DNA of 54,724 bases, taken from assembly GCA_902806085.1 (NCBI GenBank), contig CADCVH010000011.1, forward strand, positions 1 through 54,724. Reading direction: 5' to 3'. The DNA comes from an uncultured Rubrobacteraceae bacterium (lineage in GTDB: Bacteria; Actinomycetota; Rubrobacteria; Rubrobacterales; Rubrobacteraceae). The translations under genes and the position numbers were made by a program. Below the pieces are notes generated by a model. It was given only the letters and a program-made list of their open reading frames with translations, was not told the origin of the DNA and did not search any database. Positions 1-54,724 of this stretch are shown one piece after another; position 1 is the stretch's first letter, and every line of letters starts with the position of its first letter.

Positions 1-2
1 CC

Positions 3-437
3 AAGGACGGGGCGAAGCTGGTGATGGCGGTCGCCAACGCGAGCGTCCCGAAGTTCACGGTCGTGATCGGGGGCTCCTTCGGCGCCGGCAACTACGGGAT
101 GTGCGGCCGGGCATACTCGCCGCGCTTTCTCTGGATGTGGCCCAACGCGCGCATCAGCGTCATGGGCGGGGCGCAGGCCGCGAACGTGCTGCTGACGGTG
201 CAGGAGGACAACCTCGCGCGCGAAGGCGGGGAGATGACGGAGGAGGAGCGCGAGGAGTTCCGGCGCCCGATCCTGGAGAAGTACGAGGAGGAGGGCAACC
301 CCTACCACTCCACCGCCAGGCTCTGGGACGACGGCGTCATAGACCCGATGGACACCCGCATGGTCCTCGCCCTCGGGCTCTCGGCTGCGGCGAACGCGCC
401 GCCCGAAGAGACCAAGTACGGCGTGTTCAGGATGTAG
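3..437 (+). CDS. liuB: Methylcrotonoyl-CoA carboxylase beta subunit, C-terminal part (5' end outside window)
   Basis: This is the last 144 residues of a biotin-dependent carboxyltransferase subunit, open from the left edge. It keeps the family's [16 protein letters not shown] stretch, the [12 protein letters not shown] stretch and the late DDGVIDP motif, all characteristic of methylcrotonoyl-CoA carboxylase beta rather than propionyl-CoA carboxylase. With LiuD it carboxylates 3-methylcrotonyl-CoA in leucine/isovalerate degradation in the cytoplasm. The stop lies 10 bases before the liuC start and the liuC ribosome site (AGGAGAAGAGGA) overlaps the end of this gene, so the two are co-transcribed. 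Substrate specificity is inferred from motifs plus the neighbours liuC and liuD. Confidence 0.93.
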
Positions 438-447
438 GAGAAGAGGA

Positions 448-1239
448 TTGGCTGATTACGAACACTTGCGGGTCGGGCGCGGCGATGCGGTCGCCACAGT
501 CTCGCTTGCGCGTCCCGACGCCCGCAACGCCCTGAACGCCGGGCTCATCGGAGAACTGGCGCGCTGCATGGAGGAGCTGGCAGAAGACGGTAACGTACGG
601 GTGGTCGTCCTCACGGGCGAGGGCGACTTTTTCTGCGCGGGGGCGGACATAGGGTACATGAGGGACACGGCCAACTTCTCCTACGAGGAGAATTTAGAGG
701 ACGCCCACCGCCTCGCGGCGATGTTCGGGGCGGTGGATGAGTGTCCGAAGCCGGTGGTGGCGCGCATCAAAGGTGCGGCGATCGGCGGCGGGGTCGGGCT
801 CGTGGCGGCGGCGGACGTGGCGATGGCGGAGGAAGGGACCGTGTTTGCTTTCTCGGAGGTACGCCTGGGTATCTCGCCGGCAACGATCTCCCCGTTCGTG
901 GTGCGCAAGATCGGCCATTCTCAGGCCCGGGCGCTGTTTTTGACCGGCGAACGCTTCGACGCGGTGCGGGCGCGCGAAATCGGGCTCGTCCACGAGGTGG
1001 CTTCCGAGGAAGACCTCGACGCAGCGGTGCAGAAAAAGGTCGAAGGGCTCCTCGTGGGCGGCCCCGAGGCTTTGGCCGCGACGAAGGCCCTGTTGCGGGA
1101 CCTTGGGGACGCGACGCCTGGCGAAGTTACGGAGATCACGGCCCGGCGCATCGCGGAGCTTCGCACGGGGGAGGAGGGTCAGGAGGGCCTGGGGGCCTTT
1201 CTGGAGAAACGCAAGCCCACCTGGGGGGATAAGTTGTGA
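448..1239 (+). CDS. liuC: Enoyl-CoA hydratase/isomerase family; methylglutaconyl-CoA hydratase
   Basis: A 263-residue crotonase. The CAGAD motif (63-67) and GGGVGL (113-118) build the oxyanion hole, and E137 in EVRLGISP is the expected catalytic glutamate. The EVRLGISPATISPFV region resembles methylglutaconyl-CoA hydratases, which hydrate 3-methylglutaconyl-CoA to HMG-CoA in leucine degradation. The start is TTG at 448, chosen because AGGAGAAGAGGA sits just before it and no better in-frame start follows closely. The stop overlaps the GTG start of liuD in a GTGA arrangement, indicating translational coupling. A generic enoyl-CoA hydratase role cannot be excluded from sequence alone, but the position between liuB and liuD makes the specific role likely. 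Confidence 0.9.
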   Translation: MADYEHLRVGRGDAVATVSLARPDARNALNAGLIGELARCMEELAEDGNVRVVVLTGEGDFFCAGADIGYMRDTANFSYEENLEDAHRLAAMFGAVDECPKPVVARIKGAAIGGGVGLVAAADVAMAEEGTVFAFSEVRLGISPATISPFVVRKIGHSQARALFLTGERFDAVRAREIGLVHEVASEEDLDAAVQKKVEGLLVGGPEALAATKALLRDLGDATPGEVTEITARRIAELRTGEEGQEGLGAFLEKRKPTWGDKL

Positions 1240-3197
1240 GCTTTAGCAAGTTGCTGATCGCGAACCGCGGCGAGATAGCCGTGCGCATCATCCGGGCATG
1301 CAAGGAGCTCGGTATAAGGACCGTCGCCGTCTATTCGGAGGCCGATGCAAGAGCGATGCACGTCCGGCTGGCCGACGAGGCGTATCCCATAGGGCCGGCC
1401 CCGGCCCCGGAGAGTTACTTGAAAGTCGAGAGATTCGTCGAAGCGATCGAGAAGTCCGGGGCCGAGGCCGTACATCCCGGCTACGGCTTCCTCTCGGAGA
1501 GCGCGGACCTCGCGCGGGCGGTCGAGGGGGCGGGCGCCATCTGGGTCGGACCGCCGCCAGAGGCCATGGAGGCGATGGGCCTCAAGGCGAAGGCCAAACA
1601 GATCGCGCGCAGGGCCGACGTGCCCACGGTCCCGGGCTACGACGGCAGTGACGACTCCGAAAAGGGGCTGGCGGAAGAGGCCGAAAGGATCGGCTACCCC
1701 ATTATCGTCAAGGCGAGCGCAGGGGGCGGAGGACGCGGGATGCGGGCCGTCGCTCGACCGCGGGATTTCCTTGAAGCCCTCCGGGGCGCGAAGCGGGAGG
1801 CGCTCTCGGCGTTCGGAAACGACTCGGTGCTCTTGGAAAAGTATGTCGAGAACCCCCGGCACGTAGAGGTCCAGGTAGTCGGCGACAACCACGGCAACGT
1901 CGTCCACCTCTACGAGAGGGATTGCTCGATCCAGCGTAGGCATCAGAAGGTGATCGAGGAGGTCCCCTCGCCGGCCCTGGATCCTGAGCTGCGGGAAGAG
2001 ATGTGCGCCGCGGCGGTGCGCCTGGCGCGAGAGGCAGGCTACCGCAACGCCGGGACCGTCGAGTTCCTCCTGCAAGGCGAAGAGTACTACTTCCTCGAGA
2101 TGAACACCCGCCTGCAGGTGGAGCACCCGGTGACGGAGCGCGTCACGAACCTCGATCTCGTGCAGCTTCAGCTCGCCGTCGCCGCCGGGGAACCGCTGCC
2201 GGTTTCGCAGGAGGAGATTGCGCTGCGCGGCAGCGCGATCGAGGCCCGCATCTATGCGGAGGGGGAGGGAGGGCTGCCCGCCGGAGGTAGGCTGCTGGCC
2301 TTCGCGCCTCCGGGAGGGCCGGGCATCCGTAACGACGTCGGGGTCGAGAGCGGGGACGAGGTCTCGGTGCATTACGATCCCATGATCTCCAAGCTAATCG
2401 TCTTCGCCGCGAACCGGGAGATGGCCGTCCGGAGGCTCCGCCGGGCGCTGGAGGACTACACGATACTCGGTATCCCGACGAACCTGCCGCTTCTGAGGCG
2501 CATCGCGGAGCATCCCGTCTTCGTCGCCGGGGAGACCGCCACCGATTTCTTGGAGAAGCACCGGCTGGCAGAGCCCCCCGTCGAGATCCCGGTGCCGGAG
2601 GAGGCGATACTTCTCGCCGCCGCAGGCGAGCTGATCTCGGGGCGGGCATCCGCCGAGCCTTTCGCGGCCGGACCGTGGCGCCACCTCGGCTCGGTCCGGC
2701 TCCGCTACCGTACGGGCGAGGCGGAACACTGGGTCGAAGCCGAACGTTTGGGAAGCAACACCTTCAGGCTACAGCTGGAGGAGGGCGAGTCCGTCGTCGA
2801 AGTTCTGGCCTTCCGGGACGGCGAGATGCACGCTGCGCTGGACGGCAACCCTGTCAGGGCCGGGTTCGTTTTGGATGGGCTCGAGGTACGTCTCTCGTTA
2901 CACGGGGTGGTCTACGAGCTCTTTAAACCCCGTCCGCCCACCGTGGACGAGGTGGGGCTGGGCGGGGCGGACGCGGGCGGCGCGAGCCTGACGGCCCCGA
3001 TGCCAGGCACGGTGGTGAAGGTGCTGGTGAGCGTGGGCGACGAAGTCGAGGAGGGGCAGCCTCTCTTCATGGTGGAGGCGATGAAGATGGAGCAGACGGT
3101 GGCGGCGCCTCATGCCGGCACGGTGCGAGCGCTGCCCTTCGCCGAGGGCGCCGTCGTCCCCGGGGGGGCTGTGCTGGCCGAACTCGAGGCAACCTGA
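1236..3197 (+). CDS. liuD: Methylcrotonoyl-CoA carboxylase alpha subunit (biotin carboxylase + biotin carrier)
   Basis: A 653-residue fused biotin carboxylase/biotin carrier protein. The N-terminal ATP-grasp part opens with KLLIANRGEIAVRIIRAC, has the glycine-rich KASAGGGGRGM ATP loop and the EMNTRLQVEHPVTE active-site motif. A middle linker region follows, then the carrier domain with VEAMKMEQ; the biotinylated lysine is about residue 617, the usual 35 or so residues before the C terminus. It charges biotin with bicarbonate for LiuB. The GTG start overlaps the liuC stop. The downstream 88 bases contain no terminator-like hairpin before the truncated acetoacetyl-CoA synthetase. Confidence 0.95.
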   Translation: MSFSKLLIANRGEIAVRIIRACKELGIRTVAVYSEADARAMHVRLADEAYPIGPAPAPESYLKVERFVEAIEKSGAEAVHPGYGFLSESADLARAVEGAGAIWVGPPPEAMEAMGLKAKAKQIARRADVPTVPGYDGSDDSEKGLAEEAERIGYPIIVKASAGGGGRGMRAVARPRDFLEALRGAKREALSAFGNDSVLLEKYVENPRHVEVQVVGDNHGNVVHLYERDCSIQRRHQKVIEEVPSPALDPELREEMCAAAVRLAREAGYRNAGTVEFLLQGEEYYFLEMNTRLQVEHPVTERVTNLDLVQLQLAVAAGEPLPVSQEEIALRGSAIEARIYAEGEGGLPAGGRLLAFAPPGGPGIRNDVGVESGDEVSVHYDPMISKLIVFAANREMAVRRLRRALEDYTILGIPTNLPLLRRIAEHPVFVAGETATDFLEKHRLAEPPVEIPVPEEAILLAAAGELISGRASAEPFAAGPWRHLGSVRLRYRTGEAEHWVEAERLGSNTFRLQLEEGESVVEVLAFRDGEMHAALDGNPVRAGFVLDGLEVRLSLHGVVYELFKPRPPTVDEVGLGGADAGGASLTAPMPGTVVKVLVSVGDEVEEGQPLFMVEAMKMEQTVAAPHAGTVRALPFAEGAVVPGGAVLAELEAT

Positions 3198-3285
3198 AAC
3201 TCCCAGGGACGTTGGAATCGGGGAAAACAAGGGTCCGCTAAATGGGTGAGTTTCGGGGATCAACAGAGAGAGGAAAGGAGTAGAT

Positions 3286-3696
3286 ATGACCGAGGCGGCC
3301 GAGGGAACCCTGCTCTGGGAGCCCTTCGAGGAGTTCGTGGAGGACACTAACATCAGCCGCTACACGCGGTGGCTGAAGGAGGATAACCTCTCCTCCGACA
3401 GCTACGAGGAGCTCTGGGAATGGTCCGTAACGGACCTCGACGGTTTCCGGGCCTCCATATGGGAGTACTTCGACGTAAAGGCCTCGAAGCCCTACGAAAA
3501 GGTGCTCGACAGCCGTGAGATGCCGGGGGCGGAATGGTTCGTCGGCGCCGAGCTCAACTACGCCGAGCATGTCTTCCGCAACGCCCGGTCCGACGAGCCC
3601 GCCGTGGTGCACCAGTCGGAGATAAGGCCGCGTTCCGAGATGTCCTGGCGGGAATTGCATTGGCAGATGCTAGCGGTTTGCGAGAGGAGGAGGTAA
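3286..3696 (+). pseudogene. Acetoacetyl-CoA synthetase, N-terminal remnant
   Basis: The 136 encoded residues match only the first fifth of acetoacetyl-CoA synthetases (family length about 650): the WEPFEEFVEDTNISRYTRWL start and the MPGAEWFVGAELNYAEHV motif are clear. The reading frame keeps the family as far as SWRELHWQM and then ends in CERRR, with no AMP-binding motifs downstream. The start has a good ribosome site (AGGAAAGGAG). In intact liu operons this enzyme activates acetoacetate, the end product of leucine breakdown, so its place here fits. The last coding bases double as the ribosome site (GAGGAGGTAAGAA) of the next gene, which points to a deletion or insertion junction near 3670-3695. 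An expressed N-terminal peptide is possible, but enzymatic function is not. Confidence 0.85.
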
Positions 3697-3699
3697 GAA

Positions 3700-4134
3700 A
3701 TGGGATTGTCCAACCGGTTGATTTATGCTCTCTTGGGCTTGGTGATACTGATGCTTATCGGGATGCTCATCAGCTCCTGGCGAGTGGTCCTGTACCCGCT
3801 GCTTCCGGTAATCGGAATCAGTATGCTCTTCGGCTACACGAGAGAGCTTCCGAGCAGGAAGTGGCCGCTGCTAGTCGCTGGCTCGGTGGTCGTGCTGTTC
3901 GGGTTGCTCTTTACCGTGCTCGACATCATGACCGGAGGAGAGCCCACCGGCAGCACCAACTACGTTTTGGGCATGACGCCGCCCATGGCTCTCTACATAA
4001 TCAGCTTCCCTTCGATCGTCGTGCTAACTGGGATTCTCTATGGTCTGACCTTCAAGCAGGAGGACGTGCAGGAGGTTATCCAAGAGAGGGAGGCCTTCAC
4101 CGGCGAGGCGGGTAGAGAGGAGGGAACGCAGTGA
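3700..4134 (+). CDS. Small four-helix membrane protein, partner of the downstream symporter
   Basis: A 144-residue protein with four hydrophobic segments (roughly 8-25, 30-45, 55-75 and 95-117) and a charged cytoplasmic tail rich in Glu/Gln. I do not recognise the family by name. Its stop overlaps the GTG start of the sodium:solute symporter, so the two are translationally coupled. By analogy with small membrane subunits placed before SSS-type carriers, it may assist the symporter; this is inference from context. Codon choice (TTG, ATA, CTA, GTA) is less G/C-biased than the flanking genes, and the unit sits directly against a broken acetoacetyl-CoA synthetase, both consistent with later insertion. 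Confidence 0.8.
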   Translation: MGLSNRLIYALLGLVILMLIGMLISSWRVVLYPLLPVIGISMLFGYTRELPSRKWPLLVAGSVVVLFGLLFTVLDIMTGGEPTGSTNYVLGMTPPMALYIISFPSIVVLTGILYGLTFKQEDVQEVIQEREAFTGEAGREEGTQ

Positions 4135-5597
4135 ACCCATATATAGTAGGCGTTGTTGTAGTTTATCTGGCGGTAACGATAATCATCGGTGTCTGGGCGA
4201 CCAAGCGCACAAAGAACACCTCAGATTTCTTTGTGGCGGGTCGTAGCCTCGGGATGTTCGTGGTGGCAATGGCGGTCTTCACCTCGATCCAGAGCGGATT
4301 CGGGGTTCTCGGCGGCACGGGGCTCACCTTCGACAGCGGATTCGGTGGGTTCGTCGCCGGCATCGGTTTCGCTGCCCCCCTGGGGTTCGTGCTGGCGTGG
4401 TTTCTCGTCGCAAAAAGGATGTGGCGGCTAGCGAACCTCGGTGAGATCTACACGCTAGGAGACGTGGTCGAGCGCCGCTACGCCAGCCGGGGTGTGCGGG
4501 GTTGGATCGGTTTCGCGGTGGCTCTCGGCGTGATCGGGTACCTCGGCGTGCAGGTGCAGGCTACCGGCGTGATCATGGCCGCAATCTTCCCTATCGGGAC
4601 CACCTGGGGAGCCATTATAGGCCTCGGCATCCTAGGCCTGTACGCTGTCGGCGGCGGGATCATAGCTGCCGTCTACACCGACCTCTTCCAGGGGATCATA
4701 ATGGTGGGCGTCTCGATAATAGTAGTCATCATAGCGGTGAATGCCGGTGGCGGGGTGCTCAACATCACCGAGACGCTTCAGGGCGCTGACCCAGCTCTGG
4801 CGTCCCCCTTCGGAACCGTGCCGGCGCTGACGATAGCCTGCTACCTCTTCCTGTTTAGTATCGGGGCTGCAGGGCAACCGCAGCTCCTCACGAAGTTCCT
4901 CATGATCGGGGACACCAAAGAGTTGAAGTGGGGCGCTCTCACCGCGGGGCTGGCGTACCTGCTGACGATGCTCCTGGTAGCTGGCGTAGGGCTCTCAGCG
5001 CTAGCCCTTAGCACTCAGGGCAACTTCCCGGAGCTCGATACGCCGGATCAGGCCCTCACTCGCTTTTTCGTAGAGTTTACCCCGCCGATCCTCGCCGGGC
5101 TCGGGTTCGCGGGCATCCTGGCGGCGATCATGTCCACTGGCGACGCTTTCCTTAACCTCGGGGCGGCTGCCCTTATCCGGGACATCCCCCGCTCGCTGAA
5201 CGTTCCCGTTAGAAACGAACTTCTCTGGAGCCGCATCATCATCGTCGCGTTGCTGGTCCTCTCGCTCCTCTTTTCGTTGTACCTGGACACGCTCGTAGCA
5301 TTACTCGGCGTCTTCGGCTGGGGTACGTTCGCGGCGGCAATCTTCCCGACCGTGGTTCTCGGGCTAGTGTGGCCGCGGGCGACGAGCCAGGGGGCCATCG
5401 TTAGCATCATCACCAGCATCGTACTGAACTTCGTATTGGAGATCGGGGCCCGCTACGGCTTCACACCGCTCCCGGAGGGTGTCGTAAACGGCGCGTTTAC
5501 GCTTGCAGTGGCGATCATAGTGTTCATCGGGACCTCTCTCGTTACCCAGCAGGAGCGAGAAGCCTCCCCCGAGGTAAAGAGGGTCTTCGAAGGTTAG
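4131..5597 (+). CDS. Sodium:solute symporter (SSS family)
   Basis: A 488-residue polytopic membrane protein with about 13 predicted helices. Its N terminus reads TKRTKNTSDFFVAGRSLG, the typical SSSF opening motif in which a helix is followed by the SDFFVAGR loop; later GQPQLLTKFLMIGD and the AGLGFAGILAAIMSTGDAFL segment match SSS carriers of the organic-acid/proline type. It should import a small organic solute driven by sodium; the substrate cannot be read from sequence. The GTG start overlaps the preceding gene. Base composition is visibly less G/C-rich at third positions than neighbouring genes, suggesting horizontal acquisition together with the 144-residue partner. Confidence 0.9.
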   Translation: MNPYIVGVVVVYLAVTIIIGVWATKRTKNTSDFFVAGRSLGMFVVAMAVFTSIQSGFGVLGGTGLTFDSGFGGFVAGIGFAAPLGFVLAWFLVAKRMWRLANLGEIYTLGDVVERRYASRGVRGWIGFAVALGVIGYLGVQVQATGVIMAAIFPIGTTWGAIIGLGILGLYAVGGGIIAAVYTDLFQGIIMVGVSIIVVIIAVNAGGGVLNITETLQGADPALASPFGTVPALTIACYLFLFSIGAAGQPQLLTKFLMIGDTKELKWGALTAGLAYLLTMLLVAGVGLSALALSTQGNFPELDTPDQALTRFFVEFTPPILAGLGFAGILAAIMSTGDAFLNLGAAALIRDIPRSLNVPVRNELLWSRIIIVALLVLSLLFSLYLDTLVALLGVFGWGTFAAAIFPTVVLGLVWPRATSQGAIVSIITSIVLNFVLEIGARYGFTPLPEGVVNGAFTLAVAIIVFIGTSLVTQQEREASPEVKRVFEG

Positions 5598-5623
5598 CAA
5601 GAGCGGGAAAGGAGCTAGAGGAC

Positions 5624-5713
5624 GTGGACTTTTGGGAATCACTTGCGGTCCGGCTGCCCAGGGGCGCAGAGATCGGCTACCCCATCCTCGTCAAGGCGAG
5701 CTACTCAACCTAG
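5624..5713 (+). pseudogene. 29-codon chimeric stub carrying a biotin carboxylase fragment
   Basis: A GTG-initiated frame with GGAAAGGAG upstream encodes 29 residues, ending at TAG 5711. The first 15 residues (DFWESLAVRLPRG region) are unrecognised. Residues 17-26 read IGYPILVKAS, the ATP-grasp loop of biotin carboxylase. The DNA at 5671-5701 matches 1688-1718 inside liuD at 29 of 31 positions. It is best read as recombination debris rather than a functional gene. Confidence 0.5.
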
Positions 5714-5747
5714 GCAGGTCCACTGCGAGTCCTAGAATGCCCGATAG

Positions 5748-5909
5748 GTAATCTACGCCGCAAGACGCTCTAGAGGCCTCCTGAGTGGGCAAGAGAAACC
5801 GGAACGCGAGGAGATCATGGAGCCCCTCGAGGAGCCGACGCCCGAGCGCCGCAAGGAACCGGTTAGGGAGAAGATCCCCGAGAGGGAACCCGAGAAGGTC
5901 CCTGCTTAG
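5748..5909 (+). other. Short charged open frame, probable gene remnant
   Basis: This frame is open without a convincing start; the only ATG is at 5817. The end encodes a Pro/Glu/Arg/Lys-rich tail (EEPTPERRKEPVREKIPERE region) before TAG at 5907. No ribosome site precedes the ATG and no family is recognised. It may be the decayed C terminus of a coiled or linker-rich protein. The rest of 5910-6061 shows no gene. Confidence 0.3.
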
Positions 5910-6061
5910 AAAGCAATTACGGAGACTGTGACCAGCCAAACTGTCAGGCCGGGTTGGGATGCGCTCTTGTAGCGCTCAACCGTCGTCAGAAAGAATGAAG
6001 TCGGTGCACCGATTTACCAGAAGCCTCGCGGTTTTGTCTGCAAAACGCTACTTTATGAGAG

Positions 6062-6133
6062 TGGGCGATGCTGGTTTCGAACCAGCGACCTCTGCCGTGT
6101 GAAGGCAGCGCTCTCCCGCTGAGCTAATCGCCC
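6062..6133 (-). tRNA. tRNA-Val(CAC)
   Basis: On the minus strand a full cloverleaf can be drawn. The acceptor stem is GGGCGAT/ATCGCCC with discriminator A, the D arm is GCTC/GAGC, and the anticodon stem CTGCC/GGCAG encloses loop TTCACAC, giving anticodon CAC. A five-base variable loop and T arm GCTGG-TTCGAAA-CCAGC complete it. CCA is not encoded. It stands alone with its own promoter upstream. Confidence 0.97.
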
Positions 6134-6144
6134 GTGGAAGGACG

Positions 6145-6173
6145 AATATACCATCCTGGCGGGCGCCTGTGAA
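6145..6173 (-). promoter_or_regulatory. Promoter of tRNA-Val
   Basis: Reading the minus strand, TTCACA (6173-6168) is followed by 17 bases and TATATT (6150-6145). Both are one change from the sigma-70-type consensus with ideal spacing, and the -10 ends 11 bases before the tRNA 5' end. Confidence 0.8.
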
Positions 6174-6204
6174 GCGGCCGGGCGGGCCCCTCGTCCCTAT
6201 CCGT

Positions 6205-6210
6205 TATAAT
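6205..6210 (+). promoter_or_regulatory. -10 element for the Roadblock-protein gene
   Basis: A perfect TATAAT lies 36 bases before the GTG start at 6247, which has its own GGGAGG ribosome site. No clear -35 is visible in the GC-rich upstream bases. Confidence 0.55.
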
Positions 6211-6246
6211 GCCCGCTCCGACGGGTAGGCGGGCACGGGAGGTCTT

Positions 6247-6648
6247 GTGACGGATAGCGAAAAGGTCGGCTCGGGGGGGGAACTGGACCGCGTAGTGGCG
6301 GACTTTCGGGCGCTCTCTGAGGACGTGGCGTCGTGCGCGGTGCTCGCGGGAGACGGCGCCCTGCTCTCGTCTTCCCACGCCGCGGGCGTGGACCGGGATC
6401 GGGCCGCGGCCATGCTGGCGGCGGTGTCGAACCTGGCCGAGCGGACGGCCAGGGAGAACGGCAAGGCCCACGCCGCGCAGGTGAGGGTGGACACCGAGGA
6501 GGGGCACCTCTTACTCGTCCGGCTGGACGACGGCGGCACCCTGGCCGCCACGACCACGCCTGAGGCGCGGGTGGGCCTCGTACTCTACGACATGCGCAAC
6601 GCCAGGGGGGCCGTCGAGAAAGCCGTGCGGGAGGGGGGACGGGCATGA
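6247..6648 (+). CDS. Roadblock/LC7 domain protein
   Basis: A 133-residue cytoplasmic protein whose pattern fits the Roadblock/LC7 fold: a helix ending near LSEDVASCAVLAGDGALLSS, a central helix AAAMLAAVSNLAERTA, then the beta pair VRVDTEEGHLLLVRLDDGGTLAATT and a last helix. Such proteins in bacteria commonly act as regulators or partners of small Ras-like GTPases (MglB type) in polarity and motility. No MglA-type GTPase is adjacent here. GTG start with GGGAGG. The stop overlaps the ATG of the next gene (ATGA), so the two are coupled. Family call is by fold pattern and moderately secure; the process is unknown. Confidence 0.7.
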   Translation: MTDSEKVGSGGELDRVVADFRALSEDVASCAVLAGDGALLSSSHAAGVDRDRAAAMLAAVSNLAERTARENGKAHAAQVRVDTEEGHLLLVRLDDGGTLAATTTPEARVGLVLYDMRNARGAVEKAVREGGRA

Positions 6649-6854
6649 AAAAGCTTTTCGGGAGGGCCTTGATCCTCGGCGCGCTGGCCGGCGGCGTGAT
6701 CGCCCTGCGGGGCTACGCGCGCAAGGGCGCCCCCGCAACGGACGTCGCCCAGATCACCTTCGACGACGGCTCCATACGCTCCTACGCCTCCGACACGCCG
6801 CAAGGCGAGGAACTCGCCGACATAGCCCGCAAGCTCGTCCAGACCGGGGTGTAG
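6645..6854 (+). CDS. Small membrane-anchored hypothetical protein
   Basis: A 69-residue protein with an N-terminal hydrophobic segment (FGRALILGALAGGVIAL) followed by a short soluble domain containing ITFDDGSIRSY. It is translationally coupled to the Roadblock gene by an ATGA overlap. No known family was recognised; the pair may form a membrane-tethered module, which is inference from the coupling only. Confidence 0.7.
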   Translation: MKKLFGRALILGALAGGVIALRGYARKGAPATDVAQITFDDGSIRSYASDTPQGEELADIARKLVQTGV

Positions 6855-6867
6855 GAGGCTTCGGGTT

Positions 6868-6901
6868 TTAGCCACCAACAAGCCGGGAAGACGGTGGCTA
6901 A
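6868..6901. terminator. Inverted repeat between convergent genes
   Basis: TTAGCCACC at 6868-6876 pairs perfectly with GGTGGCTAA at 6893-6901 around a 16-base loop. It lies between the small membrane protein (+) and ispH (-), where a bidirectional terminator is expected. No strong T-run follows on either strand. Confidence 0.5.
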
Positions 6902-6938
6902 CCGCCGAAAGCCTCCGGAGGAGGCGCGCTGACCGGTT

Positions 6939-8171
6939 CTAGGCGAGCGCCGCTTCCGGCGGGAGGCCGCGTGCTTCCAGGATGCGCCCGATGGCGAGGC
7001 CTATCTGCGAGTTGGGCGTGGAGGCGCCGGCGGTGAGGCCGACGCGGACGGGCCCGTCGGGGAGCCAGTTCTCCTCTTCGACCTCCTCGCGGTCGTCGAG
7101 GGGGGTGCCGGCCGGTTTGTGGTGGATCTTCCCGCCCTCGATGCAGTCGCCGCTCGCTATGTGGTAGCTCGCGGGGACCCGCTCGTCGGCGATGATCGCG
7201 AGGTTGTTCGTGTTGGAGGAGTTGTACCCCCCGATGACGACCATGACGTCCAAGGGCTGCTCTAGAAGGTCGAAGAGGGCGTCCTGGCGGTCCTGGGTGG
7301 CCGAGCAGATGGTGTCGAAGAGCTCGAAGTGCTCGGCGATGTTCTCCTCGCCGTGGCGCTCGGCCATCGCCTTCCTGAGCTCCTCGCCGACCGCGAGCGT
7401 CTCGCTCATCAGCATCGTCGTCTGGTTGGCGACACCCACCCTTTGCAGGTCCCGCTCGGGGTCGAAGCCGGGGCTCATGCCGTGGGCGAGCCTCTCCGTG
7501 AGCCCGGCGGCGTCCATCCGGCCGAGGATAAAGTCCGTGACGTAGCCGGTCTCCTTGAGGTTGCGCACTATGAGGTAGCGGCCGTTGCCGCCGTCCTTGA
7601 GGGTCTGGGATGCGGTGGCCTTGGTCTCCTCGTGGTAGTACTTGCCGTGGATCATGCTCGTGAACTCTTTCTTGGCGTAGCGCGTCACGCGCTTCCAGAC
7701 GGAGAGCACCGAGCCGCAGGTGGTGTCCACCACGACGCATTCTTTCTCGCGGAGCTTCTCGACCCAGGTTATGGGGGCGCCGAAGGCCGGCAGCAACACG
7801 ACGTCCTCGGGCGCGAGGCGGTCGAAGGCCTCGTCGGTGGGGCCGTCGAAGCCCGTGGAGAGGAACTCGATGCCCATCTCGCGCAGCCGGTCGTTCATGG
7901 AGACGTTGTGGATCATGTCCCCCGTTATGAAGATGCGCCTGTCCGGGAACTTCTCCCTGGTCTGGAAGGCGTAGTCGACCGCCCGGTCCACCCCGTAGCA
8001 GAAGCCGAACTCGTCCGCGAGGCGTATCGTGAGCCCGTCCACGGAGAGCACGTTGCCGTTCTCGCGCACCCTATCGACGGCCTCGGAGCGGTAGTCGCGG
8101 TCGAGGAGGTGCTGCACCTCCTCGCGCATCTTGAAACCTTTGCGGAAATATCTCTGCTCCGTCACGCTCAC
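6939..8171 (-). CDS. ispH: 4-hydroxy-3-methylbut-2-enyl diphosphate reductase, long form
   Basis: A 410-residue IspH that catalyses the last step of the MEP isoprenoid pathway, yielding IPP and DMAPP with a [4Fe-4S] cluster. The three cluster cysteines are in FGFCYGV (C58), TTCGS (C152) and DTICSATQ (C289). Most bacterial IspH are near 310 residues; this has an extra N-terminal region (RYFRKGFKMREEVQHLLDRD) and ATQDRQDA-type motifs typical of the cyanobacterial/plant long form. GTG start with a GAGG upstream; a TAAAAT -10 candidate lies at 8221-8216. It supplies precursors for the C40/C50 carotenoid genes further along. Confidence 0.95.
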   Translation of the reverse strand: MSVTEQRYFRKGFKMREEVQHLLDRDYRSEAVDRVRENGNVLSVDGLTIRLADEFGFCYGVDRAVDYAFQTREKFPDRRIFITGDMIHNVSMNDRLREMGIEFLSTGFDGPTDEAFDRLAPEDVVLLPAFGAPITWVEKLREKECVVVDTTCGSVLSVWKRVTRYAKKEFTSMIHGKYYHEETKATASQTLKDGGNGRYLIVRNLKETGYVTDFILGRMDAAGLTERLAHGMSPGFDPERDLQRVGVANQTTMLMSETLAVGEELRKAMAERHGEENIAEHFELFDTICSATQDRQDALFDLLEQPLDVMVVIGGYNSSNTNNLAIIADERVPASYHIASGDCIEGGKIHHKPAGTPLDDREEVEEENWLPDGPVRVGLTAGASTPNSQIGLAIGRILEARGLPPEAALA

Positions 8172-8285
8172 CTCGTTGTAGCTATCAGCTGTACGTCTCA
8201 GGGAGTTCGCAGCATATTTTAGCAGGCGGCGCCCGCTCCCCGGGGCGGCGGGGACGGTCGGATGGGCCCGGGCGTGATCTCTTTA

Positions 8286-8330
8286 CCCCCGGACGGGCAG
8301 GCCCCTCGGGGCGTCCCGGGTCTTTTTGTT
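8286..8330 (+). terminator. Orphan intrinsic terminator on the plus strand
   Basis: A GC-rich hairpin (CCCCGGACG pairing with CGTCCCGGG, with an inner GCCC/GGGC) is followed by TCTTTTTGTTTT. No plus-strand gene ends here; it lies between the divergent ispH and receiver-domain genes, so it either ends a short unannotated RNA or insulates the promoter at 8362. Confidence 0.65.
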
Positions 8331-8361
8331 TTCCCGGGCCCTGCGCGTGCGGCTTTGGGTG

Positions 8362-8367
8362 TAAAAT
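8362..8367 (+). promoter_or_regulatory. -10 element, near-leaderless, for the receiver-domain gene
   Basis: TAAAAT ends eight bases before the GTG at 8376 and no Shine-Dalgarno sequence precedes that GTG. Transcription would begin at or beside the start codon. Confidence 0.55.
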
Positions 8368-8375
8368 AACGCGCC

Positions 8376-8771
8376 GTGGAGAGAGGGAAGCAGACAATCA
8401 TGCTCGCCGACGACGATCCCGCCGTGCTGGACGCCGCCACGGAGGTCCTCAATCGCGAGGGTTTCCGGGTCGTCATCGCCACGGACGGGCAGAGGGCCTT
8501 GCAGGAGGCGCTGGGCCGCAAGGTCGACCTCATCGTCATGGACGTCTCCATGCCGCAGGTGGGCGGCGTCGAGGCGTGCCACTGCCTGAAGGCGATGCCG
8601 AAGACCTCCAAGATCCCGGTCGTCCTCACGGCCGCCAAGAAGGACCCGGCGGCCCGGGCGCTCGCCGAGCGGACCCACGGCAGCGTGCGCGTCTTGCGCA
8701 AGCCCTTCTCCGGCGAGGAGCTCGTCGCGACGGTCCGCGAACTGGTCAGACCCCGCTCCCTCATACGCTGA
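8376..8771 (+). CDS. Single-domain response regulator (CheY-like receiver)
   Basis: A 131-residue stand-alone receiver domain with the complete active site: acidic cluster D12-D14, phosphoacceptor D56 in VMDVSMP, T85 in VVLTAAK and K109 in LRKPF. There is no output domain, and no histidine kinase is adjacent, so the partner is unknown. GTG start without a ribosome site but with a -10 element just ahead, consistent with leaderless translation. An ATG at residue 9 (8400) is less likely because it would remove the first beta strand. Confidence 0.88.
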   Translation: MERGKQTIMLADDDPAVLDAATEVLNREGFRVVIATDGQRALQEALGRKVDLIVMDVSMPQVGGVEACHCLKAMPKTSKIPVVLTAAKKDPAARALAERTHGSVRVLRKPFSGEELVATVRELVRPRSLIR

Positions 8772-9072
8772 TCCTCCCCCGAAAACCCCTGCTGCAAATG
8801 AGATAAGCGGTTCACGTCGGGGCGCCGGCGAGCCCGGACCGCCCCCATCGTGCGCCGCTCCCGGCCCGTCGGCCGCTGGTTCTACCGGCTAGAGAATCCT
8901 GTTGCGTGCGAGTTGCGCGACGCGGCTTCAGGGGCGTACTCGCGCGCGGGCAACTGGGGCAATTGGACCCCGTGCTGGGCTACGAGGCGTGAGGCCGTGC
9001 CGCGGGGGCCCGCGGGGGGCGGTGCTATGATCTCTCCCTCGTGAACAGGGTCGAAGAAAACTCTCAGGGCTC
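8772..9072. other. Intergenic stretch, no convincing gene
   Basis: About 300 bases between the receiver gene and the MFS transporter. A TATGAT -10 candidate is at 9026-9031, followed by a 13-codon frame (GTG 9041 to TAA 9080) that overlaps the transporter start. Open frames here lack ribosome sites and family signal. Confidence 0.5.
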
Positions 9073-10587
9073 GTGGGGTTAAGCAAGCGGCGCAAGACGC
9101 TCGTGGTGCTGGCGACCCTCATCGGGACGTTCCTCGCGGCCCTGGACGCCACGGTCGTTGGCACCGCGATGCCCACGATCATCGGCGAGCTCGGCGGGCT
9201 CTCGCTCTACCCCTGGGCCTTCGCCTCCTACCTCCTCGCCGCCACGGTGACCGGGCCCATCTTCGGGAAGCTCTCTGACACTTACGGGAGAAAGCCCGTT
9301 TACCTGGCCGGGATCTTCCTCTTCTTGCTCGGCAGCGTGCTCGCGGGGACCTCGGGCAGCATGGCGGCGCTGATCGCGTTCAGGACCCTGCAGGGGCTCG
9401 GGGCGGGGGCCGTGCAGCCGGTCGCCATCACGATCGTCGGCGACATCTTCGAGCTCGAGGCGCGGGCGCGCATCCAGGGCCTCTTCGGGGCGGTGTGGGG
9501 GATCTCCGCGATCCTCGGCCCGGCCGTCGGCGGCCTCCTGACCGACTTCGTCTCCTGGCGCTGGGTCTTCTACATAAACATCCCCTTCGGCCTCGCCGCC
9601 GCCATCCTCCTGGCCCTCACCCTGACCGAGTCCTTCGAGCGCCGCGCCCGCAGGATGGACTACCTCGGCACCGCGCTCCTGACCGGCGGCCTCGTCGCCG
9701 TCCTGCTCGCCCTGCTCGGGAGAGGCGGGCCGTCGTCGGGCTCCGTCACCCTGTTTTTGGGCGGTGCCGCGGCGCTCGTGCTTTTCGTCTTTGCGGAGGG
9801 GCGGGCGGAGGACCCGGTGATCCCCCTGGATCTCTTCAAGGACAGGATCCTGTCGGTCTCGGCCTTCGGGAACCTGGCGATGGGCGGGGTACTGCTCGGC
9901 GTCTCGGTCTACGTGCCGCTCTTCGTGCAGGGCTCTTTAGGCGGCACGGCCCTCACGGCGGGCGCGGTCGTGGCCTCGCTCTCCATGGGCTGGCCCGTCG
10001 GGTCGTTCGTCGGGGGACGGATGCTGCTGAAAACCGGGTACCGCGCCACCCTTCTGCTCGGCTCAGCGCTCGTGGCCACAGGCTCGGCCCTGTGCGTGCC
10101 GATGGACCGGGGCACCTCGCTCGCCTACGTGGTCGTCGCCGTCGTCGTTATCGGGCTCGGGCTCGGGTTCTCCAGCACGAGCTACCTGGTGAGCGTGCAG
10201 AACGCCGTGCCCTGGCGCCGCCGCGGGGTCGCGACCTCCTCGGTCGTGTTTTTCCGGACCGTCGGGGGCTCCCTGGGCGTCGCCGCGATGGGCGCGCTGC
10301 TCAACGCCTCCCTGGGCGACCGTTACCGGGCGGCCGTGGAGCGGGTTACGGACGGCGACCCCGCCCTGGGGCGCCTCCTCTCAGACCCCAACGCCCTTCT
10401 GCAGCCCGCCGTGCGCTCCCGCATCCCCGAGGCGGCCTACGCGGAGCTCTCCGGCGCCCTGGCCGCCGCGCTCTCCCCGGCGTTCTGGGTGCTGTTGGCC
10501 TTCGGCGTCTCCAGCATGGCCGCGGCGGCCTTCTTCCCGCGGGGCGCGGCCGAAGACCTCGTAAGAGGCGGGGCCGAGCATGGCTGA
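9073..10587 (+). CDS. MFS multidrug exporter, DHA2 (14-helix) type
   Basis: A 504-residue major facilitator. The N terminus carries LDATVVGTAMPTIIGELGG, the signature of the EmrB/QacA family, then the loop motif GKLSDTYGRKPVY and motif C-like GPAVGGLLTDFVSWRWVFYINIPFG. About 14 hydrophobic helices fit the drug:proton antiporter 2 class, exporting lipophilic compounds at the inner membrane. GTG at 9073 is the earliest in-frame start before MGLSKRRKTLVV; the ribosome site is weak, so the start is uncertain. It overlaps the following gene by eight bases. Substrate unknown. Confidence 0.92.
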   Translation: MGLSKRRKTLVVLATLIGTFLAALDATVVGTAMPTIIGELGGLSLYPWAFASYLLAATVTGPIFGKLSDTYGRKPVYLAGIFLFLLGSVLAGTSGSMAALIAFRTLQGLGAGAVQPVAITIVGDIFELEARARIQGLFGAVWGISAILGPAVGGLLTDFVSWRWVFYINIPFGLAAAILLALTLTESFERRARRMDYLGTALLTGGLVAVLLALLGRGGPSSGSVTLFLGGAAALVLFVFAEGRAEDPVIPLDLFKDRILSVSAFGNLAMGGVLLGVSVYVPLFVQGSLGGTALTAGAVVASLSMGWPVGSFVGGRMLLKTGYRATLLLGSALVATGSALCVPMDRGTSLAYVVVAVVVIGLGLGFSSTSYLVSVQNAVPWRRRGVATSSVVFFRTVGGSLGVAAMGALLNASLGDRYRAAVERVTDGDPALGRLLSDPNALLQPAVRSRIPEAAYAELSGALAAALSPAFWVLLAFGVSSMAAAAFFPRGAAEDLVRGGAEHG

Positions 10588-11239
10588 TCCCGGCCGGGAG
10601 CTTACCCTCGACGACCTCCCGCGTCCGCCCCTCTTCAAGCTTGTCGACGCCGGTGGCCGGGACGCCGTGCAGGAGGCGGAGGTCGGGGGCGAGGCGGCTC
10701 TGGTGGCGGCCCTGTTCTCGGACAGGGAGCTCGCGGGCGAGTTCTCGGCCGGCGCCGCCTCGCACGGGATGGAGAGCCTCTCCGGCGCCGAGCCCCGGGA
10801 ACTCCCCGGCTGGGGGGCCGTGGAGGCCTTCGCGCTCTCGGGGATGGACTTCGTGCTGCTCGTGAGCGCGGAAGGCGCCGGGCTCTTCCACGCGGGGGAC
10901 GTGGCGCGCCGGGCGGCCGAGAGGGCGGGGGAGGTCCCGTTTCCCCTCTACGTCATCTCCGACGAGGGGGGGGAGGCGCCCCTCATCTCCGTCGAGGTCG
11001 GGGAGGGCGAGATCCTGGTGACCGCCCTCTTCGGCTCCCCGGAGGGGGCCCGCGCCTTCCGCGAGGGCGCCGCGCACCTCGGCCTGCCAGGCTCCCTGGC
11101 GACCATAGAAGACCCCGACGGCCTCCGCCGTCACGCCCTCGTCGCCCGGGAGGCCGGGGCCGAGTACGCCGTCGTGGACCCCGAGTCGGGGCTCACCGAG
11201 GCGGTGCCGCTGGAGGAGTTTATCGGCCGCCAAACGTAA
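10580..11239 (+). CDS. Hypothetical protein with two similar halves (SseB-like)
   Basis: A 219-residue soluble protein. Two regions resemble each other (ALFSDRELAGEFSAGAASHGM near 48-68 and ALFGSPEGARAFREGAAHLGL near 152-172), suggesting an internal duplication. The C-terminal DPESGLTEAVPLEEFI recalls SseB N-terminal domains. Function unknown. It begins inside the last codons of the MFS exporter (ATGGCTGA overlap) and ends at a hairpin. Alternatives such as a substrate-sensing partner of the exporter are guesses. Confidence 0.75.
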   Translation: MADPGRELTLDDLPRPPLFKLVDAGGRDAVQEAEVGGEAALVAALFSDRELAGEFSAGAASHGMESLSGAEPRELPGWGAVEAFALSGMDFVLLVSAEGAGLFHAGDVARRAAERAGEVPFPLYVISDEGGEAPLISVEVGEGEILVTALFGSPEGARAFREGAAHLGLPGSLATIEDPDGLRRHALVAREAGAEYAVVDPESGLTEAVPLEEFIGRQT

Positions 11240-11241
11240 AG

Positions 11242-11269
11242 GGACCGGGCCCCCGAAGGGCCCCGGTCC
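11242..11269. terminator. Bidirectional hairpin between convergent genes
   Basis: GGACCGGGCCC (from 11242) pairs with GGGCCCCGGTCC (to 11269) around a short loop, with one slip in the stem. It serves the + hypothetical gene and the - RTX gene; the minus side is followed by a T-rich stretch. Confidence 0.65.
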
Positions 11270-11297
11270 GCGCGTGCTTATGCGTCTCGGAGGGGGG

Positions 11298-11792
11298 CTA
11301 CCTCCTGCTCACCCGCTCGCAGTCGCCGCTCACGCCGTCGACCTCGTCGGCGATTACCTGGTCGTCGTTGCCGAGGCCGCAGTTGACATTGTCCCTGTCG
11401 CCGCCGAGGGCGTTGATGATGTCGTTGTTGTTGCCGCCCGAGAGCTCGTCGATGCCGGGGCCGCCGACGAGCCGGTCCGTGCCGTCGCCCCCGTACATGT
11501 CGTCCTGACCGTCGCCGCCGCGGAGGATGTCGTTGCCGGAACCGCCGTAGAGGTCGTCGGCGCCCTCGCTGCCGGAGAGGTCATCCATGCCCGGCTGGCC
11601 GTAGATCTCGTCGTTGCCCCCCCGGCCGACCACGGTGTCGTCCCCGCCCCTGGCGCTGATGACGTCCCCGTTCTCGGTGCCCCCGATCCTGTTGTTCGCC
11701 GGCGACCCTATTATCTCCGCCGCCAGCGCCGTCCCCGCGGCCATCAGCAGCGCCGTCAGCATCGTGGCGACCAGAAGTGCCGTCCTCTTCAT
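11298..11792 (-). CDS. Secreted short RTX-type calcium-binding repeat protein
   Basis: A 164-residue protein with a signal peptide (KRTALLVATMLTALLMAAGTALA) followed by roughly eight glycine/aspartate-rich nonapeptides of the GGxGxDxUx kind, for example GGSGNDILRGGDGQDDMYGG. Such repeats form a calcium-filled parallel beta roll. The tail NVNCGLGNDDQV...GDCERV holds two cysteines probably joined by a disulfide, a layout repeated in the lipoprotein at 32508. There is no enzyme domain and no type I secretion gene nearby; the Sec signal implies export by the general pathway. ATG at 11792 is chosen because AGGAG lies six bases ahead. Confidence 0.85.
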   Translation of the reverse strand: MKRTALLVATMLTALLMAAGTALAAEIIGSPANNRIGGTENGDVISARGGDDTVVGRGGNDEIYGQPGMDDLSGSEGADDLYGGSGNDILRGGDGQDDMYGGDGTDRLVGGPGIDELSGGNNNDIINALGGDRDNVNCGLGNDDQVIADEVDGVSGDCERVSRR

Positions 11793-11887
11793 CCCCAACT
11801 CCTCTCTTGTCCGCCGGGCACGGTGGCGCGCGGATCAGGTTTTGTATCGATGTGGCATGTTAACCCACCCCGATGCGCCCTGTCTTG

Positions 11888-11919
11888 TCCTAAAGGATGA
11901 TTGCGGCCACCCTTTAGGA
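11888..11919. repeat. Perfect 9-bp inverted repeat, possible operator or hairpin
   Basis: TCCTAAAGG at 11888-11896 and CCTTTAGGA at 11911-11919 form a perfect inverted repeat with a 14-base spacer, in the divergent region between the RTX gene and the small LSm-like gene. It has no T-run, so an operator or 5' leader structure is as likely as a terminator. Confidence 0.5.
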
Positions 11920-11984
11920 TGGTTCGTCGCCCCGCGAGGGGTTACAGTAGCGCCGTGGGTTGACGGAGGCCTTGAGGAGGCGTT

Positions 11985-12224
11985 TTGGAGAGCGGGGGCG
12001 GACGGACGGAGGGGCTGCGCGGGGACGCGCCCGGGATGGACGGGTTTTTCGCGCGCGGGGGCCGCGTCTCCGTCGCCGCCCGGACCGGCATCGACCTTGA
12101 GGGGTACGTCTGCGCGGCAGACGACAACGGGCTCCTGCTCGACGTCCGGGACCCGAGCGGCGACGCGACGGGCTACGAGTTTCTCCCCTGGGCCAGCATC
12201 GAACGCGTGAGCGCCGAAGGGTAG
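11985..12224 (+). CDS. Small hypothetical protein with an LSm/Hfq-like beta pattern
   Basis: A 79-residue protein whose second half (GRVSVAARTGIDLEGYVCAADDNGLLLDVRD then FLPWASIERV) has the beta-strand pattern of an SH3/LSm-type barrel. TTG at 11985 is preceded by GAGGAGG at good distance; ATG at 12036 is the alternative and would leave just the barrel. Function unknown. Confidence 0.6.
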   Translation: MESGGGRTEGLRGDAPGMDGFFARGGRVSVAARTGIDLEGYVCAADDNGLLLDVRDPSGDATGYEFLPWASIERVSAEG

Positions 12225-12268
12225 CCCGACCGGGACGGGGACCCGCCACGTGCTAGGCTTGTCCCATC

Positions 12269-13729
12269 TTGGATGGGTCTTCGCGGGCTTGCGGAAGCGT
12301 ATCGGCGGTCGTCTTCGTGCTGGCGCTGCTCCTCGTTTTGGCCGTTGCTTGCGGGCCGGAGGGGGAGACGGGGCAGGCGGGCCCGCCCGGGGACGACACC
12401 GGGATCAGGGCCGGAACCGTCCCCACCCAGGAGAGGCCCAACGTGGTCCTCGTCCTCGCCGACGACCTGGACTACTCGGTCTTTGGGCGCTCTTCGCTCG
12501 GCTCGGCCTGGACGCCGGAGGGGACCAGCTTCACGAACGCCCTGGTCACGACCTCCCTTTGCTGCCCCTCAAGGGCCTCCATCTTCAGGGGCCAGTACGC
12601 CCACAACACCGGCCTGGTCTCCAACCTCAACGAGGACCCCGGCGGGGGCGCGAGGTTCTTCCGGGAGAGCGGGCTTGAGGACCAGACCCTCGCGACGCTC
12701 CTGCAAGACGCGGGTTACGAGACGTGGTTCGGCGGCAAGTACCTGAACGGCTACGATGAGGCGGGCGGGCGGGAGGGCGCTGTTCCGCCAGGTTGGGACC
12801 ACTGGCAGGCGTACCTGGACGAATCGGTGGTCAACCGGAACGGGACCGTCGGTGGGTTCGAGGGCCACTACACCGACTGGCTCTCCGGCGAGGCGGTGCG
12901 GTACATAGAGGCCGGGCAAGAAGCGTCCCGGCCGTTCTTCATGCAGGTCTCCACCACAGACACCCACACACCGCACGCCATACCCGGGCGCCACCAGGGC
13001 GCGTACCCGGCCGAGCCGGCCCCGAGGCCCCCCTCCTTCGACGAGGCCGACGTCTCCGACAAGCCCGCCTGGGTGCGCGAAAAACGCCCCCTCAGGGAGA
13101 GCGAGGTGGACCGTTTCGACCGGCTCCAGGCCTCGCGCATGCGGAGCGCCCTCACCCTCGAAGACCTGAGCCGCACCGTCGTCTCCGCCCTCTACCGGAC
13201 GGACCAGCTTGAAGACACCTACCTCATCTTCACCTCGGACAACGGCTACCACATGGGGATACACCGCATAAGGGGGGCCAAGTGGACGCCGTACATGGAG
13301 GCGCACGAGGTCCCGCTCGTCGTCAGGGGCCCGGGCGTCCCCAGGGACGAGTCCTTCGACGAGCTCGTCGCGAACACGGACATCGCCCCGACGGTCCTGG
13401 ACCTGGCCGGCTCACGGCCGCCCGGATGGATGGACGGCAGAAGCTTCGCGCCCTTCCTGGACGGCGAGGCCCCCGACGCCTGGCGTTCCTCGGTCCTGAT
13501 AGAAGGCGTGGGCGGCACGTACTACGACAGGCCCGGCTACGCCGGCGTGCGCCGCGAGGACGACGTCTTCGTCGAGTACTCGACCGGCCACGAGGAGTAC
13601 TACGACCTCGCCAAAGACCCGTACCAGCTAGAGAACCGGCCCGATGACGCGCCGCAGGGGATGGAGGAGGACCTGGAAGCCCTGAAAAAATGCTCCGGGG
13701 ACGCCTGCCGGGAGGCCGAAGGCCCGTAA
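12269..13729 (+). CDS. Lipoprotein sulfatase (type I, formylglycine)
   Basis: A 486-residue sulfatase. The N terminus has a hydrophobic segment ending in a lipobox (LAVAC, C28), so it should be a membrane-anchored extracytoplasmic enzyme. PNVVLVLADDLDY supplies the metal-binding aspartates; the CCPSR motif (C98-R102) is the C-x-P-S-R site converted to formylglycine by FGE. Later GGKYLNGY and FTSDNGYHMG complete the active site. It hydrolyses sulfate esters; the substrate is unknown. The TTG start has no clear ribosome site, while a TAGGCT -10-like element at 12254-12259 suggests a nearly leaderless mRNA. Close homologues exist among arylsulfatases and N-sulfoglucosamine-type enzymes. Confidence 0.88.
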   Translation: MDGSSRACGSVSAVVFVLALLLVLAVACGPEGETGQAGPPGDDTGIRAGTVPTQERPNVVLVLADDLDYSVFGRSSLGSAWTPEGTSFTNALVTTSLCCPSRASIFRGQYAHNTGLVSNLNEDPGGGARFFRESGLEDQTLATLLQDAGYETWFGGKYLNGYDEAGGREGAVPPGWDHWQAYLDESVVNRNGTVGGFEGHYTDWLSGEAVRYIEAGQEASRPFFMQVSTTDTHTPHAIPGRHQGAYPAEPAPRPPSFDEADVSDKPAWVREKRPLRESEVDRFDRLQASRMRSALTLEDLSRTVVSALYRTDQLEDTYLIFTSDNGYHMGIHRIRGAKWTPYMEAHEVPLVVRGPGVPRDESFDELVANTDIAPTVLDLAGSRPPGWMDGRSFAPFLDGEAPDAWRSSVLIEGVGGTYYDRPGYAGVRREDDVFVEYSTGHEEYYDLAKDPYQLENRPDDAPQGMEEDLEALKKCSGDACREAEGP

Positions 13730-13775
13730 GAGATCCTCGTACACGGGCACCCGGCGGTTGGAGCCCGAAGCTCTC

Positions 13776-14912
13776 TCAGACCGCCTTCGCGAGCGCGGCA
13801 AAGAGCCGTTCCACGTCCCCTTCGGTGTTGTACAGGTGCGGCGAGACGCGGACGCTCCCGCCGCGCACGCTGACGAAGACCTTCTCGGCGGCGAGTCGGG
13901 CGGCGAGGTCCTCGGGGGCTTCGGGGCCGAGCTTCAGCCCTATCATGTGCCGCGCCCGCCGCTCCTTCGGGATCGTCCCGACGCCGAGCCGGCCCGCCTC
14001 CGTCTCGACACGGTCGGTAAGCCTGCCGACGGTCTCAGAGACGTTCTCGACACCCCAGGAGAGTATTTGGCGCAGGGCGGCGACGGCCATCGGCAGCAGG
14101 ACGAAGTTGCTCCGCTCTCCGACGTCGTAGCGCCTGGCGCCGGGCTGGAAGTCGTCGCTGTACTCGACGAGGCGCGAGAACTCCTCGCTGCCGCGGCGGT
14201 TGATCCAGTTGTGCTCCACCGGCACGCCGTCCCGGTACTCCTCGCCCACGTACATGAACCCGGCCCCGTACGGCCCGAGCATCCACTTGTACGACGAGGC
14301 GACGAGAAAGTCCGGCCGCACCTCCCCGACGTCGAACGGGTGCGCCCCGACCGACTGGACGCCGTCGACCACGAGCGCGGCGCCCATCTCCCGCGCCCGG
14401 CCCCCGATCTCCGCGAGGTCCAGCAACGACCCGTCCGTCCAGTGGCAGTTCGGCACCGCCACGACCGCCGTCCGCCCGTCTAACCTGTCGAGCACGGAGC
14501 GCGTCCAGTCGTGGTCGTCCGGGCGCGGAACGACGACGAGGTCCGCCTCCTTCTCCCTGACCAGCTCGCGCCAGGGGTAGACGTTTGAGGGGAACTGGTC
14601 TTCCAGGATCAGGACCTTCTCGCCCCTGCCCACCGGGACGTTGGCGGTGGCGACGGCCATCCCGTAGCTGACGGAGGGGACGAGGGCCACGCCGTCAGCG
14701 TCCCCCCCGACGAGACGGGCGAAGAGCGCGCGGGCCTCTTCGGCCTCCCCAAAAAAGTCCCCCGGCGAGATCTCCCACGGGCGCGACTTGCGGCCGACGG
14801 ACCGTGCCCCGATCTCTTGCGCCTCGCGGAGCAGCGGGCCCATGTACGCGCAGTTGAGGTAGGAGATACCATCGGGCACCTCGAACAGGTCGCGCTGGTC
14901 TCCGAGGTTCAT
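13776..14912 (-). CDS. Class V aminotransferase (cysteine desulfurase/isopenicillin epimerase-like)
   Basis: A 378-residue PLP enzyme of fold type I. It begins ISYLNCAYMGPLL, as in class V members, has the VVDGVQSVGAHPFD region that holds the PLP-contacting aspartate, and SSYKWMLGPYG with the Schiff-base lysine. It lacks the mobile cysteine loop of IscS/SufS, so it is more like the isopenicillin-N-epimerase/EgtE-type branch. Reaction unknown. It converges with the sulfatase; 45 bases separate it from the carotenoid desaturase stop, which is read in the same direction. Confidence 0.85.
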   Translation of the reverse strand: MNLGDQRDLFEVPDGISYLNCAYMGPLLREAQEIGARSVGRKSRPWEISPGDFFGEAEEARALFARLVGGDADGVALVPSVSYGMAVATANVPVGRGEKVLILEDQFPSNVYPWRELVREKEADLVVVPRPDDHDWTRSVLDRLDGRTAVVAVPNCHWTDGSLLDLAEIGGRAREMGAALVVDGVQSVGAHPFDVGEVRPDFLVASSYKWMLGPYGAGFMYVGEEYRDGVPVEHNWINRRGSEEFSRLVEYSDDFQPGARRYDVGERSNFVLLPMAVAALRQILSWGVENVSETVGRLTDRVETEAGRLGVGTIPKERRARHMIGLKLGPEAPEDLAARLAAEKVFVSVRGGSVRVSPHLYNTEGDVERLFAALAKAV

Positions 14913-14957
14913 GTGAGCGATCCCTTCTGCGTCGTTGCGGGCGTGGTGGTGCGCGGG

Positions 14958-16373
14958 CTATTTAGCCAGAAACCGGAGCAGCCTGCCCGTCGAGATCATG
15001 GCCCCCCCGAGCACCGCCGGTATCCCGCCGCCCGGATGCACCGAAGCCCCGACCCGCCAGAGCCACGGACGCCGCCGGTCGTTGTACCGCGGCCGGTGCA
15101 ACGGCCCGCTCCTCCAGAAGGGACGCGCCTCCCCGTAAAGCGCCCCGCCCGCGCTTCCCCATTCCCCGAAGTACTCCGGGTGCAAGAGGACGTGCTCCCC
15201 AAAGAAAGCCGTCGCCGGCCTCCGCAGTCCGACCGCCCCGGAGATACGCTCGACCTCCCGCTCGACGAAAGGGTCCTCCAGCCCGTACCGCATTCCGTTG
15301 GCGGGGGCGGTCAACAGGAGCGCGAGCGTCCCGCCTTCGTTCGGGTAGACCTCGCCGGCCCGGTAATGGTTGACGAACGCCATGGTCTGCGTGGGTTCCC
15401 TTCCCGCCTCCAGGCTCGCGTGGAGCGCCGCGGGGTCCGAGGGCAACACGACGCTGTGGGCAGGAACGGATTCCGGCAGCTCTTCCCCCAGCGCCGCGTA
15501 CACCGCCACCCCGGAGCAGGAGAGCCGCTTGCTGGTCTCTCTCTTGCCCGAACCGAGCAGCTTCTCCAACCGGCCGGCGTCGAGCCCGCCGACCACGGCG
15601 TCCGCCGGGTACGCCGCCCCGTCCGTGAGGACCTTGCCGGCGGATATAGAGCGCACCGGCTCTCCGGTTCGCACCTCGACCCCGGCCCGCCGGGCGAGCC
15701 GCTCCAGCGCCAGGACGATCTCGTAGACGCCCCCCTCCGGCGCGAAGACCCCGTCGCGGGCCATCACGGCGGGCATGCTCGCGTAGAGGGCGGGGGTTCT
15801 GTCCGGTGATACCCCGGCGTTTAGCGTGTGGATGGCTATGACCTCGCGCAGCCCGTCGGGCAGCCACGGGAGCCCATCCAGGTACGAACGGGTCGTGAGC
15901 CTGGCCCCGTAGGCCCGCAAGAGGCCACCGAGGGCGGGGAGCGTCCGGCGGTCCGTGGGGTCCGCCGTCAGCAGCCGCGTCACCTGCGGCCCGAAGCCCC
16001 CGTGTATCCGGGCGAACCGCTCCCACGCTTCTTTCCAGGGATGCCCCTCCTCGACCGGCAGCGAGACCGCCTCGCCGCGGTAGTGGTAGCGCCCGACCTC
16101 AGGCATCCGCCGCAGCCCCAGCGCCGCGACCTCGGCGGCCTCGCCGGGACCTGCGGGGGCGTCCAGGCGGCGCAGTAGCTCATCCCAGACGCCGGGGAAG
16201 GTGACGAGGGAGGGGCCGGTGTCCACCCTGCGCCCGTCCAGCTCGACGCGCCGGCTCTTGCCGCCGAGCCAGTCGTTCGCCTCCAGGAGCGTCACCGCGT
16301 GGCCTGCGCGGCCGAGCAGGGCCGCCGCCGCCAGCCCCCCGATCCCGCCGCCCACGACCACGACCCGGCTCAC
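14958..16373 (-). CDS. crtD: Carotenoid 3,4-desaturase (CrtD/CrtI family)
   Basis: A 471-residue phytoene-desaturase-family flavoprotein. [24 protein letters not shown] is the FAD-binding dinucleotide fold, followed by [17 protein letters not shown] and [11 protein letters not shown]; the C-terminal [19 protein letters not shown] is the carotenoid-oxidoreductase signature. The GTG start overlaps the stop of the prenyltransferase gene (GTGA), so both are one operon. Next to LyeJ-type elongase and CruF-type hydratase genes, it most likely performs the 3,4-desaturation in bacterioruberin synthesis, as characterised for haloarchaeal CrtD. CrtI (phytoene desaturase) is the alternative on sequence alone. 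Confidence 0.85.
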
Positions 16374-17212
16374 GGGTAGGCCCCCAGAGACAGGGCGCCC
16401 ACGAGCTGCACCCCGGCCACGGTCCCGGCGACGTAAGGGAAAGCGATAGAGAGGGGATAGAGCCCGTGGCCCGTCCGCGGTGTGGGGTTCCTGTGGAGGG
16501 CGAGGAGCAGGTAGCCGGCGATGGCGGCGTTCACGAGGGCCACGGGCACGTTCACGAGGGCGAAGCAAACCGTCGCCAGCGCCCACAGCGAGCCGCTCCA
16601 GAACACGACGCCCGAGGGGCCGAGCCGGACGGCCGTGGTCCGGATGCCCGCCGCGCGGTCCTCATCGACGTCCTGGACGGCGTCGAAGGTGTGCTTGGCC
16701 GCGCTCCACGCCATGAGGCCCACGGCCGCGGGCCAGAGGGGCGCTTCCCCGAGGGCCAGGGGGACGAAGACCAGCGGGAAGGCGTAGGCGGCGTTGCTCA
16801 AGGAGTCGAGGAAGGGGCGGGCCTTGAAGCGGGCCGGCGGGGCGGAGTAGCCGACGAAGATCAGGGCGTAGAGCGCCATCCAGAGGGTGGCCCCGGCGGG
16901 CAACGCCGGGACGAAGAAGAGCAAGAACGGGAGGTTCAGCAGGATGACGCCGCGGGCTATGAGGGAGGCCTCTTCGGGGGCGATACGGGCGCCCTCAAGC
17001 GTGCCCTTGCGGGGGTTTTTGGCGTCCGTCTCCTGGTCGAAGACGTCGTTGACGCCGTAGATCAGGAGGTTGAAAGGCAGGGTGAGCCAGAGCAGTATCG
17101 GAAACGCCCCCCAACTCCACAGGCTACCGGCCAGCCACACCCCGACCGTCGCGGGCCCGATGGTGTTGATCCAGAGCACCGGCCGCGATATGTGGATGAG
17201 GCGCCTGATCAC
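16370..17212 (-). CDS. lyeJ: UbiA-family prenyltransferase, lycopene elongase
   Basis: A 280-residue integral membrane prenyltransferase with about eight helices. The NDVFDQETDAKNPRK motif (55-69) is the first Asp-rich, Mg-diphosphate-binding motif and its wording is typical of lycopene elongases/hydratases; a second motif DAVQDVDEDRAAGIRTTAV follows. It would add C5 units to lycopene ends, producing C45/C50 carotenoids. GTG at 17212 is chosen: a TATATT -10 ends exactly six bases before it, and the N terminus becomes MIRRLIHISRP, matching UbiA proteins; an earlier in-frame GTG (17239) lies upstream of that promoter. Confidence 0.88.
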   Translation of the reverse strand: MIRRLIHISRPVLWINTIGPATVGVWLAGSLWSWGAFPILLWLTLPFNLLIYGVNDVFDQETDAKNPRKGTLEGARIAPEEASLIARGVILLNLPFLLFFVPALPAGATLWMALYALIFVGYSAPPARFKARPFLDSLSNAAYAFPLVFVPLALGEAPLWPAAVGLMAWSAAKHTFDAVQDVDEDRAAGIRTTAVRLGPSGVVFWSGSLWALATVCFALVNVPVALVNAAIAGYLLLALHRNPTPRTGHGLYPLSIAFPYVAGTVAGVQLVGALSLGAYP

Positions 17213-17261
17213 GGCCCAAATATACCAGCGCCACCCCACCGCACCCTTTAATATAGGCGCG
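17212..17261. promoter_or_regulatory. Back-to-back leaderless promoters of lyeJ and cruF
   Basis: TATATT on the minus strand (17224-17219) ends six bases before the lyeJ GTG (17212), and TAATAT on the plus strand (17249-17254) ends six bases before the cruF GTG (17261). The two -10 elements are only 24 bases apart, so both promoters share one -35/operator region and both mRNAs should start on the G of GTG. No Shine-Dalgarno sequence is present for either gene. Confidence 0.7.
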
Positions 17262-18010
17262 TGTTTTCACAAGTCCTCCGCCCCACGCCGCGCCCGCTCC
17301 TCTTCGCCTCGGCCGCCGCCTTCTCCGCCGCCTTCTTCGCGACCCGGTTCCCGGACGTGCCGGGCGCGAGCGTCGGCTCCTACGTCTCCACGGCCCTGAT
17401 CGCCCTCCCGTCCGTCCTCGCCCTCTTCGCCTACCTCGGACCCCGACGGGCCGCCCTCTCCATCCTCGCCGTCTCCGCCTTCGCCTACGCCATCGAGTCC
17501 GTCGGCGTGGCCACCGGGTTCCCCTACGGAACCTTCTCCTACGACGACGCCCTCGGCCCGAGGTTCTTCGGGCTGGTACCGTACCTGCTTCCCGTCACGT
17601 ACGTCCCGCTCGTGATCGGGGCGGTCGCCGCCGCGTGGGCCCCGGGACGCGTGGCCCCGCGCGTCCTCCTCTCCGCCCTCTTGCTGGTCGGGATAGACGC
17701 CGTGCTCGACCCCGGCGCAGCCGCCCTGGGGTTCTGGATCTGGCCGGAAGGCGGCCCCTACTACGGCGTCCCCCTCAGCAACTTCGCCGGTTGGCTGCTC
17801 TCCGGCGCCGTCTCCGCCACCATTCTCCTCTCCACCTTCCACCCCCGAACCCCGCCGCCCCCGGGCGCCCTCGACAGCGTCATCCTGTCGACCGCCTTCT
17901 GGACCGGCGCCGCCCTCTTCTCCGGCCTCACAGCTCCGATGCTGCTGGGCATCGTCCTCTTCGCCTTCTTCCTGTACCGGCGCTCGCGCCTTCGCATGGG
18001 ACTGAAGTAG
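17261..18010 (+). CDS. cruF: Bisanhydrobacterioruberin hydratase (CruF, carotenoid biosynthesis membrane protein)
   Basis: A 249-residue polytopic membrane protein of the CruF/DUF422 family. Recognisable family parts are the acidic pair in FAYAIESVGVATGFPYGTFSY, the LPVTYVPLVI helix, the DAVLDPGAAALGFWIW motif and YYGVPLSNFAGWLL. In haloarchaea CruF hydrates the C50 precursor ends to give bacterioruberin; bacterial CruF members 1',2'-hydrate other acyclic carotenoids. Its divergent placement beside lyeJ and crtD supports the bacterioruberin role. GTG start, apparently leaderless. Together the three genes account for the red C50 pigment expected in Rubrobacter. Confidence 0.9.
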   Translation: MFSQVLRPTPRPLLFASAAAFSAAFFATRFPDVPGASVGSYVSTALIALPSVLALFAYLGPRRAALSILAVSAFAYAIESVGVATGFPYGTFSYDDALGPRFFGLVPYLLPVTYVPLVIGAVAAAWAPGRVAPRVLLSALLLVGIDAVLDPGAAALGFWIWPEGGPYYGVPLSNFAGWLLSGAVSATILLSTFHPRTPPPPGALDSVILSTAFWTGAALFSGLTAPMLLGIVLFAFFLYRRSRLRMGLK

Positions 18011-18165
18011 TAAAAAGCACAATAAAGTCCAGCGCCGGTTCGGATTGGTCCTGCATATGGCGTTTTTGTAACATTTATTTATTTTGGTTAAATCTGGTCT
18101 TTCATTTGTGAATTCGTTGTGCTTACATGCTGCTCGTAGGGCAGGCGCGCGCGGAAGGAGCGGAG
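18011..18165. promoter_or_regulatory. AT-rich intergenic patch upstream of a small gene
   Basis: Within a very GC-rich region, 18062-18125 is strikingly A/T-rich (TTTTTGTAACATTTATTTAT and following). It offers UP-element-like and several -10/-35-like sequences for the gene at 18166, but I cannot single out one promoter. Confidence 0.45.
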
Positions 18166-18384
18166 ATGATCCAGGAGCAGGTTGTCAGGGCGGTGGGTGT
18201 CCGGAGGGAGGACCCGGCTTACAAGAACGGCTGGGAGGACGGCCGTTTCGGGCCGAAAGAGCTGTTTCTCTCGAACTCGAACCTCGCGGGATGGCCGGGG
18301 CACGAGGAGAGGCTGGCGTACTATCAGGGCCACCGCGACGGGCGGCGGGTCCGCGAGATGCTGGCGCACGGGGACCCCGCCTGA
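18166..18384 (+). CDS. Small hypothetical protein
   Basis: A 72-residue soluble protein rich in charged and aromatic residues (YKNGWEDGRFGPKEL, YYQGHRDGRRVREML), with no signal peptide and no recognised family. ATG at 18166 is preceded by GGAAGGAGCGGAG. An intrinsic terminator-like hairpin follows directly, so it is probably a single-gene transcript driven by the AT-rich region ahead. Confidence 0.65.
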   Translation: MIQEQVVRAVGVRREDPAYKNGWEDGRFGPKELFLSNSNLAGWPGHEERLAYYQGHRDGRRVREMLAHGDPA

Positions 18385-18388
18385 CGCC

Positions 18389-18418
18389 GGGCCCGCGTCC
18401 GTGACTCGCGGGCCCCTT
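18389..18418 (+). terminator. Intrinsic terminator after the 72-residue protein
   Basis: GGGCCCGCG (18389-18397) pairs perfectly with CGCGGGCCC (18407-18415) around a nine-base loop, followed by CTTT. Confidence 0.7.
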
Positions 18419-18483
18419 TCGTAGCGCCCCGTTCGGCCCACCGCGCGGATCACCTGGCTCCCCTGGAGAGTATCTCCGCCCAC

Positions 18484-18509
18484 GCCGGCCGCCACGCTGG
18501 CCGGCTTTT
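18484..18509 (+). terminator. Second hairpin with short T-run
   Basis: GCCGGCC (18484-18490) pairs with GGCCGGC (18499-18505), followed by TTTT. No gene ends directly upstream. The rest of 18385-18731 (346 bases) holds no recognisable gene or riboswitch. Confidence 0.5.
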
Positions 18510-18731
18510 CGTGCTCCCGATTCCTCGTATCGCCGCCCGGGACGGGCAAGGTGAGGGGCCGTCCTGCGCCGGCATGAAACCTCCGGTAGACCGCGACGTA
18601 TAGATAACGGAAGGCCGGCGGCTCCCCCTCCAAGTTCGCCGCAGGCCCTCGGCTATGGTAACAAAGTCGCCCCCATCACAACGCGGCGGTCTCGGGCGCG
18701 GACGTTAAAGCGGCCGTAACCTCAACACTTC

Positions 18732-19127
18732 TCAACACTCTCCCGGTTCCGGCTTGCCGGCACCCTCGGTCATCTTGAAGACGTTGTCGCCGCCTCCCGG
18801 TGCCTGCATGCAGTAGGAGGCGCCCGCGGACTGCACGCTCACCTTTTGCTCTCCTTGCCTGAAACCGAAGCCGGCAAGGTCGGATAGGCTGGCGGTGTAC
18901 TCGTCGTTGTCGGCGTAGAAGAGTTGTTGGGCGGTGGCGGCGGTTCGCAGTTGGGCCTGGGCGGCGGTGTCTCTGGCCTTGTCTTGCTGGCCGACGTAGG
19001 TGGGTATGGCGATGGCCGCCAGAATACCTACGATGACCACCACGACCAGCAGCTCGATGAGCGTGAAGCCCCGCTCCTCCCTGATGGCCTCCCGAAAATA
19101 TCTACCTCTTACCGGATGTCCGTCCAC
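18732..19127 (-). CDS. Type IV pilin-like major prepilin
   Basis: A 131-residue prepilin. The class III signal ERGFTLIELLVVVVIVGILAAIAIPTY has the glycine cleaved by prepilin peptidase, the Phe+1 and the Glu+5 needed for assembly. The globular part contains two cysteines near its end (YCMQAPG and PEPGEC), a usual pilin disulfide. GTG at 19127 is favoured because GGGGAGG stands five bases ahead; GTG at 19145 is possible. It is isolated: no pilus assembly genes adjoin, though four minor pilins lie 7 kb away in the opposite direction. Confidence 0.88.
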   Translation of the reverse strand: MDGHPVRGRYFREAIREERGFTLIELLVVVVIVGILAAIAIPTYVGQQDKARDTAAQAQLRTAATAQQLFYADNDEYTASLSDLAGFGFRQGEQKVSVQSAGASYCMQAPGGGDNVFKMTEGAGKPEPGEC

Positions 19128-19196
19128 GCCCGCCTCCCCTGGCACGTTGTCTCCGGTCTGTTGTCGGAGGGGGCGGGGGCGGGCTTTAGCCGTCGG

Positions 19197-19673
19197 CTAC
19201 CCCCCGTACTCCATCGGGGTGTCGAAGTCGGTGAGGATGTCGGCGGGGCGGTCGAGGGCCGCGGCGACGACCTCGCCGAGATAGACCGTGTGGTCGCCCG
19301 CCTCCATCTTGCCGACCACGCGGCATTCGAGGTGGGCGAAGGCCTCCTCGAAGAGCGGGGCGCCGGTCTCCCCGGTCGTGTAGGGGGATCCCCCGACCGA
19401 TCCGCCCTCGGATTCGAGCGGGCGGGTGAACCGTCGGGCCAGGTCTTCCTGCCCCGTGTCGAGGAAGTTGAGCGAAAAGACGCCGCCCTGCTCCATCAGC
19501 TCGTGGGTGTGCTGGTCCTTGCGCACCGCGACCACGACCTGCTGCGGCTCGAACGAGACCTGCGAGACCCAGCAGGTCGTGAACCCGTTAGCCTCCCCGC
19601 CCGCGCCGACCACACCCGTGATGTAGAAACCGTACGGGATGGTCTTCAGGATCTCGCTCCGCGTCTGTTCCAT
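19197..19673 (-). CDS. Flavin reductase-like FMN-binding protein
   Basis: A 158-residue flavin reductase domain: PYGFYITGVVG at the start, then NGFTTCWVSQVSFEPQQVVVAVRKDQHTHELM, the FMN-phosphate binding section, and the SLNFLD strand. Members reduce flavin with NAD(P)H, often to feed a monooxygenase, or are flavoproteins themselves. No monooxygenase is adjacent, so the partner is unknown. ATG start, with a plausible GAGCGAG-type ribosome site. Confidence 0.88.
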   Translation of the reverse strand: MEQTRSEILKTIPYGFYITGVVGAGGEANGFTTCWVSQVSFEPQQVVVAVRKDQHTHELMEQGGVFSLNFLDTGQEDLARRFTRPLESEGGSVGGSPYTTGETGAPLFEEAFAHLECRVVGKMEAGDHTVYLGEVVAAALDRPADILTDFDTPMEYGG

Positions 19674-19789
19674 GGCTCGCTCCTCTGTCGCTCTCTCGGC
19701 TATCCGGGTCTTCCTCGAAACCCTCGCCCGTAAACCGTTCTCTTCGGGCCCCGGAATTCTCTCAGAGCGCCCAACCTCGTACCACGCAC

Positions 19790-19862
19790 GAAAAAGCCGA
19801 AAGGCGCGACGCGTCGAAAGCGGAGCCCGCAGGGCGCGGCGTGCCTGCTAGAGCCGACCGGA
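19790..19862. repeat. Dispersed stem-loop repeat, copy near 19.8 kb
   Basis: It contains GAAAGCGGAGCCCGCAGGGC and TAGAGCCGACCG, both found again at 25410-25450 in the other order. It sits in the 174-base gap before the UbiB-fold gene end, which otherwise holds no gene. Confidence 0.5.
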
Positions 19863-21425
19863 CCGTACTATCCCAACAAGCAAAAGGAGGCCCAACACCG
19901 CGGCGAAGACGAAGCCGACGAGGCCGAAGACGCTGACGCCGAGCAGTTGCATGCCGCTCGTGACGAAGATCCCGAGCATCGAGGAGCCGATGATGAGGGC
20001 GGCTATGAGGAGGGCGAAGACCAGGCGGTTGGCGAGGATGTCCACGCGGCCTATCAGGTCGTCCAGTCCCGCGTGGCGGAAGCGCACTTCGACCTCGCCG
20101 TCTTTGAGTTCGTCGAGGAGCGCGTGGATCTGTCGCGGGTAGTCCGCGAAGGCGTCAGGCTGGGCGAGCCTCCGGGCCGTCCGGGCGGCAACGTAGGCCG
20201 GGTCCCTGTAACGCGAGACGAGCCCCGCCGCCGCCCCCGCCGCGGCCCGCGTCTCCTTGCCGGAGAGTTCTTCGGCCGTCACTACCGCGTGGGCCATCCC
20301 GGCCACCTCGACGTGCAGCTTGGCGCCGCCGCGGCGGAGGGCCTCCAGGCCGCGGGCCCGGATCTCCGCCAGCGGGTGCTCCTCCCACAACGGCCCGCCC
20401 AGGGAGCCTAGCGTCTCCCGCAACTCGCGGCGCAACGCGCTGTCTTCCCGGGGGACCGATCCGCCGGAGAGCGGCAGGGCGCGCGCCACCCCGTCCACTT
20501 CCCCGCGCCGGACCGCGGCCAGCACCTCGGCCACCCCGCGCAGCCGCTCGGGGTCCAGGGAGAAGACCTCCGTCGGGTCCGAGAGCCATACCTCGCCCGT
20601 CGGGCCGTCTACGGCGAAGCGCCCCGGCGAGGCGTCGGCGAGAAAGATGCCTTCTGAGAGCGCCAGCCTCACCAGCGCCCCGGCCACCTCGCCGTACTGG
20701 CCCTCGTCCGGGATCTTGGGGTCCGACGGCGCCTCGAAGGTGGCGCAGCGGCCCGTGGAGTAGTCCCTGTAGGTTTGCGGCACGCGCAGGGGGAAGCCGC
20801 CCATCTCGCGCAGGCGGCGTGAGATCCTGGCGGCGAAGAACATGTCCCGGCGGTGGTTGACGTGCGCGGCGAACTCCGCCACGGAGAGGGCCGGGTCCAG
20901 GGGGAGTCGGTCGCCGATCCTGCGTCGCGTCACGTCGGCCACCGGGCGCATCGCGAGCAGGTCGCGCCTTATGTTCGGCCGGTCGAGCACCACGAGCGCC
21001 GGCCTCCCTCCCGGCAGCAGCGCCCTGTGGGCCTGGGTCAAGGACCCGGCCCGCACCGGAACCTCTTCGAAGCGGACGAAAAGACGTTCCAGCGTGTTGC
21101 CGAGCTCCCGCTCCAGAAGGGCCCGCACCTCCGCGAAGGGGACCGGGTTTATCCCGACGCTGGCGCGGCCGAGCTCGGCGGCCACGTCCGGGGGGAGGAG
21201 GTCCCCGCGGGCGGAGAGGAAGCGTCCGAACTCGGCGAAGGTCGGGCCGAGCTCTTCCAGGGAGAGGCGGAGGCGCGGGCCGATGCGGCCCGCCTCGGCC
21301 CTGTCGCGGCGGCGGGAGGGCCGGCCCCTGAACACGAAGCCGAAGCCGTAGCGCGCCCCGACCCGCGCGATCCTGGCCGCCCTGCGGGCCGGGTTCTCCG
21401 GCGGACCGCCCGTGACCTTCTCCAT
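19848..21425 (-). CDS. UbiB/ABC1-fold protein lacking catalytic residues (pseudokinase)
   Basis: A 525-residue protein that follows the UbiB/AarF layout throughout but with key residues replaced. The KxGQ region reads GPTFAEFGRFLSARGDLLP, the A-rich loop reads RAGSLTQAH, the VAVKV strand reads ALVVLDRPN (ATP-binding Lys lost), HADPHPGN reads LADASPGR, and the DFG aspartate region reads LSDPTEV. Two C-terminal membrane helices (about 460-520) match the family. UbiB proteins support quinone/isoprenoid lipid handling; this copy probably binds lipid or protein without canonical phosphotransfer. The ATG has a TAAGCT -10 ending six bases ahead and no ribosome site, consistent with a leaderless mRNA. 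Confidence 0.75.
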   Translation of the reverse strand: MEKVTGGPPENPARRAARIARVGARYGFGFVFRGRPSRRRDRAEAGRIGPRLRLSLEELGPTFAEFGRFLSARGDLLPPDVAAELGRASVGINPVPFAEVRALLERELGNTLERLFVRFEEVPVRAGSLTQAHRALLPGGRPALVVLDRPNIRRDLLAMRPVADVTRRRIGDRLPLDPALSVAEFAAHVNHRRDMFFAARISRRLREMGGFPLRVPQTYRDYSTGRCATFEAPSDPKIPDEGQYGEVAGALVRLALSEGIFLADASPGRFAVDGPTGEVWLSDPTEVFSLDPERLRGVAEVLAAVRRGEVDGVARALPLSGGSVPREDSALRRELRETLGSLGGPLWEEHPLAEIRARGLEALRRGGAKLHVEVAGMAHAVVTAEELSGKETRAAAGAAAGLVSRYRDPAYVAARTARRLAQPDAFADYPRQIHALLDELKDGEVEVRFRHAGLDDLIGRVDILANRLVFALLIAALIIGSSMLGIFVTSGMQLLGVSVFGLVGFVFAAVLGLLLLVGIVRSGRL

Positions 21426-21643
21426 CCCGCAAGCTTATCAGCCCGCGGAGCCCGAAGCCGGACGGGGGCGGGTAATATGCCCGGTGGAGGATGGCCGCCC
21501 GCCGGGCCCCACCAGGCCGGGCTCGCAGGCGTGCTCGCGTCAGCGTAAACTCTCCCGGTGCTTGCCCCGCCCGAGGTTGACGTGCAGTGGCGGCGCCGGC
21601 GCTTGAGGGGCGTGTGCAGACGATCGAGGGAGGAACGGTCTAT

Positions 21644-23167
21644 TTGGGCGGGAGGAGTACGCGGCGGGAGTTTCTCGGGACCGCCGCCGCGGGTGTCGCG
21701 TGCATCGCGTTCGCCGGGGTGGCGGGTTGCCAGGCGACGGAGGGCACCCGGGCGACCGCCTCGCCCACGCCCCGGCCCCGGGGGGCGTGGACCTTCCGCT
21801 CGCGGCCCGACCTGCGCCCGCCCGTCGTCCAGGTGATCAAGAGGGAGCGCGGGCTCTCCCCGGGGTACGTCTTTCTCGCCCCGAAGAAGGACCCGGACGA
21901 AGAGGGGCCCGGCCAGGACGGGCCGATGATCCTCGACAACGACGGCTGGCCGGTGTGGTTCCGCCCCGCCCCACCCGGCGAACCGGACGTTATGAGCTTC
22001 CGGGCGCAGGCCTACCGCGGAGAGCCCGTCCTCACCTGGTGGGGGGGCGTCCACGGCGGGTACGGGGACGGGGAGTACGTCATCTTCGACGACTCCTACC
22101 GGGAGGTAAAGCGGTTCCGGGCCGGCAACGGCCGCCCCGGCGACCACCACGAGTTCCTCATCACCACGCGCGACACGGCCCTCATCACGATCTACGATGA
22201 GACCCCCCACGACCTTTCCCCGTACGGCGGCCCCAAAGACGGCCTCGTGATGGACGGCATAGTCCAGGAGATAGACATAGAGACCGGCGAGGTCATCTTC
22301 GAGTGGCGCAGCCTGGACCACGTCGACGTGGGAGAGTCCTACTACGAGCCGTCCGACGACCCCACAGACCGCTTCGACTACTTCCACATAAACTCCGTAG
22401 ACGTGGACGGGGACGGAAACCTGCTCGTCTCCGCCCGCAGGACCTCGGCCGTCTACAAGATCGACCGCAAGAGCGGGGAGGTGATCTGGCGCCTGGGCGG
22501 CGAGAAGAGCGACTTCGCGATGGGTGAAGGCGCCCGGTTCGCCTTCCAGCACGACGCCCGCCGCCAGGCCGACGGCACCGTCACCCTCTTCGACAACTAC
22601 GGCACGAACGACACGACCGGACGATCCCGGGCCATCGTGCTGGAGCTTGACGAGGACGCCATGAAGGCGACCCTGCTGCGCGAGTACCCCGGGGGCGGAG
22701 ATCACATCGCCGACACCCAGGGCAACGCGCAGGTGCTGCCCGACGGCAACGTGTTCGTCGGGTGGGGCAGCGAGCCGTTCTTCTCCGAGTTCGACGGCGA
22801 AGGCAACCTCATCTTCGACGCCAAATTCGATCCCTGGGGGGAGTCCTACCGGGCCTTCCGGCTGCCGTGGAGCGGCCAACCCGACGACACCCCAGCCCTG
22901 GCGGTCGAGGCCGGGCGGGAGGACAAGATCACGCTCTACGCGAGTTGGAACGGGGCCACGGCGGTGGCGTCGTGGCGGGTGCTCGCGGGCCCCGCTCCAG
23001 ACCAGTTGGAGGTTCTCGACACCGTCGCCCGCCGCGGTTTTGAGACCGTCATCCAGATGCGCACCGCGGAGCCCTACGTCGGCGTGCGGGCCGCGGACCG
23101 CTCCGGGCGAGATCTCGGCCCCGCGGTGGCGATCAGTACGAAAAGGCGCCGGGCGGAGGGTTCGTGA
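21644..23167 (+). CDS. Arylsulfotransferase (ASST)-family protein with Tat signal
   Basis: A 507-residue protein. The N terminus has a twin-arginine signal (STRREFLGTAAAGVACIAF), so it is exported folded. The body is a beta-propeller of the ASST type: DHHEFLITTRDTALITIYDE, then HINSVDVDGDGNLLVSARRTSAVYKIDRKSGEVIWRLGG, then FAFQHDARRQADGTVTLFDN, where the histidines correspond to the catalytic region of aryl sulfotransferases. The reaction would transfer sulfate between phenolic donors and acceptors; this specific member is untested. TTG at 21644 follows GAGGGAGG; GTG at 21587 is an alternative. A lipoprotein sulfatase lies 9 kb away, a possible functional link. Confidence 0.8.
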   Translation: MGGRSTRREFLGTAAAGVACIAFAGVAGCQATEGTRATASPTPRPRGAWTFRSRPDLRPPVVQVIKRERGLSPGYVFLAPKKDPDEEGPGQDGPMILDNDGWPVWFRPAPPGEPDVMSFRAQAYRGEPVLTWWGGVHGGYGDGEYVIFDDSYREVKRFRAGNGRPGDHHEFLITTRDTALITIYDETPHDLSPYGGPKDGLVMDGIVQEIDIETGEVIFEWRSLDHVDVGESYYEPSDDPTDRFDYFHINSVDVDGDGNLLVSARRTSAVYKIDRKSGEVIWRLGGEKSDFAMGEGARFAFQHDARRQADGTVTLFDNYGTNDTTGRSRAIVLELDEDAMKATLLREYPGGGDHIADTQGNAQVLPDGNVFVGWGSEPFFSEFDGEGNLIFDAKFDPWGESYRAFRLPWSGQPDDTPALAVEAGREDKITLYASWNGATAVASWRVLAGPAPDQLEVLDTVARRGFETVIQMRTAEPYVGVRAADRSGRDLGPAVAISTKRRRAEGS

Positions 23168-23212
23168 TCCCCGCAACAGGCAGCGTCTCGCCGCTAGGCC
23201 GGTGAGAGGGTA

Positions 23213-25390
23213 GTGGGCAAGCCCTTCAACCGCCTCCGCCTCTTCGAGGCCGCCGTCGCGCTCTCGGGCGGCGCGGCCTTCGTCGTGGTGCTGTTCTTGC
23301 GGGACGTCTTGTCCGCGCTTCCCGGCGCTATGGTGGCGGGCGCCCTGGCGCTTTTCCTGGCTCCCGGGGTGTTGCTGGCGCGCTGGTTTCTCCACGACCA
23401 CTTCTCCGGGGCCGCCCTGGTGCCGGCGGGGTTCGTCCTCAGCGCCGGGGGCTTCGCGCTGCTGGCCATACCCATGCTCATCGTGCAGGCCAGCCTGGAA
23501 ACCTACCTGTGGGTTTCGGGTGCGGTGGTCGCCGCGTCTTTGCTGGCGGCGGCCTTCGGGGCGTTGACGGGTGGGCGGTTTCGAGGGCGTGCAGGCGAGG
23601 TCGACGCGGAGCGCGACTCTACCGAACGCGGCGGGGTCATGTGGGTACCGTTCCTCGCGCTGGTGGGGGGACTGGCTTACGTCGCCAGGATCACGGCCCC
23701 GAGCTCCTACGGGGACATCTGGGTGTACCTGGCCTGGGTCCGGGAGTACCTGGGTGGGGGAGGGCTCGCCTCCGCCGAGCCGTTCTTCGGGGGCGAGGTC
23801 GGCCTCTCGCGGGCCAGGATCAACGGCTGGCTGGTCGAGCAGGCGGCCCTGGCCAGGGTTTCCGGCGTGGACCTCATCGACGTGGTCTTCTCCTACCTGA
23901 ACCCATTCTTGGTGGTCGTGGCCCTGCTGGCCTTCTACGCCCTGGCCCGCGCGCTCTTGAAGAGCGAGAGGGCGGCGCTCTTCTGCGGTTGCCTCTACGC
24001 GCTCTTCTTTCTCGTTCATCTCGGGCAATCCCGTTTCACCTTCGGGGGCGAGTTCGTCCAGCGCCTGCCGGAGGACAAGCTGGCGACAAAGTTCCTGTTC
24101 CTGCCGATGGCGCTGGCCTTCGCGGCGGCCTTCCTCGAGGGGGGGAAGCGGCGGTACTTCTCCCTCTTCGCGTTCGTCTGCTGCGCGGTGGTTGCCGTCC
24201 ACCCCATAGGGTTTGCCACCATCGGGCTCTCGATGGCCGGGTTCGGCATCCTGCATCTGGCGTCCAACCCGCGCAGCCGGACGGCATGGGGGAGGGTCTC
24301 GGCCATGGGCCTCGCGGGGCTACTCGTCGTGGCCGTCCCGGCCGCCCTCGTCCCGCTTCTCACGGGCCAGCCGCTCACCGGCGTGCTCGCGGACTCGGAC
24401 ATCAACTCCGGGGATCCGGACGTTCTGCGTAACATGGTCTTCGTGAGCCCCGAGCGGGCCCGCATCTTCGAGTTCGCCGACGGCTCGTACATGATGCACC
24501 CCTCGCTACTTCTCGACCCGATCCTGGCCGTCGCCTTTCTGGCGGGCATCCCGTTCTTGCTCTGGCGCGTCCAGCGGAGCGTCGCGGCGCAGTTGCTGCT
24601 TGGGACGATGTTGCTCACGACCGTGGCGGTCTACGTGCCCCCGATCGCGACCTTCCTCGGCGACAACGTGGTCCTGCCGGGCCAGATCTGGCGCCTGGCC
24701 TGGCCCATCCCGCTCGCGACCCTGCTGGCCTTCGGCTGGCTCCTGTGGGAGGCGATCCGGTGGGCGGCGGCCCGGTCGGCCGGCGTGCGTCTTCTGGACC
24801 CGCTCGCCCGGGCGTTGCCGACCTTGTTGGTGGTCGTTCTGGCGTTAGTGGCCGTGCCGTGGGTGTCGGATGGGCTCGAGCCTATCCGGAACCACAAAGA
24901 GGATTCCCGGGAGGCCGGCTTTTACCCGGTCGACCCGATATACCCCTGGTTCCGGGACGAGATCACGTCGGCCACCGTCGTGCTCGCCTCGGACCTTCTG
25001 GGCGCCCGCATCCCGGCCTACTCAGCCGACGCGAACGTCGTCAGCCGCAGGGGCGGCCTCGTGCTGAACGCCCTCCCCAGGCTGGAGGAGCGGGTGCCCG
25101 GCCGGATAGAGGTCCCCCAGGGCGCCGTGGACGTGAGGGATTTCTTCGCGGGCACGACGATCAAGACCGGCGTCGAGATCCTACGCCGCCACCAGGTGGA
25201 CTACGTCATGGTCAACACAAACTCCCCCCTCGACGCCTCGCTCGACGGGCTCTCCGGCTTCAGGCCGGCAGAAGAACCTAGCGACAGGTACGACCTGTAC
25301 GAGGTGGACCTCCAGAAGATCGGAACCGTAGCCAGCAACCCGAGCCAGGATAAACCCGCCCCGCAACGCTCCGACCAACCGCTACAATGA
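23213..25390 (+). CDS. Large polytopic membrane protein, putative glycosyltransferase-like
   Basis: A 725-residue protein with roughly 13-15 transmembrane helices over its first 560 residues and a soluble C-terminal part that includes VDYVMVNTNSPLDASLDGL. Loops carry SSYGDIWVYLAWVREYL and VHPIGFATIGLSM, the acidic first-loop pattern of GT-C-type lipid-linked sugar transferases such as PMT/ArnT-like proteins. I cannot name the family. GTG start just downstream of the ASST gene with GAGAGGG ahead, so the two may be co-transcribed. The stop overlaps a TACAAT sequence that could serve as the -10 for the glyoxalase gene. Confidence 0.75.
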   Translation: MGKPFNRLRLFEAAVALSGGAAFVVVLFLRDVLSALPGAMVAGALALFLAPGVLLARWFLHDHFSGAALVPAGFVLSAGGFALLAIPMLIVQASLETYLWVSGAVVAASLLAAAFGALTGGRFRGRAGEVDAERDSTERGGVMWVPFLALVGGLAYVARITAPSSYGDIWVYLAWVREYLGGGGLASAEPFFGGEVGLSRARINGWLVEQAALARVSGVDLIDVVFSYLNPFLVVVALLAFYALARALLKSERAALFCGCLYALFFLVHLGQSRFTFGGEFVQRLPEDKLATKFLFLPMALAFAAAFLEGGKRRYFSLFAFVCCAVVAVHPIGFATIGLSMAGFGILHLASNPRSRTAWGRVSAMGLAGLLVVAVPAALVPLLTGQPLTGVLADSDINSGDPDVLRNMVFVSPERARIFEFADGSYMMHPSLLLDPILAVAFLAGIPFLLWRVQRSVAAQLLLGTMLLTTVAVYVPPIATFLGDNVVLPGQIWRLAWPIPLATLLAFGWLLWEAIRWAAARSAGVRLLDPLARALPTLLVVVLALVAVPWVSDGLEPIRNHKEDSREAGFYPVDPIYPWFRDEITSATVVLASDLLGARIPAYSADANVVSRRGGLVLNALPRLEERVPGRIEVPQGAVDVRDFFAGTTIKTGVEILRRHQVDYVMVNTNSPLDASLDGLSGFRPAEEPSDRYDLYEVDLQKIGTVASNPSQDKPAPQRSDQPLQ

Positions 25391-25399
25391 CCCCGGTAA

Positions 25400-25452
25400 C
25401 AGGCGCCGACGGCTAGAGCCGACCGCCGAAAGCGGAGCCCGAAGGGCGCAGG
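25400..25452. repeat. Dispersed stem-loop repeat, copy near 25.4 kb
   Basis: TAGAGCCGACCG followed by GAAAGCGGAGCCCGAAGGGC, a near copy of the elements at 19.8 kb. CCC-GAAG-GGC can form a small hairpin. It lies in the glyoxalase leader. Confidence 0.5.
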
Positions 25453-25480
25453 GTACCGACAAGCTGCAAAGGAGCGAGCC

Positions 25481-25858
25481 ATGCAATACGTTCACACCTG
25501 CTACAGGGTTCTCGACCTCGACAAGAGCATAGATTTCTACACGAACAAGCTGGGCCTGGAGCTCGCCCGCAAGACCCCCATCGGCGACGACGCGACCAAC
25601 GCCTTCTTCGCCGTCCCCGGCGATCCCGAGCCCCGGTTGGAGCTTACCCTCAACCACGACCAGACCGAGCCGTACGAGATCGGCACCGGCTACAGCCACG
25701 TCGCCTTCGCCGTCGAGGATTTGGATGTCCTCGCCGAGAAGCTCGAAGCGGCCGGCGGGGTGGAGTTCGAGAGCAAGCCCCACGCCATGGGCAGCGGCAC
25801 CCGCATATTCTTCGTCCGCGACCCCGACGGCTACCGCATAGAGTTCATAGAACGCTAG
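25481..25858 (+). CDS. gloA: Lactoylglutathione lyase / glyoxalase I family
   Basis: A 125-residue single-domain vicinal-oxygen-chelate protein. It has the glyoxalase I pattern: HTCYRVLDLDKSIDFYTNKLGL at the start with the metal-binding His, LELTLNHD with the Glu, HVAFAVED with the second His and YRIEFIER with the last Glu. It isomerises the hemithioacetal of methylglyoxal and a thiol cofactor; actinobacteria usually use mycothiol or other thiols rather than glutathione, so the thiol partner is open. ATG with AAAGGAGCGAGCC. Confidence 0.92.
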   Translation: MQYVHTCYRVLDLDKSIDFYTNKLGLELARKTPIGDDATNAFFAVPGDPEPRLELTLNHDQTEPYEIGTGYSHVAFAVEDLDVLAEKLEAAGGVEFESKPHAMGSGTRIFFVRDPDGYRIEFIER

Positions 25859-25977
25859 GAAGGCCGGCAGCAACCGGCCCGCCGCGGCCGGAGCCCCCTC
25901 GGCGGTCGGTTCCGGTCTTGGTGATCGCTGAGGGCCTCCGGCTATAGCCCTCGCCATCCCGCGTCGATGATCGGGTC

Positions 25978-26601
25978 GTGCGCGGGACGATCTCGATCAA
26001 CGCCTGGAGGGACGAGCGGGGCTACACGCTGCCCGAGGTCCTGACGGCCGTCGCGATCGCGGGCATCCTCGCGGCCATCGCCGTAGTGATCTTCCTGGCC
26101 CTCCTGGAGCGCTGGCGGGTCGAGGCCGCCGCCGACCAGCTCGCCGCGGACATGCGCCTCGCCCACTCGGGCGCCACCCAAGGGCTTACGGACTGGCGCA
26201 TGGTGATGATGCCCGACGGCGCGCCGCTGGCTGGATGTTCCGCCGCGGATTACTGCCTGCTCAAGCTGAAGACCGCCTACGCCACCGACGACGCCTCTCC
26301 CGCCCTCGCACCCGGTACTCCCCCGGCGCCCAAAGAGTTGCCCCCCGGCACCAAGATAAAGGAGGTCACCTTCGACCCGGACTGCTCCGGCGGAGACGCC
26401 GACGCCGTCGTGGCGCCCAGCAGTTGCGGGCCCGAGGCCACGCGGACCCTGGAGTTCAATTCCAACGGGACGGTGCGGACGCTGCGTCCGGGGCAGAGCG
26501 GGACGGTGAGGGTAAGCTCCGAAGACGGCAGCCCCTCCTGCGGCGTGGTCTTCCAGGCCGCCACGGCGAGGATCAGGATCGGTGAGATCGTCTACGGGTA
26601 G
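25978..26601 (+). CDS. Minor pseudopilin (GspH/FimT-like), first of four
   Basis: A 207-residue prepilin with RGYTLPEVLTAVAIAGILAAIAVVIFLALL: cleavage after Gly, aromatic +1 and Glu+5. It then has a globular domain with several cysteines (GCSAADYC, DPDCSGG, SSCGPE, SPSCGV), probably disulfide-bonded outside the cell. A GTG start is used at 25978; GTG and ATC alternatives nearby are unlikely to matter because the leader is removed. It overlaps the next gene by 20 bases. In type IV pili and type II secretion, such proteins prime pilus assembly at the tip. Confidence 0.85.
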   Translation: MRGTISINAWRDERGYTLPEVLTAVAIAGILAAIAVVIFLALLERWRVEAAADQLAADMRLAHSGATQGLTDWRMVMMPDGAPLAGCSAADYCLLKLKTAYATDDASPALAPGTPPAPKELPPGTKIKEVTFDPDCSGGDADAVVAPSSCGPEATRTLEFNSNGTVRTLRPGQSGTVRVSSEDGSPSCGVVFQAATARIRIGEIVYG

Positions 26602-27022
26602 ATGGGCGGACGAGACCGGCTCCTCCCTCGTGGAGGTGACCGTGGCGATGGTCGTCCTCGCCCTCGCCGTCGTCCCGATGGTCGGGATGCTCGAGGCCGG
26701 CCACCGGGCGGCGACCGCCTCCGGCGATTACGACGCGGCCCGCGCCCTCGCGAGCGCGAAGCTGGAAGAGGCCCGGGCGCTCCCCTACGCCAGGCCGGGC
26801 GGCGCCGCGGACAGCGCCGTCGAGGGGTACGCCCCGCCGGGGCCGCCGGCCGTCACGGAGAACGGCTTCACCCTCTCCGTGCGGACGGCGTTCGTGGACG
26901 AGGAATTCTCCGGCCCTGCGGGCTCGCCTCCCACGGGCCAGATGCGGATAGAGGCGCTGGTGGAGTGGGACGGCGACCGTTCCTACTCCACCACGGGGTT
27001 CGTCTCCGGGAGGCCGCCGTGA
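26582..27022 (+). CDS. Minor pseudopilin (PilV-like)
   Basis: A 146-residue prepilin: ETGSSLVEVTVAMVVLALAVVPMVGML with cleavage after Gly, Ser at +1 and Glu+5 (SSLVE), then the stalk helix continuing with AARALASAKLEEARALPY, as in PilV/GspI proteins. GTG start inside the previous gene; the stop overlaps the GTG of the next (GTGA). It should enter a four-subunit tip complex with its neighbours. Confidence 0.85.
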   Translation: MRSSTGRWADETGSSLVEVTVAMVVLALAVVPMVGMLEAGHRAATASGDYDAARALASAKLEEARALPYARPGGAADSAVEGYAPPGPPAVTENGFTLSVRTAFVDEEFSGPAGSPPTGQMRIEALVEWDGDRSYSTTGFVSGRPP

Positions 27023-27627
27023 GCCGGAGGATCCCGCGAGAAGAGGGCTTCACGTTGCCTGAGGTGCTGGTCGCGATGGTGATGATGGCCGGCGTGCTCT
27101 TCGCGCTCTACGCGATGTTCGACGCGAGCGTCAGGGTCTTCGGGGCGGGGCGAGACAGGGCGGAGGCGGCGCAGGCCGCCCGCCTCGGGTTGGCGAGGAT
27201 GGAGCGTGAGATCCGCGCGGCCTACCCGCAGGACAAGGCGAACGGGAACGGGACCCTGCTCTCGGACTTCACGGAGGAACGCCTCGCCTTCGGCAACGAC
27301 CTGAACGGCAACCGCCGAACGCTGAACCCCGCAACCGGGGCCACGGAAGCGCGCGAGGGGATCTCGTACGCGCTGGACGAGAACGGCGACCCTTTGAGGA
27401 ACGACGAGCGGCTGGTCGAGAGCGCGGAAGACGTCAATGGAGACGGCAGGGCGCTCACGCTCGAGTACCTCGACGCGAACGGGGACCCGGTGGTAGACGG
27501 CGACGAAGAGAACGTCGCCCTGGTGCGCATCGAGCTGGAGGTCCTCCTCGAACGGGAGGCCGGGGAGGAGACCGCGGGCCAGACGCTCACGACGGTCGTC
27601 GCGTTGAGGAACCGGGGCGGGGCGTGA
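27019..27627 (+). CDS. Minor pseudopilin (PilW-like)
   Basis: A 202-residue prepilin with EEGFTLPEVLVAMVMMAGVLFALYAMF, where Gly, Phe+1 and Glu+5 are all present. It continues with RLGLARMEREIRAAYPQ, as in PilW/GspJ proteins, then a long domain rich in Asp/Asn (DENGDP, DVNGDGR, DANGDP), reminiscent of calcium-binding DxNxD loops. GTG at 27019 overlaps the upstream stop. Confidence 0.85.
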   Translation: MSRRIPREEGFTLPEVLVAMVMMAGVLFALYAMFDASVRVFGAGRDRAEAAQAARLGLARMEREIRAAYPQDKANGNGTLLSDFTEERLAFGNDLNGNRRTLNPATGATEAREGISYALDENGDPLRNDERLVESAEDVNGDGRALTLEYLDANGDPVVDGDEENVALVRIELEVLLEREAGEETAGQTLTTVVALRNRGGA

Positions 27628-28184
27628 TCCGGCACCCGTGGCGCGACGAATCCGGGGTGGCGTTGGCCCTGGCGGTGATAGTCGTGGTCCTCGTCGGCGT
27701 CCTCGCGGCCGGGTTCCTGGCGGTCGTGCGCAGCGACCTGCGCTCCACGATCTCCGCCAACGGGGGCCAGAGGGCGTTCGACCTCGCCGACGCCGGCGCC
27801 CAGGCCGCCGCGGCCCGGCTCCGTACCGACGCAAACCCCGGACACTACGACGCCGGTGCCACGGACAACACGGGGTGGGCCTACGTCTCACCGGACGGCA
27901 CTCCGCCCGGCGCCCCGCCCGGCAAAACGCTGGTCTTCGACGACGGCTCCGCGAGGGTCACGGTCCGCTACCTCCTCCCCGCCACGACCGCGGCCCAGCA
28001 GAGAAAGAAGGATCGCGCGCCAGAACGGGTCCCCGACGGGCTCTCCGACTACCCGGACAGGGACTTCTTCCTCGTCGTCTCAGAAGGCGTATCCGGCGAG
28101 GCGAGGCGCAAGGTCGAGGTCATCCTGTACGCGACCGACCCCGGCGGGGTCGAGCGATGGAGCTGGCGGGAGGCCTACGAATAG
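27624..28184 (+). CDS. Pilus assembly protein (PilX/GspK-like)
   Basis: A 186-residue protein beginning RHPWRDESGVALALAVIVVVLVGVLAAGF, a pilin-like membrane segment lacking Glu+5, as in GspK/PilX. FDLADAGAQAAAARLRTD follows, a typical stretch of PilX N-terminal domains. It overlaps the preceding gene by four bases (GTGA), closing the minor-pilin operon. Lack of Glu+5 suits the tip-most subunit of the complex. Confidence 0.8.
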   Translation: MIRHPWRDESGVALALAVIVVVLVGVLAAGFLAVVRSDLRSTISANGGQRAFDLADAGAQAAAARLRTDANPGHYDAGATDNTGWAYVSPDGTPPGAPPGKTLVFDDGSARVTVRYLLPATTAAQQRKKDRAPERVPDGLSDYPDRDFFLVVSEGVSGEARRKVEVILYATDPGGVERWSWREAYE

Positions 28185-28258
28185 CACGAACTCCATCGCC
28201 CCCGACCCCGTTGAGACGCCAGGCGGGGTCCCTCCACCACAACGGGACCACAAAATTC

Positions 28259-28274
28259 TTAACCCGTCCTTAAC
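28259..28274 (+). promoter_or_regulatory. Tandem TTAAC boxes, candidate response-regulator site
   Basis: TTAAC at 28259-28263 and 28270-28274 are spaced one helical turn apart (11 bases), the layout of OmpR/PhoB-family binding sites. A TAGTGT candidate -10 lies at 28307-28312, so the boxes would sit near the -35 of the downstream small gene. Confidence 0.4.
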
Positions 28275-28345
28275 GCTTCTACCTTCAGGTGGGTCCGTGT
28301 GGGGTGTAGTGTGGGGGCGACCGGTGGGAAAATGGTGGGGTGGTT

Positions 28346-28579
28346 ATGCTTTCTCGGGAAGAGACGGTTACTTTTCTGTGGCGGTGCTCCGGCTGTCCGG
28401 CGGTCTACGATGCCGAAAGACTGGCGTCCTTGCTCGATGACGGAACCTCCAAGGCATGCTTCTGCGGCGGGCGGTTGATCGAGGACGTCGGCCCCGTGCC
28501 CGGGCGCGACGGCGAGGCCGCAGGCGGGTCGGATGCCGTGGTGCGCTACCGCGCGATGGGGCTCTTGCGCAGTTTCTGA
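28346..28579 (+). CDS. Small zinc-finger-like protein
   Basis: A 77-residue protein with four cysteines arranged C-x2-C (WRCSGC) and C-x-C (ACFCGG), suggesting a zinc site, then a Gly/Asp-rich tail. ATG at 28346 is preferred; GTG at 28340 is in frame. No family recognised. The tandem TTAAC boxes upstream hint at phosphate- or stress-type control. Confidence 0.6.
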   Translation: MLSREETVTFLWRCSGCPAVYDAERLASLLDDGTSKACFCGGRLIEDVGPVPGRDGEAAGGSDAVVRYRAMGLLRSF

Positions 28580-28604
28580 CCCTGGCGGGGACGACACGTG
28601 CCGC

Positions 28605-28610
28605 TAGAAT
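28605..28610 (+). promoter_or_regulatory. Leaderless -10 of the 145-residue membrane protein
   Basis: TAGAAT ends exactly six bases before ATG 28617; no ribosome site is present. Confidence 0.6.
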
Positions 28611-28616
28611 GCGGCC

Positions 28617-29054
28617 ATGGAGAAGAGAGAGGAACCCGGCGGCGCCTTACGCGTCGGCATGGTGTGGGGTGGGATCGGCGGGGTGCTGGGTTTCGTCGCC
28701 TCGCTGCTCGGCTCCCTGGCCGGAATACTCGCCGGGGCCTTTGTCGGCTACTCCTGCGGCAAGCGGGCCGCGGGGGCCGAAACCGGGCGGCACGGGGCGC
28801 TCTCCGGCCTGATCGGGGGCGCGGTCGCCGCCCCCGTCTACGTGATAGGAGCCTCCGCGGGCGCCCTGGTCGCGGCCCACGGCATAGGCTCCCCCCGCAT
28901 GGCCGCCACCCTCTCGGACGTGCTCGGCACGCCCATATCCGCCGACGAAGCCTGGACGCTCTTCCTCCTCAGCATCGTCCTCTCCGCCCTCCTCCAGGCC
29001 GCCATCTTTATAGCGTCGGCCACCGCCGCCGGCGCGTTGGCGAAAAGGGGCTAG
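28617..29054 (+). CDS. Hypothetical membrane protein with four helices
   Basis: A 145-residue protein with hydrophobic segments near 13-48, 62-84, 86-92 and 111-140, rich in Gly/Ala (GGIGGVLGFVASLLGSLAGILAGAF), resembling glycine-zipper membrane proteins. Function unknown. Apparently leaderless ATG. Confidence 0.75.
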   Translation: MEKREEPGGALRVGMVWGGIGGVLGFVASLLGSLAGILAGAFVGYSCGKRAAGAETGRHGALSGLIGGAVAAPVYVIGASAGALVAAHGIGSPRMAATLSDVLGTPISADEAWTLFLLSIVLSALLQAAIFIASATAAGALAKRG

Positions 29055-29069
29055 CCGACACGGCGCCGT

Positions 29070-29112
29070 CGACGCTTTTCAGCACGCTCCGGCTTCGCCT
29101 ACGCTTCAGGAT
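29070..29112. repeat. Dispersed TTCG stem-loop repeat, copy near 29.1 kb
   Basis: TCAGCACGCTCCGGCTTCGC followed by CTACGCTTCAGG matches 31523-31555 closely. A GGC-TTCG-CC hairpin is at its centre. The rest of 29055-29228 contains no gene. Confidence 0.55.
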
Positions 29113-29228
29113 TGTCAGCCCCGTTTGCCGGGATCGGGTCCCGGCCTTGGGAGGTTCCCTTCGTCGAGCCACGGTGCGCCTACTACCCGGCTGAAATGCC
29201 GAAAGTTGTCGAGGGAGGCGTGCTGGGC

Positions 29229-29702
29229 CTACTCTTTCGCCGCTTCGGCGGCGGTATCGCCGAAGACCAGGCCTTCGTGCTCCGGGCGCGTGACGCCGGC
29301 CTTCTCCAGGCGGCGGTCCCTCTGGTACTTTCTGATGGCGGCTTTTACGGTGCCGAGGCCCAAAGTGGCGCACTTCGGGCGGGAGGCCACGACCTGGCGG
29401 CCGAGCTTTTCGATCATCTCGTTGTAGTCGAGCTCGAGCACCTCGTCCATGGTGAGGTTGCCGTCGTGTATCTCCTCCAGAATCATGCTGGAGGCGGCCA
29501 TGCTGATGGTGCAGCCTTCGCCCTCGTAGGTGACGTCGTGGATGTGCTCGTGGTCCTCGTTCCCCTTGAGGTAGACGGTGACCACGTCCCCGCATCCGGG
29601 GTTGCCCCCAGGCATCTGCACGTCGGCCCCCCCGAGCGCGCCTCGGTGCCGCGGCCTCTCGTAGTGGTCCAGCAGGATCTGTATCTGCAACTGCCTGTCC
29701 AA
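29229..29702 (-). CDS. sufU: Iron-sulfur cluster scaffold, SufU/IscU type
   Basis: A 157-residue SufU-like protein with the three conserved cysteines, C37 (GNPGCGD), C64 (GEGCTIS) and C111 (RPKCATL), plus the D39 next to the first. SufU accepts persulfide from SufS as a zinc-dependent sulfur transfer protein or acts as scaffold in Gram-positive Suf systems. Here it stands alone; sufS and sufBCD must lie elsewhere. TTG start with GAGAGG six bases ahead; a TAAAAT -10 lies at 29752-29747. The C-terminal tail (PEHEGLVFGDTAAEAAKE) is longer than usual. Confidence 0.92.
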   Translation of the reverse strand: MDRQLQIQILLDHYERPRHRGALGGADVQMPGGNPGCGDVVTVYLKGNEDHEHIHDVTYEGEGCTISMAASSMILEEIHDGNLTMDEVLELDYNEMIEKLGRQVVASRPKCATLGLGTVKAAIRKYQRDRRLEKAGVTRPEHEGLVFGDTAAEAAKE

Positions 29703-29790
29703 CGCAAGCCTCTCCGCTCTACTATCCGGTGGATCTCCTGGGCCGAATTTTACCGTACCCGGGGAGCCCTACCGTGAACTTGCTACAGTT

Positions 29791-29799
29791 TGTTACACT
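29791..29799 (+). promoter_or_regulatory. Extended -10, leaderless, of ychF
   Basis: TGTTACACT is a TGnTANNNT extended -10; the hexamer ends six bases before ATG 29806 and no ribosome site exists. Confidence 0.65.
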
Positions 29800-29805
29800 A
29801 GTCCT

Positions 29806-30888
29806 ATGAGAGTCGGAATAGTAGGCCTACCCAACGTGGGCAAGTCCACGGTCTTTAACAGCCTGACGCGGGCCGGCGCTGAGGCGCAGAATTACCCGTT
29901 CACGACCATCGACCCGAACCTGGGGGTCGCCGTGGTCCCCGACGGGCGCCTGGACGCCCTGGCCCGGACGATGAAGAGCCGGCGCGTGGTGCCGGCGACG
30001 GTTGACTTCGTGGACATCGCGGGGCTGGTGCGCGGGGCGAGCGCGGGGGAGGGCCTGGGCAACCAGTTTCTCGGTCACATCCGCGAGTGCGACGCCATAG
30101 CGCACGTCGTCCGCTGCTTTGTGGATGAGGACGTGGTTCACGTCGACGGCAAGGTGGACCCCGAGGGGGACGCGGAGACCATAAACACGGAGCTCTTGCT
30201 GGCCGACCTCGCGACCGTGGAGCGGAGGCTGGACCGGGTCGGGAGGTCAGCCAAGGGCGGCGACGCGAAGCTCAAGGCCGAGGCCGCCGAGCTCGAGAAG
30301 CTGCTGCAACACATCTCCGACGGCAACCCCGCCCGCTCCTACCCGGAGAGCGAGGCGCTGCGGGAGGCGATGGGGACGCTCATCACGGCCAAGCCCACCC
30401 TCTACGTGGCGAACGTGGACGAGGAGTCGGTCGCGGAAGGCAACACGTACAGCGCCAGGGTCGAGAAGCTGGCCGCGCGCGAAGGGGCCGAGGCCGTGCG
30501 CCTCTCCGCGAAGCTCGAGGCCGAGGTGGTGGAGCTCGCGGAGGACGAGGCGCGGGAGTACCTGGAGATGCTCGGTCTTGAGACCGCGGGCTTCCAGGAG
30601 TTCGTGCGGGTGGCCTACCGCCTGCTCGGCCTCGTCACGTTCTTCACCGCCGGGGAGAAGGAGAGCCGGGCCTGGACCGTGCGGGAGGGCTCCACGATCC
30701 GCACCGCCGCCGGCCGCATCCATACGGACATGGAGCGCGGCTTTATCGCGGCCGAGGTGGGGGACTGGGAGAACATCGTCGCCGCGGGCTCCTGGTCGAA
30801 GGCCAAGGAGTCGGCCGACATCCGGCTCGAAGGACGCGGCTACGTCGTAAAAGACGGCGACACCGTACTTATCCGCTTCAACGTCTAG
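29806..30888 (+). CDS. ychF: Redox-regulated ATPase YchF (OLA1 family)
   Basis: A 360-residue Obg-family ATPase. GLPNVGKSTVFNSL (6-19) is the P loop, DIAGLVRGAS the switch II, and NVDE replaces NKxD, the hallmark of ATP over GTP preference; the C-terminal TGS domain runs to the end (FFTAGEKESRAWTVREGS onward). It binds ribosomes and is linked to stress responses. ATG follows an extended -10 without leader. The stop TAG overlaps the GTG of the selenoprotein gene by one base. Confidence 0.95.
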   Translation: MRVGIVGLPNVGKSTVFNSLTRAGAEAQNYPFTTIDPNLGVAVVPDGRLDALARTMKSRRVVPATVDFVDIAGLVRGASAGEGLGNQFLGHIRECDAIAHVVRCFVDEDVVHVDGKVDPEGDAETINTELLLADLATVERRLDRVGRSAKGGDAKLKAEAAELEKLLQHISDGNPARSYPESEALREAMGTLITAKPTLYVANVDEESVAEGNTYSARVEKLAAREGAEAVRLSAKLEAEVVELAEDEAREYLEMLGLETAGFQEFVRVAYRLLGLVTFFTAGEKESRAWTVREGSTIRTAAGRIHTDMERGFIAAEVGDWENIVAAGSWSKAKESADIRLEGRGYVVKDGDTVLIRFNV

Positions 30889-31517
30889 TGGTCCCCTTCG
30901 TCCGGCCCAAGAAGCCCCTCAAGGAGAGCAGGCTCGCGCTCGTCACGACCGGCGGCGTGCACCTGCCCGAACAACCGCGCTTCGACATAGACGACCCGGC
31001 CGGGGACTGCTCGTACCGCGAGATCCCATCCGGCGCGCAAAAACTCACCTGGACCCACGCCTACCACCGCCCCGACGAGGGCTCGGACCTAGATGCCGTC
31101 TTCCCCCTGTGGACCGTGAGAGACCTCGTCTCGACGGGCAGAGTCGGGGGCCTCAACCCCCGCCACTTCTCCTTCATGGGCGCGATCCACGACACCGGGC
31201 CGCTGTCCGAAAAAACGGCCCCCGAGGTCGCCGGAAGACTGGTCGAAGACGGCGCCGACGCGGTCCTCCTCACGCCTTCCTGACCCCTCTGCCACCGGGC
31301 CGTGGGCCTGGTCTGCGAGGCTATTGAGAGCAGGGGCATACCTACCGTAACCCTCGCCATGGAGCGCGGGGTGCCGGCCCCCCGCGTCGCCCGCGTCTCC
31401 TTCCCGTACAACCTCCCGATGGGCGAGCCTGGGGACAAGGAGGGCCACAGACGGGTCGCCCTTGCCGCGCTCGGGCTTCTGCACGAGCTGGAGGGTCCGG
31501 CGGAATTGGATATTTAG
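30888..31517 (+). CDS. UGA-containing selenoprotein, GrdB/PrdB-like reductase family
   Basis: Read through an internal TGA at 31281-31283, this gene encodes 209 residues ending at TAG 31515. Residue 132 would be selenocysteine within LLTPS-U-PLC, a UxxC redox motif in the same position as in glycine/sarcosine/betaine/proline reductase selenoprotein B. Coding character continues past the TGA: HRAVGLVCEAIESRGIPTVTLAM and GEPGDKEGHRRVALAALGLL follow in the same frame with high G/C third positions. An eight-base-pair hairpin with loop GTG starts 11 bases after the TGA. The protein resembles the short GrdB-like oxidoreductases seen outside Clostridia, where the substrate is unknown. It needs selA/selB/selC/selD elsewhere. 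Conventional gene calling would give two separate partial genes. Confidence 0.85.
31281..31312 (+). promoter_or_regulatory. Selenocysteine UGA codon and bacterial SECIS-like hairpin
   Basis: After TGA 31281-31283, ACCGGGCC (31294-31301) pairs with GGCCTGGT (31305-31312), eight pairs with one G-T, around loop GTG. The 18 bases from UGA to the loop and the G at the first loop position fit the bacterial SECIS rules (16-37 nt spacing, loop of 3-14 with an early G). Confidence 0.8.
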
Positions 31518-31521
31518 CCTG

Positions 31522-31580
31522 TCAGCACGCTGCGGCTTCGCCTCCGCCCTCAGCATGCCTCCTTCGGAGGGTTTCAGCTT
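31522..31580. repeat. Dispersed TTCG stem-loop repeat, copy near 31.5 kb
   Basis: TCAGCACGCTGCGGCTTCGC then CTCCGCCCTCAGC parallels the copy at 29.07 kb; a CCTCC-TTCG-GAGG hairpin follows. The remaining gap to 31776 has no gene besides the promoter at 31731. Confidence 0.55.
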
Positions 31581-31730
31581 GTCAGCTTCCGGCCGCTCAC
31601 GGCTCGGCTGGGCGGCGCACCACGCGGCGGTTCAGGTGTTTCGGGGCGTATCGCACACGGGCACCTTGCTGAAAGCCGTGAAGCGGCGAGCTGAGGTTCT
31701 CCCCGGAGGGGACGTGCTGACACGCTAAGA

Positions 31731-31736
31731 TATAAT
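31731..31736 (+). promoter_or_regulatory. -10 element of the DUF6391-like gene
   Basis: A perfect TATAAT lies 40 bases before GTG 31777; GAGGAAAG at about 31760-31767 is the ribosome site. Confidence 0.6.
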
Positions 31737-31776
31737 CCCTGGTAGGACGTATCCCAACCGAGGAAAGTAGCCTTAC

Positions 31777-32466
31777 GTGGCCCTGGTACTGGTTCTGTTC
31801 GTGGCGTTTTTCGTGGTCCTCTTCCTGTTCTTGCTGCCGATCCTCTTCTCGTTGCAGGCTGTGGGGAGTTTGTTTGTCTACCCGAAGCAGCTAAGGGCGG
31901 TGTTGGGGAACAGGATCCTGCGCCGCAACCACGCCCTGGAGCACGCGACCATCGTGGTCATGATGGAGCGGGAGCCGGGGCGCAAGCTGAACGGCTTCTC
32001 CACCGACGACGGGTTCTTCGTGCAGGGCGTCCGCTCGATGGAGGAGGTGGATAGTGCCGCCAGGGAGGCGCTCAGGAGGCTCAGGCGCGGCCAGAAGCGT
32101 CTGGCGATACACCGCAACTGCGGCACGACCATCGTGGCGGCGAACCTGCTCACGGCGGTCCTCTTTCTCCTCTCTTTGGGGGTCGGGATCTACATGGGCT
32201 GGCCGCTCTACCTCATGGTCGTGGGCTCCGTCGTCGCGGCCCTCCTGTTGCGGGTGCCCCTGAGCCTCCTGCTGCAGCGGTTCGTCACCACGGACGCCGA
32301 CCTCTCCAACGCCGAGGTCGGCTGGGTCGAGCCCGCCAACCCGAGGGACCTGCGCGGCGGCGTCTTCGGCCTCTTGCTCGCCGCCTCCACCGTTCAGGTT
32401 CGCGTCTTCCACACCGACCCCGACGCCGTGGAGATCCTGCGCGACGACGGCGCGGTCGTCCGGTAA
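31777..32466 (+). CDS. Membrane protein of DUF6391 type
   Basis: A 229-residue protein: an N-terminal helix (LVLFVAFFVVLFLFLLPILFSL), a conserved soluble block NRILRRNHALEHATIVVMMERE with a HALEHA His/Glu motif, then NCGTTIVAANLL and two more helices. The HALEHAT motif with nearby NCGT is typical of a family found in cyanobacteria and actinobacteria and annotated as DUF6391, in my recollection. A metal site is suggested by the His/Glu cluster but no activity is known. Confidence 0.7.
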   Translation: MALVLVLFVAFFVVLFLFLLPILFSLQAVGSLFVYPKQLRAVLGNRILRRNHALEHATIVVMMEREPGRKLNGFSTDDGFFVQGVRSMEEVDSAAREALRRLRRGQKRLAIHRNCGTTIVAANLLTAVLFLLSLGVGIYMGWPLYLMVVGSVVAALLLRVPLSLLLQRFVTTDADLSNAEVGWVEPANPRDLRGGVFGLLLAASTVQVRVFHTDPDAVEILRDDGAVVR

Positions 32467-32507
32467 TCGGACGCCCCCCGGTCCGTGCCGGCCCCCGCCC
32501 GACGCCC

Positions 32508-32927
32508 ATGCTCTGCGTCTTGCTGGGGTGCCTGATCTTGGCGTCCGCCTGCGGCGGGGCCGGCACCCCCACCGGAACGGAGGCCGGACCCGCCTCATCC
32601 GACACCGTCCCACAGACAACGGCGCGAGAGGCCGGCGACGGCGAGGTCCTTGCCGGCACCGCGGACGGTAACGTGATGCGGGCCGGGAGCGGCGACGACG
32701 TGGTGCGCGGCATGGGTGGCGACGACGAGATCTACGGCGGCGAAGGCAAGGACCGGCTCTTTGGCGGCCCCGGGAACGACCTCGTGGACGCGCAGGACCC
32801 GGACGACGTCGGGGGGGCGGGTAGGGACGAGATCTCCTGCGGCCCCGGCCGCGACGAAGTCCTCATGGACGCCGACGACGAGGAGAAGCCGCGCCACTGC
32901 GAGATGGCCGGCGTCGGCTCTTCTTGA
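32508..32927 (+). CDS. Lipoprotein with short RTX-type repeats
   Basis: A 139-residue lipoprotein: signal segment ending in lipobox ASAC, then a Thr/Ser/Pro linker, then three to four GGxGxD repeats (GSGDDVVRGMGGDDEIYGGEGKDRLFGG) and a tail ISCGPGRDEV...RHCEM with two cysteines. The tail layout matches the secreted RTX protein at 11298, so both belong to one family of small calcium-binding surface proteins. ATG at 32508, 41 bases downstream of the preceding stop. Confidence 0.8.
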   Translation: MLCVLLGCLILASACGGAGTPTGTEAGPASSDTVPQTTAREAGDGEVLAGTADGNVMRAGSGDDVVRGMGGDDEIYGGEGKDRLFGGPGNDLVDAQDPDDVGGAGRDEISCGPGRDEVLMDADDEEKPRHCEMAGVGSS

Positions 32928-32967
32928 GAGGTACCCAGCACCAACCCCAACGCAAAAGGAGCGAACC

Positions 32968-34341
32968 TTGCAAAACCGAACGGACTACGACGTCCTGATC
33001 ATCGGCGGCGGGCAGGCGGGCATCCCGCTCGCCTACAAGCTTGCCGGCGAGGGCCGCACCGTGGCGCTCGCGGAGCGCAAGGACCTCGGCGGCTCGTGCG
33101 TGAACTTCGGCTGCAGCCCGACCAAGGCCGCCATCGCCTCCGCGAAGGTCGCCTTCCAGGCCAGGCGCGCGGCGGAGTACGGGGTCGAGATACCAGAGGT
33201 GCGCGTGGACTTCCCCGCCGTGCTCCGGCGGGCGAGGGGCGTGGCGGAGACCAAGCGCACCGGCCTCGACAAGGGGCTCGAGGGCTCGGAGAACCCCGTC
33301 CTGATCCGGGGCCACGCCCGCCTCGACGGCCGGGAGGACGAAGGCTTCCGCGTACGGGTCGGTGACCGTTCCCTCCTCGTGGGCCAGGTCGTACTCAACA
33401 CCGGAACGCGCACGCTCATCCCCCCGATAGACGGCCTCGACGCGGTGGACTACATCGACGCGGGCAACTGGATGGACAGGGAGGATCTGCCGGGGCACCT
33501 GGTCCTCGTCGGCGGCAGCTACATAGGGCTCGAGATGGCCCAGTTCTACCGCCGCATGGGCAGCGACGTGACGGTCGTCGTCGGATCCTCCGACCACGTC
33601 GCCTCGGGCGAGGACGACGACGTCACCGAGGTCATGCGAGATCTCCTGGCCGCAGAGGGCGTGAAGTTCGTGTTCTGCGAACGCGCCCAGGGCGTCGTCT
33701 CCGACGGGGACGGCCTCACCCTGACGCTCGACGGCGGAGACCCGGCGGAGGTCCGGGCCACGCACCTCTTCCTGGCGACCGGCCGCCGCCCGAACACCGA
33801 CGACCTCGGCCTCGAGAGCGTCGGCCTCGAGACGGACCGGCGGGGCTTTATCGAGACAGACGAACGGCTGGCGACCTCGGTCGAGGGGATCTGGGCGGGC
33901 GGGGACATCCGGGGCGGCCCGATGTTCACCCACACCTCCTACGACGACCACCGGGTGCTCCTCTCCCAGATGGCCGGCGACGGCTCACGCACCACCGACC
34001 GCGTCGTGCCATACGCCGTCTTCACCGACCCTGAGCTCGGACGCGTCGGCATGACCGAGCGCGAGGCCCGCGAGGCCGGTTACGAGGTCGAGGTCCACCG
34101 CCTCGACATGGAGGGCGAGAAGGGCAAGGCCTTCGAGCTAGGGGAGAACAAGGGCTTCATAAAGGTCGTCTCCGACGCCTCCAACGACCACGTCCTCGGC
34201 GCGGCGGTCCTGACCATAGAGGGCGCCGAGCTCGTCCACATCTACGAGGACTTGATGAACGCCGACCTGCCCCTCTCCGTGGTGCGCGAGGCCGTGTACA
34301 TCCACCCGACCCTGGCAGAAGACATCCAGAGCGCTATTTAG
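32968..34341 (+). CDS. Pyridine nucleotide-disulfide oxidoreductase (mercuric reductase/LPD-like)
   Basis: A 457-residue FAD/NAD(P)H two-dinucleotide-fold enzyme. DVLIIGGGQAGIPLAYKLA binds FAD; C44 and C49 in GGSCVNFGCSPTK form the redox disulfide; LVLVGGSYIGLEMAQFYRRMG binds NAD(P)H; the C-terminal HPTLAEDI holds the active-site His. It lacks the extra C-terminal cysteine pair of true mercuric reductases and no mer or dehydrogenase complex genes are near, so substrate is open. TTG start with AAAGGAGCGAACC. It is adjacent to the redox-related selenoprotein and SufU regions, a loose context only. Confidence 0.9.
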   Translation: MQNRTDYDVLIIGGGQAGIPLAYKLAGEGRTVALAERKDLGGSCVNFGCSPTKAAIASAKVAFQARRAAEYGVEIPEVRVDFPAVLRRARGVAETKRTGLDKGLEGSENPVLIRGHARLDGREDEGFRVRVGDRSLLVGQVVLNTGTRTLIPPIDGLDAVDYIDAGNWMDREDLPGHLVLVGGSYIGLEMAQFYRRMGSDVTVVVGSSDHVASGEDDDVTEVMRDLLAAEGVKFVFCERAQGVVSDGDGLTLTLDGGDPAEVRATHLFLATGRRPNTDDLGLESVGLETDRRGFIETDERLATSVEGIWAGGDIRGGPMFTHTSYDDHRVLLSQMAGDGSRTTDRVVPYAVFTDPELGRVGMTEREAREAGYEVEVHRLDMEGEKGKAFELGENKGFIKVVSDASNDHVLGAAVLTIEGAELVHIYEDLMNADLPLSVVREAVYIHPTLAEDIQSAI

Positions 34342-34358
34342 AAGCCGTCCGAAGTTCC

Positions 34359-34934
34359 TTACCCGCGGCCGTCGGCGAGGCGCTCCAGGTCCGTGACCAC
34401 GCGGTCGATCTCGTCCACGACCGGGCCTCCCCCCGCCTTCGCGAGCGCGTCGGCGACGGCCCGGTAATACCAGAGGGTGCCGTCCCTGCCGCCGGTGAAG
34501 CGGCCCCAGAGGTCCTCCCCGATGGCCCGGTAGTCCGCGAGGACAGAGCGGGCGTTGTGGAGCTTGTCGGCCGCGGAGACGAGGCGGACAGAAGCGGGCG
34601 CTCCTGAGAGGTGGGCTATGTACTCCTCCTTGCGTTCGCGCCAGGGGGGTTTGGGGTCTTCGTATGTGTCGGTGCAGCCGGCGACGATCTCGGCGACGGT
34701 GTCTCCGAATCGCGCCCGGATCTTCGCGAGTTGCGCCTCGCCGCCCGCGTCTTCGGGGGCGTCGTGCAGGAGGGCGGCTACGACCTCGTCCTCCGTTCCG
34801 CCGTTCTCGCCCGCGATGGCCGCGACCGCGAGCAGGTGCGTGACGTAGGGGACGCCGGTTCCCTTGCGCGTTTGGTCCCTGTGCAGGTCGGCGGCGTAGA
34901 CCAGGGCGTCGTCGAGCCTCTCTGTGTACGGCAA
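34359..34934 (-). CDS. HD-domain (p)ppGpp-hydrolase-like protein (MESH1 type)
   Basis: A 191-residue small HD phosphohydrolase. H33 (YVTHLLAV), H57-D58 (ALLHDAPED) and the later KLHNA motif form the metal-binding set of the SpoT/MESH1 hydrolase domain. No synthetase domain is present, so it would be a stand-alone alarmone or nucleotide hydrolase. TTG start with GGGAGGAG. The next upstream gene (DUF429) is read in the same direction with 13 bases between, so an operon is likely. Confidence 0.85.
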   Translation of the reverse strand: MPYTERLDDALVYAADLHRDQTRKGTGVPYVTHLLAVAAIAGENGGTEDEVVAALLHDAPEDAGGEAQLAKIRARFGDTVAEIVAGCTDTYEDPKPPWRERKEEYIAHLSGAPASVRLVSAADKLHNARSVLADYRAIGEDLWGRFTGGRDGTLWYYRAVADALAKAGGGPVVDEIDRVVTDLERLADGRG

Positions 34935-34947
34935 CGGGGTCTCCTCC

Positions 34948-35775
34948 CTAATCGGGGAGGAGGGCGGGGTCCAGGATCCAACCCTCCTCCCGGTCGCACT
35001 CCGGCGGGACGCCCCAACCCTCGTCCCTCTTCGTGTACGCCCAGGCGGCCTGGACGGCGCACAGCAACGAGTCCAGGGCGTCGGCGCCCGGCTCTTCCAC
35101 GAACCGATCCCGCCACCCGCCGTCCATCGCGACGGTGAAACCGTAGGCGTGGCGCAAGGCTTCCGACCCGAGGCCGGAGACGAGCTTCTCCCGCGCCGCC
35201 TTCCTGTCTGGTGCGTCTGGCACGCCGTCCCTCTTGTAGCTCTCGCGGCCGAGAAAGCGGCGGGCGACGACGGCGGGGTAGGCCTCGACGGCGACGCGGG
35301 GATCGCCGTTCGGGCGGCAGGGTTGGACGTCTACGCCCGAGCGGAGCAGACGGGGGGCGCCCTGGAAGAACATCTTGCCGACCGGCACGCGGAAGAGCAT
35401 CATCGCGCTGCTGGAGCCACTCCGACGATCGGCGAGCCGGTAGCGCCACTTGCTCCCGTAGGGGCGCGAGGCCATGTCCGCCCGGATGGCGCCCTCGAAC
35501 CCCTCCTTGCCGAGCCTGGCGACCTCGCGGACGTAGCCGGACCACTCCTCCGGCCAGCCGAGGGCTGAGACGAGGCTCTTCGGCTGGCCAAAGGGAAAGT
35601 CCATCCCGCACACCCACGGGCCGGGGGTCTCGAGCCACGCCTCGAGCTGACCGAAGCTCGTCAGCGTCTCGGCGTCCCCCACCCGCAAGACGTCACCGCT
35701 CAGTTCGCAGCGCAGGGCGACGAGGGGTTTGCGGCGGCCGGGGGCGCTGGTGAAGTCGAGGCCGAAGATCCTCAC
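34948..35775 (-). CDS. DUF429 family protein
   Basis: A 275-residue cytoplasmic protein with the DUF429 pattern: RIFGLDFTSAPGRRKPL at the start with the family's GxDxT/S, CGMDFPFGQPKSL mid-chain with D-P, EAYPAVVARRFLG and DALDSLLCAVQAAW near the end. These acidic positions resemble RNase H-like nucleases. Function is unknown. Confidence 0.8.
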   Translation of the reverse strand: MRIFGLDFTSAPGRRKPLVALRCELSGDVLRVGDAETLTSFGQLEAWLETPGPWVCGMDFPFGQPKSLVSALGWPEEWSGYVREVARLGKEGFEGAIRADMASRPYGSKWRYRLADRRSGSSSAMMLFRVPVGKMFFQGAPRLLRSGVDVQPCRPNGDPRVAVEAYPAVVARRFLGRESYKRDGVPDAPDRKAAREKLVSGLGSEALRHAYGFTVAMDGGWRDRFVEEPGADALDSLLCAVQAAWAYTKRDEGWGVPPECDREEGWILDPALLPD

Positions 35776-35803
35776 CGGGGCGCGGCGGGGAGACGCCCGG
35801 GCG

Positions 35804-36814
35804 TCAGCGGTCTTCCCGTTCCTGCTCCTTCGCCCGCGCGAGCTGGCGCACGTCCGGCTTGCGGTCCACTTCCGGGACCTTATCGCCCTCGTCCTTGCCG
35901 CCGGGGATGTGCCACTCGATCACCTGGTTCATCTCCGCGCCGAGCAGCATGATGAACGCGGAGTAATAGATGTAGAGCAACAGGATGATCACGCCGGCAA
36001 GCGACCCGTAGGTCTCGTTGTACGAGCCGCCCCCGAAGGTGCTCACGTAGTAAGAGAAGAGCAGCGAGAAGAGCAGCCAGAACGCGAAGGCCAGGATCGC
36101 GCCCGGGCTGATCCAGGCGAACTTCTGCTTCGCGGCCGGCGCGAAGTAGTAGATGAGGGCGAAGGTGAACAGCACGATGCACGCCACTATCGGCCACTGT
36201 ACGATGCTCCATACCGTCTGGAAGACGCTATCGAGGCCGATGGCCGCCGCCAAGCCGCCTCCCACGGAGCTCCCAAAGATGACGATACCGAACGCGGTAA
36301 GCATCAACACGATGACCGCGAGCGAGATAAAGATGGAGATGCCGTACATCTTCCACGCCGGGCGGTCCTCGTCCACCTCGTACATGACGTTCATCGCCTC
36401 CATGATCGAGCGAAACGCCCCGGAGACGCCCCACAGGGCGAGCGCGATGGAGATGATCGCCCCGAACGTGAAGGCGCTGTTCGCCTGCTGCTTCGTCAAT
36501 GGGAGGATCTGACCTTCCAAGAACTGTACTGCGGTACCGGGCAGCGCGCCCTGGGCGCCCTGGATCATCCTGTTGATAAGGTCCGTGGCGTTGAAGAGCC
36601 CGAGCAGCGAGAGCAGCAGGGTGAAGAACGGAAAAATGGCGAAGAGCGCCTTGTAGGTGACGTTGCCGGCGAAGGCCGAGACATGGTCCTCGCCCACCTC
36701 CTTGAACGTCAGCTTGAAGAACTCCACGAGCCCCAGCCGCTCCGTTTTGGGGATCGCGACCTCGTTGCCTTTTGCTTCGGCTTTTCCGACGATCTTCTTA
36801 CCAGGTATCTGCAT
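35804..36814 (-). CDS. YihY/virulence factor BrkB family membrane protein
   Basis: A 336-residue inner-membrane protein with about six helices, typical of YihY/BrkB. DHVSAFAGNVTYKALFAIFPFFTLLLSLLG is the opening signature, and GGSYNETYGSLAGVIILLLYIYYSAFIMLLGAEMN is the conserved final part. Once thought to be RNase BN, this family's role is now unsettled. The C-terminal tail is charged. ATG with GGGAGGAAAAAG, a strong ribosome site. Confidence 0.92.
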   Translation of the reverse strand: MQIPGKKIVGKAEAKGNEVAIPKTERLGLVEFFKLTFKEVGEDHVSAFAGNVTYKALFAIFPFFTLLLSLLGLFNATDLINRMIQGAQGALPGTAVQFLEGQILPLTKQQANSAFTFGAIISIALALWGVSGAFRSIMEAMNVMYEVDEDRPAWKMYGISIFISLAVIVLMLTAFGIVIFGSSVGGGLAAAIGLDSVFQTVWSIVQWPIVACIVLFTFALIYYFAPAAKQKFAWISPGAILAFAFWLLFSLLFSYYVSTFGGGSYNETYGSLAGVIILLLYIYYSAFIMLLGAEMNQVIEWHIPGGKDEGDKVPEVDRKPDVRQLARAKEQEREDR

Positions 36815-36895
36815 GACTTTTTCCTCCCGCCGCGCGTCAATGCCCCCAGTTTACCCCGGGGCGCGGGGATAGTAAGCGGCGGTGGAAGAGCCCCC

Positions 36896-37462
36896 TTAAG
36901 CCTTGGCGTCGAGCGTCTCCAGCAGGGTCTTGCGGTTCTTGTTGCCCTTCTCGTAGTCGCGGACGGCCTCGATGTCGTCCTTGGACAGGCCCTTGACCTT
37001 CTTCTCTATCTCCTCGACGCCCAGGTCGTCGTAGTTTTTAAGGGGCACCTCGGCGTCCTTGCGCGCCTGCCTGGCCTTGTCTGTGTTGGAGACGTGCTGC
37101 TGGCCCTTCTTGGAGCCCTCGCGCTTCTTCTTCTCCGTCTCCTCTTTCTCCTCCTCGCTCATGTTCTCCCAGGCCTTCTTCGGCAGGTACCGTTTCGTCT
37201 CGCCGTCGCCCTTGCGGGCGTTGGCGTCGCCCTCTTTGGTCTGCCACTCCTCCCCGGTCCAGTTCTCCAGGTTTTTCTGGGACTGGTCTTTCTCGCCCTT
37301 ATAGCCGCCGCCCTGCTTCTCGTACTCCCGGGTCAGGAGCTGCGACTTGCGGGCGCTCCACTGGCCCTCCTTGCCGCCCTTGCCTGAGGCTTTGATCTCT
37401 TCCTTTATCTTCTCCCTCAGCTCCGGATGGGTGTACTTCTCCTCGTAGTCCTGCTTCGCCAC
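36896..37462 (-). CDS. Charged stress-type protein (DUF5872-like plus Rho-N-like tail)
   Basis: A 188-residue, very Lys/Glu-rich soluble protein. The N-terminal block (KYTHPELREKIKEEIKASGKGG then GQWSARKSQLLTREYEKQGGGYKG and RYLPKKAWENMSEEEKEETEKKKREGSKKG) matches a family I recall as DUF5872. The tail YDDLGVEEIEKKVKGLSKDDIEAVRDYEKGNKNRKTLLETL is a Rho-N/SAP-like helical module frequent in actinobacterial proteins. GTG 37462 follows AAAGGAGG. Possible desiccation or nucleic-acid role is inference. Confidence 0.75.
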   Translation of the reverse strand: MAKQDYEEKYTHPELREKIKEEIKASGKGGKEGQWSARKSQLLTREYEKQGGGYKGEKDQSQKNLENWTGEEWQTKEGDANARKGDGETKRYLPKKAWENMSEEEKEETEKKKREGSKKGQQHVSNTDKARQARKDAEVPLKNYDDLGVEEIEKKVKGLSKDDIEAVRDYEKGNKNRKTLLETLDAKA

Positions 37463-37511
37463 CGTCCGCCTCCTTTGCGTCCTCGCCTGCGACTCTCTAA
37501 CCCTATGTTGC

Positions 37512-37541
37512 CCGTAAGACGGGCCCGGGCCTGTCTTACGG
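37512..37541. terminator. Perfect 9-bp hairpin between two minus-strand genes
   Basis: CCGTAAGAC (37512-37520) pairs with GTCTTACGG (37533-37541) around a GC-rich loop. It follows the 56-residue gene on the minus strand and may end its transcript, although no T-run is present. Confidence 0.5.
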
Positions 37542-37581
37542 TTCACGTAAACGGAGATCTCGGCGGTCGGTGTTTCTGGTG

Positions 37582-37752
37582 CTACTTTCCCTCGGGCTGG
37601 GGCGCGCCGGCCCGGACGCATCCGGTGCAGTTGGCCTCTTTGGTGGTGGTCACCCAGTCCTCGTCGTCTATCGGCCTGCGGCAGTAGGTCTCTTTGAACC
37701 CGGGTTTGGCGACGTGTATCCTGCCGATCCCGTTAGCCTGGCGAATGTTCAT
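37582..37752 (-). CDS. Small 56-residue cysteine-containing protein
   Basis: A short gene: ATG 37752 with AGAGGAG just ahead, stop TAG at 37584-37582. The product (start MNIRQANGIGRIHVAKPG) has one Cys in TYCRRP and a C-x2-C in NCTGC, a likely zinc ribbon with a Trp (DEDWVTT) between. High G/C third positions support coding. It lies upstream of the charged stress-type protein in the same direction. Confidence 0.75.
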   Translation of the reverse strand: MNIRQANGIGRIHVAKPGFKETYCRRPIDDEDWVTTTKEANCTGCVRAGAPQPEGK

Positions 37753-37973
37753 GTTTCTCCTCTGTTTGCTGCCTACCCGTCAAGTCTAACCCGGCTGTCA
37801 CCCCTCGTGAGGCCCGGGGCCCTCCCCGACCACGGCGGAGAGCGGGCGGCCGGTCACGGAGGTCGGGTGGACCGCCGCCGCAAAGCTAGATGTGCTTAAC
37901 TACCGGATCTCGACAACCGCTCGCTGAGTTTATTGGGTGACCTGGGGCAACGGAGCGACAGGGGGAGAACCTT

Positions 37974-40016
37974 ATGACCGGAACGAGACAGCAGGAGCCG
38001 GAGAGGGCGGAGCCAGGCGCCCGCATCAACCCGGTCGTCTTCTACGGATCCTCGGTGTGCATCATCGCGATCGCGGTGTGGGCGATGATCTCCCCGGAGG
38101 GCGCCGCCGCCACGATCGGGGTGCTGGTCGGCTGGATCTCGGAGTGGTTCGGCTGGTTCTATATCCTGATCGCGACGGCCTTTCTTGCGTTCGTCGTCTT
38201 CCTCGCGCTCTCCAGGTACGGCAAGGTGAAGCTGGGACCGGAGCACTCCGAGCCCGAGTTCAGCGTCTTCTCCTGGGCCGCGATGTTGTTCGCCGCCGGC
38301 ATCGGCACGGACCTGATGTTCTTCGCGGTCGCCGAGCCCGTGACCCAGTACCTCGCCCCGCCGGTCGGCAGGGGCGAGACGGTGGAGGCCGCCAGGGAGG
38401 CGACCGTGTGGACCCTCTTTCACTACGGCATCACCGGCTGGGGGATGTACTCGCTGATGGGGATAGCCCTGGCGTACTTCGCGTTCAGGATGAACCTGCC
38501 CCTGAGCATCCGGTCGGCGCTGTATCCCATCTTCGGCAATCGCATCTACGGACCCTTGGGCCACGCGGTCGACCTCGCCGCGGTCCTCGGAACGATCTTC
38601 GGCATCGCCACCTCCCTCGGGATCGGGGTGGTCCAGCTCAACTTCGGGCTGAAGCTCCTCTTCGGCATCCCCGAGGGCCTGGCCGCGCAGATAGGCCTCG
38701 TCGTGGTCGCCGTCGCCGTGGCGACGATCTCGGCGGTCACGGGTGTGGACAAGGGCATCCGCCGGTTGTCCGAGCTTACGGTCCTCCTCGCGCTCGGGCT
38801 GGCCGGCTTTATCCTGGTCACCGGCGATACCTCCTTCCTGCTGAACGCGTTCGTGCTGAACGTCGGCGACTACGTGGGCAGCTTCCCGGGGCTCACCATG
38901 CAGACGTTCGCCTTCGAGCAGCCCACGGCATGGCTCAACGCCTGGACGCTGTTCTTCTGGGCGTGGTGGATAGCATGGGCCTCTTTTGTCGGGCTGTTCC
39001 TGGCCCGGATCTCGCGCGGGCGCACGATCCGGCAGTTCGTCGCGGGTACGCTAATCATCCCGTTCCTGTACGTGCTTATGTGGGTCTCGATCTTCGGTAA
39101 CAGCGCCATCGGTCTCATCAGGGGCGGGAACGAGCGGTTCGGCGAGATCGCGATGAACCAGCCTCAGCAGGGCTTCTACACCCTGCTCCAGCAGTACCCG
39201 GCGTTCCCGGTGATCGCCTCCCTGGCCACCGTCATCGGGCTGCTCTTCTACATCACCTCGGCTGACTCGGGCGCCCTGGTGATGGGTAACCTCACCTCGT
39301 ACCGCAAGACCCCGCGCGACGACGCCGCGAACCCGGTCCGCATCTTCTGGGCCGTCGCCACCGGCCTGCTCACCCTCGCGATGCTCATCGTCGGCGGGAT
39401 AACGGCGCTCCAGAACGCCACCATCATCTTCGGCCTTCCCTTCGCGTTCGTGATGGTCTTGCTGGTGTTCGGCCTGTACAAGGCCCTGCGCGTGGAGGCC
39501 ATCCGCGAGGACAGCCAGCGTTACAGCCTGCCGGCGCAGTTGTCTGGACGCCACAACCACCCGCACGGCGACCGGGCGGTCGCGCTCACCTGGCAACAGC
39601 GCCTGAGACGCAGCATGAGCTTCCCGGATCGCGACCGCGTCTTGGAGTTCCTCTCCGGGGTCGCGTATCCGGCCCTGGCCGAGGTGGCCGAAGAGCTGCG
39701 CGGGCACGGCATCGAGGCGGAGGTGCGCGAGGAGGATGACGGCTCCGGCCTCTCTTACGTGGATCTCGTGGCGGACCTGGGCGAAGAGGCGCCGTTCCGG
39801 TACCGGATCGTGCCGAGCGAGGCCCTGTTGCCGGTGTACGGGGACACCTCCCTACGCGAGGGAGACCGGTACTACCGGCTGGACGTCCACCTGCGGGAGG
39901 GCGGCCAGGGCTACGACGTGATGGGCTACACCCACAGCCAGCTTATCGACGACGTCCTCGACCAGTACGAGCAACACGCGGAGTTCATGCGCCTGAACGC
40001 GGAAGCGACCCGGTAG
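37974..40016 (+). CDS. betT: BCCT-family choline/betaine transporter
   Basis: A 680-residue transporter of the betaine/choline/carnitine family. About 12 helices span residues 15-500: INPVVFYGSSVCIIAIAVW opens the fold, then MLFAAGIGTDLMFFAVAEPVTQY, WGMYSLMGIALAYFAFRMNLPLSIRSALYPI and WTLFFWAWWIAWASFVGLFLARISRGRTIR, the BCCT signature. Length and the long C-terminal cytoplasmic domain match proton-coupled choline transporter BetT, important in osmoprotection. ATG with AGGGGGAG. No betA/betB are nearby. The protein ends just before a hairpin shared with a convergent gene. Confidence 0.93.
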   Translation: MTGTRQQEPERAEPGARINPVVFYGSSVCIIAIAVWAMISPEGAAATIGVLVGWISEWFGWFYILIATAFLAFVVFLALSRYGKVKLGPEHSEPEFSVFSWAAMLFAAGIGTDLMFFAVAEPVTQYLAPPVGRGETVEAAREATVWTLFHYGITGWGMYSLMGIALAYFAFRMNLPLSIRSALYPIFGNRIYGPLGHAVDLAAVLGTIFGIATSLGIGVVQLNFGLKLLFGIPEGLAAQIGLVVVAVAVATISAVTGVDKGIRRLSELTVLLALGLAGFILVTGDTSFLLNAFVLNVGDYVGSFPGLTMQTFAFEQPTAWLNAWTLFFWAWWIAWASFVGLFLARISRGRTIRQFVAGTLIIPFLYVLMWVSIFGNSAIGLIRGGNERFGEIAMNQPQQGFYTLLQQYPAFPVIASLATVIGLLFYITSADSGALVMGNLTSYRKTPRDDAANPVRIFWAVATGLLTLAMLIVGGITALQNATIIFGLPFAFVMVLLVFGLYKALRVEAIREDSQRYSLPAQLSGRHNHPHGDRAVALTWQQRLRRSMSFPDRDRVLEFLSGVAYPALAEVAEELRGHGIEAEVREEDDGSGLSYVDLVADLGEEAPFRYRIVPSEALLPVYGDTSLREGDRYYRLDVHLREGGQGYDVMGYTHSQLIDDVLDQYEQHAEFMRLNAEATR

Positions 40017-40027
40017 GCGGGACCCGG

Positions 40028-40058
40028 CGGAGGCGGACGGACCAACCCTCCGCCTCCG
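40028..40058. terminator. Bidirectional hairpin
   Basis: CGGAGGCGGA (40028-40037) pairs perfectly with TCCGCCTCCG (40049-40058), between the convergent betT and methyltransferase genes. No T-run. Confidence 0.6.
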
Positions 40059-40073
40059 GTTGGAGCGATCGGA

Positions 40074-40730
40074 TCAGGCCCGGGGCGCTTCCCCATCTCC
40101 CGCGTACGGCCCCGTGCTTCTGCCGACGACGGCGTAGAGCGGGTCGGAGAACATCCGGCGCGGGCTCCGGTCGAGGTTCTGGATATCATCCCAGTTTCCT
40201 GCCTCGCGAAGGTAGCGCTCTACGAGTTGCAGGTGACCACGGTCGTCCAGCTGGTGCCAGACGGCGACCGCCTTGGTGGGGAAGCAGCGGTTGGAGAAGG
40301 TGATCACCACAGGAGATCCAACCCTCAGCACCCGCCCGACCTCCCGCAACACCTCCACGGGCCGCGTCAGGTAGTCGATGGAGACGCAGATGCCGCACCC
40401 GTCGAATTCCGCGTCGCCGAACGGGAGGGCGGGGTTGTCGTTGAGGTTCTGGACCACGTAGGAGTCGAGCCTCTCGTTGCGGCGCAGCTCCGTTTCGTTC
40501 ATGCCGAGCCCGACCGCGCGCCGGTACTCGACCTCGGGCGGCAGGTGGCTCACCCAACTGCTCATGAGGTCAAGTACCCCCCCGCCGCGCGGGAAGAACT
40601 CCCTGTAGAGCTGCGTGACGGCGGCTATGGCCCGGTCGTCTATGTGTGTGACGAGCCGGGGCGTCCTGTAGAACTCTTCGTCCGGCGTCTCGTCCGTGCG
40701 TCCGAAAGCGCCTTCGGGTAACGATGGCAA
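40074..40730 (-). CDS. Class I SAM-dependent methyltransferase
   Basis: A 218-residue type 11-like methyltransferase. GGGVLDLMSSWVSHLP is the SAM-binding loop (motif I, with L-D-L in place of the usual G-x-G), and FDGCGICVSIDYLTRPVEVLREVGRVLRVGSPVVITFSNR is motif IV onward. The substrate is unknown. TTG start preceded by GAGGAGG. Confidence 0.85.
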   Translation of the reverse strand: MPSLPEGAFGRTDETPDEEFYRTPRLVTHIDDRAIAAVTQLYREFFPRGGGVLDLMSSWVSHLPPEVEYRRAVGLGMNETELRRNERLDSYVVQNLNDNPALPFGDAEFDGCGICVSIDYLTRPVEVLREVGRVLRVGSPVVITFSNRCFPTKAVAVWHQLDDRGHLQLVERYLREAGNWDDIQNLDRSPRRMFSDPLYAVVGRSTGPYAGDGEAPRA

Positions 40731-40827
40731 CCGCGTCCTCCTCTGACGAACGTTTTCTGCCTTGAAGTTACCCCACGAGACGCCCCCTCCTTGTGATGGG
40801 GCCTACCGGGCGCCCCTTCCGCTGGTG

Positions 40828-40833
40828 TACAGT
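40828..40833 (+). promoter_or_regulatory. Leaderless -10 of the Nudix gene
   Basis: TACAGT ends exactly six bases before ATG 40840; there is no ribosome site. This decides the start over the upstream in-frame codon at 40762. Confidence 0.65.
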
Positions 40834-40839
40834 GCGGCG

Positions 40840-41292
40840 ATGGAGTGGCAGAACAGCGGCAGGCACTTCACGGTGGCGGTGTTCGTGGTCGGGGACGGAA
40901 AGGTCCTGCTGCACCACCACCGCAAGCTCGGGATGTGGCTGCCGCCCGGGGGGCACATCGAGCGGGGCGAGCTGCCGGACGAGGCCGCCGTGCGCGAGGT
41001 GCTGGAAGAGACGGGCCTCGACGTGGAGCTTGTGGGGGAGAGGCGCGAGGACGTTGGGGACCCGGTCCAGTTGCACCGCCCGGCCGGGGTGCAGTTGGAG
41101 AACATCGGCCCCGGGCACCAGCATATAGACCTGATCTACTTCGCCCACCCAAAGGGCCCCACGGACATCCGCGACGAGTTCTCCGCGGAGAAGGTCGGCT
41201 GGTACGCCCCGGAAGACTGGGAAGGGATGTCCGTCAACGCCGAGGTCCGCGGCTGGTGCGAGCGGGCGCTGGCGTCCCTGCCCGGCGCCTAG
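40840..41292 (+). CDS. Nudix hydrolase
   Basis: A 150-residue Nudix protein. The Nudix box G-x5-E-x7-REVLEETGL lies at about 38-60 (GGHIERGELPDEAAVREVLE region), with all three acidic metal ligands. It hydrolyses a nucleoside diphosphate linked to another moiety; the specific substrate cannot be told. ATG at 40840 is chosen because of the -10 position. The last four bases overlap tail-to-tail with a tiny zinc-ribbon gene on the other strand. Confidence 0.9.
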   Translation: MEWQNSGRHFTVAVFVVGDGKVLLHHHRKLGMWLPPGGHIERGELPDEAAVREVLEETGLDVELVGERREDVGDPVQLHRPAGVQLENIGPGHQHIDLIYFAHPKGPTDIRDEFSAEKVGWYAPEDWEGMSVNAEVRGWCERALASLPGA

Positions 41293-41387
41293 GGGTCCGA
41301 GCAGTCGCGCTTGTAGCCGCAGTTGGGGCACACGAGCTTGCAGTGCAGCCCGTACATCTCCGTTCCGCACGCCTCGCACCGCTCCAC
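41289..41387 (-). CDS. Tiny conserved zinc-ribbon protein (32 residues)
   Basis: GTG 41387 with GAGG five bases ahead starts a 32-residue protein: MERCEACGTEMYGLHC followed by KLVCPNCGYKRDCSDP. Cysteines C4/C7 and C20/C23 form two knuckles, with C16 and C28 besides, a probable zinc ribbon. The wording strongly recalls short conserved proteins found in many bacteria. Overlaps the Nudix stop by four bases. Confidence 0.75.
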   Translation of the reverse strand: MERCEACGTEMYGLHCKLVCPNCGYKRDCSDP

Positions 41388-41479
41388 GACAACCTCGCGT
41401 CTTTCGGAGGGTTTTTCCCGCCCCCCGACCGCCACCCCGGCCGGTATGCGAGCTTGCGGTGGTCCGGAAGTCGGGGATT

Positions 41480-41872
41480 TCACGAGGGGCTCCCGCCGGA
41501 CCTGTCGGGGACCCGCAGGAGCCTGCCCAGGTGGGATGCGCTGAGGGTCTTGAGCGCGCTGTAGGAGAGGACCTTCTGGGCCTGGACCAACGAGCCGGCG
41601 AGGGCGCCCGTCAAGACCTGCAGGGTCGAGAGGTTCTGCTGCAACCCGGCGATGCTTATCGGGAGTTGGGCTGAGCGTTCCTGAAGCGCGGTGAGCCCCC
41701 TCTCAAGCTCGCCGGTGCGCCGGGAGAGGCTCTCCACCTCAGAGGCGAGGCGGTCTTGCAGCCCGATCCTGGCCCGCCGATACCGCAGGTAAGCGCCGAG
41801 CGCCACCACCGCGGCCACCAGGGCCAGCACGGCCCCGATCCCGATAAAAACGAAGAGCAACAGGTACGCCAC
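41480..41872 (-). CDS. Membrane-anchored coiled-coil hypothetical protein
   Basis: A 130-residue protein: an N-terminal helix (LLLFVFIGIGAVLALVAAVVALGAYL) followed by a long amphipathic helix with heptad pattern (SEVESLSRRTGELERGLTALQERSAQL), similar in layout to DUF948-type proteins. GTG start. Function unknown. Confidence 0.7.
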   Translation of the reverse strand: MAYLLLFVFIGIGAVLALVAAVVALGAYLRYRRARIGLQDRLASEVESLSRRTGELERGLTALQERSAQLPISIAGLQQNLSTLQVLTGALAGSLVQAQKVLSYSALKTLSASHLGRLLRVPDRSGGSPS

Positions 41873-41901
41873 GGCCGCACCGTACCACGCCCCAACGGCA
41901 C

Positions 41902-41929
41902 TTTACAAACCACCCGGCGGTGGTAAACT
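41902..41929 (+). promoter_or_regulatory. Promoter of initiator tRNA
   Basis: TTTACA (41902-41907), 16 bases, then TGG-TAAACT (41921-41929), an extended -10. The -10 ends 11 bases before the tRNA, the same distance as at tRNA-Val. Confidence 0.8.
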
Positions 41930-41940
41930 CGTTCCCACGA

Positions 41941-42014
<74 letters not shown>

Positions 42015-42024
42015 CTTCCTAGTC

Positions 42025-42051
42025 GCCCGGCATTCGCCGGGCTTTCTTTTT
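42025..42051 (+). terminator. Intrinsic terminator of the initiator tRNA
   Basis: GCCCGGC (42025-42031), loop ATTC, GCCGGGC (42036-42042), then TTTCTTTTT. Confidence 0.9.
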
Positions 42052-42223
42052 GGGATTTTTGCAGAGGAACCGGGGCTTATGCGGGTCGTGATCCCGCCTC
42101 GCAATCGGGCTTGGCGGGCCCAAGAGGGTGCACGCGTCGGGCGGCGGGGGGACTTAGATCGAGCGGTTCTTCCGGGTACGCGTTGGGAGAGGGTATCTAC
42201 GACGACGTCCCGCCCGAAAATAC

Positions 42224-42316
42224 CTATCGCCACCACTGGGAGACGACAAAGAAAGCCACCAGGATCGCCGCCACGAGCAGAAGCCACAGCAGCACCACGA
42301 GCACCACGAAAGGCAC
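42224..42316 (-). CDS. Putative 30-residue single-helix membrane protein
   Basis: GTG 42316 to TAG 42224 encodes an almost entirely hydrophobic peptide (PFVVLVVLLWLLLVAAILVA then FFVVSQWWR), a single membrane helix with a short positive end. It follows the 32-residue gene by six bases in the same direction. No strong ribosome site; reality rests on the clean membrane-helix composition. Confidence 0.45.
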   Translation of the reverse strand: MPFVVLVVLLWLLLVAAILVAFFVVSQWWR

Positions 42317-42322
42317 GGCGTC

Positions 42323-42421
42323 TTAGCCGCCCCCGCCGAAGAGACCGCCCCCGACGTGGCGGCCACCCTGGGCGTCGTGGTCGATAGGCTCGTGCTCCGG
42401 ACGTCGCGTGCGGACCCGCAT
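42323..42421 (-). CDS. Putative 32-residue Gly/His-rich protein
   Basis: ATG 42421 overlaps the hydrolase stop (TGATG), so translation would be coupled; it ends at TAA 42323. The product is basic and Gly/His-rich (MRVRTRRPEHEPIDHD and GGRHVGGGLFGGGG). Unrecognised. Confidence 0.45.
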   Translation of the reverse strand: MRVRTRRPEHEPIDHDAQGGRHVGGGLFGGGG

Positions 42422-43512
42422 CAACGCGGGGCTTCGATAAAGTCCAGGAGAAGCCCGCGGAACTCTTCCGGCTTCTCGACGTGCGGGGTGTGGCCGCAGC
42501 CCTCCAGGACCTCTTCGCGGTAGGAACCGCCGGCCGCGGCGTACTCGTCCAGGACGGCCCGCGTCTGCGAGATCATGGGCTGGGAGGGGAAGGCCTCTTC
42601 GCCCGGCCAGCCGGGGACGAAGCCCATCCCGCCCAGCGTGCCGAAGTCCAGGAGGGAGGCGTCGGAGACTATCTTGTCCGCGGAGCCCCGAACCCATAGC
42701 ACGGGTGGTCGTGGCTCTACGCGGGCGAAGCCGGAGACGTCGCAGTATTTGGGGGAGATGGCGTTGTTCATGCCCCTCTCGCCGGGTGCCACGCCGGGCC
42801 AGTTCTCCGAGAAGGTCGTGTCGCCTGGGTAGTTGTCGTCGCCGGCCTGCGTAGAGAGCATGGAGGAGAGGAAGACCTCTTCCCGTTCCGGCGTGGCCTT
42901 GAAGGGCGGGGCGAAGTAGAAGTTGTTCATGACGTTTCTTGGGGAGTTGGGGTCGTCCGCGGTCCGGTCTTTGGCCGCGAGCCGACCGACGAACTCCGGG
43001 TTGGCGGTGCCGCCGCCCGAGCCGGCGAAGTCGGGCCAGCAAGGCGTCCCGGCCTCGTCCCTGGTGCCACCGAAACCGTAGGGGCTCATGGGGTTGATGA
43101 GGACGAGCGAGGCCACCGCCTCCGGGTGGTCGATCGCGTACCGCATCGCCACCGTGCCGCCCGCCGACCACCCGACGAGGTGGACGGGGCGCCCGGCGAG
43201 GCCGAGCGCCCCCACGAGCGCGTACAGGTCATCCGAGAAGTCCGCCACCCCCCGGGTGGCGTCGATCGGCTTCCTCTCGGAGGCGCCGAACCCGCGCAGG
43301 TCCGGCGCGAGCCCCCGGTGCCCGGGCAGCGCCGCCAGCGTCTGCTCGAAGAACCGTCCGGCCGAGGTGTTGCCGTGGACGAAGAGCACGGGCACACCGT
43401 CCTCCGGCCCGGCGTGCAGGAGATGGGTCCCCAGCCTCGGGGTCTCTACGGTCGTCGAAGAGATCCCTCGGAGCAGATCTTCCCCGTCCATGCGTTCCCC
43501 TTCCCGTACCAT
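42421..43512 (-). CDS. Alpha/beta hydrolase
   Basis: A 363-residue alpha/beta hydrolase. VPVLFVHGNTSAGRFFEQTL gives the oxyanion segment (HGN), HLVGWSAGGTVAMRYA the nucleophile elbow G-W-S-A-G, and EGCGHTPHVEKPEEF the catalytic His near the end. DLRGFG follows the usual strand 4. Substrate unknown. ATG 43512 is preferred over TTG 43530 because GATAAT ends six bases before it, matching the leaderless pattern seen elsewhere in the window. Confidence 0.9.
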   Translation of the reverse strand: MVREGERMDGEDLLRGISSTTVETPRLGTHLLHAGPEDGVPVLFVHGNTSAGRFFEQTLAALPGHRGLAPDLRGFGASERKPIDATRGVADFSDDLYALVGALGLAGRPVHLVGWSAGGTVAMRYAIDHPEAVASLVLINPMSPYGFGGTRDEAGTPCWPDFAGSGGGTANPEFVGRLAAKDRTADDPNSPRNVMNNFYFAPPFKATPEREEVFLSSMLSTQAGDDNYPGDTTFSENWPGVAPGERGMNNAISPKYCDVSGFARVEPRPPVLWVRGSADKIVSDASLLDFGTLGGMGFVPGWPGEEAFPSQPMISQTRAVLDEYAAAGGSYREEVLEGCGHTPHVEKPEEFRGLLLDFIEAPR

Positions 43513-43702
43513 GACCTCATTATCGCCCAATCTACCGGCCCTGCTCGCCCGGCGCCACGGGTGGCCCGGTTTCGTGACGCTCCCAGAGTGGGTAGTGGCT
43601 GTCCCCGGGCTCGTTTCGGTAGTTTAAGAAGGGACGGTGCGGGGTAGGCAGTGCTGGTAATCGTGTGCAAGGTTTTTGTACTAGCGTGGGAAAGGACGGA
43701 GC

Positions 43703-44161
43703 ATGACCGAGACGAGCGGACAGGGTTCGAGCCCTTTGCAGACCGACAAGGGCGTCACCAACATTAGCGACGCGGTGGTATCCCAGATCGCGGGCATCGC
43801 GGCGCAGGAGATCGAGAAGGTCCAGATGGGCGGCGGCGCCAGCGCGGCCGTCGGCGGCTTCCTGTCGAGCGTGACCGGCAGCGCCCCGGGCGGCAGCGCC
43901 TCCAAGGGCGTCTCCGTCGAGGTCGGCCAGGAAGAGGCCGCGATAGACCTGACGATGGCCATCGAGTACGGGCAGTCGATCCCGCAGCTGACCGAGGCCG
44001 CCCGCCGCAACGTCATAAACAAGGTGGAGAGCCTCGTAGGCCTGCGCGTGACCGAGGTGAACATCGTCGTCAACGACGTGCAGATGCCGGAGGAGCGGCC
44101 GAGGCTCGGAGAGCAGGAGCAGACCGAGAACATGGCCCGCCGCCAGGAGCAGCAGGCCTAG
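43703..44161 (+). CDS. Asp23/Gls24 family envelope stress protein
   Basis: A 150-residue Asp23/Gls24 protein: TNISDAVVSQIAGIAAQEIEKVQMGGG at the start, GVSVEVGQEEAAIDLTMAIEYGQSIPQLTEAARRNVINKVESLVGLRVTEVNIVVNDVQMP in the core, as in the family, and a polar Gln/Glu-rich tail. Members associate with the cell envelope and respond to alkaline or other stress. ATG start with AAAGGACGGAG. A terminator follows. Confidence 0.92.
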   Translation: MTETSGQGSSPLQTDKGVTNISDAVVSQIAGIAAQEIEKVQMGGGASAAVGGFLSSVTGSAPGGSASKGVSVEVGQEEAAIDLTMAIEYGQSIPQLTEAARRNVINKVESLVGLRVTEVNIVVNDVQMPEERPRLGEQEQTENMARRQEQQA

Positions 44162-44198
44162 CCGCAAGCAGCCGCAGGCGCACATCCGCCAGACATCG

Positions 44199-44226
44199 GA
44201 CCGGGGCCCCGCGCCCCGGTCTTTTT
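44199..44226 (+). terminator. Intrinsic terminator of the Asp23 gene
   Basis: GACCGGGGC (44199-44207) pairs with GCCCCGGTC (44213-44221), followed by TTTTT. Confidence 0.9.
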
Positions 44227-44259
44227 CGTTCCCGGAGGGATTCCCCCGCCCGGCTCGAC

Positions 44260-44265
44260 TAAACT
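44260..44265 (+). promoter_or_regulatory. Leaderless -10 of tilS
   Basis: TAAACT ends exactly six bases before ATG 44272, with no ribosome site. Confidence 0.65.
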
Positions 44266-44271
44266 GCCACC

Positions 44272-45621
44272 ATGTCACCTGACGATTTCGTGGAAGGCGT
44301 GCGGCGCACGGCGGGGCGTCACGGCATGGACCTGGAACGGCCGCTCGTTCTCGTCTCCGGGGGCCCCGACTCCGTCGCGCTCCTGCGGGCCGTCGTTGCG
44401 CTCGGTGGGGAGCCGGCGGTGCTGCACGTGGACCACGGGTTGCGCGGGGAGGAATCCACGGGTGACGCGGACTTCGTACGCCGGTTGTGCGGGGACCTGG
44501 ACGCCCGCTGCGAGGTCGCCGGCCTCGACCTCCAGGACGCGTCCAACCTGCAAGAGCGGGCGCGGGAGGGGAGGTACCGGCTGGCGCGGGAGGTCGCGGG
44601 CCGGTTCGGGCTGCCGGTCGTGGCGACCGGGCACACGGCCGACGACGTGGCGGAGACCGTGATCCTGAACCTCTCCCGCGGGGCCGGGATGCGCGGCCTC
44701 GCCGGCATCCCCCCGGCGCGCGACGGCATCGTGCGCCCCCTCATCGAGCGCACGCGCCCGGAGGTCGTCCGCTACCTCGCGGGCCTGGGGCAGGCCTACC
44801 GCACCGACCACACGAACCTCACTGGCAAGTACGCCCGCAACCGCGTCCGGCTCGAGGTGCTGCCGGTCATGGAGGAGATCCACCCCGGCGCGACCAGGAA
44901 CCTGGCGCGCGCGGCCCGGACGGTTCGGGAAGACCTCGCGACCCTGGAGGAGTTGGCCGCCGCCGCGCTCGAAGAGAGGGAGACGGAGGTCGCCCTGCCT
45001 TATGACGCGCTCGGGGCGCTCCCGCCGGCCCTCAGGCGTCACGCCGTGCGCGCGGCGTACTCGAGGGTGCTGCCGGACGCGCCGCCGCCCGGGTCTCGCC
45101 ACGTTGAGGCGGTGCTCGCGCTTTGGGAGGCCGGCCCCGGCACGCGCTCGCTCGACCTGCCTGGCGGGGTGGTCGCCGTCGGGCGCGGGGGTGGTGAGGT
45201 CGCCCTGTACGTTCCCGCCGACGTCCCCTTCGGGGAGCGGGCGCTTGGGGAGGGGGAGACCTCGTTCGGGGGGTGGAGGATCCAACTCGAAGAGGTCGAC
45301 CGGCTGGACGCGCGAGACGCCGCGCGGCCCGGGGTGGCGTACCTGGATGCCTCCGGGGGCCCTTACCGCGTGCGGATGGTGCGGGAGGGGGATATGATCC
45401 GACCGTTGGGCCTCGGCGGGACGAAGAAGGTGCTGCGGGCGATGATGGACAGGAAGGTGCCGCGGGACGTGAGGCGCAGGACCCCTGTGGTTGTGGGCCG
45501 GCGGGGCGAGGTCGCCTGGGTCCCCTTCGGCGAGCTCGGCGAGCCTTTCAGGGTAAAGACACAGACCGGACGGATACTAAAGGTGGAGGTGGCGAAGAGC
45601 CCGTGGACATGTCCAGCATGA
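44272..45621 (+). CDS. tilS: tRNA(Ile)-lysidine synthase
   Basis: A 449-residue TilS. The PP-loop SGGPDS (29-34) binds ATP; HTADDVAETVILNLSRGAGMRGLAG is the conserved tRNA-binding section; VRPLIERTRPEVVRYLAG and the NRVRLEVLP motif follow; the C-terminal substrate domain ends FRVKTQTGRILKVEVAK. It changes the wobble C of tRNA-Ile(CAU) to lysidine. Apparently leaderless. The tilS-hpt-ftsH order is conserved in Firmicutes and many actinobacteria. The end overlaps the start of hpt by 13 bases. Confidence 0.95.
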   Translation: MSPDDFVEGVRRTAGRHGMDLERPLVLVSGGPDSVALLRAVVALGGEPAVLHVDHGLRGEESTGDADFVRRLCGDLDARCEVAGLDLQDASNLQERAREGRYRLAREVAGRFGLPVVATGHTADDVAETVILNLSRGAGMRGLAGIPPARDGIVRPLIERTRPEVVRYLAGLGQAYRTDHTNLTGKYARNRVRLEVLPVMEEIHPGATRNLARAARTVREDLATLEELAAAALEERETEVALPYDALGALPPALRRHAVRAAYSRVLPDAPPPGSRHVEAVLALWEAGPGTRSLDLPGGVVAVGRGGGEVALYVPADVPFGERALGEGETSFGGWRIQLEEVDRLDARDAARPGVAYLDASGGPYRVRMVREGDMIRPLGLGGTKKVLRAMMDRKVPRDVRRRTPVVVGRRGEVAWVPFGELGEPFRVKTQTGRILKVEVAKSPWTCPA

Positions 45622-46157
45622 TGCCAGACGTGAAGGAAGTCTTGATCCCCTCGTCCGAGGTCCAGGAGAAGGTGCGCGAGATGGGCGCCCGCATCACCGA
45701 AGATTACCAGGGCGAGAGGCCCCTGCTGGTGGGCGTCCTCCGCGGCGCCGTCGTCGTCATGAGCGACCTCATGCGCAACATCAACCTGCCGTGCGAGCTG
45801 GACTTCATGGACATAAGCTCCTACGGGACCGGGACCTCTTCGAGCGGCGTCGTCCGCATCCTCAAGGACCTCGAAGAGGACATCACGGGCCGCCACGTCC
45901 TGGTCGTCGAGGACATCGTCGACACCGGCCTCACCCTCTCCTACCTCATGCGCTCCCTGCGCGCCAGGAAACCGGCCTCCCTGGAGGTCTGCGCCCTCCT
46001 CACCAAGCCCTCCCGCCGCAAGGTCGACCTCGACGTCAAGTACCTGGGCTTCGAGGTCCCCGACGAGTTCGTCGTCGGCTACGGGCTGGACTTCGCCGGC
46101 GCCTACCGCAACCTCCCCGACATCTGCGTGTTGAAAGAGGAAATCTTCGCCTCTTAG
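45609..46157 (+). CDS. hpt: Hypoxanthine phosphoribosyltransferase
   Basis: A 182-residue HPRT that salvages hypoxanthine and guanine using PRPP. LVGVLRGAVVVMSDLMR and MDISSYGTGTSSSGVVRILKDLEEDI are the active-site loop region; HVLVVEDIVDTGLTLSYL (about 100-117) is the PRPP-binding signature. Starts are ambiguous: GTG 45603, ATG 45609 and later ATGs share a distant GGAGGTGG; 45609 was chosen to match usual length. Confidence 0.95.
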   Translation: MSSMMPDVKEVLIPSSEVQEKVREMGARITEDYQGERPLLVGVLRGAVVVMSDLMRNINLPCELDFMDISSYGTGTSSSGVVRILKDLEEDITGRHVLVVEDIVDTGLTLSYLMRSLRARKPASLEVCALLTKPSRRKVDLDVKYLGFEVPDEFVVGYGLDFAGAYRNLPDICVLKEEIFAS

Positions 46158-46317
46158 AGGGTTTGAGGTTCTAGGGTTTGAGGTTTTAGGGGTGCGGTGC
46201 GGGGCCCGGCGTCTGAAGTCGCCGCCCAGAGGAGCTTCGAGGACGCGGAGGACCACCCACCACCCCTTATGCCTAGAATCTCAAAACCTGAAACCCTAAG
46301 CCTCTGTGAACGTAGAG
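46158..46317. repeat. Imperfect inverted repeat of TTTGAGGTT / AACCTGAAACC type
   Basis: The left arm carries AGGGTTTGAGGTTCTAGGG and a second TTTGAGGTTTTAGGGG; the right arm carries CCTAGAATCTC and AAAACCTGAAACCCTAAGCC, the reverse complement in similar wording. A GC-rich centre lies between. It occupies the hpt-ftsH gap. A related wording (GCCTGAAACCTGTAGCCTA) recurs before greA at about 50772-50791. Confidence 0.5.
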
Positions 46318-46340
46318 GGTCTTCACAAGCCGGCAGGTAG

Positions 46341-46346
46341 TATAAT
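46341..46346 (+). promoter_or_regulatory. -10 element of ftsH
   Basis: A perfect TATAAT lies 39 bases before TTG 46386; GGGAAGG precedes the start codon by several bases. No clear -35. Confidence 0.6.
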
Positions 46347-46385
46347 CCGCGTGTCCTAGACGCATTCAGGGAAGGTAAACAGGTT

Positions 46386-48296
46386 TTGGGCAGAATCCTT
46401 AGAGGCGGCGGGCTTCTTTATTTCATCATCCTCATAGTCCTCGCCGTCGTCCTCGTGAACATGTTGAGCCGGGGCAACCCGGACGTGCGGGAGCTGGACT
46501 CACAGCAGTGGCAGCAGGCCGTGCAAGACGAGCGCCTCGTCCAGGTCGATGACCAGACCAGCGAGGACCGGCTGACGGTCTTCGACGAAGACCAGACGGT
46601 CAGGGGCCTCGTCGAACCGGCCGGCGGCGGCAAGCCCGTCAACTTCGAGCACTCCTACACGCAGCTCACCGACGTGGCGAGCCAGCTCGATGAGGAGAAC
46701 ATCGCCTATAACGTCGATCCGCAGAACACGGGCTTCTGGCTGACGCTGCTCGGCACGCTCGCGCCGATCCTGCTCATAGTGCTGTTCTTCGTCCTGTTCA
46801 TGAGCTCCATGCAGGGAGGCGGCAACCGGGTGATGAGCTTCGGCAAGAGCCGGGCCCGCAAGATGACCAAGGACTCGCCGAAGGTCACGTTCTCCGACGT
46901 GGCGGGTGCCGAGGAAGCGGTGCAGGAGCTCACCGAGATCAAGGAGTTCCTGGAGAGCCCCCAGAAGTTCCAGAAGCTCGGAGCCAGGATACCCAAGGGC
47001 GCCCTGTTGGTCGGCCCTCCGGGTACGGGCAAGACGCTGCTCGCGCGGGCCGTGGCCGGTGAGGCAGGCGTCCCGTTCTTCAGCATTTCGGGCTCGGACT
47101 TCGTCGAGATGTTCGTCGGCGTGGGTGCCTCTAGGGTGAGGGACCTCTTCGAGCAGGCCAAGCAGAACTCGCCCTGCATCATCTTTATGGACGAGATCGA
47201 CGCGGTCGGCCGCCAGAGGGGCGCCGGCCTCGGCGGCGGGCACGACGAGCGCGAGCAGACCCTCAACCAGTTGCTCGTCGAGATGGACGGGTTCGACTCC
47301 AAGAGCGGCATCATCATGCTCGCGGCGACCAACCGGGCGGACATCCTCGACCCGGCGCTCTTGAGGCCGGGGCGTTTCGACCGGCAGATCGTGGTGGACA
47401 GGCCCGACCTTCCGGGGCGGGAGAAGATACTCAGCGTCCACACCCGCGGCAAGCCGCTCGGCCCCGACGTCGAGGTCGGCCTGCTAGCCCGCGGGACGCC
47501 CGGCTTCACGGGTGCCGACCTCGCCAACCTCGTCAACGAGGCTGCGTTGCTCGCGGCGAGGCACGACAAGGACCAGATCGAGATGGCCGAGATGGAGGAG
47601 GCCATAGACAGGGTCATCGCGGGCCCGGAGCGCAAGACCAGGCTCATAAGCGACAAGGAGAAGGAGATCACGGCCTACCACGAGGCCGGGCACGCCGTCG
47701 TCGGCGCGCTCCTGCCCAAGGCCGACCCGGTGCACAAGATCTCCATAATCCCGCGCGGCCAGGCTCTGGGCGTCACCATGAGCCTGCCGACGGAGGACCG
47801 CTTCATGATGAGCCGCGGCGAGCTCATGGCCCAGCTCGCGATGATGCTCGGCGGTCGGGCGGCCGAGAGGGTTACTTTTGACGAGATCACGACCGGCGCC
47901 TCCAACGACCTCGAGCGCGTAACGCAGACCGCCCGCCAGATGGTCACGAGGTTCGGCATGAGCGAGAAGCTCGGGCCCATGGCCTTAGGGCACCAGCAGG
48001 GCCAGGTCTTTATGGGCAGGGACTTCAACAACCAGCCGGACTACTCGGACGAGATCGCCTTCCAGATAGACAAGGAGATCCGTCGCATAGTGGACGAGTC
48101 CTACGACACGGCCGAAGACCTCCTGGTGCGCAACCGCGAGCTGGTCAACAAGCTCTCGGCCGACCTGATCGAGTACGAGACCGTGGACGCCAAGCACCTG
48201 AAGCGCCTCGTCGAGGAGTACGCCGTGGAAAACGTCTCCCCGAACGGCGCCATCCCGGATGCCGACGGCCACCAACGGAACCGCTTCCTGGACTAG
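46386..48296 (+). CDS. ftsH: ATP-dependent zinc metalloprotease FtsH
   Basis: A 636-residue membrane AAA+ protease. Two helices (9-27 and 117-140) flank a periplasmic/extracytoplasmic domain. Walker A GPPGTGKT (210-217), Walker B IIFMDEID, the second region of homology [20 protein letters not shown], and the zinc site HEAGH (about 432) are all present. It degrades misfolded membrane and regulatory proteins. TTG start with GGGAAGG. Its C terminus is shorter than some actinobacterial FtsH, lacking a long proline-rich tail. Confidence 0.97.
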
Positions 48297-48297
48297 C

Positions 48298-49155
48298 GTG
48301 AACCGCGAACCCGCGGTGCGCGAAGGGGCGAGGGCCGGGAACCCGCTACGGGTTTCCGGCCCCGTCCTTTTCGGCATCCTCAACGTAACCCCCGACTCCT
48401 TCTCCGACGGCGGCGACTTCCTGGCTCCCGAAGCCGCCGCCCGCCACGCGGAGGCTCTTCTCGACGAGGGCGCAAACGTTGTAGACGTCGGCGGCGAGTC
48501 CACCCGCCCCGGCTCCGACCCGGTCCCCGAAGACGAGGAAATCGGCCGCGTCGTGCCGGTCGTACGGAAGATCCTGGAAGCCCGCCCCGGTGCGGTCGTC
48601 TCCGTGGACACCTACCGGGCGGGCACGGCGGAAGCCGCCCTGGAAGCCGGGGCGCGCATCGTCAACGACGTGACCGCCCTGCGGGGCGACCCGCGCATGG
48701 CCGCGCTCGCGGCCGACGCCGGCTGCCCCGTCGTCCTGATGCACATGCTCGGCGAACCGAAGACCATGCAAAAGGAGCCCCGCTATGATGATGTGGTGCG
48801 CGAAGTGCGGGACTTTCTCGCGTGGCGGGCCGAGTACGCCATCGCGGCAGGCGTGAAGCCGGAGAACGTTATCCTGGACCCCGGCGTCGGGTTCGGTAAG
48901 ACCCTGGAGCACAACCTGGCACTCCTGCTTCACCTGGACGCCATCGTGGACCTCGGCTTTCCGGTTCTCCTCGGGGCTTCACGCAAGAGGTTCCTTGGGA
49001 GTGTCACGGGGGCCGACGAGGCGAAGGACCGGGTCTTCGGCACGGTGGCTACCACGGTGCTCGGCTACGAGCGGGGCGCGAACCTTTTCCGGGTCCACGA
49101 CGTCCGGGCCAACCGGGAGGCGCTCGCCGTCGCCGAGGCCGTTCGAGGGGCCTGA
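48298..49155 (+). CDS. folP: Dihydropteroate synthase
   Basis: A 285-residue DHPS joining p-aminobenzoate to dihydropterin pyrophosphate. LFGILNVTPDSFSDGG is the first signature, VDVGGESTRPGS the second, then IVNDVTALRGD, DPGVGFGKT and LGASRKRFLG, as in FolP. GTG 48298 lies one base after the ftsH stop, so it is part of the same operon. It precedes folK, though the usual folB between them is missing. Confidence 0.95.
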   Translation: MNREPAVREGARAGNPLRVSGPVLFGILNVTPDSFSDGGDFLAPEAAARHAEALLDEGANVVDVGGESTRPGSDPVPEDEEIGRVVPVVRKILEARPGAVVSVDTYRAGTAEAALEAGARIVNDVTALRGDPRMAALAADAGCPVVLMHMLGEPKTMQKEPRYDDVVREVRDFLAWRAEYAIAAGVKPENVILDPGVGFGKTLEHNLALLLHLDAIVDLGFPVLLGASRKRFLGSVTGADEAKDRVFGTVATTVLGYERGANLFRVHDVRANREALAVAEAVRGA

Positions 49156-49163
49156 GCCCCGCG

Positions 49164-49253
49164 ATGGAGGTCGCCATCTTCCCACCCGGATGGGCTGGTC
49201 TGGATGACCTCGCGGCCCCGACGTTCACCCTCTCCTACGTCTCTCGCTGGTGA
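49164..49253 (+). CDS. Putative 29-residue protein at the usual folB position
   Basis: ATG 49164 to TGA 49253 encodes 29 residues (starting MEVAIFPPGWAGLDDLAAP), whose stop overlaps the folK GTG (GTGA). No clear ribosome site and no resemblance to FolB. It may only serve translational coupling, or be chance. Confidence 0.35.
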   Translation: MEVAIFPPGWAGLDDLAAPTFTLSYVSRW

Positions 49254-49738
49254 CCCGCGCATTCTTGAGCCTGGGCAGCAACCTGGGTGACCGCCTGGGG
49301 TATCTGCGGGCCGCCGTCGACGCGCTCGGCCGGGGGCCTTCGATGGGGCTTCTGGGCGTGTCGAGGGTTTACGAGACGGCGCCGGTCGAGGTCGAGGGGG
49401 ACCAGCCGGACTATTTGAACTGCGTGGTCGAGGTTTCGTGCGGCCTGCCCGCGATCGAGCTTCTGCGCTACTGCCAGGGTGTGGAGGCGGCGCTGGGGCG
49501 GGAACGGAAGGGCGAGAAGGCCCCGCGGACGGTGGACATAGACGTGCTGCTCTTCGGGGACGAAACGATAGAGAGGCCGGACTTCGGGGTTCCGCACCGG
49601 GGGATCGGGCGCGCCTTCAACCTGCGGGGGCTCGCGGACCTGGATACGGCCCTGTATATTCCGGGCCGCGGCGCGGTGGACGGCCTGCTGGCGTCGGCGG
49701 ACGGGGCGGGTATCCGGGAGTTCGGGGAGGGCATGTAG
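49250..49738 (+). CDS. folK: HPPK, 2-amino-4-hydroxy-6-hydroxymethyldihydropteridine diphosphokinase
   Basis: A 162-residue HPPK. FLSLGSNLGDRLGYLRAAV opens the family, VSRVYETAPVEVEGDQPDYLNCVVEV matches the substrate loop, and RKGEKAPRTVDIDVLLFGDE is the signature with the Mg-binding D-x-D. It pyrophosphorylates the pterin used by FolP. GTG start directly coupled to the short upstream frame; coaX follows one base after the stop. Confidence 0.95.
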   Translation: MTRAFLSLGSNLGDRLGYLRAAVDALGRGPSMGLLGVSRVYETAPVEVEGDQPDYLNCVVEVSCGLPAIELLRYCQGVEAALGRERKGEKAPRTVDIDVLLFGDETIERPDFGVPHRGIGRAFNLRGLADLDTALYIPGRGAVDGLLASADGAGIREFGEGM

Positions 49739-49739
49739 G

Positions 49740-50510
49740 GTGTTGATGGCGGTTGATATCGGGAACACGCAAACGGTGCTCGGGCTCTCGGAGGGGGAGG
49801 AGACCCTGGGGCAGTGGCGGCTTGCCACGGAGGCGCACCGGACCTCCGACGAGCTGGCGGTGGTCTTCGCGGGCTTGCTCGCGATGCGGGGGCTCCAGCT
49901 CCGGCAGGTCGACGCCATGATCGTCTCCAGCGTCGTGCCGGCCCTGACCCGCTCGTACACGGACCTCGCCTCGGGGGTCTTCGGCGTCCCGTTCTACGGC
50001 GTCACGGCGGGGATGAAGACCGGCCTTACGAACCGCTACGACGACCCCGGGGCGGTCGGGGCCGACAGGATAGTGAACGCCGTGGCGACGGGCAAACACT
50101 ACGGCTTCCCCGCCGTTATCGTGGACATCGGAACCGCGACCACCGTCGAGGCGGTGGACGCGGAGAGCAACTACCTCGGTGGCGCCATCCTGACCGGCCT
50201 CAACGTCGCCCTCGAAGCCCTCGTCGCCAGGACCGCCAAGCTCCCTAGCGTGGACCTCGAAGAGGCCCCGCGGAAGGTTATAGCGACCAACACCCCCGAT
50301 TCTTTGAGGAGCGGCTTCATCTACGGCTACGCCGGCGCCCTGGACGCCCTGATCCGTCGCTGCCGCGAAGAGATGAACGCCGAGAACACGCGCGTGATAG
50401 CCACCGGAGGCCCCGCGGGCGCCGTGGTGCCGTACTGCGAAGAAATCCAGGAATTCGACCCGGACCTGACGCTGAAAGGACTCCGGATTCTGTACGAGAT
50501 GAATAGATAG
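49740..50510 (+). CDS. coaX: Type III pantothenate kinase
   Basis: A 256-residue CoaX, the first enzyme of coenzyme A synthesis. AVDIGNTQTVLGL is the ATP-binding phosphate loop of the ASKHA fold, AVGADRIVNAVATGKHYG contains the pantothenate site, VIVDIGTATTVEAVDA the second phosphate loop, and GGAILTGLNVALEALVARTAKLP the conserved GG region. GTG 49740 is chosen with GGGAGG nine bases ahead; ATG 49746 is also possible. Confidence 0.95.
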   Translation: MLMAVDIGNTQTVLGLSEGEETLGQWRLATEAHRTSDELAVVFAGLLAMRGLQLRQVDAMIVSSVVPALTRSYTDLASGVFGVPFYGVTAGMKTGLTNRYDDPGAVGADRIVNAVATGKHYGFPAVIVDIGTATTVEAVDAESNYLGGAILTGLNVALEALVARTAKLPSVDLEEAPRKVIATNTPDSLRSGFIYGYAGALDALIRRCREEMNAENTRVIATGGPAGAVVPYCEEIQEFDPDLTLKGLRILYEMNR

Positions 50511-50520
50511 CCTGCAGGTC

Positions 50521-50664
50521 TCAGGAAGAGCCGGTTGGCGGCCGTCTTTTCAGCAGGCCTCGCAGGTGGGTTAGGAAGCGTGACAGGCCGAAGATTTCCA
50601 GCGCGGCGGATAGGGCTAGAAGGGAGACAAGGACAATGAGTGCCGCCACGTTCAACGGTTCCAC
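50521..50664 (-). CDS. 47-residue single-helix membrane protein
   Basis: GTG 50664 preceded by AAAGGAGGG (a strong ribosome site) starts a 47-residue protein: one hydrophobic helix (NVAALIVLVSLLALSAALEIFGL), then a basic tail (SRFLTHLRGLLKRRPP). No family recognised. It converges with coaX and is divergent from greA. Confidence 0.65.
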   Translation of the reverse strand: MEPLNVAALIVLVSLLALSAALEIFGLSRFLTHLRGLLKRRPPTGSS

Positions 50665-50796
50665 CGTTTGCCCTCCTTTGCGTAGGTGAGGCCATTGTAT
50701 CCGACGTGCCGAATGCGGAGACGCGCGACGGGAAATCGTGAGGTACGCGAGCGCGAACACCTGAAAGCTGGTGCCTGAAACCTGTAGCCTATCGCG

Positions 50797-50825
50797 TTGA
50801 CACTCCTGTAGGCCGCCCGTATAAT
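50797..50825 (+). promoter_or_regulatory. Perfect consensus promoter of greA
   Basis: TTGACA (50797-50802), 17 bases, TATAAT (50820-50825), a full consensus. The -10 ends ten bases before ATG 50836, so the leader is at most about four bases and holds no ribosome site. Confidence 0.92.
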
Positions 50826-50835
50826 CTCGCGGCTC

Positions 50836-51321
50836 ATGGCTGACAGGAACCAGGAACTCGTTACCCCGGAAGGATTGGAGAAGCTCCAACAGGAGCTAGA
50901 CCACCTGACGGGCGTGCGGCGCAAGGAGATCGCGGACCGCATCAGGCAGGCTCGGGAGTTCGGGGACATCTCCGAGAACTCCGAGTACGACGACGCGAAG
51001 GCCGAGCAGGGGCTTCTGGAGCGCAGGATCAGCGAGATCCAGCGCCGCGTCCGCAACGCGAAGGTCGTGGATCCCTCCCAGGTCGGCACCGACTCGGTGG
51101 ACCTCGGCACGCGCGTCACGCTGCGGGTCGTGGACGGCGGCCAGGAGCGCACCTTCCAGATCGTGGGCGCCAACGAGTCGGACCCGGGGAGCGGCAAGCT
51201 CTCCCACGCCTCGCCCGTCGGCCGCGCCGTGCTGAAGCGCAAGGTCGGCGAGAAGGTCACGGTCTCCACCCCGCGCGGCGCCACGGAGTACGAGATCGTC
51301 AACGTCGAGGTGGCGAGCTAA
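50836..51321 (+). CDS. greA: Transcription elongation factor GreA
   Basis: A 161-residue GreA that rescues backtracked RNA polymerase. The N-terminal coiled coil (VTPEGLEKLQQELDHLTGVRRKEIADRIRQAREFGDISENSEYDDAKAEQ) contains the tip D-x-x-E-N acidic residues; the C-terminal domain VTLRVVDGGQERTFQIVG...SPVGRAVLKRKVGEKVTVSTP is complete. Very strong consensus promoter with a nearly absent leader. Confidence 0.96.
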   Translation: MADRNQELVTPEGLEKLQQELDHLTGVRRKEIADRIRQAREFGDISENSEYDDAKAEQGLLERRISEIQRRVRNAKVVDPSQVGTDSVDLGTRVTLRVVDGGQERTFQIVGANESDPGSGKLSHASPVGRAVLKRKVGEKVTVSTPRGATEYEIVNVEVAS

Positions 51322-51354
51322 CCCCACCGGCTCCGGTACCCTCGAATCTATTCG

Positions 51355-51360
51355 TAAACT
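51355..51360 (+). promoter_or_regulatory. Leaderless -10 of lysS
   Basis: TAAACT ends seven bases before GTG 51368; no ribosome site precedes it. Confidence 0.6.
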
Positions 51361-51367
51361 ACCCTGA

Positions 51368-52843
51368 GTGGAGCGACGCATGGGCGAGACCGGCATCCCC
51401 GTACCCCTTTGGGCGGAGAGGGTGGCCGACGGGTTGGGCAGGGGCCCGCACGTGGTGGTCACCGGCATCAGCCCCTCGGGCAACATCCATAACCTGCGCG
51501 AGGTGCTCGTCGCCGAGGCGGTCGCCAACGCCCTCAGGGCCCGCGGCGAAGAGGTCCGCTTCGTCTTCCACGCGGACACCATAGACCCCTTGCGCAAGGT
51601 CGCCCCCGGCGTCCCGGCGAGCTTCGAGGAGTTTTTCGGCCACAGCCTCTCCCGCGTCCCCGACCCCAAAGGCTGCCACGCCTCCTACGCCGAGCACTTC
51701 CTCGTCCCGTTCGAGGAGGCGCTGCGGGAGATGGAGATGGAGATCGAGGTCCTCCGCTCGCACGAGCTCTACGAGTCCGGCGTCTATACCGAGGTCACGC
51801 GCGAGGCCGTCGAGCACACAGACGAGCTGCGCGCCATCCTGCAGGAGGCGAGCGGTCGGCGGATGCCCGAGCACTGGTCGCCGTACCTGCCGCGCAGGAC
51901 GGGCGGGCGACTGACCGGCGCCCGCGTCCTCGAACACGTGCCCGCGGAGCACAGCGTCGTCTTCGTGGACGAGGACGGCTTCGAGGAGGCGGCGAATTAC
52001 TCGAACGGGGAGGGCAAGCTCGGCTGGCGGGTGGAGCTCGCCGCGCGGTGGAAGGCCTTGGGCGTCACGTTCGAGCCGTTCGGCAAGGACCACACCAGCC
52101 GCGGCGGCTCGACCGACACGGCCGACAGGATGTCCCGCGAGGTGTTCCATTACCCGATCCCGGGCCGCTACGAGTATGAGTGGATCTCCATAAAGGGCCA
52201 GGGCGCGATGAGCTCCTCCAAGGGCATAGTCTTGCTTCCCGAGGACCTGCTCAGGATCATGCCCCCCGACGCCCTGCGCCGGATGATGCTCGGCCGCGAC
52301 CCCGCCCGCGCCCTGGAACTGGACCTGTGGGAGGGCTTTCCCCGCTTTATGGACGAGTTCAACGCGGAGACCGGGGGGAGCGAGGTGCCCTTCAACCACC
52401 TCGCGCTCGTCGCCCAGACGGTGGGGGAGGACGTCGAGGCGGCGGCCTCGATGCTCCGGCGCGGGGGCTACGAGGCCGCGGCCGGTGACCCCGAGAAGCT
52501 CGCCCGGGACCTCCGCTACGCCCGCAACTGGGCGAGGGATTGGGCGCCGGAATCCATGCGGATCGGGCTTTTGGAGCCGGGGGCGTCGCGGGCGGCCGCG
52601 GCCGGGCTCGACGCGGAGCAACGCGAGTACCTGGCCGCCGTGACGGAGAAGATCGGGCCAGAGATGGACGGGGACGAGGTGCAGGACCTGCTCTACTCGA
52701 CGGCCGTCGGGCGGGGGCTCAAGCCGAAGAAGGCCTTCGCCGCCGTCTACGGGGTCCTGCTCGGGAAGACGAGCGGGCCGAAGGCGGGGCCGTTTATCGC
52801 GGGGCTGCCGCCGGAGGAAGTGCGCGAAAGGTTCTCCGTGTGA
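51368..52843 (+). CDS. lysS: Class I lysyl-tRNA synthetase
   Basis: A 491-residue class I LysRS. It has the class I signature SPSGNIHNL (HIGH-like, about 36-43) and MSSSKG (KMSKS-like, about 281-286), not the class II motifs 1-3. The core continues with CHASYAEHFLVPFEEAL, GWRVELAARWKALGVTFEPFGKDHTSRGGS and ends with an alpha-helical anticodon-binding domain. Most bacteria use class II LysRS; class I is archaeal-type and occurs in scattered bacteria. GTG at 51368 with a leaderless -10. It sits between greA and clpC, the position held by class II lysS in Bacillus. Confidence 0.95.
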   Translation: MERRMGETGIPVPLWAERVADGLGRGPHVVVTGISPSGNIHNLREVLVAEAVANALRARGEEVRFVFHADTIDPLRKVAPGVPASFEEFFGHSLSRVPDPKGCHASYAEHFLVPFEEALREMEMEIEVLRSHELYESGVYTEVTREAVEHTDELRAILQEASGRRMPEHWSPYLPRRTGGRLTGARVLEHVPAEHSVVFVDEDGFEEAANYSNGEGKLGWRVELAARWKALGVTFEPFGKDHTSRGGSTDTADRMSREVFHYPIPGRYEYEWISIKGQGAMSSSKGIVLLPEDLLRIMPPDALRRMMLGRDPARALELDLWEGFPRFMDEFNAETGGSEVPFNHLALVAQTVGEDVEAAASMLRRGGYEAAAGDPEKLARDLRYARNWARDWAPESMRIGLLEPGASRAAAAGLDAEQREYLAAVTEKIGPEMDGDEVQDLLYSTAVGRGLKPKKAFAAVYGVLLGKTSGPKAGPFIAGLPPEEVRERFSV

Positions 52844-53143
52844 GACGGGACACCGAAGGGCGAGGGGCGCGGAAGTAAGCTGGGGGCAGTGCGATGGAAG
52901 GACGGGCGGGTCTTGCGCGGCACAAGGGATAGCGCTCAGAGCGTAAAGTGCGATTCGCGTCCGAACTACCGCGTTATCGCCTGTATACTTTGGTGGCGGA
53001 GGCCGGCAAGAGGAGAAAGTCATTTCGAAAGGCAAATTTTTAGATATGTGTAATCCAGAGGTATCATACGGTCGTATACAAAAGCAAACCGTCCCTATAC
53101 CCGATGCCGTGAAGATCCCTCGGAGCGGAGGAGGATCCCGCTG
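52844..53143 (+). promoter_or_regulatory. clpC upstream region with a candidate operator and leader frame
   Basis: An extended -10 (TGTATACT, hexamer 52984-52989) starts a likely leader. An inverted repeat GTATnnnACnGTnnnATAC lies at 53061-53079. A short frame open from about 53022 (ATG 53046) ends at TGA 53142-53144, overlapping the clpC ATG. Its codons are A/T-richer than genes here, so coding is doubtful; CtsR and CIRCE boxes were not found. Confidence 0.45.
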
Positions 53144-54724
53144 ATGTTCGAACGATTCACGGAGCGGGCCCGCAAGGTCGTGGTGCTCGCGCAGGACGAA
53201 GCCCGTCATTTCAACCACAATTACATAGGCACCGAGCACCTGCTCCTCGGCCTCCTTCGCGAGGACGAGGGCGTGGCCGCCCAGGCGCTCTCCTCCCTGA
53301 ACGTGACCCTCGATGAGGTGCGCGAGCAGGTCGAGAGCATCGTCGGCTACGGCGAAGAGGGAACCGGGGCCCAGGCGCCGTTCACCCCGCGCTCGAAGAA
53401 GGTGCTGGAGCTCGCGCTCAGGGAAGCCTTGCAGCTCGGGCACAACTACATAGGCACCGAGCACATCCTGCTCGGCCTCGTGCGCGAGTCCGAGGGTGTG
53501 GCGGCCCGCGTGCTCTCCAACCTCGACGTCGACCCGGACAAGGTCAGGCGCGAGGTCGTCAGGCGTCTCGGCGGCGGTCGCGGCAGGAGCCGGGGCGGCG
53601 CCGGTGGCGAGGCGGCCGGTGGTCGAGGCGGGGCCGAGGCCAAGCGGCCCAAGACCCGCCAGCTCGACCAGTACGGGCGGAACCTCACGGCGTACGCCGA
53701 GGAGGAGAAGCTCGACCCGGTTATCGGGCGGAGCGACGAGATCGCGCGCATCATGCAGATCCTCGTGCGCCGCACCAAGAACAACCCGGTCATCATCGGC
53801 GAGCCTGGGGTCGGCAAGACCGCCATCGTCGAGGGGCTGGCCGAGGAGATCGCCGAGGACCGCGTCCCCGAGATGCTCGCCAACAAAGAGGTCTACACGC
53901 TCGACCTCGGGGCGCTCGTCGCGGGCTCCAAGTACCGCGGTGAGTTCGAGGAGCGGCTCAAGAAGATCATGAAGGAGATCACCGACCACGGCGACATCAT
54001 CCTGTTTATCGACGAGATCCACAACCTCGTCGGCGCGGGTGCGGCCGAGGGCGCCATCGACGCGGCTTCCATCCTGAAGCCGGCGCTGGCGCGGGGCGAG
54101 ATCCAGGTCATCGGCGCCACGACCATCGACGAGTACCGCAAGTACGTCGAGAAGGACAAGGCGCTCGAGCGGCGCTTCCAGACCATCCAGGTCGGCGAGC
54201 CCTCCGTCGAGGAGACGGAGCTCATCCTCAAGGGCCTGCGCGAGAAGTACGAGGAGCACCACAACATAGACATCACAGACGAGGCATTGAAGGCCGCCTC
54301 GCAGCTCGGTGATCGGTACATCGCCGACAGGTTCCTGCCCGACAAGGCCATCGACCTCGTGGACGAGGCGGCTTCCAAGATGAGGATCAAGACCATGTCC
54401 TCGCCGCCTTACTACCGCGAGATCGACGAGGAGCTCACCCAGGTCCGCACGGAGAAGGAAGCGGCCATCGACGGCCAGGAGTTCGAGAAGGCCGCCCGCT
54501 TCCGCGATTCGGAGCGCAAGCTCGTCGCCCAGCGGCGCGAGCTCGAGAAGGCCTGGCGCGAGGGCAGGGTCGAGGAGCAGCGGGTCTCCATCGGCGAGAA
54601 CGAGATCGCCGAGATCGTCTCGATGTGGACGGGCATCCCGGTCAAGAAGATGACCGAGGAGGAGTCCGAGAGGCTGCTCCAGATGGAGGACTCCCTTCAC
54701 GGCCGCGTGGTCGGGCAGAACGAG
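53144..54724 (+). CDS. clpC: ATP-dependent Clp protease ATP-binding subunit ClpC (5' part, runs off window)
   Basis: The first 527 residues of a Hsp100/Clp ATPase. Two N-terminal repeats ([37 protein letters not shown] and the second at [26 protein letters not shown]) are followed by a Gly/Arg-rich linker (about 147-167). The first AAA+ domain has Walker A GEPGVGKT (219-226) and [11 protein letters not shown]. The UVR-like middle region ([34 protein letters not shown]) is characteristic of ClpC. It unfolds substrates for ClpP. ATG with GGAGGAGG. The window ends after GRVVGQNE, at the start of the second AAA+ domain. Confidence 0.96.

Follow-up and report, generated by a model that had tools for sequence, protein, structure and literature searches.

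The use that UbiB/COQ8 proteins make of ATP, and the way in which they act on quinones, have long been open questions. The UbiB proteins tested to date depend on their catalytic residues, and this requirement holds in vivo for yeast Cqd1 and Cqd2 (PMC8346625) as well as for plant ABC1K1 (D400N; PMC11613423). A gene in a 54,724-nt stretch of DNA from an uncultured Rubrobacteraceae bacterium (contig CADCVH010000011.1; the whole stretch is hereafter called the window) raises the question of what a UbiB-type protein may do once most of these residues have been replaced. An initial annotation had described its product as a UbiB-fold protein stripped of its catalytic residues, possibly a pseudokinase that binds isoprenoid lipids. 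We found no description of a UbiB/ABC1K pseudokinase clade in the open-access literature, subscription papers being outside the scope of the search, and neither UbiB nor ABC1 is mentioned in a 2025 review devoted to the Ser/Thr pseudokinase families of bacteria (PMC12599244).

The 525-residue open reading frame that had been placed at 19848-21425 is real at those coordinates, on the minus strand and with an ATG start (Table 1). Its product was recognized by the Pfam profile ABC1 (PF03109) at E 8.6e-14 (51.7 bits, the curated threshold being 22.9), and by the TIGR01982 UbiB profile with 119.8 bits (E 1.1e-34), far under the equivalog cut-off of 487.6, which an intact Rubrobacteraceae paralogue, at 382, likewise does not reach. 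A likeness of the C-terminus to PF11026 (DUF2721) stayed below the Pfam cut-off, and in a sequence search of solved structures no credible relatives came up besides COQ8A/B and the ABC1 proteins of mycobacteria. Upstream of the gene, a −10-like hexamer lies so close to the start codon that it backs the assigned start; the form TAwGCT occurs at −12/−13 of the start codon in 17 of the 24 full-length orthologues and a near variant is found there in 5 more. This conserved element suggests, as far as sequence can tell, that the mRNA is leaderless.

Table 1. Features of the pseudokinase locus, with positions in the window and residues of the 525-aa product.
Feature	Position	Strand	Residues	Remarks
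Bacterioruberin-type carotenoid genes	14958..18010	mixed		CrtI/CrtD-like desaturase (-), UbiA-family prenyltransferase (-), CruF-like bisanhydrobacterioruberin hydratase (+)
Flavin reductase-like gene	19197..19673	minus		same strand as the pseudokinase gene and downstream of it; close by in roughly half of the neighbourhoods
UbiB-derived pseudokinase gene	19848..21425	minus	525 aa	ATG start, C-terminal membrane anchor; ORF check, profiles, model
C-terminal membrane helices	19866..20036	minus	~464-520	paralogue identity, model, hydropathy
Juxtamembrane segment	20016..20165	minus	421-470	56% identity to intact paralogue
DFG equivalent	20568..20579	minus	283-286, D-P-T-E	D, P and T each 24/24; E286 at least 95%
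HxDxHPGN equivalent	20619..20642	minus	262-269, L-A-D-A-S-P-G-R	alignment
ExD and alphaC segment	20832..20852	minus	192-198	E192R 24/24, D194 kept 24/24
beta3 Lys position	20988..20990	minus	146	Val 24/24; alignment
A-rich-loop equivalent	21033..21053	minus	125-131, R-A-G-S-L-T-Q	Arg125 24/24, Gly127 23/24
KxGQ equivalent	21222..21233	minus	65-68, E-F-G-R	Lys replaced by Glu 24/24; Gln absent 24/24 (Arg 21/24)
-10-like hexamer TAAGCT	21432..21437	minus		-12 from pseudokinase start codon
Arylsulfotransferase-like (ASST) gene	21587..23167	plus		between pseudokinase and glyoxalase-type gene
Large membrane protein gene, DUF6077/DUF6541	23213..25390	plus		between pseudokinase and glyoxalase-type gene
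Glyoxalase I-like (VOC) gene	25481..25858	plus		divergent neighbour of the pseudokinase; gene identity, neighbourhoods

The fold was examined with an AlphaFold model computed from a 19-row alignment that included distant ABC1 proteins from viral contigs, an earlier model built on nine close orthologue rows only having been poor (pLDDT 44). The model reached a mean pLDDT of 80.9 and a pTM of 0.73, and the greater part of residues 50-340 exceeded 90 in pLDDT. Its best structural match was COQ8A (Z 19.8 over 343 residues, rmsd 4.7), followed by the mycobacterial ABC1 proteins MSMEG_1954 (Z 16.4) and Rv3197 (MABP-1; Z 15.3), while other kinases scored at most 11.6. These two share the fold of the pseudokinase and are nucleotide-binding, having been solved with ADP and in the case of Rv3197 also with AMPPNP, but they are no close match to it in sequence. 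The model has the atypical kinase fold of the UbiB type, together with the helical KxGQ-type extension at the N-terminus that is known from COQ8A/ADCK3 and bacterial UbiB; the ABC1/UbiB outline previously proposed is thereby upheld, and no different fold emerged.

Model confidence is lower for the second of the two proposed C-terminal membrane helices and for the juxtamembrane linker, but hydropathy speaks for both helices, placing membrane segments at about 457-492 and 483-525. The same two-helix module ends the intact Rubrobacteraceae UbiB, and the juxtamembrane and membrane sequence is common to both proteins. Mean identity between them is only 23% in the catalytic C-lobe (residues 226-320) and 24% in the helical C-lobe, but it rises to 56% over the juxtamembrane segment and is 53% over the membrane helices (464-525). 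A membrane module shared with UbiB and conserved next to a rebuilt active site is, at the level of sequence, the main clue to a mechanism.

Motif occupancy was counted over the 24 full-length orthologues, in an alignment that also held intact paralogues and further ABC1 proteins. COQ8A numbering was carried over through this motif alignment, with which a profile alignment to solved COQ8 chains agrees near the beta3 strand, and residue roles were taken from the COQ8A study (PMC4718504). Unlike COQ8A and UbiB, the pseudokinase has replacements in the KxGQ motif, the A-rich loop, the beta3 Lys, the ExD Glu, the alphaC Glu, the Asn and the FG of DFG. The reported change of the ATP-binding Lys and of KxGQ was confirmed in every orthologue (Val at 146, Glu at 65, both 24/24). 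The ExD motif has likewise exchanged its Glu for Arg throughout, though its Asp is kept, and the alphaC Glu, E198, is lost in all 24 sequences (Ala in 20, Ser in 3, Thr in 1). Two further motifs had been called changed and are so in part. Arg-x-Gly occupies positions one and three of the AAAS loop, but the Gly, which falls on the COQ8A A339 position, is nearly invariant, so this position is not simply degenerate; Gln131 is kept in 24/24. In the HxDxHPGN equivalent both His residues are lost and the catalytic-loop Asn269 has become Arg in 24/24, but the catalytic Asp264 is kept in 22/24. The initial annotation had also omitted this Asp and the DFG Asp283 (kept in 24/24), as well as the lost ExD Glu, the lost alphaC Glu and the replaced FG of DFG (Pro-Thr in 24/24).

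At positions 65, 146, 192, 198, 264, 269, 283 and 285, all 29 of the 29 ABC1 sequences from outside the clade are intact. Orthologues with intact kinase motifs were sought, and none occurs among the 24 aligned, over which the motif losses are fixed. The protein thus combines a kinase fold with the absence of canonical catalytic residues, preserved as such, and we hold with high confidence that it is a conserved pseudokinase, as had been claimed. We class it among the pseudokinases, as a derivative of UbiB, rather than among the UbiB kinases: fold and descent are those of UbiB, and the motifs that define the family are altered. Bacterial Ser/Thr pseudokinase families such as ActPs1-3, GLW, DLHK, CP1 and DYD also keep conserved folds without catalytic motifs, several of them with membrane segments (PMC12599244), but they belong to the Ser/Thr kinase branch, whereas the window protein probably does not descend from it: ABC1 is the only Pfam profile to pass, and UbiB members rank first structurally.

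The family distribution was then analysed. The pseudokinase is present in 29 of 35 other Rubrobacteraceae genomes, a few contig-edge fragments and one frameshifted copy (G030) included, and absent from the remaining six (G001, G013, G023, G028, G033 and G035). In G023, listed as 100% complete, the pseudokinase query matched nothing, not even the intact paralogue that is usual in the family. A profile search of 296 genomes of the phylum yielded no clade member beyond Rubrobacteraceae; scores were 842-943 bits for intact clade orthologues and dropped to 283-337 bits for the intact paralogue with its relatives. Four relatives from outside the family were aligned and have intact motifs. The search for a second, active UbiB was successful, since the window genome also holds two ABC1/UbiB paralogues with intact motifs that are predicted to be active. 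The Rubrobacteraceae UbiB paralogue (C55, L062 in the window genome) is the closest relative found, with 35-37% identity over nearly the full length; it carries all UbiB motifs, and no −10-like element was seen at its start codon. At another locus (L065, G006:C1:3808000-3823000), two more intact ABC1 genes lie a few kb apart in opposite orientation and group away from the usual paralogue. The pseudokinase clade has a single origin in the tree (100/100). Its sister relationship to the Rubrobacteraceae paralogue, a candidate for the parent gene, is weak (77/45); the clade probably goes back to a duplication close to the family's base.

Since the altered form is kept family-wide beside an intact UbiB, it probably works without ATP chemistry, and several other explanations have to be weighed against this. 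Gradual loss of a pseudogene, for which the frame-broken copy in G030 might be cited, has next to no probability. Of eight orthologue pairs, seven gave a pairwise Nei-Gojobori dN/dS of 0.14-0.22 and one, whose members are nearly identical, gave 0.05; two pairs of the intact paralogue gave 0.09 and 0.10. These values indicate purifying selection, somewhat weaker than on the paralogue. All 24 aligned orthologues are frame-intact, so the earlier view that the gene is not decaying stands, and a decaying pseudogene was rejected on the low dN/dS (≤0.22) together with the fixed replacement residues. In G030 the pseudokinase (L053, G030:C1:1031500-1051400) is split over several frames; the adjacent UbiA-type gene is likewise split between frames, pointing to sequencing indels, and an assembly error is likely for the broken copy. 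A conformational switch driven by nonstandard nucleotide binding, without catalysis, is unlikely. The kept aspartates and the Gly at the A339 position may leave room for unusual nucleotide binding: in COQ8A, A339G moves the preference from ADP to ATP and enables autophosphorylation (PMC4718504), so that residual binding is compatible with the sequence, and some bacterial pseudokinases that retain HRD and/or DFG have been discussed as alternative ATP binders (PMC12599244). Such a switch would nevertheless have to operate without the beta3 Lys, the alphaC Glu, KxGQ, the ExD Glu and the metal-binding Asn, all lost in 24/24, and with Arg at the Asn position. The loss of the Asn and the beta3 Lys also makes it very unlikely that the same pocket has taken up another enzymatic activity in the fashion of SelO or SidJ. 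These two proteins retain residues for nucleotide binding. The fixed new charged or polar residues at the old active site of the pseudokinase (E65, R125, R192, R193, R269, T285 and E286) and the aspartates kept in its pocket would suit such an activity.

The gene neighbourhood offers two further explanations. Bacterioruberin-type carotenoid genes lie 0.6-4.8 kb from the pseudokinase in 13 of the 23 family genomes examined, which fits the suggested carotenoid role and, in a more specific form, a chaperone or scaffold for bacterioruberin synthesis. The two loci are, however, on different contigs in G011, G017 and G019; two genomes that retain the pseudokinase, G009 (99% complete) and G020 (92%), yielded no CruF; and a shared neighbourhood may reflect chromosomal inertia; we regard this carotenoid-specific role as quite unlikely. 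A second CruF-like gene, 82% identical to the window copy, was observed elsewhere in the window genome (G000:C99:17058-17795) and may stem from a related strain, given the 4.55% contamination of this genome. No neighbour is more constant than the divergent glyoxalase I-like gene, which is on the same contig in 18 of 23 genomes and, in nearly all genomes outside the window's own subgroup, within about 250 nt of the pseudokinase. A detoxification or stress unit sharing a promoter region could be envisaged from this arrangement; it is highly improbable, as divergent orientation implies co-regulation at most and as, in the window genome no less than in L048 and L039, the ASST-like and DUF6077/DUF6541 genes stand between the two. 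On either side of the locus (18732-19145 and 25978-27022) are type IV pilin-like genes that carry the N-terminal methylation motif, and similar genes recur in relatives.

We instead favour, tentatively, a membrane-anchored noncatalytic partner or lipid binder as the mechanism. On this view a single event at the base of Rubrobacteraceae, or close to it, gave rise to a UbiB/ABC1 paralogue that was turned into a pseudokinase; the protein would no longer hydrolyse ATP and would be seated in the membrane through the same C-terminal module as UbiB. It would act through its shape, in one of two ways: locked, as a partner to the intact UbiB paralogue, or by binding the same membrane lipid (menaquinone or another isoprenoid) without need of a nucleotide. 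The conserved membrane module and the coexistence of both genes in one genome suggest such a pairing or shared lipid. The former active site may be held together without Mg-ATP. In COQ8A the active site takes in both KxGQ and ExD (PMC4718504). The reciprocal exchange of charge in K65E/E192R may thus preserve a contact with reversed polarity, and together with Arg269 beside the kept Asp264 and Asp283 it suggests a putative salt-bridge network. Taken as one statement, the description of the protein as a UbiB-derived, membrane-anchored, noncatalytic partner or lipid-handling regulator stands, in our judgement, evenly balanced between right and wrong.

A conserved UbiB lineage in which the catalytic residues are mostly lost and the membrane module is retained is a natural experiment on the UbiB family. 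The remaining function of the pseudokinase must be the part of UbiB function that is independent of ATP chemistry. It is conceivable, though doubtful enough to be put cautiously, that Rubrobacteraceae possess a natural separation of function, that is, a UbiB lineage without nucleotide chemistry which would act only via its membrane module and locked kinase fold and would bind and regulate the intact UbiB of its own cell, or the lipid of that UbiB.

Follow-up and report, generated by a model that had tools for sequence, protein, structure and literature searches.

Organisation of the locus

The window, a stretch of 54,724 nucleotides on contig CADCVH010000011.1 of an uncultured Rubrobacteraceae bacterium, contains a short putative selenoprotein gene behind ychF. 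The eight closest named loci belong to Rubrobacter, Rubrobacteraceae or Actinobacteria/Actinomycetota records, in agreement with the actinobacterial origin proposed in an initial annotation. The genes and features of the locus are the following:

29806..30888, + strand: ychF (PF06071, PF01926), overlapping the PrdB-like gene by one base
30888..31517, + strand: putative PrdB-like selenoprotein gene, GTG start, TAG stop at 31515-31517, 209 amino acids by read-through
31281..31283, + strand: in-frame TGA, putative Sec132 codon and first position of UxxC, as judged from codon counts among homologues
31290..31292, + strand: TGC, Cys135, the UxxC partner, an invariant column in the 19-protein alignment A2
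31294..31312, + strand: candidate bacterial SECIS hairpin within the coding sequence, as judged from covariation in 18 sequences
31777..32466, + strand: downstream neighbour, a DUF6391 protein (PF19928)
32508-32927: frame for a short protein that matches an RTX-type calcium-binding repeat (PF00353), ending in TGA 40 bases before the flavoprotein gene
32968..34341, + strand: pyridine nucleotide-disulphide oxidoreductase (PF07992, PF02852)

The GTG start and the ychF stop share one base (TAGTG), placing the gene directly downstream of ychF as originally described. A single TGA interrupts the frame, within LLTPS-U-PLCHR, and the UxxC motif claimed for this site reads directly as UPLC.

Conservation across the in-frame TGA

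A scan of a species-genome collection identified 19 loci, of which 18 are long and share 41-86% identity with the window's protein; the remaining one (L019; 58 residues, 34% identity) was dropped from the counts. The long relatives come from Rubrobacter-type genomes, Deltaproteobacteria, Neobacillus, Methylomirabilota, Poribacteria and Acidobacteriota. TGA occupies the same codon in 17 of them, and the A2 alignment spans the TGA with invariant residues on either side. Among 86 different proteins from several phyla, including the window's (94 rows minus eight duplicates; 15 weak GrdB-type matches from the phylum and one fragment from genome G302 are not counted), the position is encoded by TGA in 78, TGC (Cys) in seven and GGA (Gly) in one. 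Homologues run past the TGA; an end at that position had been named as damaging to the selenoprotein reading. The alignment of U with U or Cys suggested in the initial annotation holds in 85 of the 86 proteins, the comparison having been made through family profiles and homologues without a tested function. A quick tree, with SH-aLRT support only and several long branches, requires at least six changes among Sec, Cys and Gly.

The glycine codon belongs to L010 (GGA at 4406-4408), where the hairpin is intact (8/8 pairs) and whose close relative L009 has TGA. A recent loss of the TGA or an error in the sequence would account for it; otherwise it is unexplained by a redox centre. A divergent paralogue with the motif AP-U-PDCC occurs at L076, L077 and L107; the eight-pair register of the hairpin is lost there (1-3/8 pairs), and an alternative hairpin appears possible by eye. 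TGA is found at both motif positions in two related genes, L098:567-578 and L100:572-583 (genomes G113 and G143), giving UPIU (UxxU), a putative double-selenocysteine form of the motif. Both of these genomes have selB over its cut-off, and the local fold at their UPIU genes is no better than that of shuffled sequences.

The window's class contains a match in 33 of 39 genomes, including all 22 with a completeness of 90% or more and a contamination of 5% or less. The ychF-linked gene is present in 32 class genomes (the window, L043-L074 and L078, minus L048, which is the window again, and L068, where ychF does not adjoin), while G032 has only a divergent paralogue. TGA is found in 28 of these 32 genes and TGC in four, those of G010, G011, G014 and G015. 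A TAG in G011 was considered as a Sec codon and rejected, as it is the ychF stop and the copy there is a Cys version.

Relative to the window, dN/dS is 0.07-0.22 over the 68 codons 3' of the TGA (12 comparisons, of which three involve duplicates of one protein) and 0.04-0.37 over the 30 codons 5' of it (the 11 comparisons where it was computable). These ratios indicate purifying selection on the codons downstream of the TGA. The predicted structure is a single confident domain that extends across the TGA (pLDDT 90.8, pTM 0.91), and in this model residue 132 immediately precedes a predicted helix spanning 133-147, with Cys135 lying one turn further along. The conserved codon and the purifying selection 3' of it bear out the original claim of a single gene containing the TGA at 31281 in frame: 30888-31517 is one intact gene, not a broken one, and almost certainly encodes a selenoprotein.

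A covarying hairpin downstream of the TGA

Positions 31294-31301 pair with 31305-31312 in eight pairs (one G-U) around a GTG loop (GUG in RNA), with ten bases between the TGA and the stem and 18 between the TGA and the loop. This geometry is that described in the initial annotation. The hairpin alone is hardly beyond chance (z of -2.02; 8 of 200 shuffles fold equally well), so that the case for it is made by comparison among homologues. In 18 sequences the eight pairs are standard in 99.3% of cells, three pairs are altered on both sides, in 15 cells, and sliding the pairing partners gives at most 57.6% paired. The covariation score of 0.390 (shuffled mean 0.200) is reached by none of 500 shuffles, nor are the share of paired cells or the number of double-change cells. 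These three of five measures thus lie beyond all 500 shuffles; the other two, pairs with a double change (124/500) and pair types (409/500), lie within them. The hairpin covaries, which in this alignment indicates selection on the RNA.

Among the ychF-linked class genes, all eight pairs form in 27 of the 28 Sec genes and seven in the remaining one; none of the four Cys versions forms all eight (7, 5, 5 and 5 pairs). The class sequences are related, and these counts do not amount to 32 independent trials. For the sequence 3' of the codon, the mean folding energies of TGA genes (86 rows, -15.95) and TGC genes (seven rows, -14.91) are nearly the same. Distant TGA genes are often unpaired in the register of the window, down to 1/8, and in L104 and some other distant TGA genes a shifted hairpin seems present by eye. 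An Rfam search of 30800-31800 with E values up to 5 returned no RNA family.

TGA does serve as a stop in this genome, for example at the end of frame 32508-32927 with its Pfam match. The TGA at 31281 could likewise be an ordinary stop, leaving a 131-residue protein followed by a dead or separate 3' part. This is very improbable, given the purifying selection 3' of the codon, the presence of TGA or Cys at this position in proteins of several phyla, and the covariation of the hairpin.

Selenocysteine machinery

The genome of the window (4.41 Mb in 133 contigs; completeness 100, contamination 4.55) contains the four components whose search had been recommended. Contig C130 carries selA (486 bits, cut-off 267.9), selB (317 bits, cut-off 242.25) and a tRNA-Sec whose anticodon is TCA (Rfam RF01852; 64 bits against a gathering threshold of 47). 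The selD gene (360 bits, cut-off 125) lies on contig C74 (L042:3937-4974) and has an in-frame TGA of its own within the segment KAG-TGA-GSK, so that this genome appears to have a second selenoprotein gene. In the portions of the literature available, a tRNA-Sec (PMC5330540) and five selenoproteins, not all of them named there (PMC1794560), are reported for Rubrobacter xylanophilus.

Reassignment of the UGA to a different amino acid, or simple read-through of it as one, is the least probable of the alternatives weighed here: the Gly codon of L010 is in its favour, but selA, selB, selD and tRNA-Sec are all present and the other seven sense codons all specify Cys.

SelB exceeds its cut-off in 29 of the 39 class genomes. 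Six class genomes have a TGA gene and no selB over the cut-off; G008, G018, G020, G030 and G037 are drafts 75-82% complete, and G005 is 98% complete. Short selB matches at the start of the model are found in G005 (2-96) and G018 (2-138), and may be selB pieces at contig ends or another factor. The genomes with Cys versions (G010, G011, G014 and G015) keep selB over the cut-off. In the phylum, at least 213 of 396 genomes have selB over the cut-off, so its co-occurrence with the PrdB-like gene is weak evidence. Among the 31 non-class genomes of the phylum with a strong A2 match, G335 and G381 are without selB at E <= 1e-50 among the matches listed. G381 is 80% complete and has a TGA version; in G335, selB, selA and selD actually adjoin the PrdB-like gene. 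Among the matches listed, G335 and G374 (L149:857-6660 and L151:1003-6788) both have the PrdB-like gene followed by selD, selA and selB on the same strand; the sel proteins of G374 were identified by family models and those of G335 by similarity to them. Since the PrdB-like gene is nearly universal in the class, it may be one reason why these bacteria retain selenocysteine.

Family assignment and the search for a partner subunit

The best family match of the protein is TIGR04483, PrdB (115.3 bits, 2.9e-33), which aligns residues 6-198 of 209 with profile positions 22-218 of 238 and is matched by all 19 members of A2. The score misses the equivalog cut-off of 300 bits. PF07355 (GRDB superfamily) passes its cut-off of 22 with 26.5 bits over profile positions 214-345, its last 40%. 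The N-terminal half of GrdB is absent from the 209-residue protein, whose matches begin at positions 214-221 of GrdB-type models of 431-435 positions.

PF09338, the partner-subunit family of glycine reductase, presumably also covering PrdA of proline reductase, has no match in any of the 39 class genomes, the window's own included. The same search serves as its own positive control, with matches in 15 of 396 phylum genomes. All 15 are among the 78 genomes with an A2 match, where their matches are weak and GrdB-type (E 7.6e-23 to 2.7e-12); only G302 also has a strong A2 match. This distribution separates grd-type genomes from 63 genomes with a PrdB-like gene and no PF09338. The PrdA model TIGR04480 has no match in the window's genome and none in the control genomes either; the absence of PrdA is therefore read from PF09338.

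The proposal that the gene encodes a selenocysteine-dependent reductase of the GrdB/PrdB type thus holds for the relationship, through PF07355 and TIGR04483, while "reductase" describes a presumed activity. The missed PrdB cut-off and the lack of a PF09338 partner mean that the name proline or glycine reductase is not warranted. The protein could still be a true D-proline (or glycine-type) reductase subunit whose partner escaped the searches or has an unrelated sequence: PrdB is its best family match, and the PrdA model is silent in controls as well. This is improbable in view of the score of 115.3 bits where 300 are required, the absence throughout the class of PF09338, whose model does find matches in the phylum, and the lack outside the class of a neighbour family common to at least five loci apart from the family itself.

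Solved structures gave nothing convincing by protein sequence (best E 0.32, a designed protein) or by profile (best E 0.013, also a designed protein), and no Foldseek match at E <= 0.001 for the predicted structure. Microcystinase C (7ylq_B; Z 10.1, rmsd 3.6, 151 aligned) heads the VIA-align rows, followed by Lac-repressor-type folds (Z up to 8.9). This likeness of the model is perhaps only a common alpha/beta arrangement and is unused as functional evidence. No thioredoxin-type or PrdB-like chain is among the VIA-align rows listed, which carries no weight.

Genomic neighbourhood

The ychF gene is upstream of all 32 counted class genes, Cys versions included, and a DUF6391 gene lies downstream of 31 of them, none being found in L059. 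A pyridine nucleotide-disulphide oxidoreductase is near the gene in five of the eight Rubrobacter-type loci L001-L008 and in L159, and not in L005-L007 or L158. The copy at 32968 is a possible electron source; the neighbours as electron donors are a guess. Where flanks of relatives from other groups were compared (many only about 1 kb), ychF was not found beside the gene. Clustering of neighbours in 50 loci (clusters of at least five loci) gave, besides the family itself, four clusters restricted to Rubrobacter-type loci and one oxidoreductase cluster made up of four Poribacteria loci and L005. Outside the class, no neighbour family is common to at least five loci save the family itself and this oxidoreductase cluster. 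In three related loci (L125, L127 and L129), a similar protein appears by eye immediately upstream.

YchF is an oxidative-stress regulator. The protein could be a redox protection or repair enzyme, reducing peroxides, electrophiles or disulphides, with YchF-linked stress control in Rubrobacter. The ychF linkage throughout the counted class genes, the UxxC motif modelled just ahead of a helix, the UxxU variant and the flavoprotein disulphide reductase nearby in five of eight loci are consistent with such a role. It is nevertheless unlikely, though less so than the other alternatives, as ychF is found only beside class genes (with flanks of often only about 1 kb in the other groups).

Proposed function

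The gene would give a 209-residue cytosolic selenoprotein with a computed mass of about 22.6 kDa. Given the machinery in the genome and the covariation of the coding-region hairpin, SelB and Sec-tRNA would read the UGA at 31281 with the aid of that hairpin and presumably insert selenocysteine. In the model, Sec132 stands just ahead of a helix and Cys135 one turn further, as in thiol redox centres, and UxxC would be the active site. In a conjectural cycle, a small substrate would most likely be attacked at an electrophilic bond by the selenolate. Cys135 might then resolve the selenenyl intermediate, and the selenol could be restored by thioredoxin, a low-molecular thiol or a flavoprotein disulphide reductase. 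Since neither the genome nor the class has a match to the partner subunit, the known PrdAB/GrdBE reaction is probably unusable, which points to a stand-alone relative with another substrate.

As far as sequence comparison can tell, the product is probably a stand-alone UxxC selenol-thiol oxidoreductase, putative as to activity, and not a proline or glycine reductase. Overall, a selenoprotein acting as such a stand-alone redox enzyme is the best explanation of the locus and a fairly likely one. There is a slight preference for a broader view, in which the widespread stand-alone PrdB-like selenoproteins of actinobacteria form a separate class of selenol oxidoreductases without a pyruvoyl partner, nearly fixed in the class beside ychF, located beside sel genes in at least two genomes and carrying UxxU in one lineage.

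Both standard ways of naming this gene are misleading: the standard code truncates it at the TGA, and homology gives it the name of a Stickland-fermentation enzyme. If the stand-alone reading is true, the question becomes what a PrdB-type Sec centre reduces without a pyruvoyl partner. The natural Sec, Cys, Gly and UxxU versions provide ready-made comparisons.

Comparison with known selenoproteins

PrdB-type selenoproteins as such are already described, in marine metagenomes and some anaerobes. The accessible portions of the sources list 42 PrdB selenoproteins with UxxC from the Sargasso Sea (PMC1088965), 235 PrdB sequences under pfam07355 from the GOS metagenomes (PMC2398784), and proline reductase selenoproteins in Anaeromyxobacter, Geobacter, Alkaliphilus and Clostridium difficile (PMC1794560). 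In the text seen of PMC13188914 and PMC9312934, PrdB has UxxC, with one Sec according to the former. Across the text seen of the papers, UxxU is assigned to Prx-like proteins and to a putative mercuric reductase but never to PrdB. The accessible parts of PMC9751293 and PMC5579227 added nothing on the PrdB-like gene. A literature search covering few subscription papers and no supplements found, in the text available, no paper dealing with the PrdB-like gene of Rubrobacter or with a PrdB of UxxU type.

The window's protein shares with PrdB (TIGR04483) a nearly full-length profile match and the same putative Sec in UxxC (for the PrdB motif, PMC13188914 and PMC9312934, as far as accessible), but it scores far below the equivalog cut-off, and its genome and class are without a PF09338 match. 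It also lacks the N-terminal extension of about 15-55 residues found in relatives outside the class. With GrdB, the selenoprotein B of glycine/sarcosine/betaine reductase, it has PF07355 and UxxC in common (PMC13188914, accessible text), whereas it is without the N-terminal half of GrdB, and the genomes bearing PF09338 stand apart as a group with weak scores. The Sargasso Sea and GOS "proline reductase PrdB" proteins have in common with it UxxC (PMC1088965) and pfam07355 (PMC2398784), and in the portions of these papers available they are named after proline reductase, with nothing said on the presence of PrdA. Possibly, they are of the same stand-alone kind.
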